This document shows, piece after piece, positions 1-46,667 of a stretch of DNA of 46,667 nucleotides (positions are counted from its first letter, which is position 1; each line of letters begins with the position of its first letter). The notes beneath the pieces are model-generated. The model searched no databases. It had not been told where the DNA came from and saw nothing but the letters and a program-made list of their open reading frames with translations. This stretch comes from Mesorhizobium sp. Lineage in GTDB: Bacteria; Pseudomonadota; Alphaproteobacteria; Rhizobiales; Rhizobiaceae. The position numbers were made by a program, and so were the translations under genes. The DNA lies in assembly GCA_004020545.1 (NCBI GenBank), contig SAQE01000051.1:1-46667 (forward strand), given 5' to 3'.

Positions 1-296
1 CTGTGGCCCGCGGGTTCCTTCCTCGGGGACTTTCGTACGCCTGCCGGCGCCCGAACCTCATCACGCAAGCGGACGGTCCGGTTCGGGACGAACTTGCCAG
101 AAAGGTGCCATTCCGCTGGCGCGCCATCTTGGCGGCAACGAGGACGGGCGGTGGGGCAGCCACAGGGTGGACATTTCAGCCCACATGGAAAATGATCATG
201 TTGCTATGCACAACACTGCAGTGCTCTGATCTCGACGACAAGCCTTAGCGTAGAAGCGGTTCAACCGACCTCCGGGTCCAGCGAGCGGGGACGCAA
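1..296. other. Leading region without a recognised gene
   Basis: No protein could be supported here. A plus-strand frame is open through 3-248, but its translation has no recognisable motif and no convincing ribosome site. RND operons often have a divergent TetR regulator upstream; I could not find one here. The last bases form the leader of the RND adaptor gene. Confidence 0.5.
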
Positions 297-1511
297 ATGG
301 ACACCTCAGGGAATGGGCAATTGCATCGCGACGCGGGCGGGCGACCCCGTCGATCGGCCGGCTGGCTTGCCCGCGCCGCCGTGTCGGCGGCATTCCTGCT
401 CGGCATGGCTTTCAGCAGCACTGCGTTTGCGCAGGACCAGCAGCTACCGGTGGTGACGGCGGCCAAGCCGGTGGTGCGTGAAATCGTCGAAGACGACGAG
501 TTCGTCGGGCGCTTCGAAGCCGTCGACCAGGTCGCCATCCGTTCGCGCGTCAGCGGCTATCTGGACAAGGTCAGCTTCCAGGACGGCGCACTGGTCAACA
601 AGGGCGACCTGCTCTTCACCATCGACCAGCGTCCGTACCAGGCGGCTTATGATGCCGCCAAATCGCAAGTGGACGTTGCCAAGAGTCTGCTCGAATTCTC
701 CAAGATGCAGCTGGATCGCGCCGACGAACTCGCCAGGACCGGCAATATCTCAACCGCGACGGTCGACGACCGCCGGCGGGAATACCTTTCTGCGCAGGCG
801 CAGATGCAGGGCGCGACGGCTGCGCTGACGACGGCCAGCCTGAACATGGAATTCACCGAGATCAAGGCGCCCTTGTCCGGCCGCATCGACCGCCGGCTGG
901 TGTCGGTCGGCAACCTCGTGCAGCCGGATTCCACCTTGCTGACGACCATCGTCACGCGCGACCCGATCGACTTCTATTTCGACGTCGATGAGCGCCTGTA
1001 TTTCAGCTACGCCCGCGACGCGAAGGCGCGTGGCGGCAGCATGCAGGAAGGCGCCGGCGGACTCGATGTGGAGGTTCGTGTCGCCGACCGCGCGGAGGCG
1101 GTGTTCAAAGGCAAGCTCGATTTTGCCGAGAACCGGATCGACAACGCGACCGGCACCATGCGGGTGCGTGCGAGGTTTCCCAACGCCGACGGCATTCTCC
1201 AGCCAGGCATGTTCGGGCGCATCAACGTGCCGGGGTCGCTGCCGCATAGCGGCGTGCTGGTGCCCGACGAGGCGATCGGCGCCGATCAGGATCGACGCAT
1301 CGTCTTGCTGGTGGATGAGGCCGGGATGGTGTCGGCGAAGCCCGTGCGCACCGGCCCGCTTCTCGACGGCTACCGGGTGATCCGCTCGGGCCTGACCGGC
1401 GGCGAGACGATCATCGTCAACGGGCTGATGCACGCCAGGCCCAGCACCAAGGTGAAGGTCGAGATGGTGACGTTGCCGCCCAAGGCCGAGACCGTCGGGT
1501 TGCAGCAATGA
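297..1511 (+). CDS. RND efflux periplasmic adaptor (MexE/AcrA type)
   Basis: 404-residue membrane-fusion protein that would link the inner-membrane RND pump to an outer-membrane channel. An Arg-rich N-terminus and a hydrophobic stretch ending in AFAQ (about residues 22-46) look like a signal peptide. It is followed by the usual half-motif order: a barrel-sandwich/lipoyl segment with SRVSGYLDKV and LFTIDQRPYQ (about residues 80-118), an alpha-helical hairpin, a second lipoyl half with IKAPLSGRIDRR, then the beta-barrel and membrane-proximal domains (LQPGMFGRI). The stop overlaps the start of the pump gene (ATGA), so the two are surely co-translated. No outer-membrane factor gene follows, so TolC would have to come from elsewhere. 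The substrate cannot be read from the sequence. Confidence 0.93.
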   Translation: MDTSGNGQLHRDAGGRPRRSAGWLARAAVSAAFLLGMAFSSTAFAQDQQLPVVTAAKPVVREIVEDDEFVGRFEAVDQVAIRSRVSGYLDKVSFQDGALVNKGDLLFTIDQRPYQAAYDAAKSQVDVAKSLLEFSKMQLDRADELARTGNISTATVDDRRREYLSAQAQMQGATAALTTASLNMEFTEIKAPLSGRIDRRLVSVGNLVQPDSTLLTTIVTRDPIDFYFDVDERLYFSYARDAKARGGSMQEGAGGLDVEVRVADRAEAVFKGKLDFAENRIDNATGTMRVRARFPNADGILQPGMFGRINVPGSLPHSGVLVPDEAIGADQDRRIVLLVDEAGMVSAKPVRTGPLLDGYRVIRSGLTGGETIIVNGLMHARPSTKVKVEMVTLPPKAETVGLQQ

Positions 1512-4500
1512 GGTTCGCACATTTCTTCGTCGACCGCCCAATCTTCGCATCGGTCGTTTCGATCGTCCTGCTGATCCTCGGCGGGATTGCTTATACCCAG
1601 CTGCCGGTCGCGCAATATCCCGAGATCGCGCCGCCGACCATCGTCGTTCGCGCGCAGTATCCGGGCGCCGACGCCGAGACCGTCGCGGCGACGGTGGCAA
1701 CGCCGATCGAGCAGGAGATCAACGGCGTTGAGGGCATGCTCTACATGTCGTCCTATTCGTCGGGCGACGGGGCGATGGCGCTGACCATCACCTTCAAGCT
1801 GGGCACCGATCTCGACAAGGCGCAGGTGCTGGTGCAGAACCGCGTGTCGGTCGCCGAGCCGCGCCTGCCCGAAGAAGCCCGCCGCCTCGGCATCACCACC
1901 ACCAAGAGCTCGCCCGACCTGATGATGGTCGTGCACATGCTGTCGCCCGACAATACCTACGACCAGCTCTACGTCTCGAACTACGCCCGCTCGCGGGTGC
2001 GCGACATACTGCTCAGGCTCGACGGCATTGGCGACCTTATTATCTTCGGCGAACGCGAATATTCGCTGCGCATCTGGCTAGATCCGGAAAAACTGTCCGC
2101 CCTGGGGATGACCTCGGGCGATGTGGTGCAGGCGCTGCGCGACCAGAACGTCCAAGTGTCGGGCGGCTCGATCGGCGCGCCGCCAACCGGCACCGGCACG
2201 GCGTTCCAGTACACGGTCACCACGCAAGGCCGCTTCAACGACGCCCGCGACTTCCGATACGTGATCGTCAAATCGACCGACGACGGCCGCCTGATCTCGC
2301 TGCAGGACGTGGCGCGCATCGAGCTCGGCGCCAAGGATTACGTCACCAACTCCTATCTCAACGGCAAACCGGCGGTGGCGCTCGCCATCTTCCAGCGGCC
2401 GGGCACCAATGCGCTCGCCGCAGCCGCGGAGATCCAGGACAAGATGAAGGAGCTTTCCCGCGACTTCCCGAAGGGGTTGAGCTACGACATCGTCTACAAT
2501 CCGACCGAGTTCGTCGCCGAGTCGATCCATGAGGTCTACAAGACGATCCTCGAGGCGATGCTGCTGGTCATCATCGTCATCATCGTCTTCCTGCAATCGT
2601 GGCGCATGGCGATCGTGCCGATCGTGGCGATCCCCGTGTCGCTGATCGGCACGCTGGCGGTGCTTTACGCCGCCGGCTTCTCACTCAACATGCTGACGCT
2701 GTTCGGCCTCGTTCTGGCGATCGGCATCGTCGTCGACGATGCGATCGTCGTGGTCGAGAACGTCGAGCGCAATATCGCCAGTGGGCTGGCGCCCAATCCG
2801 GCGTCGCACCTGACCATGGACGAAGTCGGAACGGCGGTCATCGCGATCTCGCTGGTGCTGATAGCCGTGTTCGTACCGACAGCCTTCATCCCCGGCATTT
2901 CTGGGCAGTTCTACCTGCAGTTTGCGATCACCATCGCGGTGTCGACGGCGATCTCGGCATTCAATTCGCTGACGCTTTCGCCGGCGCTGGCCGCACTGCT
3001 GTTCAAGCCGCACCACGCCGCGGCGGCGCCGCCGCGCTTTTTCCTGGCGCGGTTCGGACGGGCGCTCGCCGACGGCTTCAATCGCGGCTTCGACAGGGTC
3101 GCGCATTGGTATTCGAGCATCATCCGCGTGCTGGTCGGCTCGCGGATAGCGATCACCACTATGCTGGCCGTTTTCGCGGCCCTCATCTACGCCACCGTCT
3201 ACATGGTGCAGACGGTGCCGCGCGGTTTCATTCCGTCGCTCGACCAGGGATATGCGATCGTCGTGGTCCAGTTGCCGGACGGCGCCGCGCTGTCGAGGAC
3301 CGATGCGGTCATCCAGCAGGCGTCGCAGATCATCCAGAAAACGCCAGGCGTCGACTACGCAGTCGCCTTCGCCGGCTTCTCCGGCGCGACCTTCACCAAC
3401 GCCAGCAACCAGGGCGTGATCTTCGCCAGGTTCAAGCCGTTTGACGAACGGCTGAAGGCCGGCCAGTCGGCGACCAAGGTCATCGGCAATCTGTTCGGCA
3501 GCCTGCAAAGCATCAAGGAAGCCTTCATTATCGCACTGCCGCCGCCGCCGATCCGCGGCGTCGGCAATGCCGGCGGCTTCAAGCTGCAGATCCAGGAGCG
3601 CAACAGCGCCGACATGCGGCAGATCCTGGCGCTTGCCTACGAAATCGCCGGCAAGGCCAACAAGACGCCGGGGCTGACGGGTGTGTTCACCACGTTCTCC
3701 GCGTCGAGCCCGCAATTCTTCCTGGCGATTGATCGCGACAAGGCGCGCATCCTGAACGTGCCGATCCCCAACATCTTCGAGACGCTGTCGATCAATTTGG
3801 GCACTGCGTACGTCAACGACTTCAACGCTTTCGGGCGCGTCTACCAGGTGCGGGCGCAGGCCGACCAGGCGTTCCGCCTCGATCGCGCCGACATCTTGAA
3901 ACTGAAGGTTCGCTCGGCAACCGGCGCGCTGGTTCCGCTCGGCACGTTGATCGAGATCCGCGACGTCACCGGCCCGGCGCTGGTCCAGCGCTATAACATG
4001 TACGTCTCGGTGCCGCTGCAGGGCAACGCCGCGCCCGGCGTTTCCACGGGCGACGCGCTGGCATTGATGGAAGGAATCACGGCAAAGACGCTGCCGGCCG
4101 GTACCTCCTATGAATGGACCGAGCTCGCCTATCAGGAGCGCAACACAGGCAATGCCGCTGTCTATATCTTCGGACTGTCGGTGCTGTTCGTGTTCCTGGC
4201 GCTGGCGGCGCAATATGAAAGCTGGGTGCTGCCGTTCGCCATCGTGCTGGTGGTGCCGCTCGGCGTGCTCGCGGCGTTGCTCGGCGTGACTTTCCGAGGG
4301 CTGGACAACAACATCCTCGTGCAGATCGGCCTCATCGTGCTGATCGGGCTTGCCGCCAAGAACGCGATCCTGATCGTCGAATTCGCGCGGCAGGCGCAGG
4401 AACGCGGCCTGTCGGCCGCCGAGGCTGCCGTCGAAGCCTGCCGGCTCAGGCTGCGGCCGATCCTGATGACCGCCTTCGCGTTCATCCTCGGTGTCGTGCC

Positions 4501-4711
4501 GCTGATGATCGCAACCGGCCCCGGCGCAGAAATGCGCCAGTCGCTCGGCACCGCGGTGTTCTCCGGCATGCTCGGCGTCACCTTCGTCGGCCTGTTCCTG
4601 ACGCCGGTGTTCTACGTCACGCTCAGGTCGGTGTTTTCACGGCGCAAGCCCCGTGCCGAGGCCGGGCCTTCGGGGCCGGCAGAGGCGCCATCGGAGACGG
4701 CAGCCGAGTAG
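1508..4711 (+). CDS. RND multidrug efflux permease (HAE1/AcrB-MexF type)
   Basis: 1067-residue proton-driven trimeric inner-membrane pump, full length for the HAE1 family (about 1040 residues). It begins with FVDRPIFASVVSIVLL, the standard first membrane helix, has a long porter loop, then the helix-4 proton-relay motif VVDDAIVVVENVER (about residue 410), a second porter loop, and LAAKNAILIVEFAR carrying the conserved Lys. The C-terminal tail is Ala/Pro/Glu-rich. It overlaps the adaptor gene by 4 bp and forms a two-gene operon with it. The family normally expels hydrophobic drugs, solvents or plant phenolics; in rhizobia such pumps often handle plant compounds, but the substrate here is inference only. 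Confidence 0.95.
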   Translation: MRFAHFFVDRPIFASVVSIVLLILGGIAYTQLPVAQYPEIAPPTIVVRAQYPGADAETVAATVATPIEQEINGVEGMLYMSSYSSGDGAMALTITFKLGTDLDKAQVLVQNRVSVAEPRLPEEARRLGITTTKSSPDLMMVVHMLSPDNTYDQLYVSNYARSRVRDILLRLDGIGDLIIFGEREYSLRIWLDPEKLSALGMTSGDVVQALRDQNVQVSGGSIGAPPTGTGTAFQYTVTTQGRFNDARDFRYVIVKSTDDGRLISLQDVARIELGAKDYVTNSYLNGKPAVALAIFQRPGTNALAAAAEIQDKMKELSRDFPKGLSYDIVYNPTEFVAESIHEVYKTILEAMLLVIIVIIVFLQSWRMAIVPIVAIPVSLIGTLAVLYAAGFSLNMLTLFGLVLAIGIVVDDAIVVVENVERNIASGLAPNPASHLTMDEVGTAVIAISLVLIAVFVPTAFIPGISGQFYLQFAITIAVSTAISAFNSLTLSPALAALLFKPHHAAAAPPRFFLARFGRALADGFNRGFDRVAHWYSSIIRVLVGSRIAITTMLAVFAALIYATVYMVQTVPRGFIPSLDQGYAIVVVQLPDGAALSRTDAVIQQASQIIQKTPGVDYAVAFAGFSGATFTNASNQGVIFARFKPFDERLKAGQSATKVIGNLFGSLQSIKEAFIIALPPPPIRGVGNAGGFKLQIQERNSADMRQILALAYEIAGKANKTPGLTGVFTTFSASSPQFFLAIDRDKARILNVPIPNIFETLSINLGTAYVNDFNAFGRVYQVRAQADQAFRLDRADILKLKVRSATGALVPLGTLIEIRDVTGPALVQRYNMYVSVPLQGNAAPGVSTGDALALMEGITAKTLPAGTSYEWTELAYQERNTGNAAVYIFGLSVLFVFLALAAQYESWVLPFAIVLVVPLGVLAALLGVTFRGLDNNILVQIGLIVLIGLAAKNAILIVEFARQAQERGLSAAEAAVEACRLRLRPILMTAFAFILGVVPLMIATGPGAEMRQSLGTAVFSGMLGVTFVGLFLTPVFYVTLRSVFSRRKPRAEAGPSGPAEAPSETAAE

Positions 4712-4744
4712 CGCAACCGCGACCTCCGGAGTCCTCGCTTGCGA

Positions 4745-5608
4745 TGTCTGCTTTCAGGACGCGGCAGCGGAGGCCTTGCGCAAGGCCTTAGATCTGATTG
4801 ATCGGGTTGACCCAAGTCATCGTATTTCGTTCGCCGGTGCGGATCAACGTGTCTCGGCCCAAGCATATTTCAGCGAATCGCTGATCATATTGGGTTTCTT
4901 TGATGCTGCAGTCGAAGAAAAAGAGCGCCTGATGCGCAATTTTGACCAGCTCGATAAGCCTTTCGACATCGCCTGGCATCTTCTCGTGCAGTGCCAATTG
5001 TGCGCGCTGCTCGGTCAATACGAGGAACTACTCGATAACGCTCGGAAGATCGTTAGATTTGTGAGCGTCATGGCTACACGGCGCGTCGAAGCAGCGGCAT
5101 CAGGTGGCGTGGCCATGCCCGCTCGCATCTAGGAGAACTGGACGCCGGTATCGATGACGTCCGAGAGAGCATGGTTCTTTGGCGTGGGCAGGGCGTCGTA
5201 TTTCATACACCTGAGAAAACATGCGAACTTTGCGATCTTCTCCTGCGGGCCGGTCGCCTCGAAGAGGCATCGCAGATGCTTGATGATGTCGATACCCTCG
5301 TTTTCGATACGGACGAAGCGAGCTACCTGGCAGAATGCATCCGGCTTCGTGGCCAAATCGCCGCGGGCAGAGGTGACCTAGCTGGTGCCGCGCGCCTATT
5401 CGAAACAGCGATTGCTACTGCCCGTCGGCAGCAAGCGAGATTCTTCGAGCTTCGCGCCACAACGCAACTAGCACCAGTTCTCGCGCGACAAGGTCGCGTC
5501 AATGACGCCGAGACGCGGCTACGATCCGTGATCGACGCGTTTGAAACCAGATATCCGGTCGTCGACCTCGTCGCAGCGCAATGGGCGCTGGACTTGCTGG
5601 GCCAATGA
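4745..5608 (+). pseudogene. Remnant of a TPR-rich regulatory protein, frameshifted
   Basis: The C-terminal part of a tetratricopeptide-repeat protein of the kind found behind AAA/NACHT ATPases in cyclase-like or BTAD-type regulators. The first piece (to about 5085) reads ALDLIDRVDPSHRISFAGAD and later LVQCQLCALLGQYEELLDNA in one frame. From about 5090 the homologous reading continues in another frame: RWRGHARSHLGELDAG, then the repeats RAGRLEEASQMLDDVD and AGRGDLAGAARLFETAIATA, ending in WALDLLGQ at 5608. The shift lies near 5080-5095. No N-terminal ATPase or DNA-binding region lies upstream, because the RND gene ends at 4711. It is truncated and frameshifted, so a relic. Together with the IS downstream it suggests a small rearrangement scar. 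Confidence 0.7.
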
Positions 5609-5872
5609 GTTTCGCAGCCCTGCGTTGGGGCTCCGACGATAGTTGCCGTCATCCTTACTGCAGCCTTCGAGGCGTTGCGCCTGCTGGGTAGGGCGGTTTA
5701 ACGTTTCCAAAGGTTCTTGGCGTGTACTGCTTGCCAATCCTCCTGGCGTACGAAAGGCGGGCTGAGTGCGCGCCTGACCTCGTCTTAGGACAGTGTTTCC
5801 GGTCTTGATGTAGTGCGGAACAATGTTGTGGTTCTCCTTCTGGGTGAACTGCTTGCCATGCTTCCGGCATCT
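5609..5872. other. Non-coding stretch left of the IS481 element
   Basis: No reading frame here has codon use or motifs like the neighbouring genes. It lies between the end of the TPR relic and the CTAG target of the insertion sequence. It may be further decayed DNA of the same lost gene region. Confidence 0.4.
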
Positions 5873-5878
5873 CCTAGA

Positions 5879-5901
5879 TGTGAGCTTTCAGGAGGTTGTC
5901 C
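5879..5901 (+). repeat. Left terminal inverted repeat of the IS481 element
   Basis: TGTG tip followed by a segment ending in AGGTTGTCC; pairs with 6891-6913. Confidence 0.8.
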
Positions 5902-5961
5902 ATTCGGCCCGGGCCGGGAAAGCTGAGGTTGTCGAAGCTTCAGTGATTCCCGGAGGGCCGA

Positions 5962-6918
5962 ATGAACATCCACAAGAATGCCCGTTTGACGCCGTTGCGT
6001 CGAGAGGAGATGGCGCTCGCCGTTGTTGAAGGCGGCCTTTCCAAAGCCGCTGCGGCGCGGATCTATGGTGTGACGGCGAAGGTCGTGGCGCGCTGGGTCG
6101 AGCGTTTCCGGTGCGAAGGACGCGCCGGCATGGCGGATCGTTCGTCGCGACCGAAAAGCAGCCCGGCACAGACCCCGGCAACGGTTGCCGACGAGATCGC
6201 GACGCTGCGCCGCCGGCGGCTGACGGGCCAGCACATCGCCAGGCAGACGGGGGTGTCGGCGGCGACGGTAAGCCGCGTGCTCAAGCGGGCCGGTCTTTCG
6301 CGGCTGAAGGACATCGAACCAGCCCAGCCGGTGCGCCGCTACGAGCGCGAGAAGCCCGGTGAGATGATCCACATCGACATCAAGAAACTCGGGCGCTTCG
6401 AGCGCGTCGGCCACCGCATCACCGGCGATCGCGTCGGCCAGTCCAACAGCCGCGGCGTCGGCTGGGAGTTCGTCCATGTCTGCATCGACGACGCCTCGCG
6501 CGTCGCTTTCTCGCAGGTCTTGCCGGACGAGAGGAAGGAGAGCGCTATCGCCTTCCTGAGGGCGGCGGTCGCCTACTACGCCAGCTTGGGCATCGTGATC
6601 GAGCGCGTCATGACCGACAATGGGTCCTGCTACAGGTCGAAAGCCTTCGCCAAGGCTTGCCGCAAACTTGGCCTCAAGCACATCCGCACCAAACCCTACA
6701 CGCCCAAGACCAATGGCAAGGCCGAGCGCTTCATCCAGACTGCGCTCAGGGAATGGGCTTACCCTGTCGCATATCCGACTTCCGATCATCGCGCCGCCGA
6801 GCTGCCTGTCTGGCTTCATCGCTACAATTGGCACAGGCCACACGGCAGCCTAAAGTCGCAAACGCCAATCAGCAGACTCGGCCTGTCCGGGGACAACCTG
6901 TTGAGGCTCCACAGCTAG
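5962..6918 (+). CDS. IS481-family transposase
   Basis: 318-residue DDE transposase. An N-terminal helix-turn-helix pair (about residues 12-110; LSKAAAARIYGVTAKVVARW, then TGVSAATVSRVLKRAG) is followed by the rve integrase core. The catalytic triad is visible as D139 (HIDIKK), D219 (MTDNGS) and E255 (GKAERF), with 35 residues between the second Asp and the Glu as expected. The C-terminal YNWHRPHGSL motif is typical. Its TAG stop (6916-6918) is not part of the element: it comes from the duplicated CTAG target next to the right inverted repeat. The gene looks intact. Confidence 0.93.
   Translation: MNIHKNARLTPLRREEMALAVVEGGLSKAAAARIYGVTAKVVARWVERFRCEGRAGMADRSSRPKSSPAQTPATVADEIATLRRRRLTGQHIARQTGVSAATVSRVLKRAGLSRLKDIEPAQPVRRYEREKPGEMIHIDIKKLGRFERVGHRITGDRVGQSNSRGVGWEFVHVCIDDASRVAFSQVLPDERKESAIAFLRAAVAYYASLGIVIERVMTDNGSCYRSKAFAKACRKLGLKHIRTKPYTPKTNGKAERFIQTALREWAYPVAYPTSDHRAAELPVWLHRYNWHRPHGSLKSQTPISRLGLSGDNLLRLHS
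6891..6913 (-). repeat. Right terminal inverted repeat of the IS481 element
   Basis: Complement starts TGTG and ends AGGTTGTCC, pairing with 5879-5901. Confidence 0.8.
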
Positions 6919-6937
6919 AGCGCGCGAGACATGGGCG

Positions 6938-6958
6938 CGAGACGGCTTCGCCGTCTCG
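6938..6958. terminator. Short hairpin after the IS, possible terminator
   Basis: A perfect 9-bp stem (CGAGACGGC / GCCGTCTCG) with a 3-nt TTC loop. No T-tract follows, so terminator function is uncertain; the stability of the stem is the only support. Confidence 0.35.
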
Positions 6959-7096
6959 TCGCTGCTCGTAGACAGGAAGGCAGCGCCGCGAGCCGGGCAT
7001 ACTTCCTCGGGCAGTCCTGCCCCGTCTGGCTTGTAGTGACTGGTCATCAGCCGGACCTTATGGAATCATCCCGCATTGGAATCGCGGAGAGCGGGC

Positions 7097-7366
7097 ATGG
7101 ACAAACCTGCCATGGCATCCGTCTTTCGGATGCGGCATGTGCCAGCAAGCATTTCGGGCGTTCGCAGCCTGGGCCGGGGCCAGGCCGATCCGATCTTCCA
7201 CTCGAGGCCGCTCGGCGAAGCCATCCGGTTCATCGCCGAGGCAGACGGCCAATATGATTTGAGCGCCGTCGCCATCTCCTACGGTGACCGCTCGACGACG
7301 CCGCTCAGCTGCCGAGAGGCCAAGCAGCTCTGGGCTGAATACGGCGAACGCCTGATGGAGGTTTAG
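7097..7366 (+). CDS. Small hypothetical protein
   Basis: 89 residues if started at the ATG at 7097, which has GGAGAG about 6 nt upstream; an in-frame ATG at 7076 has no such site. The C-terminal half (GEAIRFIAEADGQYDLSAVA, then LSCREAKQLWAEYGERL) looks like a folded helical segment and has natural amino-acid usage. There is no signal peptide or membrane helix. I do not recognise a family, and the opposite strand is also open here, so the call rests on the ribosome site and composition. Confidence 0.5.
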   Translation: MDKPAMASVFRMRHVPASISGVRSLGRGQADPIFHSRPLGEAIRFIAEADGQYDLSAVAISYGDRSTTPLSCREAKQLWAEYGERLMEV

Positions 7367-7511
7367 TCCTCGCCGGCGGCCGGCTCGCGGCGAGCTGTCG
7401 CACTGAGAACGCAGTGGGGTCAAGCGATTTACTTTGGAACTCTTCTAAACGGTCTTGTCCGCGTCACGGGATTTTGCTTGGTTCGGGCACGTTTGATTTC
7501 AGGATGGACAG

Positions 7512-7868
7512 ATGTGTTTCGAAATGCGTTTTGGCGCGGTGCTTCTCGGCGCCGCACTTCTGGCCGGCTGCACCAGCGCCAAGGAAGGCCAATGGAACAC
7601 CGCGCAGGCGGCGATGCAGGGCAGCCCTGCCTTCAAGCGAGAAATCATCGCCGATTGCACCAAGCAAATAGGATCGCGCCGTCTGGAGGACAGGCAGACC
7701 GTGGCGAAGCTGATGAACGTTGGTATCGCCCGTGTTCCCACCGCCTTCTGCAATCGGTTCTTCAATGCATGGGCGAGCGGCCGGCTTAGCTATCGCGACA
7801 TTCAGGGCATCCATTCCCAGACGGCCGACAACAGCCGCTTCGTGCGTGTCCTGCAAGGCAGGGAATAG
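7512..7868 (+). CDS. Small lipoprotein
   Basis: 118 residues. The N-terminus MRFGAVLLGAALLAGC is a signal peptide ending in a lipobox (LAGC, Cys20 from the first ATG), so the mature chain should be lipidated and anchored in the envelope. The second ATG (7524) is an equally good start for the signal peptide. The mature domain has two further Cys (IADCTKQ and TAFCNRF), which may form a disulfide, and conserved-looking ARVPTAFCNRFFNAW. It resembles short rhizobial hypothetical lipoproteins, but I cannot give a function. Confidence 0.75.
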   Translation: MCFEMRFGAVLLGAALLAGCTSAKEGQWNTAQAAMQGSPAFKREIIADCTKQIGSRRLEDRQTVAKLMNVGIARVPTAFCNRFFNAWASGRLSYRDIQGIHSQTADNSRFVRVLQGRE

Positions 7869-8018
7869 CGGGACCGCCCGGTAGCCGCCATGCAGCTCGA
7901 ACTTTAAAACGGCCCGACTAGCTGCCCGGGGAGCGATCACGCAGCGGCACCAAGCATCGTGCCGGATCGGAAACGCCGCTCGCGCGTTTTTGAGGCGAGG
8001 TCAATGGGAGGAAGCGCC

Positions 8019-8324
8019 ATGAACGTCGCCAATCTGCAACTCGAGGGCCTGCTGATGGCCGTCGCCGCAATCAACCATACTCTCGTGCGCAAGGGGGTGC
8101 TGACGGTCGAGGAGATCGACATAGCGCTGCGCAAGGCGGAGGCCGTCGAGACCGGCGAGGACCGGTCCGAAGGCATGTCGGCGTCGAGCCGCGACGCCGT
8201 CAACTTTCCGATCCGGCTGTTCGAACTCGCCAACCAGTGCCAGCCCGAGGCGGACATGCCGTCCTTCTCGAAGCTGGCGCGCATGGTCGGGCAGATGAAG
8301 GAGCCCTACAACGACCAGATGTGA
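8019..8324 (+). CDS. Small hypothetical cytoplasmic protein
   Basis: 101 residues starting MNVANLQLEG. The start at 8019 is chosen because GGGAGGA sits about 5 nt before it; an upstream ATG at 7959 adds 20 basic residues and lacks a site. The chain is helical and soluble, with LMAVAAINHTLVRKGVLTVE followed by EIDIALRKAE, the type of start seen in small regulatory or adaptor-like rhizobial proteins. No family or function can be assigned. Confidence 0.65.
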   Translation: MNVANLQLEGLLMAVAAINHTLVRKGVLTVEEIDIALRKAEAVETGEDRSEGMSASSRDAVNFPIRLFELANQCQPEADMPSFSKLARMVGQMKEPYNDQM

Positions 8325-8394
8325 GGCGGTCTTCGACAAGCTGGCGCAGCCCGAGAATCCGGTTATGTTTGGGTTGGGAGATCCGGGGGGACTG

Positions 8395-8811
8395 ATGAAT
8401 TACTGGTTGAAGTGGCTGCTTATCAACGTTGCCGCCCTAGTTTTGGCAACCTTGATCGGACTGCTCGTCCTCTCTCAAGTCTATGTCCTCAAGCTTAATG
8501 TGAGGCACAACCCGGCTAGCCCGCTAGTTTTAGGCTTTATTGTCTCCGTGGCTGTCGCCATCGCCGCCCCAGCAACACGGTTCATGCCTCGGTTTATCGT
8601 CCTGAGCGCTATTTTTGCAGGAGAGTATCTGCTCTCCTTCGCCGTCTCCAATGTGACCCTTTTCATGGCCAACGCTTATTGGGATGGCGATGTCGGAGCT
8701 GCAAAGCCTTGGATATATGGCGGAGCCATTATTCCCCTCGTCACCGGGGTAACCGGCTACCTGGCTTTGCGACGATACCGCCTTTCCAATGTGGCTGACG
8801 TGTTCCGGTAA
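8395..8811 (+). CDS. Hypothetical four-helix membrane protein
   Basis: 138 residues starting MNYWLKWLL. The ATG at 8395 follows a G-rich ribosome site (GGGGGGACTG); an in-frame ATG at 8365 is less likely. There are about four hydrophobic segments (near residues 8-28, 42-60, 65-87 and 108-125) and a short basic C-terminus (RRYRLSN). Base use is slightly more AT-rich than in the neighbours. No family is recognised; it is probably an inner-membrane protein standing alone. Confidence 0.6.
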   Translation: MNYWLKWLLINVAALVLATLIGLLVLSQVYVLKLNVRHNPASPLVLGFIVSVAVAIAAPATRFMPRFIVLSAIFAGEYLLSFAVSNVTLFMANAYWDGDVGAAKPWIYGGAIIPLVTGVTGYLALRRYRLSNVADVFR

Positions 8812-8847
8812 TGCGAGCCCTTTGGCGCGCGGCTGATTTCGTAAGCC

Positions 8848-9267
8848 TCACGCGCTGCCCGGCCAACCCTGCCTGACGGAAAGCACGCTGCCCGGTCCGT
8901 GGACGGCGGCGAAGAACAGGCCGGCAAGGAAGGTAAAATGGTCGACAAAGAAGCCGAACTCGGCCTGGTTGCCGGCCCAGTGCGAGGGGCCGTGGAATGA
9001 GAAGCCGAGGAAGATGACATAGAGGGCGGCGATGAGGGCCGCCGGCGTGAAGAAGGCCCCGGTAAGAAAGGCGATGACCAGGAGCACTTCGAGGATCGCC
9101 GCGCACCAGGCGAGGAACAGCGGGAACGGGAAGCCGGCGGCGGCGATATAGCCGGCGGTCGCGCCCATATCCATGAACTTGAAGGTCACAGCCATCGCGA
9201 AGACGGCGGCGAAGATCAGGCGAGCGATGAGAATGGCGGCGGTCTGCCAGGTCGATTGCGTTTCCAC
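8848..9267 (-). CDS. DoxX-family membrane protein
   Basis: 139 residues starting from a GTG at 9267, chosen because GGAGGG lies 5 nt upstream; the in-frame ATG at 9321 has no site. It has four membrane helices with DoxX features: LIARLIFAAVFAMAVTFKF, then GFPFPLFLAWCAAILEVLLV, ALIAALYVIFLGFSFHGPSH and a last helix before PGSVLS. DoxX/DoxD-like proteins are small membrane proteins sometimes linked to thiosulfate:quinone oxidation or redox defence, but most members have no proven role. It stands alone, with a repeat element upstream. Confidence 0.82.
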   Translation of the reverse strand: METQSTWQTAAILIARLIFAAVFAMAVTFKFMDMGATAGYIAAAGFPFPLFLAWCAAILEVLLVIAFLTGAFFTPAALIAALYVIFLGFSFHGPSHWAGNQAEFGFFVDHFTFLAGLFFAAVHGPGSVLSVRQGWPGSA

Positions 9268-9361
9268 GATATCCCTCCGGGTTGAAGCGGTTGATGTGCT
9301 CCAAGGACGGAGGAAGGGCAATGGTTCCGACAGGGGTGGGGAAAATTGTTTTGGAGCGCTG

Positions 9362-9547
9362 TTTCCTCGCCCCGCCGCAGGCGGGGGAGAGGTGGCCGCG
9401 CAGCAGCCGGAGAGGGGGACAGCGCCGGTGGCAGGACGAAGCGCCAGACGGCGAGCCCCACTGCCAAGCTCGGCGCTTTACGAGCCCCCCTCTCCATCGC
9501 GGCTTCGCCGCGCCACCTCTCCCCCCGCTTCGCGCGGGGCGAGGAAC
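9362..9547. repeat. Inverted-repeat intergenic element between doxX and the TDO-like gene
   Basis: Two arms, 9362-9426 and 9472-9547, are imperfect reverse complements. Both carry TCGCCCCGC, GGGGGAGAGGTGG and GAGAGGGGG cores, and each arm contains its own small GC-rich palindrome. They enclose about 45 bp of spacer. This resembles the dispersed BIME/REP-like palindromic repeats common between rhizobial genes. It fills the whole gap between the two genes. Confidence 0.75.
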
Positions 9548-9553
9548 CAGGCC

Positions 9554-10309
9554 CTACCCCACCTTCACCTGCGGCGGATGGCTGATCGAGTCCCGCACCG
9601 TGCCGTAGGACGCGCCCCAGCGATCGGTCATGTCGCAGCGTATGTCCCAGAGCTCGGGGAAGAAGCGGTGGCGGGCGCCGCCTTCGAGGATCTCCACCGG
9701 CCGGCCCTTCAGCGACTTCGCGCCGAGCCCGATCGAGCGGTGGATCAGATAGAGGTGGTTGGCGCGGAATTTCTGGAACAGCTCGTCGAACTCGATCAGC
9801 GCCTCGGCCACGACATAGGCGTCGCCATGGTCGTAGTGGGTGTCGTAGACGTCCTCGACGGAGAGCCCGCGGCCGTCGAGATAGGAATGCTTGAAGGCCC
9901 GCCAGAGGTCCGGCGGCAGGCGCAGGATGAGCTTGAAGCCCGGCGACTCCTGGCCGCTGCCGTTGCCGAGCTCGAGGCGGATCTGCTGGTACTCCTTGGG
10001 CGACATGGTCTCAAGCAGGTCGAGCTGCGCCGTCATCATGCGCATCAGCCGGTGCACGCGGCCCATGAGCGTGACGACGCGGTGCGTATCCTCTCTCTCC
10101 AGATAGTCGAGGACGTCGACCAGCGTATAGGCGATGAGCTTCATCCACAGCTCCTCGACCTGGTGCACGATCTGGAACTGCAGCTCGTCGGCATTGACCA
10201 TCTCGGCGAGCGGCTTCTGGCATTGGAGAAGCTTGTCGCATTGCAGATAGACGCCGTAATCGCGCATTTCGGGCGCCTCGATGCGGGCGTGGTAGTCCGA
10301 TTTGTCCAT
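9554..10309 (-). CDS. Divergent tryptophan 2,3-dioxygenase-family heme protein
   Basis: 251 residues, all-helical TDO fold. Family features: YGVYLQCDKLLQCQKP (residues 18-33), VHQVEELWMKL with the distal His49, KEYQQIRLELG with Arg111 (equivalent to the substrate-carboxylate Arg), HLYLIHRSIG with His185 as probable proximal heme ligand, and FFPELWDIR near the end. The SGFQS segment of true TDO is replaced by NGSGQESPGF, and the glycine-rich GTGGS substrate loop is missing (LGAKSLKGR instead). So it could be tryptophan dioxygenase (first step of the kynurenine pathway) or a related heme-dependent aromatic oxygenase with another substrate. No kynureninase or formamidase lies beside it. It is divergent from an Lrp regulator, its likely controller. 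Confidence 0.75.
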   Translation of the reverse strand: MDKSDYHARIEAPEMRDYGVYLQCDKLLQCQKPLAEMVNADELQFQIVHQVEELWMKLIAYTLVDVLDYLEREDTHRVVTLMGRVHRLMRMMTAQLDLLETMSPKEYQQIRLELGNGSGQESPGFKLILRLPPDLWRAFKHSYLDGRGLSVEDVYDTHYDHGDAYVVAEALIEFDELFQKFRANHLYLIHRSIGLGAKSLKGRPVEILEGGARHRFFPELWDIRCDMTDRWGASYGTVRDSISHPPQVKVG

Positions 10310-10451
10310 GGCTCATCCTCCTCGCACGGGCATGTTCGACGGATGCCCAAAGGATAGCGCTTCCGGCTTGAACATTGTTCCTTTCTGTTATCCAATATGC
10401 CGAAATTGGAGGACGATTTATCGTCATTTAAGCAATTGCGGAGAACGGATC
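10310..10451. promoter_or_regulatory. Divergent promoter region between the TDO-like gene and lrp
   Basis: 142 bp separate the two divergent starts. The part nearest lrp is clearly AT-richer than its surroundings (10370-10440), as expected for a shared promoter and Lrp-type operator. I could not pick out a specific operator by eye. Confidence 0.45.
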
Positions 10452-10922
10452 ATGCTGGACGCTGTCGACCGTAAGATCGTAGCAGTCCTTGAACGCGACG
10501 CGCGCGTCTCGTTCGGCGAACTGGCTGAAGAGGTGGGGCTGAGCAAGACGCCGTGCTGGAAACGGGTGAAGGCTCTTGAGGATGCCGGCGCCATTCGCGG
10601 CTATTCCACCCGCATCGATCCGGCGGCGATCGGCTTCGGCATCGAAGCCTTCATCCAGGTGTCGATCGACTTCGAGGTCTCGGACGCCTTCGAGGCGGCG
10701 GTGAAGAAGCACCCGCTGATCCGCCGCTGCTATGCCACGACCGGCGAGGCCGACTATCTCCTGCAGATCGTCACCGTCGACATGAGGGCGCTGGACAGGA
10801 TGCTGCGCGAGGAGCTCAGCCGGTTGCCCGGCGTGCGCCGCACCGTGACTTCGATGGCGATGCGCGAAATCAAGGGTGATATCTCGTTCGCCGACGCCGC
10901 GGCGCATGCGCTGAGGGGATGA
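10452..10922 (+). CDS. Lrp/AsnC-family transcriptional regulator
   Basis: 156 residues. The N-terminal winged helix-turn-helix starts LDAVDRKIVAVLERDARVSF, with recognition helix SKTPCWKRVKALEDAG. A RAM/AsnC ligand-binding domain follows, with CYATTGEADYLLQIVT and LPGVRRTVTSMAM. The start at 10452 gives a normal family length; an upstream in-frame ATG at 10302 would add 50 unrelated residues. Such proteins form octamers and sense amino acids or related compounds. Its position opposite the TDO-like gene makes an aromatic amino acid, such as tryptophan, the obvious candidate signal (inference). Confidence 0.92.
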   Translation: MLDAVDRKIVAVLERDARVSFGELAEEVGLSKTPCWKRVKALEDAGAIRGYSTRIDPAAIGFGIEAFIQVSIDFEVSDAFEAAVKKHPLIRRCYATTGEADYLLQIVTVDMRALDRMLREELSRLPGVRRTVTSMAMREIKGDISFADAAAHALRG

Positions 10923-10988
10923 GGCGCGCGCACCAAATGATTTGAGACGTTGGCGGGACGGAGGAACGCCGCGGCCAGTATCCGGAAA

Positions 10989-11153
10989 TCAGGTCACACC
11001 AGGCTCCGCACGAGCAGCCGGCTCCGGCTCCCGCGCTACCTCTTCCTTTTCCGCATCGGCCTTGCGCTTCAGGCACTCCTCGAAATCATGGTCGCGGCCA
11101 CCGCAATAGGAGCAGCATTTGGCAGGCTTATTGGGGTGGAGCATCGAGGCCAT
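10989..11153 (-). CDS. 54-residue zinc-knuckle-type small protein
   Basis: A short frame starting MASMLHPNKPAKCC and ending EPEPAARAEPGVT. It holds CSYCGGRDHDFEEC, an exact C-x2-C-x4-H-x4-C pattern, the CCHC zinc knuckle known from nucleic-acid-binding proteins. The C-terminal half is charged and Ala/Glu/Pro-rich. A second in-frame ATG at 11144 could be the real start; neither has a strong ribosome site. The fit to the CCHC spacing and the natural composition support it as a gene. Function unknown; binding of zinc and RNA or DNA would be inference from the motif alone. Confidence 0.55.
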   Translation of the reverse strand: MASMLHPNKPAKCCSYCGGRDHDFEECLKRKADAEKEEVAREPEPAARAEPGVT

Positions 11154-11246
11154 TCCCAAGAATGCACAAAAAGCTTTCCGGTTGCAGCAATGCGTGAAGC
11201 CGCTGCAACCGCCCGTTCAACCCCATGCCCCACTGTCAAAATCAAA

Positions 11247-11274
11247 GGAGCTCGCCGCTTGCGCGGCGGGCTCC
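11247..11274 (-). terminator. Rho-independent terminator of the SPW gene
   Basis: A 12-bp stem (GGAGCCCGCCGC / GCGGCGAGCTCC, one G-T pair) with a GCAA loop. Read on the minus strand it is followed by TTTGATTTT. It lies just past the stop of the SPW gene. Confidence 0.7.
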
Positions 11275-11288
11275 CGCTCAGTCACCGC

Positions 11289-11642
11289 TCACGCATGCGC
11301 GTGGGGATGACGGAAGTCCCAGACGGCATAGGCCGATGCCGCGATCACCAGCACGCCGAGAACGACATGCGTGGCCATCACATTCGTGTCTGCCGCAAAG
11401 CCCAGCAGCCAGGGTGACACGATTAGCCAGAGCCCGAGGGCCATATTTACCCATTCTTCCCATTCGGCGAACACCGAAAGCGTCGCGAGCGCCAGAGCGC
11501 CGAGCGCAACGCCGACAATCCAGGCGTTCCACGCGGGCACCATTACCGCGGTGAATCCGATGACCCAAGGTGAGATGAACAGGCAGATCGCGAGGACCAG
11601 AGTGATCCAGTCCATGCTCTTTCTTGCTTCCATCATTGCCAT
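11289..11642 (-). CDS. SPW-repeat membrane protein
   Basis: 117 residues, four membrane helices in two repeats, each with the SPW signature: ISPWVIGF near residue 25 and IVSPWLLGF near residue 80, plus WNAWIVGVALG and WEEWVNMALG. The start at 11642 is chosen because GGAGG lies 6-7 nt upstream. SPW proteins are found in proteobacteria and actinobacteria, often next to stress or desiccation genes; no biochemical role is established. The C-terminus is His-rich (RHPHAHA). A terminator follows at once. Confidence 0.85.
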   Translation of the reverse strand: MAMMEARKSMDWITLVLAICLFISPWVIGFTAVMVPAWNAWIVGVALGALALATLSVFAEWEEWVNMALGLWLIVSPWLLGFAADTNVMATHVVLGVLVIAASAYAVWDFRHPHAHA

Positions 11643-11887
11643 GACAACCTCCATAGATGAAGCTTGACCAAAGCAAAGCATTCGCGTGGACATTGCACGC
11701 TCACCCATTGATATAACTATGCTTTTATGAAGCTGCAAGGAGGCGCGCCGGCAACCGCGGCTTGCGCCTCGCCCGGCGCTTCCTTATCTGCCCGCGATGG
11801 CAAAGCTTGTCGCGCATATGCCCGAAAAGCCCGCGCCAGGTGGCGGCGGCCGCTCTCTCGCCGCCTCGGAGGCCCGACGTTCGCCGT

Positions 11888-12943
11888 TCAAACGCTGAAG
11901 TCGCTTTCGCTCTCCGCCCCCAGTTGCGGGACGACGATAGCCTCGAGCGGTGCCGTCAGCGACCATTTCAGCTCGCCGGGCGAGCGTTCCAGACTGGAGG
12001 TTCCGCCAAGCGATTGCGGCGCCACGCGCTGCAGCACCACCGTGCCGAAGCCTTTTCGTATGGACTCGTTCGTCTCGCACTGTCCGTCGGGGTCGGTCGA
12101 CGCCTCCCGCCAGACAAGGTGAAACCAACGCCGAGCCTCCGGGCCGGTGTCGACCGTCCAAGTGATCTCGACATGGCCGCCCTCACCCGCCAGCGCGCCA
12201 TATTTCGACGAGTTGGTGCCGAGTTCGTGGAAGGCCATGCCGAGATTTTGCACGGCGTTCGACTGCAGCGTCAGCAGCGGGCCAGAGAGCGAGATGCGCT
12301 CCTCATGGCCGAACGGCTTCAGATGCTCCTGGATGAGATCGAAAAGGCTCGCTCCCGCCCATTCCGAAGTGACAAGAAGATCATGCGAACGCGACAGTGC
12401 CATGATGCGCGCACGGATCATCTCCTCGAACTCGCCGGGATCGGTCGAACGCTTGCTGGTTTCACGGACCATCGACAGGATGACCGCGAACTGGTTCTTC
12501 ACGCGATGGTTGACCTCACGCATCAGGAGCCGGATGCGACGCTCGCTTTCCTTGGCGGCGGTGATGTCGCGGGCGATCGTGGATGCGCCGACAATCTCGC
12601 CGGAAAGGTTCCTGATCGGTGAAACCGTGACTGAAACGGCAACCAGCGAGCCGTCCTTCCGTTTCCGCGTCGTGTCCAGGTTCGCCACGCCCTCGCCCCT
12701 GCGGATGCGGCCGATGATGTCGCTTTCCTCATCGTGCAGATGCTCGGGGATGAGGAGCAGCATCGATCGGCCGACGGCTTCCTCCGCGCTGTAGCCAAAC
12801 ATGCGTTCGGCCGCACGGTTCCAGTTGGTGATGATGCTGTTCAAATCCTTGCCGATGATGGCGTCGAAGGAAGAATCGACAATGGCTGCCAGCCGCGCAT
12901 TGGCGCTGGCATCTTCTGATTCCCTGCCCCCGGATTTCGCCAT
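11888..12943 (-). CDS. PAS-domain HWE-family sensor histidine kinase
   Basis: 351 residues, soluble. An N-terminal PAS domain (about 14-135; IVDSSFDAIIGKD, TNWNRAAERMFGYSAEE, IARDITAAKE) is followed by a phosphoacceptor helix with His146 (MREVNHRVKNQF), the HWE N-box FHELGTNSSKYGAL (His239, Asn244) and WRE at 278-280. HWE kinases replace the classical F-box and are abundant in Rhizobiales, where several feed the PhyR/NepR/EcfG general stress pathway or light/oxygen responses. No response regulator is adjacent, so its partner is elsewhere. The ligand sensed by the PAS domain is unknown; no LOV cysteine motif is seen. Confidence 0.9.
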   Translation of the reverse strand: MAKSGGRESEDASANARLAAIVDSSFDAIIGKDLNSIITNWNRAAERMFGYSAEEAVGRSMLLLIPEHLHDEESDIIGRIRRGEGVANLDTTRKRKDGSLVAVSVTVSPIRNLSGEIVGASTIARDITAAKESERRIRLLMREVNHRVKNQFAVILSMVRETSKRSTDPGEFEEMIRARIMALSRSHDLLVTSEWAGASLFDLIQEHLKPFGHEERISLSGPLLTLQSNAVQNLGMAFHELGTNSSKYGALAGEGGHVEITWTVDTGPEARRWFHLVWREASTDPDGQCETNESIRKGFGTVVLQRVAPQSLGGTSSLERSPGELKWSLTAPLEAIVVPQLGAESESDFSV

Positions 12944-13007
12944 TGTCCCTAGTTAGCGCACTTGCGGATCAAGACAACAGCCGGAAAAGATGAGGTATAA
13001 TCTTGTT

Positions 13008-13238
13008 CTAAGTTTTGGGGTTTTCTTCGGCGATCGGCGACAGCACGCCGAAGTCCTGCGACTTGACGCCGGTCTCGGCGGTCAGGAAGCCTTCCGCGGC
13101 AAGACCGCGGCGCAGCAGTTCACGGACAGCGGCCGAACGGCTCGGCATGCGTTTGTCGAAACGCCAGTTCTCGACCGCCGCCAGTTCATCTTCGGTCAGC
13201 ATGATTTGCAGCCGCTGCGGTCGCTCCAACTCAGCCAC
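13008..13238 (-). CDS. Ribbon-helix-helix (CopG/Arc-like) protein
   Basis: 76 residues from a GTG at 13238 with GGGAGG 6 nt upstream. The segment RLQIMLTEDELAAVENWRFD followed by MPSRSAAVRELLRRGLAAEG has the beta-helix-helix pattern of RHH DNA-binding proteins. The C-terminal tail is unstructured and ends EENPKT. It may be an antitoxin-like or small regulatory protein, but no toxin gene is adjacent. The divergent upstream region holds a direct repeat (13268-13292) that could be its own operator. Confidence 0.72.
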   Translation of the reverse strand: MAELERPQRLQIMLTEDELAAVENWRFDKRMPSRSAAVRELLRRGLAAEGFLTAETGVKSQDFGVLSPIAEENPKT

Positions 13239-13267
13239 TTTAGCCTCCCAAGAGACGAATACCACGA

Positions 13268-13292
13268 ATGAGTATGTGTCTCACTATGAGTA
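13268..13292. promoter_or_regulatory. Direct repeat upstream of the RHH gene, possible operator
   Basis: ATGAGTA occurs at 13268-13274 and 13286-13292, an 18-bp period, within the AT-rich start of the divergent region. RHH proteins commonly bind such spaced repeats. Only the repeat itself is observed. Confidence 0.3.
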
Positions 13293-13507
13293 AAATTAGG
13301 AAACAGCACCCAGAACGTCAAGGTTGCTCGATCGGCAAAAGGCGGATGACCCTAACGATGCGGGTGATACCACGAAACCACATTTGTGATACTCTGCTAA
13401 CTATTTGTTTTATTTATGAATTTTTACATTTTCCTATTGCTGTTCGCCCGATACGGGCGCATGATGCGAACAGAGGGACAAACCGTCCGCGAAAGGAGGG
13501 TTTTCCG

Positions 13508-13846
13508 ATGCAACGAGAGTTTTCCGACCAGATGCGCGATGATGCCCACCGCAAGGTCCAGGAGGCCCTGCGGACGAACGGGATCGTCAATATCATCAGA
13601 CTGTCGGAAGAGATCAGGCTCCGGAACCTCGAAGAGAATTTCGCCCGCGAGGATATCGAAGATTTGGTCATGCAGGTGGCCCAGATCTACGGCGCGCCGA
13701 TCGAGTTCGACGAGCAGGTCCTCACCGCGCTCGACTTGCCCGATGCCTGTCCAGCCGACAGCCGCAACGATCTGGAAAAGGCGCTCGACCAACGACGGCT
13801 GCCGTGTTCCCCGATCGATCTGCTTCATTTGGATTCGAAAGACTGA
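13508..13846 (+). CDS. Small hypothetical protein
   Basis: 112 residues starting MQREFSDQMRDD. The ATG at 13508 has AAAGGAGGG at ideal spacing, much better than the far upstream in-frame ATG at 13268. It is soluble, charged and helical: ALRTNGIVNIIRLSEEIRLR, then EDIEDLVMQVAQIYGAPIEF. A mildly acidic C-terminus ends LLHLDSKD. It resembles short rhizobial proteins of unknown function. The region upstream (13300-13500) is AT-rich and probably holds its promoter; a RIME element follows the stop. Confidence 0.68.
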   Translation: MQREFSDQMRDDAHRKVQEALRTNGIVNIIRLSEEIRLRNLEENFAREDIEDLVMQVAQIYGAPIEFDEQVLTALDLPDACPADSRNDLEKALDQRRLPCSPIDLLHLDSKD

Positions 13847-13894
13847 GCGGCGGCGGCTTGTATCCAGGCGAGCGAACCGCCAGCGGTGCTCCCG

Positions 13895-13995
13895 CCATGT
13901 CGCCCAAAAGTGCGCAGCGGTTTTGGAGAACGACATGCATCAAAACAAAGATTTGAAGCGCGCCGTCTGAATTCGTTTCAGTACGACGCGCTTTA
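13895..13995 (+). repeat. RIME-type intergenic mosaic element, copy A
   Basis: About 100 bp with two palindromes. The first has outer arms CATGTCG/CGACATG (13895-13936 region) around inner arms CCAAAA/TTTTGG. The second runs from AGCGCGCCGT to ACGACGCGCT (13957-13992) with CTGAA/TTCAG inside. The same order, inverted, appears at 45846-45944. It matches the layout of the Rhizobium-specific intergenic mosaic element. It also supplies the stop region of the HD gene on the other strand. Confidence 0.8.
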
Positions 13996-14409
13996 GTGGC
14001 CGTTCAACTCGCCCAGCAGGCGCAGGCCCTCCTCGTACTTGGTCGGGGCGATGCCCGCCTGAAACGCCTGCCAGAGATTGTCCTTGAGGTCTGCCTTCTT
14101 GACGGGCAGCGACAGCGGGTTCGAGGCTGCGCGAAAGATGAAGGCCTGCTCGCTCTCGTCCATCCTTCTGGTCAGGGCATCGACCGCCACGACCACCCGC
14201 AATCCGAAGCCGGCCGCCTCCAGCCTGTTCAGCGACCAGCCGTCGCCCTTCTCCAGCACGTCGTGCAGATAGGCGACGGTCTTCTCGTCGAGCGTTTCGA
14301 CGGCGTCGGCAACGCGCCTTAGATGCTCGATATAGGGTCGGCCGGTCTTGTCCAGTTGGCCGCGATGGGCCTGCCTGGCGATCTTCGCTGCTCGGTGGAG
14401 CATGTTCAC
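13993..14409 (-). CDS. HD-domain (RelA/SpoT-like) phosphohydrolase
   Basis: 138 residues. The chain follows the N-terminal hydrolase domain of RelA/SpoT proteins: ARQAHRGQLDKTGRPYIEHLRRVA (His15, His29), VAYLHDVLEK (His49-Asp50) and VKKADLKDN (Asp107), the metal-binding HD set. It lacks synthetase, TGS and ACT domains, so it would be a single-domain hydrolase (small alarmone hydrolase/Mesh1-like) or a related phosphohydrolase. The usual LHDVVED motif reads LHDVLEK, so the acidic residue after HD is changed, which may alter the substrate. It stands alone between a RIME copy and csbD. Confidence 0.78.
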   Translation of the reverse strand: MNMLHRAAKIARQAHRGQLDKTGRPYIEHLRRVADAVETLDEKTVAYLHDVLEKGDGWSLNRLEAAGFGLRVVVAVDALTRRMDESEQAFIFRAASNPLSLPVKKADLKDNLWQAFQAGIAPTKYEEGLRLLGELNGH

Positions 14410-14614
14410 CTCGATCTCATCAACCTGTAAGCCCGCCTCGGCGGGGAGAGGGCCGAGACGGGCTGGATCGGGCTCTGGATACCCGGTCCGACAGCGCGCA
14501 TTTCGCGGGGATGCTGGGACTGCGCGCCATGGTGCAAGAGGAACATCAGCGACGCCTAAATGTTCCCTCCCAATTCCCCATTCAAATCCCGATTCCGGCG
14601 TTCGGCCAAAGGCA

Positions 14615-14639
14615 GGAACCTCCGTGCGGTGCCGCCGTT
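14615..14639 (+). promoter_or_regulatory. EcfG-type general-stress promoter of csbD
   Basis: GGAAC (14615-14619), 16 nt, then CGTT (14636-14639), an exact match to the alphaproteobacterial EcfG/RpoE2 consensus. It lies 32 bp before the csbD start. Confidence 0.7.
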
Positions 14640-14671
14640 AGCTCATTGTGCAAAACGAAGGAGTTCGCACC

Positions 14672-14875
14672 ATGGATTGGAACCGCGTCGAAGGGAATTG
14701 GAAGCAGATCAAGGGCAAGGTCAAGGAACAGTGGGGCAAGCTCACCGACGATGACCTCGACCGCATCGCCGGCAAGCGCGACCAGCTGGAAGGCAAGATC
14801 CAGGAACGTTACGGCATCGAGAAGGACCGCGTGCGGCGTGACATCGACGACTGGGCAAGGCGCCAAGGCTGGTAG
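14672..14875 (+). CDS. CsbD-family stress protein
   Basis: 67 residues starting MDWNRVEGNWKQIKGKVKEQ, the standard opening of the CsbD family, with GKLTDDDLDRIAGKRDQLEG in the middle. It is small, hydrophilic and helical. CsbD proteins are general-stress products whose molecular role is not established. The start at 14672 is chosen over the ATG at 14648 because the family begins here and GGAG lies upstream. An EcfG-type promoter directly upstream supports stress control. Confidence 0.92.
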   Translation: MDWNRVEGNWKQIKGKVKEQWGKLTDDDLDRIAGKRDQLEGKIQERYGIEKDRVRRDIDDWARRQGW

Positions 14876-15002
14876 TGTCCGCCGACCGGACAATTGAGCC
14901 CGCAGCGCTCAAAGCCGGGTTGCGGCTTCAAAAGCAAGGATTTTGATTTCCGAACAATGAGACTATATTAGCTGACTAAGTGATTCATGGCGCGGTGAAC
15001 CG

Positions 15003-15188
15003 ATGGCCAAGAAGAAACCGAGACCGGCCTTGTCCGTTGTCGCCACAGCCTCACGATCAGAGGCTTCCGAAGCGATTTATTTTGCCCGCAAATGCGGTCT
15101 CACCCCCGACGAAGCCCTGCGGATAATGCGCGAGGCGCATGTGACACCAGGGTTCAAGTCGCCAGACAACGGAAAACAGAAGCGCTGA
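15003..15188 (+). CDS. Small basic hypothetical protein
   Basis: 61 residues, MAKKKPRPALSV at the start and PDNGKQKR at the end. The middle YFARKCGLTPDEALRIMREA looks like a small helix-turn-helix-type unit and is loosely reminiscent of DUF3606-type short proteins, but I cannot assign it. Basic ends and a helical core suggest nucleic-acid binding, which is only a guess. AT-rich DNA upstream (14940-14990) is a likely promoter. Confidence 0.55.
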   Translation: MAKKKPRPALSVVATASRSEASEAIYFARKCGLTPDEALRIMREAHVTPGFKSPDNGKQKR

Positions 15189-15260
15189 GCCGGCAAGTGT
15201 GCCGATCGCGCCACCGGCAGGACGTACCGCCGGCCGTGGCTACCTTGGCATTGCGGAAAT

Positions 15261-15285
15261 GGAACTTCAGTCGCTGCTGGCTGTT
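15261..15285 (+). promoter_or_regulatory. EcfG-like promoter of the small membrane protein
   Basis: GGAAC (15261-15265), 16 nt, TGTT (15282-15285). It is one base off the consensus CGTT and about 23 bp before the start codon at 15309, giving a short leader. Confidence 0.5.
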
Positions 15286-15308
15286 CCATTTGAAAGGCGG
15301 GCATCAGC

Positions 15309-15611
15309 ATGACCAGATCGTCGCTCCATCTGCTCAAGGGCATCGGCTATACGATCTCGACGGCAAGTGTGATCCTGCTGGCGACTGTCAGTTGGGAGGG
15401 CGCATCGAAAAGTCCGCTGTTGATTGCCTGCCTGCTCGGCGGCGCCGCCACGTCGATCGTCGGCATGTTTTGCCGCTGGCTTTCCTACGAGATTGAAAAG
15501 CGTGGGGACGAGCAGCAGGGCAGCGTGACCGAGAAAAGGCCGGTTCTCGGATCGCCGGCAAGCAGCGTCAACCCTATCTCCGCCGCCGGAACGCCGAGAC
15601 CAGCACCGTGA
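15309..15611 (+). CDS. Small two-helix membrane protein
   Basis: 100 residues. Two hydrophobic segments (GYTISTASVILLATVSW, about 12-28, and LLIACLLGGAATSIVGMFCRW, about 37-57) are followed by a charged cytoplasmic tail and a Pro/Ser-rich end. GGCGGGC before the start serves as ribosome site. No family is recognised. An EcfG-like promoter directly upstream suggests induction in stress, like csbD. Confidence 0.62.
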   Translation: MTRSSLHLLKGIGYTISTASVILLATVSWEGASKSPLLIACLLGGAATSIVGMFCRWLSYEIEKRGDEQQGSVTEKRPVLGSPASSVNPISAAGTPRPAP

Positions 15612-15720
15612 TTAGGCTGCTGGCAACGATCATGTGGCAACCTCGCCGCCCGACACGCGGTTTGGGTATCGCGGTCGGGATGGTTCCGGACAGGGGTACG
15701 GCCAGCGCCGAGATCAAAGA

Positions 15721-15745
15721 AGCCCCGGCCGAGACGACCGGGGCT
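15721..15745 (-). terminator. Probable terminator of the small secreted protein gene
   Basis: AGCCCCGG/CCGGGGCT stem of 8 bp with a 9-nt loop. On the minus strand it is followed by TCTTTGAT. It lies 90 bp past the stop at 15834. Confidence 0.5.
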
Positions 15746-15833
15746 GCAATTTCGGGAGTAACACGAAGTTCGGGAAACTGTCCGGTAACTCGCGTGCCCG
15801 GTAAAAGTTCCGGGCCGGTCCGGTTGGCCGCCC

Positions 15834-16154
15834 TTACTTCGGGGTTTGCGGCGGCAACTGATCAGGCTCGATGATCGGCATCTGGCTGTTGTCGGCCGGC
15901 GGAACGGCGGTGTTCTTGTCACCGGTGGGCGGCGGCTTCAGCACCCCGCCGCAGTTATCGAGCGTTTCCGACAGTTCGTTCGTGGCGGCCTGCGACTTCT
16001 GCTGCGGCTCCTTGGTGTCGGGCTTGACCTGGCAGTCCCCTAGTTGCTGCAAGTCGGGGATGAGCTGCTGGTCCATCGGCTGATCGGCCGTCTGGGCGAC
16101 CGCCGGCAGCGCCGACATCATAACGGCTGCCATGGTGAGAAGAATTTTCTGCAT
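15834..16154 (-). CDS. Small secreted protein
   Basis: 106 residues. MQKILLTMAAVMMSALPAVA is a clear signal peptide with an AVA cleavage site. The mature part is polar, Gln/Pro-rich (PDLQQLGD, KEPQQKSQAA, PPTGDKNTAVPP) with two Cys (GDCQVKP and DNCGGVL) that may pair in the periplasm. GAGGAGG sits 5 nt before the ATG. No known family; a probable periplasmic low-complexity protein. Confidence 0.75.
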   Translation of the reverse strand: MQKILLTMAAVMMSALPAVAQTADQPMDQQLIPDLQQLGDCQVKPDTKEPQQKSQAATNELSETLDNCGGVLKPPPTGDKNTAVPPADNSQMPIIEPDQLPPQTPK

Positions 16155-17081
16155 GGGATCCTCCTCATGGGTTCGGTAACCTCCAACGATCGGCAGGATC
16201 TCGCCGGTGAATGTAGCTCGAACACTGCTTGCTCGGTGTCGGATTGGGTCGGCATGGCGGATCTCGTCGGCATCGCTTTCTCGTCGCTTTCGAAGGACAA
16301 CGCATCGAGGCAGAAAAAGTTGGCCCTGTCCGATGTCGACCCTTCGGAGCGGAGCGCCGCCGCAGTGGCGACGCCGGCGTGAATCGCTGGTGCCTCTCGC
16401 CCTTTTCGCGAGTGGAGCGGAGACGTCTTCGTCAAAGGATGCCCGGCCTCATCAAAATGGATGGCGACAGCGGGCAGCGGCTGTAGTGATATCTCGCTGA
16501 ACTCGCGGGCAGGACGTCGGAGCACTCCGGTTCCTGTTGCTCCGGTGCAGGGCCGGTCAGCTCTGCGGGTTTCGGTGACGACGAGGAGAATTAGATGCGC
16601 TCTCCTGCCGAAAAGAACAAAAGGACGCTTCGCCCATTGCCAGTTGAGGATGAGCGACAGATGCGGCTTGAGAAAACGCTCAGGCTCAGGTGCCTGAGAG
16701 CCTTTGCCTCCTCGCTCTCGTTTGATCCCGATGCTCAGTTTCACGATGAAATCGACTGCTCGGCGCTGTTCGCCGACTGGAACCGAGGTGGCCAGGCGCA
16801 TTGCCAGTCGCATCCCCAGGTTCTACGGCCTTGCGCGTCCTTTGGACGCGCAAAGGACCCCGTAACCGTTTGATCCTGCGCATGATCCTTTCCGAGTATC
16901 CGATCTTTCGCGATCGTGCGTGGAGCAGGATGCAAGCGTCAATATGAATGCAGCCTCCGCGTTGCGGCCCGGGCCTGCGGATCGAGTCGAGACAGAATGG
17001 CAGGCAGGCCTTTGCCACCGACCGAATGCAACCGGTCGGCGGCATCTTCGTTTATGGCGATCCAATCCTGATGGTGGCAAC
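16155..17081. other. Long gap with only weak coding signals
   Basis: I found no gene here that I would defend strongly. A 92-residue plus-strand frame (16619-16873, or from the ATG at 16595 with GGAG 6 nt upstream) and a long antisense frame (16118-16813) are both open, but neither translation resembles a protein family. Near 16875-16925 a degenerate palindrome (GCATGATC ... GATCGTGC) looks like a worn rhizobial intergenic repeat. Confidence 0.4.
16595..16873 (+). CDS. Doubtful small open frame
   Basis: 92 codons starting MRSPAEKNKRTLRPLPVEDE, with GGAG 6 nt upstream, the one point in its favour. The rest (LRLRCLRAFASSLSFDPDAQ and onward) has a composition close to random for this GC content. 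It is listed because the ribosome site is good; it could easily be non-coding. Confidence 0.22.
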   Translation: MRSPAEKNKRTLRPLPVEDERQMRLEKTLRLRCLRAFASSLSFDPDAQFHDEIDCSALFADWNRGGQAHCQSHPQVLRPCASFGRAKDPVTV

Positions 17082-17180
17082 ATGAAATCCATTTGGGCGA
17101 ACAATCCTCTCTTCATTGCGGCGGCGGCGGTGTTGACCGCGGCGCCCTTCGTCGGCCTCGCCTGGCGCACACGCGAATAG
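17082..17180 (+). CDS. 32-residue single-helix membrane peptide
   Basis: MKSIWANNPLFIAAAAVLTA continues to a basic WRTRE end. One membrane helix occupies residues 9-27, a common form for tiny membrane proteins. The ribosome site is weak (GGTGG). It sits just before the DUF982 gene on the same strand, so the two may be co-transcribed. Function unknown. Confidence 0.42.
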   Translation: MKSIWANNPLFIAAAAVLTAAPFVGLAWRTRE

Positions 17181-17198
17181 ATCGGGTGGTGACGGGAC

Positions 17199-17501
17199 AT
17201 GAGCCGATTTTTGCCGCTTACCATCCGCTTCGTCAGCGGCGGCACGATGGTGGTTTCCTCGATCGCCGACGCAAAAAAGGCGCTTGGCGGAGAATGGAAG
17301 GACAAGAAGGCGCCGGATTACCTCGCGGCGGCGCGGCTGGTCGACGACGCCATGGCAGGCATCTGCCGCCCGGCTGTTGCCTTCGCCGCCTTCAAGAAGG
17401 CTGCCGCCCAGCAAGGCCTCCTGAGGTCGGCCGACCCTAGCGCGGCGCTCTCGATGCTCGACGCGCTATGGTCACGCGACGGCAAGAGCCCGCCCGACTG
17501 A
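17199..17501 (+). CDS. DUF982-family protein
   Basis: 100 residues. The pattern FLPLTIRFVSGGTMVVSSIA, DAKKALGGEW, YLAAARLVDDAMAGICRPAV then AFAAFKKAAAQQGLL fits DUF982, a short family almost confined to Rhizobiales and often present in many copies per genome. Members have no established role. It supports the taxonomic placement of the window. The start follows GGTGACGGGAC. Confidence 0.8.
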   Translation: MSRFLPLTIRFVSGGTMVVSSIADAKKALGGEWKDKKAPDYLAAARLVDDAMAGICRPAVAFAAFKKAAAQQGLLRSADPSAALSMLDALWSRDGKSPPD

Positions 17502-17571
17502 AGCGCTCACCTTCCAGTGGCGGCCGCAACCATTCCCGACCTGAGCCGTTCCGACGCCGGGAAGGCAAAAC

Positions 17572-18483
17572 ATGTTCGAAGCGTTTGAGATCGCCGAGGT
17601 CGACACGGGCGGAGCACGGATTTTCATTCGCCGCGCCGGCAGCGGACCGGGGCTGCTCCTGCTGCACGGCTTTCCGGAAACGCATCTGATGTGGCGCGAC
17701 GTGGCGCCGAAGCTGGTCGATCGCTTTAGCGTCGTCTGTGCCGACCTGCGCGGCTACGGGAAAAGCTCCTGCCCGCCGTCCAGTCCAGATCATGCTCCCT
17801 ACGCAAAGCGCGCCATGGCTGCCGACCTCGCGGCGCTGATGACGAGGCTCGGCTTTTCCCGGTTCATGGTTGCCGGGCACGATCGTGGTGGCCGCGTTGC
17901 CTATCGGCTGGCCCTCGACCACCCCGGCCGCGTCGAGAAACTTGCTGTGCTCGACATCGTCCCCACCGCCGATGCCTGGGACCGGGCCGACGCCCAGCTG
18001 GCGCTCGGCTATTGGCCATGGTCGGTGCTGGCGCAACCCGAGCCGCTCCCGGAGAAGATCGTGGCGGCGGCCGCGGATGCGATCGTCGACAATGCGCTGG
18101 GCGGCTGGGGCTCCTCGCCTGACGTGTTCCCGGCTGCCGTGAGGCAGGCTTACGTCAAGGCCTTGCACGATCCGATGCATATCCATGCCATCTGTGAGGA
18201 ATATCGGGCGGCGGCGACGCTCGACCGCGAGCATGACCATGCCGACCGGTCAGTCGCCCGGCGCATCGCTTGCCCGGTACTGACGCTCTGGAGCGAGCAT
18301 GGCGCGCTCGCCGAGTGGTATGCAGCCGAAGGCGGCCCGCTGGAGCTGTGGCGGCGCTGGGCCGATGATGTGCAGGGCGGCGCAATGCCCGGCGGTCATT
18401 TCTTTCCCGAGGAACTGCCTGACGAGACAGCCGCCATGCTCAGCGATTTTCTGCTGCCGCCTAAAGCCCGTAGGCCAGGGTGA
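17572..18483 (+). CDS. Alpha/beta hydrolase, haloacetate dehalogenase-like
   Basis: 303 residues, close in length and sequence pattern to fluoroacetate/haloacetate dehalogenases. Opening MFEAFEIAEVDTGG, oxyanion segment LLHGFPETHLMW, DLRGYGKS, nucleophile Asp104 in AGHDRGGRVAYR with Arg105 and Arg108 that bind the carboxylate, acid Asp128 in VLDIVPT, Tyr211 in EEYRAA, and catalytic His276 in GGHFFPEE. In fluoroacetate dehalogenases a His-Trp-Tyr trio holds the leaving halide; here the segment is YWPWSVL, so the His is Pro149 while Trp150 and Tyr211 remain. A 2-haloacid hydrolase is likely, but defluorination is doubtful. An epoxide hydrolase role is the main alternative. The end overlaps the convergent small membrane gene by 23 bp. 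Confidence 0.82.
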   Translation: MFEAFEIAEVDTGGARIFIRRAGSGPGLLLLHGFPETHLMWRDVAPKLVDRFSVVCADLRGYGKSSCPPSSPDHAPYAKRAMAADLAALMTRLGFSRFMVAGHDRGGRVAYRLALDHPGRVEKLAVLDIVPTADAWDRADAQLALGYWPWSVLAQPEPLPEKIVAAAADAIVDNALGGWGSSPDVFPAAVRQAYVKALHDPMHIHAICEEYRAAATLDREHDHADRSVARRIACPVLTLWSEHGALAEWYAAEGGPLELWRRWADDVQGGAMPGGHFFPEELPDETAAMLSDFLLPPKARRPG

Positions 18484-18694
18484 GATAAATCGCCGGCGCG
18501 GCGATCAGGCAGAGCGCCATGGCGATCACCACGGCGTTGCCAAGCCGCACGGCGCGCCTGGCGATGTCGGCGGCGTCTTCATCGTCCTGGATGAGGTCGA
18601 GGATCGAGGTATCGGCGAGCACGGAGAAATGATTGTCGTTTGCGGGGCGGCTTTCAGCGTTCCGCAGTGCAGGCTTGGCAGAAATAAGGGGCAA
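18461..18694 (-). CDS. Small single-helix membrane protein
   Basis: 77 residues. A hydrophilic N-terminus (ISAKPALRNAESRPANDNHF) and acidic centre LIQDDEDAADIARRAVRLG are followed by one C-terminal membrane helix (AVVIAMALCLIAAPAIYLTL). It would be tail-anchored in the inner membrane. It overlaps the tail of the hydrolase gene convergently. No known family. Confidence 0.55.
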   Translation of the reverse strand: MPLISAKPALRNAESRPANDNHFSVLADTSILDLIQDDEDAADIARRAVRLGNAVVIAMALCLIAAPAIYLTLAYGL

Positions 18695-18768
18695 AACGTC
18701 GTCTCACTTTCGAAACCGGCAACGCGGCTTCCTTGTTACGATGATTCTTTCTGGGTTCCGACGGTATC

Positions 18769-18804
18769 GGGTGCCCGCCGTTTGCGCGGAAACGGCGGGC
18801 ACCC
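18769..18804. repeat. Perfect 15-bp inverted repeat
   Basis: Arms GGGTGCCCGCCGTTT (18769-18783) and AAACGGCGGGCACCC (18790-18804) with a GCGCGG loop. Neither strand has a T-tract after it, so it is not a standard terminator. It lies upstream of the minus-strand small membrane gene and may be an mRNA structure, a factor-binding site or a mobile-repeat core. Confidence 0.75.
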
Positions 18805-19042
18805 AAAAGCCGACGACGGAGGGGGGTCCATCGACGACCGCCCAATAACTCCAAACGCATGCTTTGGTTGCTCTGCCGGGCCTAATGCTCGGGCTTCTCG
18901 GACCTCGGTCGTATCGGCTGCTCCGACCATGGCCCCCGAGCAGCGGCTGGGCGGCTCGCTGTTCATGTTTCCGACCGGCGGGTCGATGGTCGCTGCCGTG
19001 CTGCTGCGCAAGACCCGTATACTGGCCCCGATCGTGCCTGAT

Positions 19043-19067
19043 GGAACCAGTCGCGCCTCCCGCAGTT
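19043..19067 (+). promoter_or_regulatory. EcfG-like promoter of the two-gene hypothetical operon
   Basis: GGAAC (19043-19047), 17 nt, GTT (19065-19067), 62 bp before the start at 19129. It matches the GGAAC-N17-GTT core. Confidence 0.5.
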
Positions 19068-19128
19068 GCCTAGAAGCGGCCGTCCAGCAAGGCGGTCGCT
19101 ATCGGCAGGACAACCAGTGGAGGCTCCG

Positions 19129-19650
19129 ATGTCGCTGCAGACCCTTCATCCCGAACGCGTCGACGAGACGCGCGTGCAAGCCTATTCGACTTTTGCTCCC
19201 GCCCTCATCAACGCGCTGTCGCAACGGTTGGCCCGCTGTCAGGGCGTGAAGGAACTGGGCGAGATGGAGACGTCGCTGATAAGGCTTGTCGAGGAAACGG
19301 ATGTCGCCGCGCCGCATGCCGACGCCATGCGTGAATTCGCGATCGAGCTGATTGTGTCGACGATGAGGAATGTGCGCAGCCATCCCGACACGAAGAGCGA
19401 TCTGGAGGAAATCGACGACCGCCGCACGCAAGGGCGCTCGGAGATTCCAGAGACGCTGGAGGAACAGTTGCAGTCGGGTCTGGAGGATAGTTTCCCAGCG
19501 AGCGATCCGCCGGCGGTCGTCTCGACCGTCATCACCGGCGGGTCGAAGCACATCGTCGGAACCGATGAGGTGCTGCGCCGCAAGAAGGAGGCACGCGGCG
19601 GGCCGTCGCGACGGCGGGCTGCCGCGGCAACGACAGGAGATCTGCGATGA
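19129..19650 (+). CDS. Hypothetical protein with FPASDPPA motif
   Basis: 173 residues starting MSLQTLHPERVDETRVQAYS, with GGAGG 5 nt upstream; an in-frame ATG at 19066 is a poorer start. The first two-thirds are a helical domain; then comes LEEQLQSGLEDSFPASDPPA, a short motif found in many small rhizobial and other proteobacterial hypothetical proteins, and a basic tail (LRRKKEARGGPSRRRAAA). It ends in a 4-bp ATGA overlap with the next gene. The EcfG-like promoter suggests stress control. Function unknown. Confidence 0.7.
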   Translation: MSLQTLHPERVDETRVQAYSTFAPALINALSQRLARCQGVKELGEMETSLIRLVEETDVAAPHADAMREFAIELIVSTMRNVRSHPDTKSDLEEIDDRRTQGRSEIPETLEEQLQSGLEDSFPASDPPAVVSTVITGGSKHIVGTDEVLRRKKEARGGPSRRRAAAATTGDLR

Positions 19651-19865
19651 ACCAGGCAAACGGTAAGATCCCGAACCGCCCCGGCGCCGGTCATGAGCCG
19701 TCCCCCAGCCGGTTGCCGACCAAGGGCGGCGAGGATCCGGACGTGCGGTTCCTGGCCGAGAACAGCGACCTCTCGCCGAAGCAGGCGCGCGAGCTGATCC
19801 GCGAACACGGGCATGATCGCGACAAGCTTATGAGGATCGCGCGAACCATGAAGGCGGAAGGCTGA
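19647..19865 (+). CDS. Small hypothetical protein, second gene of the operon
   Basis: 72 residues, MNQANGKIPNRPGAGHEPSP then DVRFLAENSDLSPKQARELI and DRDKLMRIARTMKAEG. The C-terminal helix pair resembles the short DUF3606-like family only loosely. Translationally coupled (ATGA) to the FPASDPPA protein, so the two probably work together. Confidence 0.7.
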   Translation: MNQANGKIPNRPGAGHEPSPSRLPTKGGEDPDVRFLAENSDLSPKQARELIREHGHDRDKLMRIARTMKAEG

Positions 19866-19922
19866 GTGAGGCCCGACGTCAAAGAGAGGTGGATCACTGA
19901 GCGAATGTGATCGCACGCGCCC

Positions 19923-20456
19923 TCAGCCACCGTAGAGACCGATCTCGTCCGGCTGGATGGAAGCAGATTTCCCCTCGCCTTGCTTGCCAGCCTCCCTCTC
20001 CAGCGCAGCATCCAGCCTATCGCCGTCGCCGCCTTGCGGATCGGCGATCGCATTGACAAGCGTATCGAGCGAAACGCCAAGCTGGTCCAGGCCGAGCTGC
20101 CTTTCGATCTCTGCGATCGCGGACGGGGATTGCCGCTTCAGCGCCTCGACCGCGTTCTTGACGGCCGAACCGTAGGAAATCACGGACTCGTAATCGCCCT
20201 GGTCGAGGCCGAACTCCTTGCCCGCGCGCTCCATAAGCCGGACCTTTGTCGCCGTGACGTTGAGGCCGTCCAGGCTGAACATGGATTGCGAGAATTCGGC
20301 CTGCGCCTGCATGGGCGACGCGCCGGCGCCGGCATCGGCGGGGGTGCGATTAATGCTCGCGACGAGACCGTCTCCTGCCGATCCGGCCGCCGGCACCGGG
20401 CGTTGCTGCTGCAGGATCGCAAGGGCGGCGCTGTTCAGTGTGGGAAGTGAAGGCAT
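19923..20456 (-). CDS. Hypothetical protein
   Basis: 177 residues. The N-terminus MPSLPTLNSAALAILQQQRP then a Pro/Ala/Gly-rich region (RPVPAAGSAGDGL) resembles the flexible start of secreted or flagellum-related rhizobial proteins, but there is no signal peptide. A helical middle follows (NVTATKVRLMERAGKEFGLD, DYESVISYGSAVKNAVEALK), and the C-terminus is acidic (GDGDRLDAALE). CGAGG before the ATG is a weak ribosome site. No family identified. Confidence 0.62.
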   Translation of the reverse strand: MPSLPTLNSAALAILQQQRPVPAAGSAGDGLVASINRTPADAGAGASPMQAQAEFSQSMFSLDGLNVTATKVRLMERAGKEFGLDQGDYESVISYGSAVKNAVEALKRQSPSAIAEIERQLGLDQLGVSLDTLVNAIADPQGGDGDRLDAALEREAGKQGEGKSASIQPDEIGLYGG

Positions 20457-20616
20457 TGCTGGCCTCGAGGGCGCCCATCCATCATGGAATGCGCGCCAGA
20501 TAGTCGAGCCAAGACATCATGCCTTGAGCAAAGCAAAAGTCGGTTGAGAAACGCAGTAGCCCAACAATCCTAAGAATTTCCTAGATGACACCGCAGATCA
20601 AGCCGCCGCGCGCGGC

Positions 20617-20653
20617 TGCCCGGCAGGCGGCGCCCTCCGCTGCCTGCCGGGCA
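20617..20653. terminator. Strong hairpin after the acidic protein gene
   Basis: A perfect 12-bp stem, TGCCCGGCAGGC / GCCTGCCGGGCA (20617-20628 and 20642-20653), with a 13-nt loop. No T-tract. It lies about 40 bp past the stop at 20691 and may stabilise or end that transcript. Confidence 0.45.
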
Positions 20654-20690
20654 AGTCCCCCCTCGGGAGATCACAGCCTCGGGCCGATCG

Positions 20691-21071
20691 TCAGTCGTCG
20701 CCGCCGCTGTCGCCGCCGCCATCGTGACTGCCGCCGTCGCCGCCGCCATCGTGACTGCCGCCGTCGCCGCCGCTGGCGCCATCGTGCCCACCGGTGTCGC
20801 CCCCATGGTCCTCGCTGTCGTCGTCGGCCTCGTCGCCCTGATGAGAGCCGGCATCGGCAGTCTGGTCGTCCGTCTCGTCCGAACTGTCGTCGTTCTCAAC
20901 GACGGAGTCGTCGTTCCCCTGCCCGGCGGAGGCTTCCTGGATGTCGTCGTCCGGCACGGTCGCGGTTGCCTGGCTGCCGTGATCGGAAAACTCGGTTGCT
21001 TGTGATTGGCTCATGGCGAGCAGGCCGAACAGCCCGATCGACGTTGCCACCAACAGCGGCACTTTCTTCAT
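20691..21071 (-). CDS. Secreted acidic, Gly/Asp-rich repeat protein
   Basis: 126 residues from the ATG at 21071, preceded by GAGAGGAATCAGC. MKKVPLLVATSIGLFGLLAM is a signal peptide. The mature chain is almost wholly low-complexity: Asp/Glu/Ser blocks (VVENDDSSDETDD), then Gly-Asp-His-Ser repeats (GGSHDGGGDGGSHDGGG). The repeats come from two exact 27-bp tandem copies at 20710-20736 and 20737-20763. Such acidic secreted chains may bind Ca2+ or other metals; this is inference. Confidence 0.72.
   Translation of the reverse strand: MKKVPLLVATSIGLFGLLAMSQSQATEFSDHGSQATATVPDDDIQEASAGQGNDDSVVENDDSSDETDDQTADAGSHQGDEADDDSEDHGGDTGGHDGASGGDGGSHDGGGDGGSHDGGGDSGGDD
20710..20763. repeat. Two exact 27-bp tandem repeats inside the acidic protein gene
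   Basis: Units 20710-20736 and 20737-20763 are identical and in frame (nine codons each); a degenerate third unit follows. Copy number could vary by slippage. Confidence 0.85.
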
Positions 21072-21235
21072 GCTGATTCCTCTCGCTTCACAATCGCCAG
21101 CCCAGGCCAAGGACCATGCGTGCCGCCCGCTTACGTCGGCCTTAATGCCAAGGCTCTAATTTTAGCGATAGCTAAGTTTTCCTGATTCCGCCTTGCTTGG
21201 CTACCGGAAACTTGATCCGTCGGAAAACCGCGCGC

Positions 21236-23341
21236 TCAGGCTTGCCTTCTGTTGGCGGATCGGGCCGCGCCACCGGCCGCCCGCGCCACGATCGCGTCCA
21301 ATGGCTCGGGCCTGTGCAGGAAATAGCCCTGGCCATAGGCGACCCCCATGCCCATGAGGATCTCCAACGCGCTCTTTTCCTCGATCTTCTCGGCCACCAC
21401 GGCGCTGCCCATGCTTCTGGCAATGCCGGCGATCGCCGAGACGATCTCGCGGTCGAAGCGGCTTTCGGCGATGTGCTCGACGAAGGAGCCGTCAATCTTG
21501 ATGACGTCGATGGGGAAGCGCCTCAGATATTCGAAGGAGCTCATGCCGGCGCCGAAATCGTCGAGGCTGACGCGGCAGCGACGCAACCTGGCCTTGCGCA
21601 CGAATTCTTCCGCCGCATCGAAATTGGTGACGGCGGCGGTCTCGGTGATCTCGAAGCCGATGGCCGATGGCGGCGCGCCGCTCCCGGCGATCGCGGCATC
21701 GACGAAGTCCCAGAGCTGCGGATCGGAGAGCGTCTGCGCCGACAGGTTGAAGCCGAGCGAGATGGCTCCGGAGCGCATCGCCCTGCCGTGTCGCGTCAGC
21801 GCCGCGCGGATGATCCAGCGGTCGAGCCGGGCGGCCAGGCCGAAGCGTTCGGCCACCGGCATGAACTCACCCGGCGGGATCAGCTTGCCGTTGCGGCCTT
21901 CGAGCCGCGCCAGCACCTCGACATGGCGGTTCTCTTCCCAGGGCCTGCCCAAGCGATGGATCTCCTGGCCGAACAGCTTCAGCCGGCCGTCCTCCATGGC
22001 ATCCACCAGGTCGGCCGCAAGCCGCGCCGCGTTGAGGCCGCCGGAGCCGGAGGCGGTCTCGGCCGAGAACACGGCGAAGCGGTCGCGCCCGCCGGCCTTG
22101 GCTGCGTAGCAGGCGTCGTCGGCGCAGGCCAGCGCGTCGGCCACCGTCATATCGCGATGAGCGACGAAGGCGATGCCGATGCTGGCGGCGAGCCTGCGCG
22201 AGGTCACGGCCGGGCCGAGATCGGCGTTGCGGACGGCCGCCAGTATCGCTCCGGCCAACCGCTCGGCCTGCTTGCCGTCGCAATTCGGCACCAACAGCGC
22301 GAACTCGTCGCCGCCGAGGCGCGCGGCATGCGCCGAGGGCGGCAGTCCGGTGACGATGCCTGTCGCCACGCTCTTCAGCGCAAGGTCGCCGGCGGCATGG
22401 CCGGCATAATCGTTGAGCGCCTTGAAGTAGTCGAGGTCGACATAGAACACGGCAAGCGGCAGCCGGTCGGCGGCGCCGATGTTTTCGGCGAGCAGCCGGT
22501 CGAAGGCCGAGCGGTTCAGCAGTCCGGTCAACGCATCGTGGCGCGCGGCATAGGCGAGCTCCTCGGCGCGCTTCTTCTCATCAGTGATGTCGCGCACGGT
22601 GCCGAGGATCTGGCCGGCCGAGCCGACGCCAGCGATGAAGCGCACCAGCGACTCGACATGACGGATCTCGCCGTCGCGCCTGATGATGCGATATTGCGTG
22701 GCCGTAACGCTCTCCGAGCCCGGCGGCGGCAGGTGCGCGCGCTCGGTGGCGTCCTTGTCGTCCGGATGGAGATAGGTGTGCCAGAGGCCGGCCGTCACCT
22801 CGTCGGTGTCGCTGACCAGGCCGAAGATCTCTCTGGTGCGCGCATCCCAATAGCTCTTGTTGGTGCCGATGTCGTAATGCCAGATGCCGGTGCCGCTGGC
22901 GGCGAGCGCGAGACGGAAACGGACATTGACCTGCTCCAGCGCCGCCTCGGCCTCTTTCTGCCTGGTGATGTCGGTCTGCACGCCCATCAGGCGCAGCGGC
23001 TTGCCTTCGGCGTCGCGCTCGACGATGCCGCCGCGGTCGAGCACCCAGACCCAGTGGCCGTCCTTGTGCTTCAGGCGCAGTTCCGTCTCGATCGAACCGA
23101 CGAGGCCGGCGATGTGGCGCTCGCCGCTCGCCAGCGCCCGTTCGCGGTCGTCGGGATGGGTGAGCTTCAGCCAGAGATCGGAGGTGTTGGCGAGCTCGCC
23201 CTCATCATAGCCCAGCATCCTCCACCAGGTCGGCGAATAGTAGCAATCGCCGGTCGCGAGGTTCCAGTCCCACAGGCCGAGTTGGGCGCGGTCGAGCGCC
23301 AGCGCCCAGAATTCGCCTTTGCGTTTCTTGTCGTCCGCCAT
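21236..23341 (-). CDS. PAS-PAS-GGDEF-EAL cyclic-di-GMP protein
   Basis: 701 residues from MADDKKRKGEF (an in-frame ATG at 23371 is the alternative). Two PAS domains come first (about 10-145 with LGLWDWNLATGDCYYSPTWW; about 148-265 with LALAASGTGIWHYD), each ending in a PAC-like DIT segment. The diguanylate cyclase domain has an intact RLGGDEFALL. No RxxD inhibitory site lies five residues before it. The phosphodiesterase domain has EVLAR in place of EALxR (Glu and Arg kept), NLSAQTL, EITETAAV, DDFGAG, KIDGSF and AEKIEE. Both activities are therefore possible. It has no membrane helices, so the sensor is cytoplasmic. Single gene with its own promoter. Confidence 0.93.
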   Translation of the reverse strand: MADDKKRKGEFWALALDRAQLGLWDWNLATGDCYYSPTWWRMLGYDEGELANTSDLWLKLTHPDDRERALASGERHIAGLVGSIETELRLKHKDGHWVWVLDRGGIVERDAEGKPLRLMGVQTDITRQKEAEAALEQVNVRFRLALAASGTGIWHYDIGTNKSYWDARTREIFGLVSDTDEVTAGLWHTYLHPDDKDATERAHLPPPGSESVTATQYRIIRRDGEIRHVESLVRFIAGVGSAGQILGTVRDITDEKKRAEELAYAARHDALTGLLNRSAFDRLLAENIGAADRLPLAVFYVDLDYFKALNDYAGHAAGDLALKSVATGIVTGLPPSAHAARLGGDEFALLVPNCDGKQAERLAGAILAAVRNADLGPAVTSRRLAASIGIAFVAHRDMTVADALACADDACYAAKAGGRDRFAVFSAETASGSGGLNAARLAADLVDAMEDGRLKLFGQEIHRLGRPWEENRHVEVLARLEGRNGKLIPPGEFMPVAERFGLAARLDRWIIRAALTRHGRAMRSGAISLGFNLSAQTLSDPQLWDFVDAAIAGSGAPPSAIGFEITETAAVTNFDAAEEFVRKARLRRCRVSLDDFGAGMSSFEYLRRFPIDVIKIDGSFVEHIAESRFDREIVSAIAGIARSMGSAVVAEKIEEKSALEILMGMGVAYGQGYFLHRPEPLDAIVARAAGGAARSANRRQA

Positions 23342-23442
23342 GCCCTGTTTTTGCCTGCCCCGTCCGGGCATCCTGCACGAAAGCAGAGAAGAAAGGGTTA
23401 CTAGGGCGGAGCTGCTGATCTCACCCCTTGTGGGGGAGATTG

Positions 23443-24603
23443 CTAACCGCCCACCCCTAGCCTTCTCCTCACCACCGCCGCATGGAACCGGGCGCCATGG
23501 AGCAAGCCTTCGTCGTTGAAATCATAGGCCGGGTTGTGCAGCGGCGCGGAATTGCCGTTGCCCATGAAGACGAAGCATCCAGGCACCTCGGTCAGGAAAC
23601 GGGCGAAATCCTCCGAGGCGGTCATTGGCTCGGCCGCAACGCCAACGGCGTTGTCGGCCAGCACCGTGCGGGCCGCCGCAAGCGCCTCATCGACCAGCGC
23701 GGCATCGTTGATCAAGGGCACGAACTCACGCGTGTAAGTCACTTCGGCGGCGACATTATAGGCCTGCGCCGTGCCCTCGGCGATGCGGCGCATCTCCGCC
23801 TCGATCGCAGCGCTTACCTGCGGCCGGAAACTGCGGCAGTCACCCAGGACGCGGGCGAGGCCAGGCAATGCGTTGCGGGCGCCGTCGGTGATCAGCTCGG
23901 TAACCGAGACGACGCCGATATCGGCTGGGCTCAGGCGCCGCGAAACGATGGTCTGCAGGTTGATGACCAGCGCGCAGGCGGCGACCAGCGTTTCCCGGCC
24001 CGCATGCGGCCGCGCCGCATGGCCGCCGAGACCTTTCAGAACGATCTCGAAATTGTCCTCGGCCGACATCACCGGGCCGCTCCGGGTCTCGAAATGGCCG
24101 ATGGGCAGGCCCGGCATGTTGTGCAGCCCAAAAATCTCCTCGAAGGGGAAGCGCTCGATGAGGCCGTCTTGAAGCATCGCGAGCGCGCCCCTGCCCCATT
24201 CCTCGGCCGGCTGGAAGACGAAGCGCACGGTGCCGTCGAAGCCGCCTTCGCTGGCCAACAGCTTCGCCGCGCCGAGCAGCATGGCGGTGTGGCCGTCATG
24301 GCCGCAGGCATGCATGGTGCCGGGGGTCCGAGAGCGCCAGGCCTGCGTGCCCTGCTCGGCGATGCGCAGCGCGTCCATGTCGGCGCGCAGCGCAATCGCG
24401 CGGTTGCCGCCGCCTCTGGTCAGTGTGCCGACGACGCCGGTGCCGCCGACGCCCTCTGCGACCTCCAGCCCAAACGCGCGCAGTTTTTCCGCCACGAAGG
24501 CGGCGGTGCGCTTTTCCTCGAAGCCGAATTCGGGATGGGCGTGGAGGTCGCGCCGCCACGCCGTCATCTCGCGGTGCAGCTGCTGCTGGTCGAGTTCGCC
24601 CAT
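23443..24603 (-). CDS. M20D metallo-amidohydrolase (hippurate hydrolase/aminoacylase-like)
   Basis: 386 residues, full length for M20D. Metal-binding motifs: LRADMDAL, MHACGHDGHTAML, VFQPAEEWGRGA and LHNMPGLPIG, with the dimerisation insert in the middle and TASEDFARFL plus PLHNPAYDFND near the end. These enzymes cleave N-acyl groups from amino acids or amide conjugates. It lies 71 bp after the diaminopropionate ammonia-lyase gene on the same strand, so one operon is likely. The pairing suggests it releases diaminopropionate or another amino acid from an N-acyl form for its neighbour; this is inference. N-acetyl or auxin-conjugate hydrolysis are alternatives. Confidence 0.88.
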   Translation of the reverse strand: MGELDQQQLHREMTAWRRDLHAHPEFGFEEKRTAAFVAEKLRAFGLEVAEGVGGTGVVGTLTRGGGNRAIALRADMDALRIAEQGTQAWRSRTPGTMHACGHDGHTAMLLGAAKLLASEGGFDGTVRFVFQPAEEWGRGALAMLQDGLIERFPFEEIFGLHNMPGLPIGHFETRSGPVMSAEDNFEIVLKGLGGHAARPHAGRETLVAACALVINLQTIVSRRLSPADIGVVSVTELITDGARNALPGLARVLGDCRSFRPQVSAAIEAEMRRIAEGTAQAYNVAAEVTYTREFVPLINDAALVDEALAAARTVLADNAVGVAAEPMTASEDFARFLTEVPGCFVFMGNGNSAPLHNPAYDFNDEGLLHGARFHAAVVRRRLGVGG

Positions 24604-24674
24604 GGTTGCTCTAACTCTTTGTTTTTATGCAATTCCGAACGGAAAACCGCTACGCACTTTTCCTGGAATTGCTT

Positions 24675-25871
24675 TTAGGCAGTCTGCATGAGCACTTCGC
24701 CCGGCGCCATGCCCACCAGCTCGGCATAGCGGCCGGGGTCGGTCGCACCTTCGGAATTGATGATGAGCACGCGGGAATTGGCATCGAGGCCGAGCGTCGC
24801 CCGCATATCCTTGTGGCCAGCGGCGCGGATCAGCCCGGCGAGCCCTGCTCCGCCGCTCTCGCCGGAGACGATTGCAGGATCATCGCCGACGGGTCGCGCC
24901 AGCCGGTTCATCACCGAAACCGCGTCTTCCTCGTCGACGGTCATGAAGGCATCGCCGAGGCGCGACAGCACCCGCCAGGCGACCAGCGACGGCTCATGGC
25001 ATTCGAGCATCGCCATGACCGTCGGCTGCTCATGCGGGATCTTTACCGGCCGCCCGGCCTCGGCGGTGGCGTAGATACAGGCCGCCCGGGCGGGCTCGAC
25101 GACGACGACTTTCGGCCGCCGTTCGCCGAGCACGATCGCCAGGTGGCCGGCGATCGCCGCCGCGAAGCCGCCGACGCCGGCCTGCAGGAAGACATGGGTG
25201 GGCGGTTCGGGCATACGCCGCCGCGCCTCGCGCACGATCACCGTATAGCCCTGCATCACCAGGCCAGGGATGCGCTCATAGCCGGGCCAGGAGGTGTCGG
25301 AGACGACCGTCCAGCCGCGCTCGGCGGCGACGCGGGCGGCCTCGCGCACCGAATGGTCGTAGCCGCCCTCGACCCTGACCATCTCGGCGCCGTAGCCGGC
25401 GATGGCCGCGACGCGCTCATCGCTGACGCCGGCATGGACGAAGACCACGGAGTGGGCGCCGACGAGGCCGGCGCCCTGCGCCACCGAGCGGCCGTGATTG
25501 CCGTCGGTCGCGCAGCAAAAGGTCATTTGCGCCGCGATCGCGCGCACGCTTGTGTCGCCGATCTCGCCGACATCGACGGCGCGGCCGAACCGCTTGCCGG
25601 CCTCTTCCAGCACCAGCCGCATGACGGCATAGGCGCCGCCCAACGCCTTGAAGCTGCCGAGGCCAAGGCGCTTGCCTTCGTCCTTGACGTGCAGCGAAGA
25701 GATGCCGAACTCGCCGGCCAACGCCGGCAAGGCATGCAGCGGGGTCTCGGCATGGTTTTCGCGCGCTTTGAGATAACGTTCGGCCTGGTCGGCGCCGGCA
25801 AGGCCGAGGGCAGCGGCATCGGCCGCCACCAGCGGCTGGTTGTGTTCGGGACGTTGGTTGAGCAGCATCAT
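24675..25871 (-). CDS. dpaL: Diaminopropionate ammonia-lyase (PLP fold type II)
   Basis: 398 residues. PLP Lys75 lies in GLGSFKALGGAYA. Asp123 in CATDGNHGRSVA and Asp192 in SDTSWPGYER sit where the two catalytic Asp of the Escherichia coli enzyme YgeX lie. A glycine-rich phosphate loop (QAGVGGFAAAIAG) and SGESGGAG follow. The reaction converts 2,3-diaminopropionate to pyruvate and two ammonia. First gene of a pair with the M20 hydrolase, divergent from an Lrp regulator with about 100 bp between. E. coli ygeX also neighbours an M20 hydrolase gene (ygeY), which supports the assignment. Threonine/serine dehydratase is the less likely alternative. Confidence 0.9.
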   Translation of the reverse strand: MMLLNQRPEHNQPLVAADAAALGLAGADQAERYLKARENHAETPLHALPALAGEFGISSLHVKDEGKRLGLGSFKALGGAYAVMRLVLEEAGKRFGRAVDVGEIGDTSVRAIAAQMTFCCATDGNHGRSVAQGAGLVGAHSVVFVHAGVSDERVAAIAGYGAEMVRVEGGYDHSVREAARVAAERGWTVVSDTSWPGYERIPGLVMQGYTVIVREARRRMPEPPTHVFLQAGVGGFAAAIAGHLAIVLGERRPKVVVVEPARAACIYATAEAGRPVKIPHEQPTVMAMLECHEPSLVAWRVLSRLGDAFMTVDEEDAVSVMNRLARPVGDDPAIVSGESGGAGLAGLIRAAGHKDMRATLGLDANSRVLIINSEGATDPGRYAELVGMAPGEVLMQTA

Positions 25872-25972
25872 TGGTGTTTTTCTCCGAGGCGCTGAACTCT
25901 ATTGCGGAGCGCACGAGAATTGCGCTCTGTTTCGGCCATCTGATTGCAAGTTTGTTTCGTCCGGATGCCGCC
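25872..25972. promoter_or_regulatory. Divergent promoter region dpaL / lrp
   Basis: 101 bp between the divergent starts. It must hold both promoters and probably the Lrp operator. No clear palindrome was picked out by eye. Confidence 0.45.
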
Positions 25973-26446
25973 ATGCCAATTTTTCCCGAACTCGACGCCT
26001 TCGACCGCGCTATCCTTGCCATCCTGCAGAAGGACAACACCACGCCGCAGCGCGCGATCGGCGAAGCGGTGAACCTTTCGGCGCCAGCCGTGCAGCGGCG
26101 CATCAAGCGCATGGAGGAGATGGGCGTCGTCCGCGCCAATGTCGCGCTGGTCGATCCGGCCAGGGTCGGCCACCCCATCACGATCTTCGTCGAGGTCGAG
26201 GTGGAGAGCGAGCGGGCCGAACTGATCGACGCCGCCAAGCGCGGCTTCGCCGCCGTGCCGGAGGTGCAGCAATGCTACTACGCAACCGGCGAGGCCGACT
26301 TCATCCTCGTCGTCACCGTGGCGACGATGGCCGACTACGAAGCGCTGACCAGGCGGCTGTTCTTCGAAAACAACAACGTCAAGCGGTTTCGCACGTTTGT
26401 GGCGATGGACCGGGTGAAGGTGGGGCTGGAGGTGCCGGTGGGGTGA
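25973..26446 (+). CDS. Lrp/AsnC-family regulator of the dpaL operon
   Basis: 157 residues, starting MPIFPELDAFDRAILAILQK. Winged helix (NTTPQRAIGEAVNLSAPAVQ, RRIKRMEEMGVV) and C-terminal ligand domain (CYYATGEADFILVVTVATMA). The start at 25973 gives the usual family length. It is divergent from dpaL and the M20 hydrolase, so it is most likely their local activator, responding to diaminopropionate or a related amino acid. An excellent terminator follows the stop. Confidence 0.92.
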   Translation: MPIFPELDAFDRAILAILQKDNTTPQRAIGEAVNLSAPAVQRRIKRMEEMGVVRANVALVDPARVGHPITIFVEVEVESERAELIDAAKRGFAAVPEVQQCYYATGEADFILVVTVATMADYEALTRRLFFENNNVKRFRTFVAMDRVKVGLEVPVG

Positions 26447-26461
26447 GTGTATCCGCTCGAA

Positions 26462-26497
26462 CGCCAGGCGGCAGCTCGCCGCCTGGCGCCGATTTTT
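26462..26497 (+). terminator. Rho-independent terminator of the second lrp gene
   Basis: A perfect 11-bp stem CGCCAGGCGGC / GCCGCCTGGCG with an AGCTC loop, followed by CCGA and TTTTT. The convergent gene at 26496 ends within the T-tract. Confidence 0.85.
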
Positions 26498-27029
26498 ACT
26501 GGGTCGGCGTCGCGTGTTCGCACGACACTTTCGGGTTCATGTCGGCGAAGGTGCCGGTCGGGTTGCCCCTCCAGGCCCAGACATGCAGTTCGTAGAACTC
26601 ACCCAGACCGTAGCGGTTGGGCGCGCTGTTGAAGTTGAACAGCTGGCCGTCGAGCGATGCAGGACCCTTCGAGGTGATATATTCGACCGCCACCAGCTTC
26701 AGCGTGCCGTCGGCCATCGGCTCGTACATGACCGCTTCGGGACGGGCGATATCGATCTTGTCGTCCTTCAGATACTCGCCGTTGACGTAGTGGATGCCCA
26801 TGGCGCCACCGGTGATGCCGCTGGCGCAGGGAATGGGCGCATAGCCTTCGGCCGTCGCGGCCTTGACGTCGAGAAAGCGGCTGTTGGCCGCCTGCACCTT
26901 ACCGGCCAGCGGACTGGCGCCGGAGACGGACGCAGCCGCGTCCTGATCGGCCCGCGCAAGCGTCGTGCAGGCCGCCAGCACCGCCACGGCCATGAGAAGC
27001 CTGTTGCAAAAATCTGGTGTCATGTTCAT
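26496..27029 (-). CDS. Conserved secreted protein of unknown function
   Basis: 177 residues. The signal peptide NRLLMAVAVLAACTTLARA includes an AAC segment that could be a lipobox, although the later ARA site is also good. The mature domain has well-formed segments: TAEGYAPIPCASGITGGAMG, IHYVNGEYLKD, RPEAVMYEPMADGTLKLVAV, and NRYGLGEFYELHVWAWRGNP ending NPKVSCEHA. Two Cys (CASG, SCEH) may form a disulfide. The pattern recurs in small secreted proteins of proteobacteria, but no function is known to me. Confidence 0.75.
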   Translation of the reverse strand: MNMTPDFCNRLLMAVAVLAACTTLARADQDAAASVSGASPLAGKVQAANSRFLDVKAATAEGYAPIPCASGITGGAMGIHYVNGEYLKDDKIDIARPEAVMYEPMADGTLKLVAVEYITSKGPASLDGQLFNFNSAPNRYGLGEFYELHVWAWRGNPTGTFADMNPKVSCEHATPTQ

Positions 27030-27138
27030 TCCGTTCTTGTTGAAAATGCACAGCCGGCCGGCCGTCGGAAATACGGCGGCGCGACAGGCAAGTGCCGTGG
27101 CTGTCGTTGCTTGATGCCGAATTCGATCCGGCGACCGA

Positions 27139-27465
27139 TCATCCCTTCGGCAGATAGGAAATCGTTCCGGCCAGATCGGTGTTGTCGATCAGCTGGAAAC
27201 GGCTGTCGCTGCCGGCCTGGCGGGCCGATACGAAGGGCGCGTAGACCGGATCATTGGTGAAGGCGCGAGCTGCCGCCTCCGACGGGAAGGCCATCAGGGC
27301 GATCAATGTCGTGTCGAGCGGCTTGCCCTCGAGCGTCTTCACATTGCCGCTGCGTGCCAGATATTTACCGCCGTGCTTGTGAACGAGGTCGTGCACGGTC
27401 GAGGCGTAGTCCGGTATCCATTTCGGGTCTTTCACCTTGATGTCTGCGATAAGGTAAGCGGTCAT
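27139..27465 (-). CDS. DUF1330-family protein
   Basis: 108 residues with the dimeric alpha-beta barrel pattern: TAYLIADIKVKDPKWIPDYA, then GGKYLARSGNVKTLEGK, LIALMAFPSEAAARAFTNDP, YAPFVSARQAGSDSRFQLID. Proteins of this family are small and soluble, with no clear established reaction. It is divergent from an HxlR-type regulator with 175 bp between their starts, so that regulator may control it. Confidence 0.85.
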   Translation of the reverse strand: MTAYLIADIKVKDPKWIPDYASTVHDLVHKHGGKYLARSGNVKTLEGKPLDTTLIALMAFPSEAAARAFTNDPVYAPFVSARQAGSDSRFQLIDNTDLAGTISYLPKG

Positions 27466-27640
27466 GGGTCAGTCTCCTGGTTGCGGCGCACAGGGGCATC
27501 CGGTGCGTCGGCCACAGGGCTCGCATGGCGGAGACCGCGCCAACCAGTCCGCGATCTGTACCAGCCAGTACAGTTTCTGTACTCGCCGCTTCATTCACGA
27601 AGGTCTAATGTTCCGCCCGGTTTTGAGGAGGACACCGATC

Positions 27641-28333
27641 ATGGCCCAGCACGGATACAAGCAGTTCTGCCCGCTATCGATGGCCGCCGAGGTGCTGTGC
27701 ACCCGCTGGACGATGGTGCTGATGCGCGAACTGGTAGCGGGCTCGACCCGCTTCAACGACCTGCGCCGAGGTGTGCCGAAGATGTCGCCGACCCTTCTGT
27801 CGCAACGGCTGAAGGAGCTCGAACTGGAGGGGATTGTGGAGCGCAGGGAAGTCCCCGGCGAGAAGGGCATCTTCGACTATCGGCTGACCGAGGCGGGCCG
27901 CGATTTGCGCCCCGTTGTCGAGGCGATGGGTTTCTGGGGGCAGAAATGGGTCGAGTCCCGGCTGTCGCTGAAGAACCTCGATCCGTCGCTGCTGATGTGG
28001 GACATGCGGCGCAATCTCAACCCCTCGCCACTGCCCGAAGGAAGAACCGTGATACAATTTCTGTATCAGGATCTCCCGGCGTCGAAACGCTCGTGGTGGC
28101 TGGTCGTCGAGAAGCATGGCGAGGTCGATCTGTGCTGGTACGACCCGGGCTTCGATGTCGATCTCTACGTCTCGACCGACCTGCACACCATGACGGCGAT
28201 CTGGATGGGGCTGATCACCGTCGAGAAGGCCGGCGCCAAGGTCGTCCTGACCGGCGATCACGCCATCGGCAAGAAGATGCAGACCTGGCTCGGCCTCAGC
28301 CCGTTCGCGGTCGAACCCAAGCGCGCGGCCTAA
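27641..28333 (+). CDS. HxlR-type regulator with SCP2-like C-terminal domain
   Basis: 230 residues. The start at 27641 has GAGGAGG at ideal distance. The N-terminal winged helix is of the HxlR type: CPLSMAAEVLCTRWTMVLMR, STRFNDLRRGVPKMSPTLLS, QRLKELELEGIVER. The second half (RTVIQFLYQDLPASKRSWWL, then CWYDPGFDVDLYVSTDLHTM and IGKKMQTWLGLSPFA) looks like a sterol-carrier-type (SCP2) ligand pocket, a known partner of this winged helix. It probably senses a small hydrophobic molecule. It faces the DUF1330 gene and is convergent with livM. Confidence 0.82.
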   Translation: MAQHGYKQFCPLSMAAEVLCTRWTMVLMRELVAGSTRFNDLRRGVPKMSPTLLSQRLKELELEGIVERREVPGEKGIFDYRLTEAGRDLRPVVEAMGFWGQKWVESRLSLKNLDPSLLMWDMRRNLNPSPLPEGRTVIQFLYQDLPASKRSWWLVVEKHGEVDLCWYDPGFDVDLYVSTDLHTMTAIWMGLITVEKAGAKVVLTGDHAIGKKMQTWLGLSPFAVEPKRAA

Positions 28334-28366
28334 TCCTTGGTGTTCGCCACCTGATTGCTCAAGGCA

Positions 28367-29353
28367 TCAATGCTTGTTGCCGCCCTGCCCGCTGGCCCGC
28401 ACCAGCCAGCGCACATAGATCTCGCCGACGATCCCGCGCCGGAAGATCAGCACGCAGACCATGAAGATCAGCCCGGTGGCGATGGTCACCGGGAAGCCGG
28501 ATGTCGCCAGCGTGTTCTCCAGCCCGACGACCAGGCCGGCGCCGACCACCGGGCCGACCATGGTGCCGATGCCGCCGAGCAGCGTCATCAGGATCACCTC
28601 GCCCGACATCTGCCAGGTGACGTCGGTGAGCGTGGCGAACTGGAAGACGATGGCCTTCACCGCGCCGGCCAGGCCGGCAAGTGCCGCCGACATGACGAAG
28701 GCGGCGAGCTTGTAGCGACCGACGGAATAGCCCAGCGAAATCGCGCGGTTCTCGTTCTCGCGGATCGAGCGCAGGATCATGCCGAAGGGCGAATTGACGA
28801 TGCGCCAGATGGCAAAGACGCCGAGCAGGAAGATCGCCAGCACGAAGAAGTACATGTTCATCGGCACGTTCAAATCGACGATGCCGAAGAGGTGCCCGCG
28901 CGCAACGCCCTGGATGCCGTCCTCGCCTTCGGTGAACGGCGCCTGCACGCAGAAGAAATAGAACATCTGCGCCATCGCCAGCGTGATCATGGCGAAATAG
29001 ATGCCCTGGCGGCGGATGGCGAGAAAGCCCATGACGAGGCCCATCAGCGCGGCGCCGGCGGTGCCGAGCAGGATACCGGCTTCCGGCGGCCAGCCCCAGG
29101 CCTTCACCGCATAGGCACAGAAATAAGCCGCGCCGCCGAAGAAGGCGGCGTGGCCGAAGGAGAGCAGGCCGGTATAGCCCAAAAGCAGGTTGAAGGCGCA
29201 GGCGAACAGCGCGAAGCACAGCATCTTCATCACGAAGATCGGGTAGATGAGGAACGGTGCCGCGACGAGCGCCAGTATGCCCAAAGCCACGAGGCCCCTT
29301 TCAAGCCGAATGGAGGCAGCGGCGCGCTCTTCGTGAAAGGTCGCCTCGCTCAT
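28367..29353 (-). CDS. livM: Branched-chain amino-acid ABC transporter permease (LivM type)
   Basis: 328 residues from MSEATFHEERA; an ATG nine bases upstream (29362) is possible. Hydrophobic throughout, with the LivM signature FNLLLGYTGLLSFGHAAFFG and the cytoplasmic loop SIRENENRAISLGYSVGRYK that couples to the ATPases. GGIGTMVGPVVGAGLVVGLE is the second conserved segment. The start is one base past the livH stop. Last gene of the liv operon. The substrate is set by the binding protein and may be branched-chain amino acids, amides or urea-like compounds. Confidence 0.93.
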   Translation of the reverse strand: MSEATFHEERAAASIRLERGLVALGILALVAAPFLIYPIFVMKMLCFALFACAFNLLLGYTGLLSFGHAAFFGGAAYFCAYAVKAWGWPPEAGILLGTAGAALMGLVMGFLAIRRQGIYFAMITLAMAQMFYFFCVQAPFTEGEDGIQGVARGHLFGIVDLNVPMNMYFFVLAIFLLGVFAIWRIVNSPFGMILRSIRENENRAISLGYSVGRYKLAAFVMSAALAGLAGAVKAIVFQFATLTDVTWQMSGEVILMTLLGGIGTMVGPVVGAGLVVGLENTLATSGFPVTIATGLIFMVCVLIFRRGIVGEIYVRWLVRASGQGGNKH

Positions 29354-29354
29354 C

Positions 29355-30242
29355 TCAGGCATCCCTTCCGAATAGGCCGGCCGGGCGTAAGAGCAGCACG
29401 ATCGCCATGATGACGAAGACAACCAGGTTCGAGGCCTCGGGATAAAAAACCTTGGTCAGGCCCTCGGCGAGGCCGAGCATGTAGCCGGTGACGATGGCGC
29501 CCAGGATCGAGCCCATGCCGCCGACCACGACGACGGCGAAGACGACGATGATCAGGTCAGAGCCCATCAGCGGGCTGACCTGGTAGACGGGCGCGGCGAG
29601 AATGCCGGCAAGGCCGGCAAGGGCCGCGCCCAGCCCATAGGTGAGCGTCAAGAGCAACGGGACGTTGACGCCGAAGGCCTGCACCAATTCAGGGTTCTCG
29701 GTCGCGGCGCGCAGATACGAGCCGAGCCTCGTCTTCTCGATCAAAAGCCAGGTGCCGATGCAGACGATGAGCGAGGCCACCACCACCCAGCCGCGATAAT
29801 TGGGCAGGAACATGAAGCCTAAATTGGTGCTGCCGGCGAGCAGCGCCGGCACGGCGTAAGGGTTGCCGGAAACGCCGTAGTAGAAGCGGAACACGCCTTC
29901 GATGACGAGCGCCAGACCGAAGGTGAAAAGCAGGCCGTAAAGCGGGTCGATGCGGTAGAGCCGCGACAACGCCACGCGCTCCACCGCCACGCCGAACAGG
30001 CCGACGGCCAAAGGCACGACGATCAGCGCGGGCCAGTAGCCGATGCCGAGATGGGTAAGCAGCAGATAGCCGACGAAGGCGCCTAGCATATAGAGCGCGC
30101 CATGGGCGAAATTGATGATGCGCAGCAGGCCGAAGATCACCGCCAGCCCGAGGCTGAGCATCGCATAGAAGGAGCCGTTGATGAGGCCGACCAGGAGCTG
30201 ACCGAGCAAGGCCTGGATGGGAATGCCGAAGATCATGGTCAT
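29355..30242 (-). CDS. livH: Branched-chain amino-acid ABC transporter permease (LivH type)
   Basis: 295 residues from MTMIFGIPIQALLGQ (30242). An upstream in-frame ATG would add residues encoded by the repeat element and is rejected. Family motifs: GLINGSFYAMLSLGLAVIFG, LRIINFAHGALYMLGAFVGY, TRLGSYLRAATENPELVQAF (EAA-type loop) and VVVGGMGSILGAIVTGYMLG. It pairs with LivM to form the membrane channel. About 210 bp separate it from livF, filled by an inverted-repeat element. Confidence 0.93.
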   Translation of the reverse strand: MTMIFGIPIQALLGQLLVGLINGSFYAMLSLGLAVIFGLLRIINFAHGALYMLGAFVGYLLLTHLGIGYWPALIVVPLAVGLFGVAVERVALSRLYRIDPLYGLLFTFGLALVIEGVFRFYYGVSGNPYAVPALLAGSTNLGFMFLPNYRGWVVVASLIVCIGTWLLIEKTRLGSYLRAATENPELVQAFGVNVPLLLTLTYGLGAALAGLAGILAAPVYQVSPLMGSDLIIVVFAVVVVGGMGSILGAIVTGYMLGLAEGLTKVFYPEASNLVVFVIMAIVLLLRPAGLFGRDA

Positions 30243-30285
30243 GGCGTGATCACCGAAGAGGCCAAGCAGGGATGCGTTTGCGAGG

Positions 30286-30430
30286 CACCTACCCCCACCC
30301 CAGCCCCTCCCCACAAGGGGGAGGGGAACGGTGGCTCCACTGTTTCGACCAAAACCGGCGAAGGTTTGCTACGGCTCGGCGCTGCCCCAAAGTCCCCCTC
30401 CCCCTTGTGGGGAGGGGTTAGGGGTAGGTG
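30286..30430. repeat. Inverted-repeat element inside the liv operon
   Basis: Arms 30286-30329 and 30392-30430 are reverse complements apart from a few bases: CACCTACCCC near the outer ends and CCCTCCCCACAAGGGGGAGG at the core. Each core is itself a near-palindrome. The spacer is about 62 bp. A related fragment (CCCCTTGTGGGGGAGA) occurs near 23425. It is the type of short dispersed palindrome common in Mesorhizobium and lies between livF and livH. Confidence 0.78.
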
Positions 30431-30453
30431 TATTCCTACACGCGATTGCCCAA

Positions 30454-31153
<700 letters not shown>

Positions 31154-31161
<8 letters not shown>

Positions 31162-31972
31162 GCTCCGTCCCCATGTAGGCGACGCGCACGCGCTCGTCCT
31201 GGCTGACGGTGGCGTAATCGCCGGCTGCGAGCACCTGGCCGCGCTGCATGACGGTGATCCAGTCGCAGAGATCGGCGACGACGGTGAGGTTGTGCTCGAC
31301 CATCAGCACGGCGCGGTCTTTGGCCAGCGAGCGGATGATGCCAGAGATCATGCCGACATCCTCATGCCCCATGCCGGCCATTGGCTCGTCGAGCAAAAGC
31401 ACCTTCGGGTCGAGCGCCAGCGTGGTGGCGATCTCCAGCACGCGCTTCCTGCCATAGGAGAGATCGCCGGCGAGACGATGCGCGGCATCGTCGAGGCCGA
31501 CAATGGCGAGCAGTTCGCGCGCCCTTGGCGTGAGATGGTCGAGGGCAGAGAGCGAGCGCCAGAACTGGTAGCCCAGCCCGCCAGGGCGCTGCAGGGCGAC
31601 GCGCACATTGTCGAGGACAGTGAGATGCGGAAAGATCGCCGAGATCTGGAAGGAGCGCACAAGCCCCATGCGCGCCACTTTTGCAGGCGGTGTGCGGGTG
31701 ATGTCCGTGCCGAGCAGTTCGATCGTGCCGGCGGTCGGCTGCAGGAATTTTGTGAGCAGGTTGAAGATGGTGGTCTTGCCGGCGCCGTTCGGACCGATCA
31801 AGGCATGGATTTTGGCATGATGGACGTCGAGATCGACATCCTTCACCGCGACGAAACCGGCGAAGTCACGCCGCAGGCCGCGGGCGAAAAGCACCACCCG
31901 CGGCCTCTCATCTGTGCCGTCCTGCCGGACGGCGGTTGCGGCGGCGAGCGTCACTGGCTGACGAGCGAGCAA
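31154..31972 (-). CDS. livG: Branched-chain amino-acid ABC transporter ATPase (LivG type)
   Basis: 272 residues from the ATG at 31972; a GTG at 31954, which overlaps the livK stop as GTGA, is an equally plausible coupled start. Walker A IGPNGAGKTT, LivG-type insert FPHLTVLDNVRVALQ, signature LSYGRKRVLEIA, Walker B VLLLDEPMAGMG, and AVLMVEHNLTVV. The C-terminus matches the short tail of LivG proteins. Confidence 0.94.
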
Positions 31973-33159
31973 CCGCTTTCCGAGGCCTTCAGGAAGGCCT
32001 TGTTGCCGGGAATGGTCGCCAGATAGGTGTAATAATCCCAGTCCTTCTTGCTCTCCTCAGGCTTCTTGACCTGGTAGAGATACATGTCGTGCACCATCGA
32101 TCCGTCGGCCTGCACCTTGCCGTTGGCGGCGAAGACGTCGTTGACCGGCATCTCATGCAGTTGCTTGGCCACCGCCTCGGTCTCGTCGGTACCGGCCTTG
32201 TCGATAGCCTTCAGATACTGCGTCACCGCCGAATAGGTGCCGGCCTGGATCATGTTCGGCATGCGGTTGGTGCGCTTGAAGTAGCGGTCGGCGAAATCGC
32301 GGCTCTTGTCGTCGCGGTCCCAGTAATAGCCTTCGGTGAGCACGACGCCCTGCGCCGCCTGCAGGCCGAGGCCATGCACCTCGGCGAGCGTGAAGAGCAG
32401 CGCCGCCAGCCGCTGGCCGCCGGCGACGATGCCGAACTCGGCCGCCTGCTTGATCGAGTTCGAAGTGTCGAGGCCGGCATTGGCAAGGCCGATGATCTTG
32501 GCGCCGGAGGACTGCGCCTGCAGCAGGAAGGAGGAGTAATCGGTCGAGCCCAGCGGATAGCGAACCTCGCCCAGCACCTTGCCGCCGCTCGCCTCGACCA
32601 GCTTGGCGGTCTGTTCCTTCAGCGAATAGCCGAAGGCATAGTCGACGGTGATGAAGTACCAGCTGTCGCCGCCCTGCTCGACCAGCGCGCCGCCGGTGCC
32701 GACCGCCTGGGAGTGCGTGTCATAAGCCCAATGGAAGCCATAGGGCGAGCATTGCTTGCCGGTGAGGTCCGTGGAGGCCGCGCCGGTGACGATGTCGATC
32801 TTCTTCTTTTCCTTGGAAAGCCCCTGGACGGCGAGCGCGACCGAAGATGTGGTCAGCTCCATGATCGCGTCGACCTGCTCGGTGTCGTACCACTGGCGCG
32901 CGATGTTGGAGGCGATGTCCGGCTTGTTCTGGTGGTCGGCGCTGACGATCTCGATCGGCGCGCCCTGCACCTTGCCGCCGAAATCCTCGACCGCCATCTT
33001 GGCGGCCTCGACCGACCATTTCCCGCCGAAATCGGCATAGACGCCCGACTGGTCGTTCAAGATACCGATCTTGACCTTGCCGTCTGAGATTTCGCCAGCC
33101 GCCGCCGGCATTGCAGATGCCGCAATGAGCGCGGCCGAGACGAGATAGGATGCTTTCAC
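31951..33159 (-). CDS. livK: ABC transporter periplasmic substrate-binding protein (LivK-like)
   Basis: 402 residues from a GTG at 33159 with GGGAGGA 7 nt upstream; the in-frame ATG at 33210 lacks a site. The signal peptide ASYLVSAALIAASAMPAAAG precedes the type I periplasmic binding fold: KVKIGILNDQSGVYADFGGK, IVSADHQNKPDIASNIARQW, VTGAASTDLTGKQCSPYGFH. Features such as WYFITVDYAFGYSLKEQTAK, ending DWDYYTYLATIPGNKAF, resemble the subgroup annotated for branched-chain amino acids or for aromatic/other carboxylates. First gene of the operon livK-G-F-H-M. Confidence 0.93.
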   Translation of the reverse strand: MKASYLVSAALIAASAMPAAAGEISDGKVKIGILNDQSGVYADFGGKWSVEAAKMAVEDFGGKVQGAPIEIVSADHQNKPDIASNIARQWYDTEQVDAIMELTTSSVALAVQGLSKEKKKIDIVTGAASTDLTGKQCSPYGFHWAYDTHSQAVGTGGALVEQGGDSWYFITVDYAFGYSLKEQTAKLVEASGGKVLGEVRYPLGSTDYSSFLLQAQSSGAKIIGLANAGLDTSNSIKQAAEFGIVAGGQRLAALLFTLAEVHGLGLQAAQGVVLTEGYYWDRDDKSRDFADRYFKRTNRMPNMIQAGTYSAVTQYLKAIDKAGTDETEAVAKQLHEMPVNDVFAANGKVQADGSMVHDMYLYQVKKPEESKKDWDYYTYLATIPGNKAFLKASESGCSLVSQ

Positions 33160-33393
33160 TGGTGGTTCCTCCCTTGTGGCCAACCACGTCAAACGCGGCG
33201 GGCCTCGCAATGGTTCAACAGTTTCGTCCGGATTTTGGATTTGGGGCTCGATCCCGCCTGCCGCTCCTCTTCTCGCGAGACCGCACCGCCGCGTGCCTTG
33301 GGTGCACGGGCGCGGAGCCTAGCATCACATTTCGCGGGCCGAGAATGCTATTTTCGTAGCATGGCGTATGGGCAGGTTGGACGCTCGAGCCGT
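33160..33393. promoter_or_regulatory. Promoter region of the liv operon
   Basis: About 230 bp upstream of livK, with an inverted repeat ATGCTA-N6-TAGCAT at 33345-33362 that could bind a regulator. There is no regulator gene adjacent. The SDR gene ends at 33394 on the same strand. Confidence 0.4.
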
Positions 33394-34077
33394 TCACCAC
33401 GGTAGCTGCTTGCCATCGCGAAAGAAGCCACCGGTCGGACCATCATCCGGCAGCGTCGCGACCCAGACGATGCCGGCCGCCCCCGGCGCGACCGGGCGGC
33501 TGCCGGGCCTGCCCATGTCGGTCTCCACCCAGTCCGGGCTGATTGCGTTGACCAGGACGCCCGCGTCGTGCAGCTCGGCCGCGAGAATTCGGGTGAGCGC
33601 ATTGAGCGTCGCCCTGCCGGTCGAATAGGCCGGCGAGCCAGCCTCGGGAGAAACGATGACCAGCCGGCCATGACCGGAGACGCTGAGCAGCGGCGCGAAG
33701 GCGAACGCCACCCGCCAGGCGCCAACGACATAGCTCTCGAAGGCCTTGCGGCCCACCGTCCGGTGGGGATTCAGCGCTCGCGCGGACAACTCGTAGTGGA
33801 TGGCGGCGTTGTTGACGAGCACGTCGAGCCGACCGAACCGGCGCTCCACCTCGGCTGCAGCAAGGGCTGGCCCATCGGGCGCGGTGACATCCAGCGCGAT
33901 GACCTCGACATTGCCGCCGGGTTTCTTCGCCGCCGCCTCGCCCTTGGCGAGGTCGCGCGCGCCGATGAGCACGGTGAAGCCAAGTCCGGCGAGCTGCCGG
34001 CCGGTCTCCAGGGCAATGCCGCGATTGGCGCCGGTGACGAGCGCCACCTTGCCGGAATGATTTGTTGTGCTGGTCAT
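33394..34077 (-). CDS. SDR-family protein with altered catalytic motif
   Basis: 227 residues, Rossmann-fold short-chain dehydrogenase/reductase. Cofactor loop VTGANRGIALETGRQLA (the usual GIG is GIA), IALDVTAPDG, DVLVNNAAIHYE, Ser143 in IVSPEAG, and PDWVETDMGRPG. The active-site YxxxK reads Y151-STGR, so Lys is replaced by Arg155. With both the cofactor loop and the Lys changed, its catalysis is doubtful or unusual. No partner genes hint at a substrate. Confidence 0.82.
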   Translation of the reverse strand: MTSTTNHSGKVALVTGANRGIALETGRQLAGLGFTVLIGARDLAKGEAAAKKPGGNVEVIALDVTAPDGPALAAAEVERRFGRLDVLVNNAAIHYELSARALNPHRTVGRKAFESYVVGAWRVAFAFAPLLSVSGHGRLVIVSPEAGSPAYSTGRATLNALTRILAAELHDAGVLVNAISPDWVETDMGRPGSRPVAPGAAGIVWVATLPDDGPTGGFFRDGKQLPW

Positions 34078-34158
34078 TGCTCCCGCCGGTCAAAATCTGA
34101 CACTTGGTCGGACCGACAGCAGACTAGCGGGAGTTTTTGGACGATCTGGCCGGCACGT

Positions 34159-35532
34159 TCAATCGAAACCGACCCAGATGTAGCCGTCCACCTCGCGGCA
34201 CGGAATGAGATGCAGCGGAGCCCGGTTCTTTGAAATATCGCCGAGAATCTCCATGCCGGCCGAAGTTCCGTCCTCATTGAGCGCCTCGCACCACTTTACG
34301 ATTTCGCCTGTATCTAGATCGAATCCGCTGTGATGCCAGCGACACACCAGCGTGCCGTTCTCGTCGAAAGTGCTCGCCTGTCCTGCGCGGCTGTTGATCC
34401 GCGAGGTACTCTCGAAGAATGGCAACTTCAAATGCGGGCAGGCATTGTTAAAGGCATAGACGCGCCCGCCCCTGCGCAAAATCACGGCATAGAGCGCTTG
34501 GAACTCGATGACTTTGTAGTCGCCATCCTTCAGTTCGCCCGTCGCGACCGTCCGGTGCCACGTCTTGCCGCCCAGCTGCATAGTCTCGCGCGCGCCTTTT
34601 TCGTTCAGCCGGCGCTCGGCTTCAACCTTCAGCTTCTTTATCTCGTACAGTGTAATTCGGTCGGAGGTACCACGCAAACGCACCCGAATGAAATCGGATA
34701 TTTCAACCTCATCCTTGACCCGTTCATAGAGCGTCTCGGAAATCAGGAGGCGGGTTCCGGCCTCCTTGTTGGCTGTTTCGACGCGGCTCGCCACATTGAC
34801 CGCATCGCCGATAGCCGTCAGGCGCTCGTTGCCGGGCGATCCGACCGAACCGATCACCGCTTCGCCCAGATGCAAACCGACGCGAATATCGAAGTCGATG
34901 CCGTACATCGAGGCGAAAAACGGCTTCAGCCGATCGACCGTGGCAAGGGTCTGCAGGGCCGCATTGACCGCGCGCACCGGTGCATCGTCTTGGCCCTCTA
35001 CGCCAAATATCGCCATAAGCCCGTCGCCGACGAACTTGTCGATGTAGCCGTCGTTGAGCTCGATGACTTCGGCGACCTGAGTGAAATAGCGATTGAGCAG
35101 ATACATGACATCGTAAGGCGTCAACGTTTCAGAGAAGTGGGTGAACCCGGCTACGTCGCTGAAGAAAATGACGACCGACTTCAGCTCGCCCGCACTGGTG
35201 GACCTGTGCGGTAGCAACTGACTGGTCATTCGCAGGTCGGTCTCGTCGAGTACGAGCCGGCGAAAGGTGATGTCGGAGGCAGGTCTGAGCTGGCATGCCA
35301 GGCGTACGTTGTTGCCAAGCCCCAACCGCTCTACGAGCGTGCGCTCCGGCGCGGTGCGCTCCGGGCAGCCGTCTGCACCGTCGAGAATCCAGATCCGGCA
35401 GGTCGAGCACTTGGCCTTGCCGCCGCAAGCGCAGGCGATCGGGACATCTGCCCGGCGGGCGGCTTCAAGGACAGATTCCCCGAGCGCCGATTTGATCAAT
35501 ATGTCGTCGGGCAGCGATAGCAACGTAGGCAT
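34159..35532 (-). CDS. Ferredoxin - class III nucleotide cyclase - Rieske fusion protein
   Basis: 457 residues with three domains. Residues 1-95: a [2Fe-2S] ferredoxin with Cys36-x5-Cys42-x2-Cys45 and Cys80 (CGGKAKCSTCR ... RLACQL). Residues 117-300: a class III adenylate/guanylate cyclase with metal ligands Asp126 (FFSDVAGF) and Asp170 (KFVGDG), adenine-binding Lys166 and Asp243 (IGDAVN), Asn246 and Arg250; all key residues suggest active cAMP synthesis. Residues 320-457: a Rieske domain with Cys365-x-His367 and Cys397-x2-His400 (CPHLKL ... CRWHHSG). No membrane helix. Ferredoxin-cyclase fusions are known in Rhizobiales; the Rieske end is less usual. It is probably a redox- or oxygen-sensitive cAMP synthase. 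Single gene. Confidence 0.92.
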   Translation of the reverse strand: MPTLLSLPDDILIKSALGESVLEAARRADVPIACACGGKAKCSTCRIWILDGADGCPERTAPERTLVERLGLGNNVRLACQLRPASDITFRRLVLDETDLRMTSQLLPHRSTSAGELKSVVIFFSDVAGFTHFSETLTPYDVMYLLNRYFTQVAEVIELNDGYIDKFVGDGLMAIFGVEGQDDAPVRAVNAALQTLATVDRLKPFFASMYGIDFDIRVGLHLGEAVIGSVGSPGNERLTAIGDAVNVASRVETANKEAGTRLLISETLYERVKDEVEISDFIRVRLRGTSDRITLYEIKKLKVEAERRLNEKGARETMQLGGKTWHRTVATGELKDGDYKVIEFQALYAVILRRGGRVYAFNNACPHLKLPFFESTSRINSRAGQASTFDENGTLVCRWHHSGFDLDTGEIVKWCEALNEDGTSAGMEILGDISKNRAPLHLIPCREVDGYIWVGFD

Positions 35533-35641
35533 CGGAACTGATCTTCCAGTACGAGTGGCGCCAGACGCTGGTAGTTAATAACAGGTCTCTCAGCCGGACA
35601 CCGTTTTAGCCTCGTTCGGGCGACATTAGCTCAGCAACGGC

Positions 35642-35990
35642 TTGGATGCCATCGTCGAGTCCGATAGTCCGCCTGAAAGCCGCATTCCGCATCGGCACCA
35701 AGATCGACTTCGCGATCGAGCCGTCCTGCTGCTGCTCGCCACCTCGGGCATTCGCAACAGCGAGCTACGCGCATTCAGCTCCAGGATATCGACTGGCGAG
35801 CTGGCGAGGTTTTTGTCCGGCGCACCAAGGGCAAGCGTGACCGGATGGCCCCGCTCTTTGAGGAGACCGCCGCCGCGCTCGCCGATTACATCCTGCGCGC
35901 TCGACCGAAGGTGGATAGTCCGTATCTGTTTCCTGTCCTTCACTCCCCCGTGGGGCCGTTCAAGTGCGCGTCGCCTGTTTCGAGGATGTG
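35642..35990 (+). pseudogene. Frameshifted tyrosine recombinase (phage integrase) fragment
   Basis: Part of the catalytic domain of an XerC/D-like recombinase. One frame reads DRAVLLLLATSGIRNSELRA, containing the catalytic Arg of the GIR/GLR-xSEL motif. After a shift near 35775 another frame continues LQDIDWRAGEVFVRRTKGKR, with the catalytic Lys in the beta-hairpin, then PLFEETAAALADYILRARPK. The N-terminal SAM-like domain and the C-terminal HxLRH and Tyr regions are missing. It is dead. It marks a past integration at the edge of the peptide-secretion operon. Confidence 0.75.
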
Positions 35991-36091
35991 CTGGGCATCA
36001 TGCACGACACGCTAAACGCCGCCACAGAGCGCCCGTGAGCGGGCGGATAACGCGAAAATCATCGACGTCCGAGCTGCGCAATGAAGCACGA

Positions 36092-36586
36092 TCACAGTTG
36101 AGGCCAGGCAGCCGGATTTGGGGGCTGCTGAAACAGATAACTATAAGCGAGCCAAAAGGTCAGATAGTCCAGCGGCGGTTCCGAAGGTTCGTCGGGCTGA
36201 TCGCGCAAATCAGAATTTGGGCTGCCCCGCGCTACATTTGGAGTGTGGTGAATGAAGTTCCCCTCTCCGGCAACTTGATAGCAGAAGGCCAGGTACTCGC
36301 GGGTGAAGAGAATGAAGGTATGCCAGAATTGATCGACGTCGCCGCGCATGCCGATCGGCTCATCGAAGACCGCACAAATGGCAAGGTAACGCTTGAGTTC
36401 GCGCTCTTGCATTTCTGCGATGTCTGCGGCGAGATCATGGTCTCGCATGTATCGTTCCCGGATCTTCGTCATGTCGAAGATTTCGGCATTTTCGATGATC
36501 GAAGCGATCGTTTCCCTCGATCGGCCGGGGAGCAATCTCAAATGAATCCCTGGTACGACCTCGATGCTTTGGGGCTCATCAGTCAT
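36092..36586 (-). CDS. GRDP-like (glycine-rich-domain-like) protein
   Basis: 164 residues. The central motif DVDQFWHTFILFTREYLAFC followed by FIHHTPN is characteristic of the GRDP/DUF1399-like family seen in plants, fungi and some bacteria; its His residues (W-H-T and I-H-H) suggest metal binding. An N-terminal helical part (IASIIENAEIFDMTKIRERY, DHDLAADIAEMQERELKRYL) precedes it. It overlaps the hydroxylase gene by 8 bp and closes the operon. In this context it may help modify or mature the exported peptide, but no function is proven for the bacterial members. Confidence 0.72.
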   Translation of the reverse strand: MTDEPQSIEVVPGIHLRLLPGRSRETIASIIENAEIFDMTKIRERYMRDHDLAADIAEMQERELKRYLAICAVFDEPIGMRGDVDQFWHTFILFTREYLAFCYQVAGEGNFIHHTPNVARGSPNSDLRDQPDEPSEPPLDYLTFWLAYSYLFQQPPNPAAWPQL

Positions 36587-37238
36587 CGGCCCATCGCCTG
36601 ATAAGGTTTGCCACGGATTTGGAAATTAGGTCCAACTCCCGACTCGAGCCGTTCTGTTGGATCAAGGCTTGTCGCGCCATGTCTAGGTCGAGCAGAATTT
36701 CGCGTTCGGCCGTATCTCGAATCAGGCTGCGCACCCAGGTAGTAGAGGCAAGGCGCATGCCTGAACGGACCGGATCGACCCTGTGAATAGCGGTAGAGGG
36801 GTATAGCACGGCATCACCGGCTGGCAATTTCACTGCTTCGGTGCCGCTAGCGGTTTCGATGACGAGCTCTCCCCCTTCATAGGCATCGGGGTCACTCAGA
36901 AACAACGTCAGCGAGAGATCAGTTCGATATCCCAATATCACAGGGTCATCGATATGGTCCCCGTAGGTCATGCCAGCCGTGTAGCGGCTGAAACGAGGCG
37001 GCACCAAAGCCTTCGGGCGAGCCGCCATAACAAAGGCCGGATGCTGCAACAAAGCCTCAGTAACGATCTTGCGCAAAGACTGCAGTTGGGGATCGTCTGA
37101 CGAAATCTGCTCGTTGCGTTTGACCTGTCGTGCTTGCCATCCGGCGGTTAGCCGGCCGTCCTGCCAATCGCACGAATCCAATGTTCTGGTAACCACTCCC
37201 AACGATCGCTCATCGATCACTTTACTGAGTTTGAACAT
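36579..37238 (-). CDS. PKHD-type Fe(II)/2-oxoglutarate hydroxylase (PiuC/YbiX-like)
   Basis: 219 residues. Iron ligands His95 and Asp97 (YGDHIDDPV) and His152 (AIHRVDPV), and 2-oxoglutarate-binding Arg162 (SGMRLAST). RFSRYTAGMTYGDHID is the typical PKHD lead-in, and SLTLFLSDPDAYEGGELVIE follows. PiuC-like proteins are often tied to siderophore uptake, yet no TonB receptor is here. It overlaps the ABC exporter by 17 bp and the GRDP-like gene by 8 bp, so it is co-translated with a peptide-export system. Hydroxylation of the precursor peptide is the natural hypothesis. Confidence 0.87.
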   Translation of the reverse strand: MFKLSKVIDERSLGVVTRTLDSCDWQDGRLTAGWQARQVKRNEQISSDDPQLQSLRKIVTEALLQHPAFVMAARPKALVPPRFSRYTAGMTYGDHIDDPVILGYRTDLSLTLFLSDPDAYEGGELVIETASGTEAVKLPAGDAVLYPSTAIHRVDPVRSGMRLASTTWVRSLIRDTAEREILLDLDMARQALIQQNGSSRELDLISKSVANLIRRWADD

Positions 37239-39399
37239 TCTTTCTCCGAACAGAGCTTATGCGCCGTGGCTTCGGTGCAGCTAGGCGTGAGTGGTCATCG
37301 ACAGCCACACCAAGTGCAATGGCTCGCTCAGCCATGGCGATTGTCGATGGGCGGTGGGCAACGATGACCCGACTAACGTTGAGGCTCGCGACGGCGGCGT
37401 TGATCTTCACTTCATTGTCCTCGTCTAGGTCGCTGGTTGCTTCGTCCAAAAACAGAATGCGCGGCTTGCGATAAAGCGCTCTGGCGAGAACGACGCGCTG
37501 CTTTTGACCGCCGGACAAGGCGCTGCCCATGTCGCCGACCAACGAATCGTAGCCCATAGGCATCGCTCGTATCTCGTCAGCAATTGCGGACATTTGGGCG
37601 CATTCCTCAATCCAAGACTGATCGGCATCCGGTTCGAATGCAGCGATATTTTCCGCGATCGTGCCGGCAAAAAGCCGATCCTCTTGCAGTACAGTAGCCG
37701 TCAGTCGCCGATAGTTGGCGTAACCGAGAGCACGGATGTCTTGGCCATCCAACAGCACCTTGCCTTCGGTCGGGACAATTAGTCCTGCCATGATCTTAAG
37801 CAGCGTAGTCTTGCCGCATCCGGAAGGACCGGTGATTGCTACACACTCTCCGGGGACAATATTGAGGTCAACCCCGCGCAATACCTCTGGAAGACCTTCG
37901 CCATAGGCGAAACGAACCCCTGTTGCATTCAGATGGAGTGGACGATCGGAGTTTACCAACGTGGGCAAAGAATGACCGGCTGCGGCGTCTTCCTCAGGTG
38001 TCGTCAGGGCTATATCACCGATGCGCTCGCTGTGAAGGCTCAGCATCTTCAGCCGGATAGCGAGCCCTATAAGCTCGCCGACCCGGCCAACGAATTGATC
38101 CTTATAGGCGATAAAAGCGATCAGCATTCCGACCGTCATGTCACCGGCGATGACGGCGCGGGTGCCGAGCACGAGCATTACGATACCATCGATGCCGGCG
38201 AGCAAGCTGCCTATTGTACCGAACAAGAAGTTGAGTTTCTGGATCTGAAGATTGGCGTTGACGGCATCAATGAGAAGATTGAGCCAAGCGCCCCGCCGTC
38301 GCTCATGCATGTCGAGAGCTTTGACGCTGGCAACGCCGCGGATCGTCTCCATGAAGTGCGAATCTTCTTTCGCGCCTTGGACGATTGCCGCTTCATTGGC
38401 TGTCCGGTAGGGGGCGTAAGCTGCAATTCGGATGATCAGATGCAGTGTAAGCGTCACCACGGCGACAACAGTTAACCAGCCTCCATAAAGGAGCATCATG
38501 GCCAGCGCACCTATAGCCATGACGCCGTCGAGGATAGCGCCTACTAGATCGATAGTAAGTGCTGATTGGACTGCGCCAAGGGAACTGAAACGGGAAACCA
38601 CATCGCCTATGTGCCTCTTTTCGAAGTAGGAGAGCGGCAATCGTAGCAGATGATCATAAAGGGCTGTTGTCCATTGCACGTTGAGCCGCGTGCCCATGAT
38701 CAGTGTCGCCCAGGATCGCGCCAGGCCGATCATGGTCTGCAAGATCAGCAACGTTCCCAAGCAGATAGCCACCAGCGTCAGAAGTTCACGATCGGCGGCA
38801 ACGATAACCTGATCGAGGATCACCTGCGTGCCGATTGGAGACAAGATCGCGAACGCTTCAAGGCAGAGTGAAAGGAGGAGAATCTGACTGAGTGCCCGTT
38901 TTAGGCCGACCACGTTTCGAAATAGGTTGGTCAGTCGGATGCGTTCGATCTCGGTCTTCTTTTCGAATCCGCCCGTAGGCCAAGCCTCCAGAGCGACGCC
39001 AGAAAAGTAGTTTGAAATCTCATCGCGCGAAACGCATAGACGTCCGTGCGCCGGATCGTGAATGACCGCCCCGCGTGACGTCATTCGCTCTAGCACCACA
39101 TAGTGGCGCAGCTTCCAATGCAGCACGCAAGGTAACTTGAGATGGCCAAGTTCCTCCGACTCTATGCGTACCGCCCGTGTGGCCAAGGACAAACCCGTGG
39201 CAAAGCGCGCCAGATCGATCAGAGAGGTTCCGGTCACCGCTGCCGAAAAGCGGCGCCGCAGCACGCCAATGTCGATCCGGTGGCCGTGATAACTTGAAAT
39301 CATCGCTAGGCAGGCGATGCCGCATTCCGCAACCTCGGTCTGCAGAATCATTGGTAGGCGACGCCGGAATCCAAAGGACAATCGGGTTAACGTGCTCAT
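37222..39399 (-). CDS. Peptidase-containing ABC exporter (C39 peptidase, bacteriocin type)
   Basis: 725 residues from the ATG at 39399, which overlaps the HlyD stop as ATGA. An N-terminal C39 protease (QTEVAECGIACLAMI with Cys26; RHYVVL with His99; HDPAHG with Asp115) cuts leaders after Gly-Gly. A six-helix transport domain (about 160-440) and a nucleotide-binding domain follow: Walker A TGPSGCGKTT, signature LSGGQKQRVVLARAL, Walker B RILFLDEATSDLD. Together with the HlyD adaptor it would cleave and export the precursor encoded upstream. All catalytic residues are present, so it should be active. Confidence 0.95.
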   Translation of the reverse strand: MSTLTRLSFGFRRRLPMILQTEVAECGIACLAMISSYHGHRIDIGVLRRRFSAAVTGTSLIDLARFATGLSLATRAVRIESEELGHLKLPCVLHWKLRHYVVLERMTSRGAVIHDPAHGRLCVSRDEISNYFSGVALEAWPTGGFEKKTEIERIRLTNLFRNVVGLKRALSQILLLSLCLEAFAILSPIGTQVILDQVIVAADRELLTLVAICLGTLLILQTMIGLARSWATLIMGTRLNVQWTTALYDHLLRLPLSYFEKRHIGDVVSRFSSLGAVQSALTIDLVGAILDGVMAIGALAMMLLYGGWLTVVAVVTLTLHLIIRIAAYAPYRTANEAAIVQGAKEDSHFMETIRGVASVKALDMHERRRGAWLNLLIDAVNANLQIQKLNFLFGTIGSLLAGIDGIVMLVLGTRAVIAGDMTVGMLIAFIAYKDQFVGRVGELIGLAIRLKMLSLHSERIGDIALTTPEEDAAAGHSLPTLVNSDRPLHLNATGVRFAYGEGLPEVLRGVDLNIVPGECVAITGPSGCGKTTLLKIMAGLIVPTEGKVLLDGQDIRALGYANYRRLTATVLQEDRLFAGTIAENIAAFEPDADQSWIEECAQMSAIADEIRAMPMGYDSLVGDMGSALSGGQKQRVVLARALYRKPRILFLDEATSDLDEDNEVKINAAVASLNVSRVIVAHRPSTIAMAERAIALGVAVDDHSRLAAPKPRRISSVRRKNVQTQ

Positions 39400-40718
39400 T
39401 GCCACGTGCTTGTCGACTGGCTGGCGACACCTCCGCGCAAACTGTAAAGCGGCTCCAATATCCATTGATAGAGCGGCCGTGTGTCGAGAAGCAGCTCGGC
39501 TTCCACCTCCATGCCAGCTCGAAGCGGCTCGGCTTTGCCGTACGCCACGACATCTTGCACCTGTGGCTGAACCGTAATCTGATACAAGGGTGCCACGGGG
39601 TTGCTTTGACCACCCATGTCGGAGATGCCGTCGAGATCGCTCGGACGAAGAGGCGCACGAGAAATTCGCTTCACGATGCCTGGGTACTGGCCGAACTTCT
39701 GATACGGAAAAGCGGCATAACGTAAAAGGACATGCGTGCCCTCCCGAACAAAACCGATAGCGCGGCTCTGAGCCATTAGGTGAATCTCCATCTGGCCCTC
39801 TGTCGGTAGGATGGACAACAGCGGCGCGCCAGGGGCTATCATCTGGCCCGACTTGCCCAGGATTGCAGTAATCGTGCCGTCTCTCGGCGCAGTGACGTTG
39901 ATAGCGCGCCTCGCGGCTCCTTGCGCAAGTTGTTGGTCCATTGCGGCAGCGCGCTGACGCAGCTCGCCGATTACAATCGCCGCGTTTGCATCGAAGCCAT
40001 CGAGTTTGGAATGAACCTCCTCCAACCTTCCATCGAGTTGGACGCGCTGACGTTTCAACCCTTGTAGTTCCTGCCTGGTCTGCATGTAACTTTGCTGCCG
40101 GAATTCGAATTCCCGTTGGATCGTGATTCGCCTATTTACAAGTTGTTTATACTTGTCGGCTGATTCCTTGAGCACCGCTAAGTAATCGGCCGTATCTGCA
40201 ATTTGAGTGTCAATGCGTTCGATCTCTCGCTTAAGAATCCGCTCTTGCTCGTACAAGCCTTTCTTGTCGATACGATCAAGCTCGGCTCGCCGCGAAATTT
40301 CTTCCTGCAGTTCAGCTCGTTGTGTGCGAAGCTGACTTTCAACAATCGCTTCGGTTTCCCCTAGGTCCGTAACGCTGTCCAGGCCGATCGTGTATAATGA
40401 ATCCCCGCGACGGACGGCGACGCCTTCGGACACAGCGCTTTGAACAATTCGGCCAGCTTGTGGCGCGAAGACACGCGTAACGCCCGCGCTTGGAGCAACG
40501 GTGCCCGAGACGCGCACTCTGCGCGTATACTCTCCCAAGATTAAGACGCTGCCAATGAGAACCACGGCCACAACGGCCAATCCCGTGGCAGTCTGGACGG
40601 AAATAGGTTGAAGAAGTTGCGGCCTGCCAAGCCATGCGTCCCGGCGGGCGGCGAGTGCCTCTTTTCGAAAGAGAGAAACAGGTATTGGCGCTTCCGATCG
40701 AGATTCACCAATCAGCAT
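39396..40718 (-). CDS. HlyD-family type I secretion adaptor
   Basis: 440 residues. One N-terminal membrane helix (TGLAVVAVVLIGSVLILGEY, about 44-63), a lipoyl half (SGTVAPSAGVTRVFAPQAGR), a long coiled coil (about 120-260; KREIERIDTQIADTADYLAV, RQELQGLKRQRVQLDGRLEE), the second lipoyl half (VTAPRDGTITAI) and a beta-barrel end (LRAGMEVEAELLLDTRPLYQ). It overlaps both the CPBP gene and the exporter gene. It spans the periplasm and would dock to a TolC-like channel encoded elsewhere. Confidence 0.93.
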   Translation of the reverse strand: MLIGESRSEAPIPVSLFRKEALAARRDAWLGRPQLLQPISVQTATGLAVVAVVLIGSVLILGEYTRRVRVSGTVAPSAGVTRVFAPQAGRIVQSAVSEGVAVRRGDSLYTIGLDSVTDLGETEAIVESQLRTQRAELQEEISRRAELDRIDKKGLYEQERILKREIERIDTQIADTADYLAVLKESADKYKQLVNRRITIQREFEFRQQSYMQTRQELQGLKRQRVQLDGRLEEVHSKLDGFDANAAIVIGELRQRAAAMDQQLAQGAARRAINVTAPRDGTITAILGKSGQMIAPGAPLLSILPTEGQMEIHLMAQSRAIGFVREGTHVLLRYAAFPYQKFGQYPGIVKRISRAPLRPSDLDGISDMGGQSNPVAPLYQITVQPQVQDVVAYGKAEPLRAGMEVEAELLLDTRPLYQWILEPLYSLRGGVASQSTSTWQ

Positions 40719-41559
40719 GTTTTATCTGCCACGGGTGTTGGCGGGCAGCATGGCGCGCGAGATCAGCTTGAGTTGTCAGTGCGCTTTCCTCCTTCGCCGT
40801 CCTGCGCAGGAGATAGACGGCATAAATTAAGTTTGGCAGTTCGAAGATGAAGACACCGACAACCCCAATCACTATCAGGCTCCAACGGAACGGTACGAAT
40901 GGATCGGGAGGAGGAGCGGGCAGATAGTCTATTCCAAGTGCGGCAAAGGTAACGAAGTTCCAAACCCAGTGGTAGATGATCGCCGGAATGAGGGAACCGG
41001 TGCGTTGCGCAATAGAAACCAGGACTACGCCGAACAACAGGGTGTTGATGACCTGAAATAAGCCCACTCCAAAATAGCCCGATTCCAGAACGTTCGCCCA
41101 ATGAATAAAACCAAACAGCAGTGCGCTGAGCCATACCGCAGGCCATAGGTTTAATCGGCTGCGCAAGGCGCGATAGAGCACGCCGCGAAACATCAATTCC
41201 TCGGAAGCCGCCATGGGGAGCAGATTCAAGGCTAACCGTACGAGTTCGGCAGGTGACGCCGGCCCATACATGATTGCGTAGATCGCGAAGCCGACTATAT
41301 AAAGCGACGGAAACCACAAAAGAAGCCATCGCTTTGGTTCCGCTGGAAGGCGAAGTCCGATATCGCGCCAATCCCACGAATAGATGACCAGACTCAGGAA
41401 TCCGATATTGCTCAAATACGGCAGGAAGAACTTCGCAAATCCGAGAGAATAGTATTCGCGCGAGATCATATCGAAGAACTGCGCGCCCATGAGGGTGATT
41501 ATCCACCAAACTGCGAAACAGACGAAAGAGATCAGAAGCCGATTGTCAGGTAAGCGCAT
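40705..41559 (-). CDS. CPBP-family intramembrane metalloprotease (Abi/CaaX type)
   Basis: 284 residues from MRLPDNRLLI, with AAAGGA before the ATG at 41559 (the in-frame ATG at 41607 is rejected). About eight membrane helices carry the four CPBP motifs: SEELMFRGVL (Glu120, Glu121, Arg125), FGFIHW (His153) and IIYHWVWN (His197, Asn201). In Gram-positive bacteriocin loci such proteins give self-immunity (plantaricin and sakacin 23K types); others process prenylated proteins. Between precursor and exporter, an immunity role is the first hypothesis, and maturation of the peptide is the alternative. A potential attenuator hairpin lies in its leader. Confidence 0.88.
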   Translation of the reverse strand: MRLPDNRLLISFVCFAVWWIITLMGAQFFDMISREYYSLGFAKFFLPYLSNIGFLSLVIYSWDWRDIGLRLPAEPKRWLLLWFPSLYIVGFAIYAIMYGPASPAELVRLALNLLPMAASEELMFRGVLYRALRSRLNLWPAVWLSALLFGFIHWANVLESGYFGVGLFQVINTLLFGVVLVSIAQRTGSLIPAIIYHWVWNFVTFAALGIDYLPAPPPDPFVPFRWSLIVIGVVGVFIFELPNLIYAVYLLRRTAKEESALTTQADLARHAARQHPWQIKHADW

Positions 41560-41620
41560 GCACGTCCTTTCTGGCGAGGCACGAAACCGCATCGGGCCGT
41601 TAGTCAATCACAAGTTAACA

Positions 41621-41666
41621 GCACGCAAGCTTCACGCCATCGAAAAGGCGCAATAAGCTCGCGTGC
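41621..41666 (-). promoter_or_regulatory. Hairpin between the precursor and export genes, possible attenuator
   Basis: Outer 12-bp stem GCACGCGAGCTT / AAGCTTGCGTGC with one G-T pair, and an inner stem (CGCC/GGCG). On the minus strand it is followed by TGTTAACTTGT, without a strict T-run. It could cause partial termination or protect the precursor mRNA, so that more precursor than exporter is made. Confidence 0.55.
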
Positions 41667-41684
41667 CACGGATGGATTGATCCG

Positions 41685-42029
41685 CTATTTACTTCCGCCA
41701 CCAGGAGTACGCGTCCACGTGCTATCCTGATTGCTCAATCGCCCCATGTTTTTGGACAATGCACTAACAAGATCCTGCCATGTTGGATATGCAGCTTTGA
41801 CTTCATCCCAAATGCCCTTTGGGTGCGTCTTCTCATACCAGGCCTTGATTGACGCCTCCGTCAAGGCTGGTCCGAGCCGTTGGGAGTTGACTAGACGATC
41901 ACCCTTTGTGTCGCCTTGTCCATTATCGCTTCCTGCTGCTCCTCCACTTGGTCCGCCAGAACTTGCTCCACCGGTACAGCCTTCGCCACCAAAGACAGAC
42001 GCCATTTCCGTCACCGTCAATTCGCGCAT
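41685..42029 (-). CDS. Double-glycine leader precursor peptide (bacteriocin/microcin-like)
   Basis: 114 residues. The leader MRELTVTEMASVFGG has the C39 consensus: Leu at -12, Glu at -8, Met at -7, Val at -4 and Gly-Gly at -2/-1, so cleavage is expected after Gly15. The 99-residue mature chain opens EGCTGGASSGGPSGG (one Cys, a Gly/Ser linker) and continues with a folded-looking part (ALTEASIKAWYEKTHPKGIW, AAYPTWQDLVSALSKNMGRL), ending TPGGGSK. AGAGGAA precedes the ATG. It has no hit that I recognise among known microcins. It starts the operon that encodes its own exporter, adaptor and probable immunity protein. Confidence 0.85.
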   Translation of the reverse strand: MRELTVTEMASVFGGEGCTGGASSGGPSGGAAGSDNGQGDTKGDRLVNSQRLGPALTEASIKAWYEKTHPKGIWDEVKAAYPTWQDLVSALSKNMGRLSNQDSTWTRTPGGGSK

Positions 42030-42090
42030 GCTTGCTTCCTCTTGACACCGCCATCCGCCAAGGGGACTGTTAGCATACGCGTCGAAAGTT

Positions 42091-42106
42091 ACAACTTATA
42101 AGTTGT
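42091..42106. promoter_or_regulatory. Perfect 16-bp palindrome upstream of the precursor gene
   Basis: ACAACTTATAAGTTGT reads the same on both strands. It lies about 60 bp before the precursor start, in an AT-rich region where the operon promoter should be, so it is a likely operator for a dimeric regulator. Confidence 0.6.
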
Positions 42107-42365
42107 ATATTGCTACACTGGGTTGTTTGGCCAACGCACCCGCTACAACTGGCAACGGACATGACACTTGCGCCAATGTCGTAGAAGGGTGGAAGGTTGC
42201 CTTTCCGAACGATCAGGTGCAGTCCCCCATCCTGAAAGAGCCCGTTCCTAGAATAGTGGACGCTGAACGCGAATGGATGGAATGACTGGAGTGTCGACGA
42301 AGCGGTCATTGCCTGCTTCGCCAGAGTCGGTCAGGCTCGGCTGGGATTTGTGAGAGAGGTATCCC
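42107..42365. other. Non-coding stretch right of the peptide operon
   Basis: No supported gene. A minus-strand frame (42070-42309) ends with five Cys, and a plus-strand frame (42103-42285) also exists, but neither has a ribosome site or recognisable motif. The last 30 bp (GAGAGGTATCCC) form the ribosome site of the VOC gene. Confidence 0.4.
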
Positions 42366-42737
42366 ATGCAGTCAGGTCTGGGCCGCATCGTCGTATACAC
42401 GAAGCGCATCCCCGAAATGGTCGCCTTCTATTCAGGGTTTTTCGGCTTCGCAGCCGTGCAGCGACCGGGGGACAGGATCGTCGAGCTTCGTCCGAATGGC
42501 GAAGGAATTTCCATTCTGCTGCATCCGGCAGCCAAGGGGCAAAAGGAAGGCCAGGCTCTTGTGAAGCTGGTATTCGATGTCGAAGACGTACCCGAGTTCC
42601 TTCGGCTTGCCTCTGAAAAGGGCCTCGTTTTCGGACCGATTCACAAGGCCGATGGCTATGTGTTCGCCAATTCTAAGGACCCGTCCGGGAATTCCGTTTC
42701 CGTCTCAAGCCGCGCCTTCATGCATCGACCCGGCTAA
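42366..42737 (+). CDS. VOC-family (glyoxalase-like) protein
   Basis: 123 residues. A vicinal-oxygen-chelate fold with two beta-alpha-beta-beta-beta units: GLGRIVVYTKRIPEMVAFYS GFFGF is typical of the first, and LVKLVFDVEDVPEFLRLASE with FANSKDPSGNSVSVSS of the second. The usual metal-binding His/Glu at these positions are partly absent (start GLGRIV lacks His), so it may be a binding or resistance protein rather than glyoxalase. GAGAGGTATCCC precedes the ATG. Confidence 0.85.
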   Translation: MQSGLGRIVVYTKRIPEMVAFYSGFFGFAAVQRPGDRIVELRPNGEGISILLHPAAKGQKEGQALVKLVFDVEDVPEFLRLASEKGLVFGPIHKADGYVFANSKDPSGNSVSVSSRAFMHRPG

Positions 42738-43238
42738 CGGCTTCGGCGCTCGTGGCGTTCTTCGTGCGAACGTCCGCAATGGGGTCAATCATGTCGTTCA
42801 TCACACCCGTCGCCGACGACGGCAACGGGAAAAGAGCGGAATTTCGTTCCTCCCGTCGGAACGGGCAATGAGTGCTAGAGGCAGCCCCTCGCGCTAATGA
42901 GCAATCGGCTGTTGCCTTGCATTAGGCAAGCAGATCGCTGCAGCCGAGATCGTCAACCGCCAGCATGATGCGCTCGAGGTTGTTCCACCAGACCCGCGGA
43001 GGGATGTTGTTCATGGCCTGTGCCACGGGTCTTGTGATCAGCTACCAAGCGTCAGATTTTGACCACCAGGCAGCCCCCATTCCACGGGGCGCGGAAATGC
43101 CGGACACAATCCGGAAACAAGATTCAACAGTCGGGAAAAACTCGCGAAAAGAGCGGGTGGCATAAGCGGCACCGGAGCAGCCGAACGATTGCGGCGCGCG
43201 ACAAAAGACATCGATCTTTAAACCAAGGAATGCCGATT
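42738..43238. other. Gap with one possible tiny frame
   Basis: 500 bp without a convincing gene. A minus-strand frame at 42922-43014 (30 codons, MNNIPPRVWWNNLERIMLAV ... LLA) looks protein-like and may be the C-terminal relic of a larger gene, but it is too short to name. The last part (43180-43238) is the AT-richer leader of the His/Lys-rich gene. Confidence 0.4.
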
Positions 43239-43538
43239 ATGAAAAAGACCCTTCTCTCCGTTCTCGGCCTGGCCGTCGCGCTCGCTTTCGCGGTGCCGGC
43301 GCTCGGCACCACCGAGGCCAATGCCGCCGCGACGACCGCCGCGACGACCACGACCGCTGCTCCGGCCGCGGCCACCGAGAAGCCCGCCGTCAAGGTCGCG
43401 CATCACAAGAAGCACAAGAAGCATCGCCGCCATCATGCCGGGAAGCATCACGTGGCGAAGCACCACAAGCATCACGTCAAGAAGCACCACACCAAGAAGC
43501 GCACCCACAAGAAGGCCGTCAAGAAGAACGCCGCCTAA
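43239..43538 (+). CDS. Secreted His/Lys-rich protein
   Basis: 99 residues from MKKTLLSVLGLAV (43239), with AAGGA 9 nt upstream. Signal peptide to about residue 27 (ALGTTEANA). The mature part begins with Ala/Thr-rich sequence (AATTAATTTTAAPAAA) and then becomes a highly basic chain of His and Lys (HHKKHKKHRRHH, KHHVAKHHKHHVKKHH). Such His-rich segments can bind Zn, Ni or Cu or acidic polymers; similar short proteins are common in Rhizobiales without a proven role. A good terminator follows. Confidence 0.78.
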   Translation: MKKTLLSVLGLAVALAFAVPALGTTEANAAATTAATTTTAAPAAATEKPAVKVAHHKKHKKHRRHHAGKHHVAKHHKHHVKKHHTKKRTHKKAVKKNAA

Positions 43539-43612
43539 GGCCAACCTCCTAACCTTCATGACGGGATGATTTCAAACCGCCTCAACAGGGTCTGAGATCA
43601 TCGCTTCCCGGA

Positions 43613-43641
43613 AACGCCGTCCCCATCGGGGCGGCGTTTTT
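43613..43641 (+). terminator. Rho-independent terminator of the His/Lys-rich gene
   Basis: AACGCCG-CCCC / GGGG-CGGCGTT stem with one bulged T and an ATC loop, followed by a run of T. 75 bp after the stop codon. Confidence 0.85.
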
Positions 43642-43787
43642 GCCTGGCGCGCCGGGAGCACCCATTTCTTCGGCTCGCAAACGCCCTCACACAAAAAGGA
43701 TGTGACAGCGCAGCCGCCCACAGGCTCGACTCGATGCCCCGCAATCATTATCGGTCGCCCGGCGACCTATTCTGCGTGGATCTCAAA

Positions 43788-44351
43788 ATGCCCGAGCTCG
43801 ATCTTCTGGCCCTCCTGGGCGGGTTGTTGCTGACGCCGGGGCCGACAAACCTCCTGCTGGCGGTTTCGACGGCTTCATCCGGCTTGCGGCGTACGGCTTC
43901 GATGCTCGGAGCCATTGTGCTGGCCTATCTGGCGGTTATGGCGGCCGTTGCCATGCTCGCCGCCCTGATCCCGCCTGACAGCCAATCGACGGTCCGCACC
44001 GCGATGAAGGTCTGCGCCATTCTGTGGCTGCTGTGGCTGGCCTACAGCGTATGGACCGGCAACGACGACAGCGTCGACCGGCGGCTGATGACGACGAGAC
44101 AGGTCTTTGTCACGACGCTGGTCAATCCCAAAGCGACGATCGTCGCCCTGCTGGTGTTGAGCCACGGCATGACCACCTGGCTGGTGATCGCCGTCGCGAC
44201 TCTCACATGCCTTGCTGGGGCGGCCTGGATCATCGTTGGGCTTCTGGTCGGCCGCAACGGCTCCGGGCTGCTCGGCAGGGGCGTGCTGCGAAAGGCGAGC
44301 GCCATCTGCCTCGCCGGCTTCGGGGTTTTGCTGGCGGGCGCCAGTCTATAG
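43788..44351 (+). CDS. LysE/RhtB-family amino-acid exporter
   Basis: 187 residues from MPELDLLALLGG; the in-frame ATG at 43734 would give 205 residues, the normal family length, but adds a polar start. Five or six membrane helices. TPGPTNLLLAVSTASSGLRR is the family signature loop, and VTTLVNPKATIVALLVLSH is the second conserved segment. LysE-type carriers export amino acids such as lysine, threonine or homoserine lactones. Convergent with the YdeI gene, with 7 bp between stops. Confidence 0.9.
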   Translation: MPELDLLALLGGLLLTPGPTNLLLAVSTASSGLRRTASMLGAIVLAYLAVMAAVAMLAALIPPDSQSTVRTAMKVCAILWLLWLAYSVWTGNDDSVDRRLMTTRQVFVTTLVNPKATIVALLVLSHGMTTWLVIAVATLTCLAGAAWIIVGLLVGRNGSGLLGRGVLRKASAICLAGFGVLLAGASL

Positions 44352-44358
44352 CTCCGCC

Positions 44359-44958
44359 CTATGTCTTCTTCTGCGGGTGGATCGTCTCGCCGCGCTTCAG
44401 CATTGCCACCAGATCGGCGATCTTCTTCTTGCGTCCAGCCTCGGTCTTCATGTTGTGGGTGCGGAAGGCGAGCGCGAAGCGGTTCTGCGCGGAGAGCTTC
44501 GCCAGCATTGCTTTAGCCTTCGGCTCGGCGTCAATCGCCGCCTGCAGGTCGGGCGGGATGGTCATCTCCTTCGAGCCGCCATAGGCGCGGTCCCAGCGCC
44601 CATCAGCCTTGGCCGCCTCGACCTCACGCTGGCCATGCCCGGTCATGCGGCCCTCCTCGACCAGGCGCGCGACATTGTCGACGTTGATCCTGCTCCAGAT
44701 GCTCTTCCTGCCGCGTGGCGTGTAGCGCTGCAGGAAGCTCTTGTCGTCGAGCGACTTGCGCACCGCATCGATCCAGCCGAAGCAGAGCACGACGTCGATC
44801 GCCTCCTTCGGTGTGATCGAGGCAAGTCCAGAGCCGACCTTATGGATCTTGATCCAGACCTCGCTTTCGCTGGCGTGGTTGTCGGCCAGCCAGGCTGAGA
44901 AGCTTTCAGCGTTGGGGAATTCGTGAACCTTCTCTGGATCGACTTTTATCGGGGGCAT
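44359..44958 (-). CDS. YdeI/OmdA-family protein
   Basis: 199 residues from MPPIKVDPEKVHEF, with GAGG 5 nt before the ATG at 44958. Family motifs: AWLADNHASESEVWIKIHKV, ITPKEAIDVVLCFGWIDAVR, KSIWSRINVDNVARLVEEGR and the C-terminal OmdA part TIPPDLQAAIDAEPKAKAML with LKRGETIHPQKKT. The Pfam family is titled bacteriocin-protection, YdeI or OmpD-associated. It lies 2 kb from the peptide-export operon, but on its own, so a link is not shown. Confidence 0.88.
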   Translation of the reverse strand: MPPIKVDPEKVHEFPNAESFSAWLADNHASESEVWIKIHKVGSGLASITPKEAIDVVLCFGWIDAVRKSLDDKSFLQRYTPRGRKSIWSRINVDNVARLVEEGRMTGHGQREVEAAKADGRWDRAYGGSKEMTIPPDLQAAIDAEPKAKAMLAKLSAQNRFALAFRTHNMKTEAGRKKKIADLVAMLKRGETIHPQKKT

Positions 44959-45179
44959 CATCACCTCGTTGTCTCGACTAACAGTTTGAACGATTTCGCG
45001 ACTGCAGTAGCGATGGTTGGTACCAGTTTCTGTCAGCAGGCGTTTGGTGATAAAGCCGATCGCGCTCCGCCCGGGGGACAAAGTGCCAGTCAAAGAAGAC
45101 AATTCGGCGATTTTTCAACCGCTTAGTCAGACTCCACACTTCTGTTGACTTCCACAGATGTGTGGACTACGCTATTTTA

Positions 45180-45367
45180 ATGAACGCGAACGAATTCCGG
45201 CGCTGGCTCGCCAAGCAGGGATGCACCTTTGAAACCCACCGTGGTGGAAGCGGTCACCTGACTATCCGTCTCAAAGATAAAGTTTCCCAGTTGCCGATGC
45301 ATGGCGGCGCAAGGAGCTTGGAACGCGTTTGGTCGAGAAGATCAAGAAGGATTTGGGCCTGAAATAG
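45180..45367 (+). pseudogene. hicA: hicA toxin gene with a 1-nt deletion
   Basis: HicA mRNA-interferase toxin. NANEFRRWLAKQGCTFETHR, then GGSGHL with the catalytic His, and QLPMHGG match the family. After GG (about 45310) the frame goes wrong and ends early at 45362. One base added here would restore RKELGTRLVEKIKKDLGLK and a stop at 45365-45367, the normal C-terminal helix. So a single C appears to be lost. The catalytic part is intact, but the last helix is scrambled; activity is doubtful. The hicB start is 13 bp downstream. Confidence 0.8.
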
Positions 45368-45379
45368 AGGAGGTTGTGT

Positions 45380-45814
45380 ATGTGGTATGAACTCACTCTC
45401 ACGCCCGACGACAACGATACCTGGTTTGTCACGGCGCCTCAGTTCGATGAGGTCGTGTCCTATGGCGACACCAAGGAAGAAGCTTGCCGGAATGGGCGGA
45501 AAGCAATCGAGGAGGCCATCGCCGCGCGCATCGCGAAGGGCGACGATATCCCCTTCCCGCTCAAGGAAACCAGGGGCAAGGGATGGTTCGTGGAGGTTCC
45601 GGCGCTCATCTTCCTGAAGTCGGCGCTGTACATGGCCCTAAGGGAGAAGGGCTGGAGCCGCGCGGATTTGATGCGCGAACTGAAATGCCAGCGCGAGCAT
45701 GTCGATCGGTTGTTCCGGCTCGACCACAAATCGCGGCTCGACTCGCTTGAAGAGGCGTTCAAGGCGCTCGGTCATCCGCTGCGCTTTGACATGGAATTTC
45801 ACAAGGCCGCCTGA
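45380..45814 (+). CDS. hicB: HicB-family antitoxin
   Basis: 144 residues from MWYELTLTPDDND, with GAGGAGG 6 nt upstream. N-terminal degraded-RNaseH-like HicB fold: WFVTAPQFDEVVSYGDTKEE and ACRNGRKAIEEAIAARIAKG. The C-terminal part is a helix-turn-helix (LREKGWSRADLMRELKCQRE, HVDRLFRLDHKSRLDSLEEA) that would bind the hicAB operator. It is intact, unlike hicA, so it may now serve as an orphan repressor. Confidence 0.9.
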   Translation: MWYELTLTPDDNDTWFVTAPQFDEVVSYGDTKEEACRNGRKAIEEAIAARIAKGDDIPFPLKETRGKGWFVEVPALIFLKSALYMALREKGWSRADLMRELKCQREHVDRLFRLDHKSRLDSLEEAFKALGHPLRFDMEFHKAA

Positions 45815-45845
45815 CTTTCATGCCCAAGGGCGGGCGGCCGCCTCA

Positions 45846-45944
45846 AGCGCGTCGCGATCTTTCAGATTCGCTCCATGCGCTTTAGGTTTTTGATTTTACG
45901 CATGTCTTCGTCCCGAAACCGGTTCCCACTTTCGGGAGACATGC
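45846..45944 (-). repeat. RIME-type intergenic mosaic element, copy B
   Basis: Inverted relative to copy A at 13895-13995. On the minus strand it reads CATGTCTCCCGAAAGTGGGA ... GACATGCGT, then an AT-rich link (AAAATCAAAAACCTAAAG) and a second palindrome ending GCGACGCGCT. It lies between hicB and the terminal SDR gene. Confidence 0.75.
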
Positions 45945-46041
45945 TTTAGCTGCCATCGGAGCTTCCGATGACACTATCGGTTTCTTCCGTTTCCGCTTCG
46001 AGCGCCGGCCCGCCATATCGTCGTCCATGCAGAGGAAAGGC

Positions 46042-46667
46042 ATGGACATGGAAAAAATCCTGATCGTTGGCGGCAGCTCGGGCATGGGGCTGGCGCTGGC
46101 CAGACGCTGTCTCGACGAAGGCGCAAGCGTCATCGTAGCAGGACGCGGCGAAGCGAAGCTGGGCGCCGCGCGGGAAGAACTCGGCCGCCCGGCCGCGCTC
46201 GAGACGGCGGCGGTCGACATCGGTCGCGAGGCTGAGGTCGCCGCACTGTTCGAACGCATCGGCCGGCTCGATCATATCGTCTGCACCGCGGCCGACATCG
46301 CGGGCGCCTACCGGCTGCTGCCCGAGATCGAGCTTTCTGCCGCGCAGAAGGTGGTGGAAAGCAAGTTCTACGGGCCGCTGCTGCTTGCCAAGCATGGCGC
46401 GCCAACGCTGCCGGCCAACGGCTCGCTGACCTTCGTCTCCGGCATCGCCGCCTACCGGCCGGCGGCGCGCGGCGCGGTGGTCGCGGCCGTCAACGCAGCG
46501 CTTGAAGGGCTGGTGCGGGCCCTGGCCGTCGAACTGGCGCCAATCCGTATCAATGCCGTTTCGCCCGGCTGGGTCGACACGCCGATCTGGGAATTCGTCG
46601 CCGGCGAGAAAAAGGACGAGACGCTCGCGGCCATGGCCAAGCGCCTGCCGGCCGGGCGGGTCGGGCG
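46042..46667 (+). CDS. SDR-family protein, partial at window end
   Basis: 208 residues visible, running off the end. Starts MDMEKILIVGGSSGMGLALA, preceded by AGAGGAAAGG. The cofactor motif GGSSGMG is intact, and IRINAVSPGWVDTPIWEF is the usual C-terminal SDR segment. At the catalytic YxxxK site the sequence is GAVVAAVNAALEGL, so both Tyr and Lys are replaced. This fits the atypical SDR group (RPAARGAVVAAV type) seen in proteobacteria, whose members may bind cofactor without classical catalysis. Confidence 0.85.
   Translation, partial: MDMEKILIVGGSSGMGLALARRCLDEGASVIVAGRGEAKLGAAREELGRPAALETAAVDIGREAEVAALFERIGRLDHIVCTAADIAGAYRLLPEIELSAAQKVVESKFYGPLLLAKHGAPTLPANGSLTFVSGIAAYRPAARGAVVAAVNAALEGLVRALAVELAPIRINAVSPGWVDTPIWEFVAGEKKDETLAAMAKRLPAGRVG

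Follow-up and report, generated by a model that had tools for sequence, protein, structure and literature searches.

A microcin-type operon with PKHD hydroxylase and GRDP-like genes in Mesorhizobium sp.: a possible hydroxylated class II microcin

Results

The DNA analysed, hereafter the window, is a 46,667-nucleotide stretch of Mesorhizobium sp. (assembly GCA_004020545.1, contig SAQE01000051.1). Six of its genes form a minus-strand operon between positions 36,092 and 42,029, and these genes and the features in and beside them are as follows:

42091..42106, no strand: perfect 16-bp palindrome ACAACTTATAAGTTGT, which may be an operator and lies 61 bp ahead of the ATG of the precursor gene
41685..42029, minus: precursor peptide gene, 114 aa (ORF and leader regex)
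41985..42029, minus: double-glycine leader, read as a C39 cleavage leader (alignment with the microcin S leader, and regex)
41892..41984, minus: first segment of the mature peptide, rich in glycine (11 of 31 residues), which we propose by inference as the substrate region of the hydroxylase
40705..41559, minus: CPBP (Rce1-like) membrane protein (PF02517, 4.9e-20); proposed immunity protein
39396..40718, minus: HlyD-type periplasmic adaptor (PF13437, HlyD_3, 6.4e-15)
37222..39399, minus: C39 peptidase-containing ABC exporter (PCAT), 725 aa (Peptidase_C39, 6e-32, plus ABC)
36579..37238, minus: PKHD-type Fe(II)/2-oxoglutarate hydroxylase (2OG-FeII_Oxy_3, 2e-13, plus PKHD_C; NF003974)
36092..36586, minus: tail-less GRDP-like protein, 164 aa (homologue alignment, conserved residues)
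35773..36015, plus: tyrosine-recombinase remnant adjoining the operon end (PF00589, 27.9 bits, cut-off 27.1)

The original prediction had described six minus-strand genes, five of them overlapping. All six ORFs were confirmed in place, and recomputed boundaries give overlaps of 14, 4, 17 and 8 bp among the last five, with a gap of 125 bp between the precursor gene and the CPBP gene. Inspection by eye revealed Shine-Dalgarno-like stretches for the precursor (GAGGAAG), the CPBP protein (AAGGA) and the PKHD enzyme (GGAGA). The shuffle control for the palindrome tests a single word chosen after it had been seen, and leaves the general rarity of palindromes out of the balance.

The G+C content of the operon is 0.55 as compared to 0.64 for positions 1-34000, with low values also found elsewhere in the window, at 13-14 kb and 45-46 kb. 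Because of this lower G+C and the neighbouring recombinase remnant, near which a second piece (35654-35810) gave no match, the data suggest that the operon is an imported unit. We also count in favour of a probable import that the PKHD enzyme is present in 1/146 genomes of the genus and the HlyD protein in 3/146 (own genome included); the closest HlyD in the genus stands at 53%.

The precursor comprises a 15-aa double-glycine leader (MRELTVTEMASVFGG) and a 99-aa core, with one cysteine and a net charge of +1. Its frame ranks first among the six when scored by the codon use of the five neighbouring genes (+5.5, next -3.4), and it is the single match to the leader pattern MREL..E...V.GG among window ORFs of at least 30 aa. 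The core has no convincing homologue by sequence search (best E 0.5), no known-toxin homology was found for it in Pfam, NCBIfam or the homology search, and the precursor stays below the Pfam cut-off for Bacteriocin_IIc (13.9 vs 27.1 bits, E 0.055). We considered and rejected the core as a homologue of McsS; only the leader aligns with weight. The AlphaFold single-sequence model of the precursor (pLDDT 50) places helices at residues 6-12 and within 58-101. Two marks of class II microcins are found together here: firstly, a short double-glycine precursor, recognised by pattern and alignment; secondly, a C39 ABC exporter and an HlyD adaptor encoded in the same locus.

The first four genes stand in the order of the microcin S operon, which bears out the bacteriocin-type layout of the original prediction. 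The CPBP protein has 284 aa when read from its ATG, or 300 aa from a TTG start, and carries by eye the segments EELMFR, FGFIHWAN and HWVWNF, which we take to be the motifs of its family. In the microcin S operon, mcsS is the microcin and mcsI, of the CAAX/CPBP family, is sufficient for protection; by its position in the mcsI slot, the CPBP protein is proposed as the immunity protein. The exporter shows its catalytic Cys, His and Asp by eye, and in the exporter tree it is sister to L031, a row from the same genus (92/93). We rejected its placement in the McsB clade, as both McsB-type rows fall outside the 14-row group of the window exporter (100/100). The leader regex finds double-glycine peptides at 17/24 related exporter loci, some of them near-copies of each other. 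In several loci, two-component genes adjoin the exporter relatives.

These features bear on a reading of the peptide as a signal or surface factor, not a toxin, with a CPBP protein that processes a membrane protein and has no part in immunity. The core's want of known-toxin homology, its glycine-rich, low-complexity start and the two-component genes just mentioned would all fit, but the microcin S order, with its proven CAAX/CPBP-family immunity gene, speaks against such a role, which we regard as improbable.

The hydroxylase matches the NCBIfam model NF003974 (Fe2+-dependent dioxygenase), scoring 270 bits where the cut-off is 143. In a tree of 56 PKHD rows, window enzyme included, every one of the 27 rows whose only label is a TonB receptor falls in a 34-row clade; the window enzyme lies outside that clade (99/94), grouped with a Pantoea enzyme (99/86). 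The window gene is flanked by the exporter and GRDP-like genes, with no TonB-dependent receptor beside it, and we rejected its assignment to the receptor-linked PiuC/CciO type.

A Gly-Glu-repeat neighbour accompanies 16/21 other rows outside the receptor clade vs 0/34 inside, counts that come from related, and thus not independent, rows, from motif patterns partly written after the loci were seen and, for two rows, from hand labels; looser patterns also match L054 and L061, both in the receptor clade. The Gly-Glu rows do not form one clade (2 changes), and the window and Pantoea pair and L039 both branch off closer to the receptor clade (90/84 and 91/49). The protein beside the Pantoea enzyme begins with a signal-like segment, after which come Glu-Gly-Gly-Glu-His/Tyr repeats. 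In the window, a GGEGG-type repeat is absent from the precursor, and none of the ORFs reached our Gly-Glu density criterion, which also missed L038.

Because of these neighbours outside the receptor clade, hydroxylation of the glycine-rich exported peptide is the best-supported, although unproven, role of the window enzyme. The modified peptide of the original prediction thereby gains indirect backing for its modifying enzyme, most tree rows near the window PKHD being associated with Gly/Glu-rich secreted proteins rather than TonB receptors; the reaction itself is our inference.

Neither Pfam nor NCBIfam gave a match for the last gene at 0.1, and no fold match was obtained for its product; in the alignment of its homologues 2/12 members touch the GRDP-like model PF07173 (best E 0.00095). 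Conserved residues (D85, W88, H89, Y98, C102, G107, H113, H114) indicate that the protein is a distant, tail-less GRDP-like relative. In 16 of 28 GRDP rows the protein ends in a tail, with Gly and Cys together making up 23% or more of the final 40 residues; the window copy lacks such a tail.

In a comparison across loci the two tail genes were not seen to travel with the exporter: neither was found at any of the 24 other exporter loci, no C39-HlyD pair lies within about 1.5 kb of the 55 other PKHD loci (an ABC-type ORF does lie at the edge of L139), and 37 GRDP loci, several of which are the same place, yielded no PKHD gene. Tail genes usually occurring without the exporter was an outcome that the original prediction had itself named as refuting it, and it is the outcome observed. 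The complete six-gene unit was seen once, in this window alone, so the evidence does not support a new rhizobial class; the operon appears to be an isolated variation on a known microcin layout.

It is on this evidence that the tail genes could be passengers, read through from a complete four-gene microcin operon and serving iron handling or another purpose. The 24 exporter loci are in keeping with this, as are the closest GRDP relatives (3 genomes of one genus), which by eye have no adjoining exporter operon. The available text of a 2025 paper ties the PKHD family to iron uptake through CciT-CciO, leaving the CciO/PiuC substrate open. Against passengers, the PKHD and GRDP-like frames overlap exporter and PKHD by 17 and 8 bp, which binds both to the exporter; the PKHD gene, with no TonB receptor beside it, occurs in no other of the 146 genomes; and the motif is missing from both imelysins detected in the genome. 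We consider the passenger explanation somewhat unlikely.

Cupins and 2OG oxygenases share a double-stranded beta-helix fold, and the PKHD enzyme, alone or with the GRDP-like protein, might accordingly belong to producer immunity instead of modifying the product. The model would be the Acinetobacter microcin Mcc17978, for which the accessible part of the report (PMC10333792) describes a cupin-like McaB that alone protects in its own locus, mcaABCD. That gene, however, lies between peptide and HlyD, the slot held by the CPBP gene in the window, and McaB and the window PKHD are likened by description; we regard an immunity role for the tail genes as a rather remote prospect. The claim that such genes are foreign to known microcin loci has to be qualified in view of mcaB.

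Discussion

Taken together, we tentatively favour, at a little under even chances, a probably imported class II microcin-type operon with CPBP immunity, a PKHD enzyme that hydroxylates the peptide and a GRDP-like helper. From what is known of its family, the C39 exporter would cut the precursor after Gly-Gly; the 99-residue peptide would leave the cell through this exporter, HlyD and a TolC-type channel whose gene lies elsewhere. The CPBP protein, judged by position, would shield the producer, the part played by McsI in the microcin S system. The PKHD enzyme, its neighbourhood observed, may hydroxylate the peptide before export, most likely in the glycine-rich first third, and the GRDP-like protein could, at a guess, help by presenting this segment; in many of its relatives the domain carries a glycine-rich segment as its own tail.

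More broadly, PKHD enzymes outside the PiuC branch might hydroxylate glycine-rich acidic secreted proteins, one having been recruited here with a tail-less GRDP-like partner to yield a hydroxylated class II microcin; we hold this generalisation to be doubtful. Among the matches listed in one open literature library, no report of a hydroxylated class II microcin was found, and the accessible part of PMC10333792 describes class II microcins as little modified except for the siderophore-carrying class IIb. If the PKHD enzyme does act on the exported peptide, this would be new chemistry for class II microcins and a substrate class could be named for PKHD enzymes. The pattern of PKHD genes beside secreted Gly-Glu-repeat proteins is approachable in many alphaproteobacteria.

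Among known systems, the operon resembles the microcin S operon mcsS-mcsI-mcsA-mcsB of E. coli pSYM1 in its order of precursor, CAAX/CPBP-family protein, HlyD and C39 exporter, and in its leader (8/16 identical residues). By contrast, the core shows no similarity, the CPBP protein matches its counterpart at 23% over 149 aa, no PKHD or GRDP gene was found there, and the exporter is of another, alphaproteobacterial lineage far from McsB; the window operon is thus microcin S-like in its working, not a close relative. Set side by side by description, and as far as the available text covers it, mcaABCD likewise joins a microcin, an accessory gene, HlyD and a SunT-type exporter, but its cupin-like accessory gene is a tested immunity gene placed before HlyD. 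The hydroxylase belongs to the same PKHD family and model as the Fe(II) dioxygenases PiuC, YbiX and CciO, and differs from them in that these pair with TonB receptors. Finally, the last protein shares the D..WH, Y, C and HH pattern common to bacterial relatives of the GRDP-like domain proteins (PF07173), although, unlike many of these, it is without the Gly/Cys-rich tail and a Pfam match of its own.

Structure and origin of the operon

The window spans bases 1–46667 of contig 135 of a genome of 7.0 Mb in 188 contigs. Recomputation of open reading frames (ORFs) bore out the presence and places of the six genes that the original prediction had joined in one operon, together with four overlaps of 4–17 bp among the last five of them; a gap of 125 bp separates these five from the preceding precursor gene, and overlaps and gap are compatible with a single transcript.

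36092–42029, minus strand: operon of precursor, CPBP, HlyD, C39 exporter, PKHD and GRDP-like genes, in that order
36579–37238, minus strand: PKHD, an Fe(II)/2-oxoglutarate hydroxylase
36092–36586, minus strand: GRDP-like gene, the last of the operon
43059–43538, plus strand: ORF whose end is rich in His/Lys (HHKKHKKHRRHH...) and which contains an inner signal-like start; unmatched in Pfam at 0.001
34159–35532, minus strand: 2Fe-2S ferredoxin, guanylate cyclase and Rieske domains in a single protein, a fusion that seemed unusual

The precursor leader is MRELTVTEMASVFGG, which we take to be of the colicin V type. Its gene has a Shine-Dalgarno-like stretch, its frame has the top codon score among the six frames, and the mature precursor carries 11 glycines within its first 31 residues.

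Several features bear on the origin of the operon: firstly, counting its own genome, HlyD of the window type occurs in 3/146 genomes of the genus (E 1e-20) and 7/385 of the class (1e-30), and the PKHD, single-copy in its own genome, in that one alone of the 146; secondly, G+C content is 55.4% in the operon as against 63.7% in bases 1–34000, with other window stretches also down to 56%; thirdly, the last operon gene is followed by a tyrosine-recombinase remnant scoring slightly above the Pfam cut-off. Taken together, these data suggest that the operon was imported as one unit.

The PKHD and its genomic neighbours

PKHD family members with solved structures include three PiuC sequences and Sbal_3634, a Shewanella protein. 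CciO of Caulobacter, also of this family, is a cytoplasmic dioxygenase strictly required by the TonB receptor CciT, its substrate not being known in that study (PMC12004947).

We surveyed PKHD neighbours at 55 other loci: 25 from the order (matches in 26/249 genomes, own genome counted), 29 from the class (read among matches in 64/289, own genome counted) and one from Pantoea, the best plasmid match. Within ~1.5 kb (for Pantoea, 9 kb), a receptor-like neighbour alone was present at 27 loci, a Gly-Glu-repeat protein alone (a repeat such as GGEGGEGG following a hydrophobic stretch) at 13, both at one and neither at 14; two of these 14 (L041 and L055) had been lost to an overlap rule and were assigned to the Gly-Glu type by hand.

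In a 56-row PKHD tree, a 34-row clade (support 99/94) holds all 27 receptor rows and, by the strict pattern, no Gly-Glu row. ORFs at two of its loci, L054 and L061, matched looser patterns and were regarded as wrong-frame reads. Among the 21 other rows outside this clade, 16 have a Gly-Glu neighbour and five do not (L043, L114, L117, L119 and L138); Fisher's test gives p = 7e-10, to be read with caution because rows are related and patterns were tuned during inspection. With such neighbours at most rows outside the receptor clade, these PKHDs often travel with exported glycine-rich proteins. No fewer than two sorts of Gly-Glu partner occur: 2/7 of those scanned are imelysins (PF09375), and others lack a Pfam or NCBIfam match. 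Outside the receptor-linked clade, proteins with repeats of the GGEGGEGG type after a signal-like start were seen beside the PKHDs of L037–L042, L055, L062, L112, L113, L115, L116, L118, L120, L121 and L126; the repeats are possibly a hydroxylated metal-binding motif.

The Pantoea enzyme is sister to the window PKHD (99/86), and the product of its divergent neighbour begins in a signal-like way and continues with Gly-Glu-His/Tyr repeats. The pattern is not a tidy one: Gly-Glu rows form more than one clade (2 changes) in the 56-row tree, where the window–Pantoea pair (90/84) and L039 (91/49) attach, modestly supported, closer to the receptor-linked rows; a smaller 27-row tree groups the window with Gly-Glu rows (100/100).

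An immunity role for the window PKHD, as a beta-helix protein, is conceivable by analogy with Acinetobacter mcaABCD, in which a cupin-like gene, lying between those for the microcin and HlyD, suffices for immunity; the microcin uses PiuA for entry, and in E. coli it uses Fiu (PMC10333792). PiuA is the receptor paired with PiuC, which links microcin and receptor, but the window PKHD falls outside the receptor-linked clade. Hydroxylation is our best single guess for the tail of the operon. In the window, the counterpart of the exported glycine-rich partner would be the precursor itself, although, unlike the usual partners, it has no Gly-Glu repeat. Among the open-access matches listed, we saw neither a PKHD described from a microcin locus nor a PKHD/Gly-Glu protein pairing, an absence that is not proof.

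The GRDP-like gene

Relatives of the GRDP-like gene occur in 13/249 genomes of the order (one probably false) and 12/374 of the family, own genome counted in both, and in 3/35 of the genus of genome G883. The closest are 43–51% identical over part of their length, and no exporter operon was seen by eye beside them (L069/L084, L142/L152, L143/L153). Two copies on an Agrobacterium plasmid (L024:7914–12277), where a GRDP tail is Cys/Gly-rich, adjoin a glycosyltransferase and an ABC transporter; a short copy on an R. gallicum plasmid (L025:7833–9818) adjoins a homologue of that glycosyltransferase in two pieces; and a broken copy (L034:2152–5016) lies close to an ABC transporter 30% related to the Agrobacterium one. 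These loci may represent a glycosylated peptide system. In 16/28 GRDP-like rows, Gly and Cys make up 23% or more of the 40 C-terminal residues; the window copy has no such tail. A model from four sequences gave no fold match, which is informative in neither direction; that the protein acts on the glycine-rich segment in trans is purely a guess.

Comparison with microcin S and other exporter loci

The comparison set was 24 further exporter loci, of which plasmid records supplied 17 and HlyD searches of genomes 7; some of them are near-copies. A candidate precursor was recognized by leader pattern in 17/24. CPBP-like proteins were found by annotation and pattern in two, both of microcin S type; phmmer with the window CPBP failed on even these, so further ones may have escaped. 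Neither PKHD nor GRDP-like gene was detected in any of the 24 at E 0.05, and the exporter-adjacent genes differ across loci (nucleotidyltransferase, hydrolase, aspartyl protease and others). At L031:3044–7711, the neighbours of the same-genus exporter are a protein carrying His-x-Ser repeats, as in the His-Xaa-Ser system, and two genes that look radical-SAM-like by eye. At L079, one exporter lies between two double-glycine precursors (6092–6280 and 11055–11327) with very Gly-rich cores (Gly-Asn/Asp).

Listed tblastn matches to the window HlyD include pSYM1, the E. coli plasmid that encodes microcin S, along with plasmids resembling it. The pSYM1 order of precursor, CAAX/CPBP protein, HlyD and C39 exporter is identical to that of the first four window genes; mcsS is the microcin and mcsI by itself confers immunity (PMC3316575). 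By sequence, however, these four genes are no close relative of microcin S: alignment of weight between the precursors is restricted to the leader, the CPBP proteins share 23% identity over 149 aa (E 4e-4), and a 24-row exporter tree joins the window exporter to one of the same genus (92/93), within a 14-row group (100/100) that excludes McsB, the microcin S exporter, and its kin. The six-gene unit was seen once. The operon likely exports a peptide, with the CPBP protein a plausible immunity protein, and is probably an imported, microcin S-like system to which two genes have been added.
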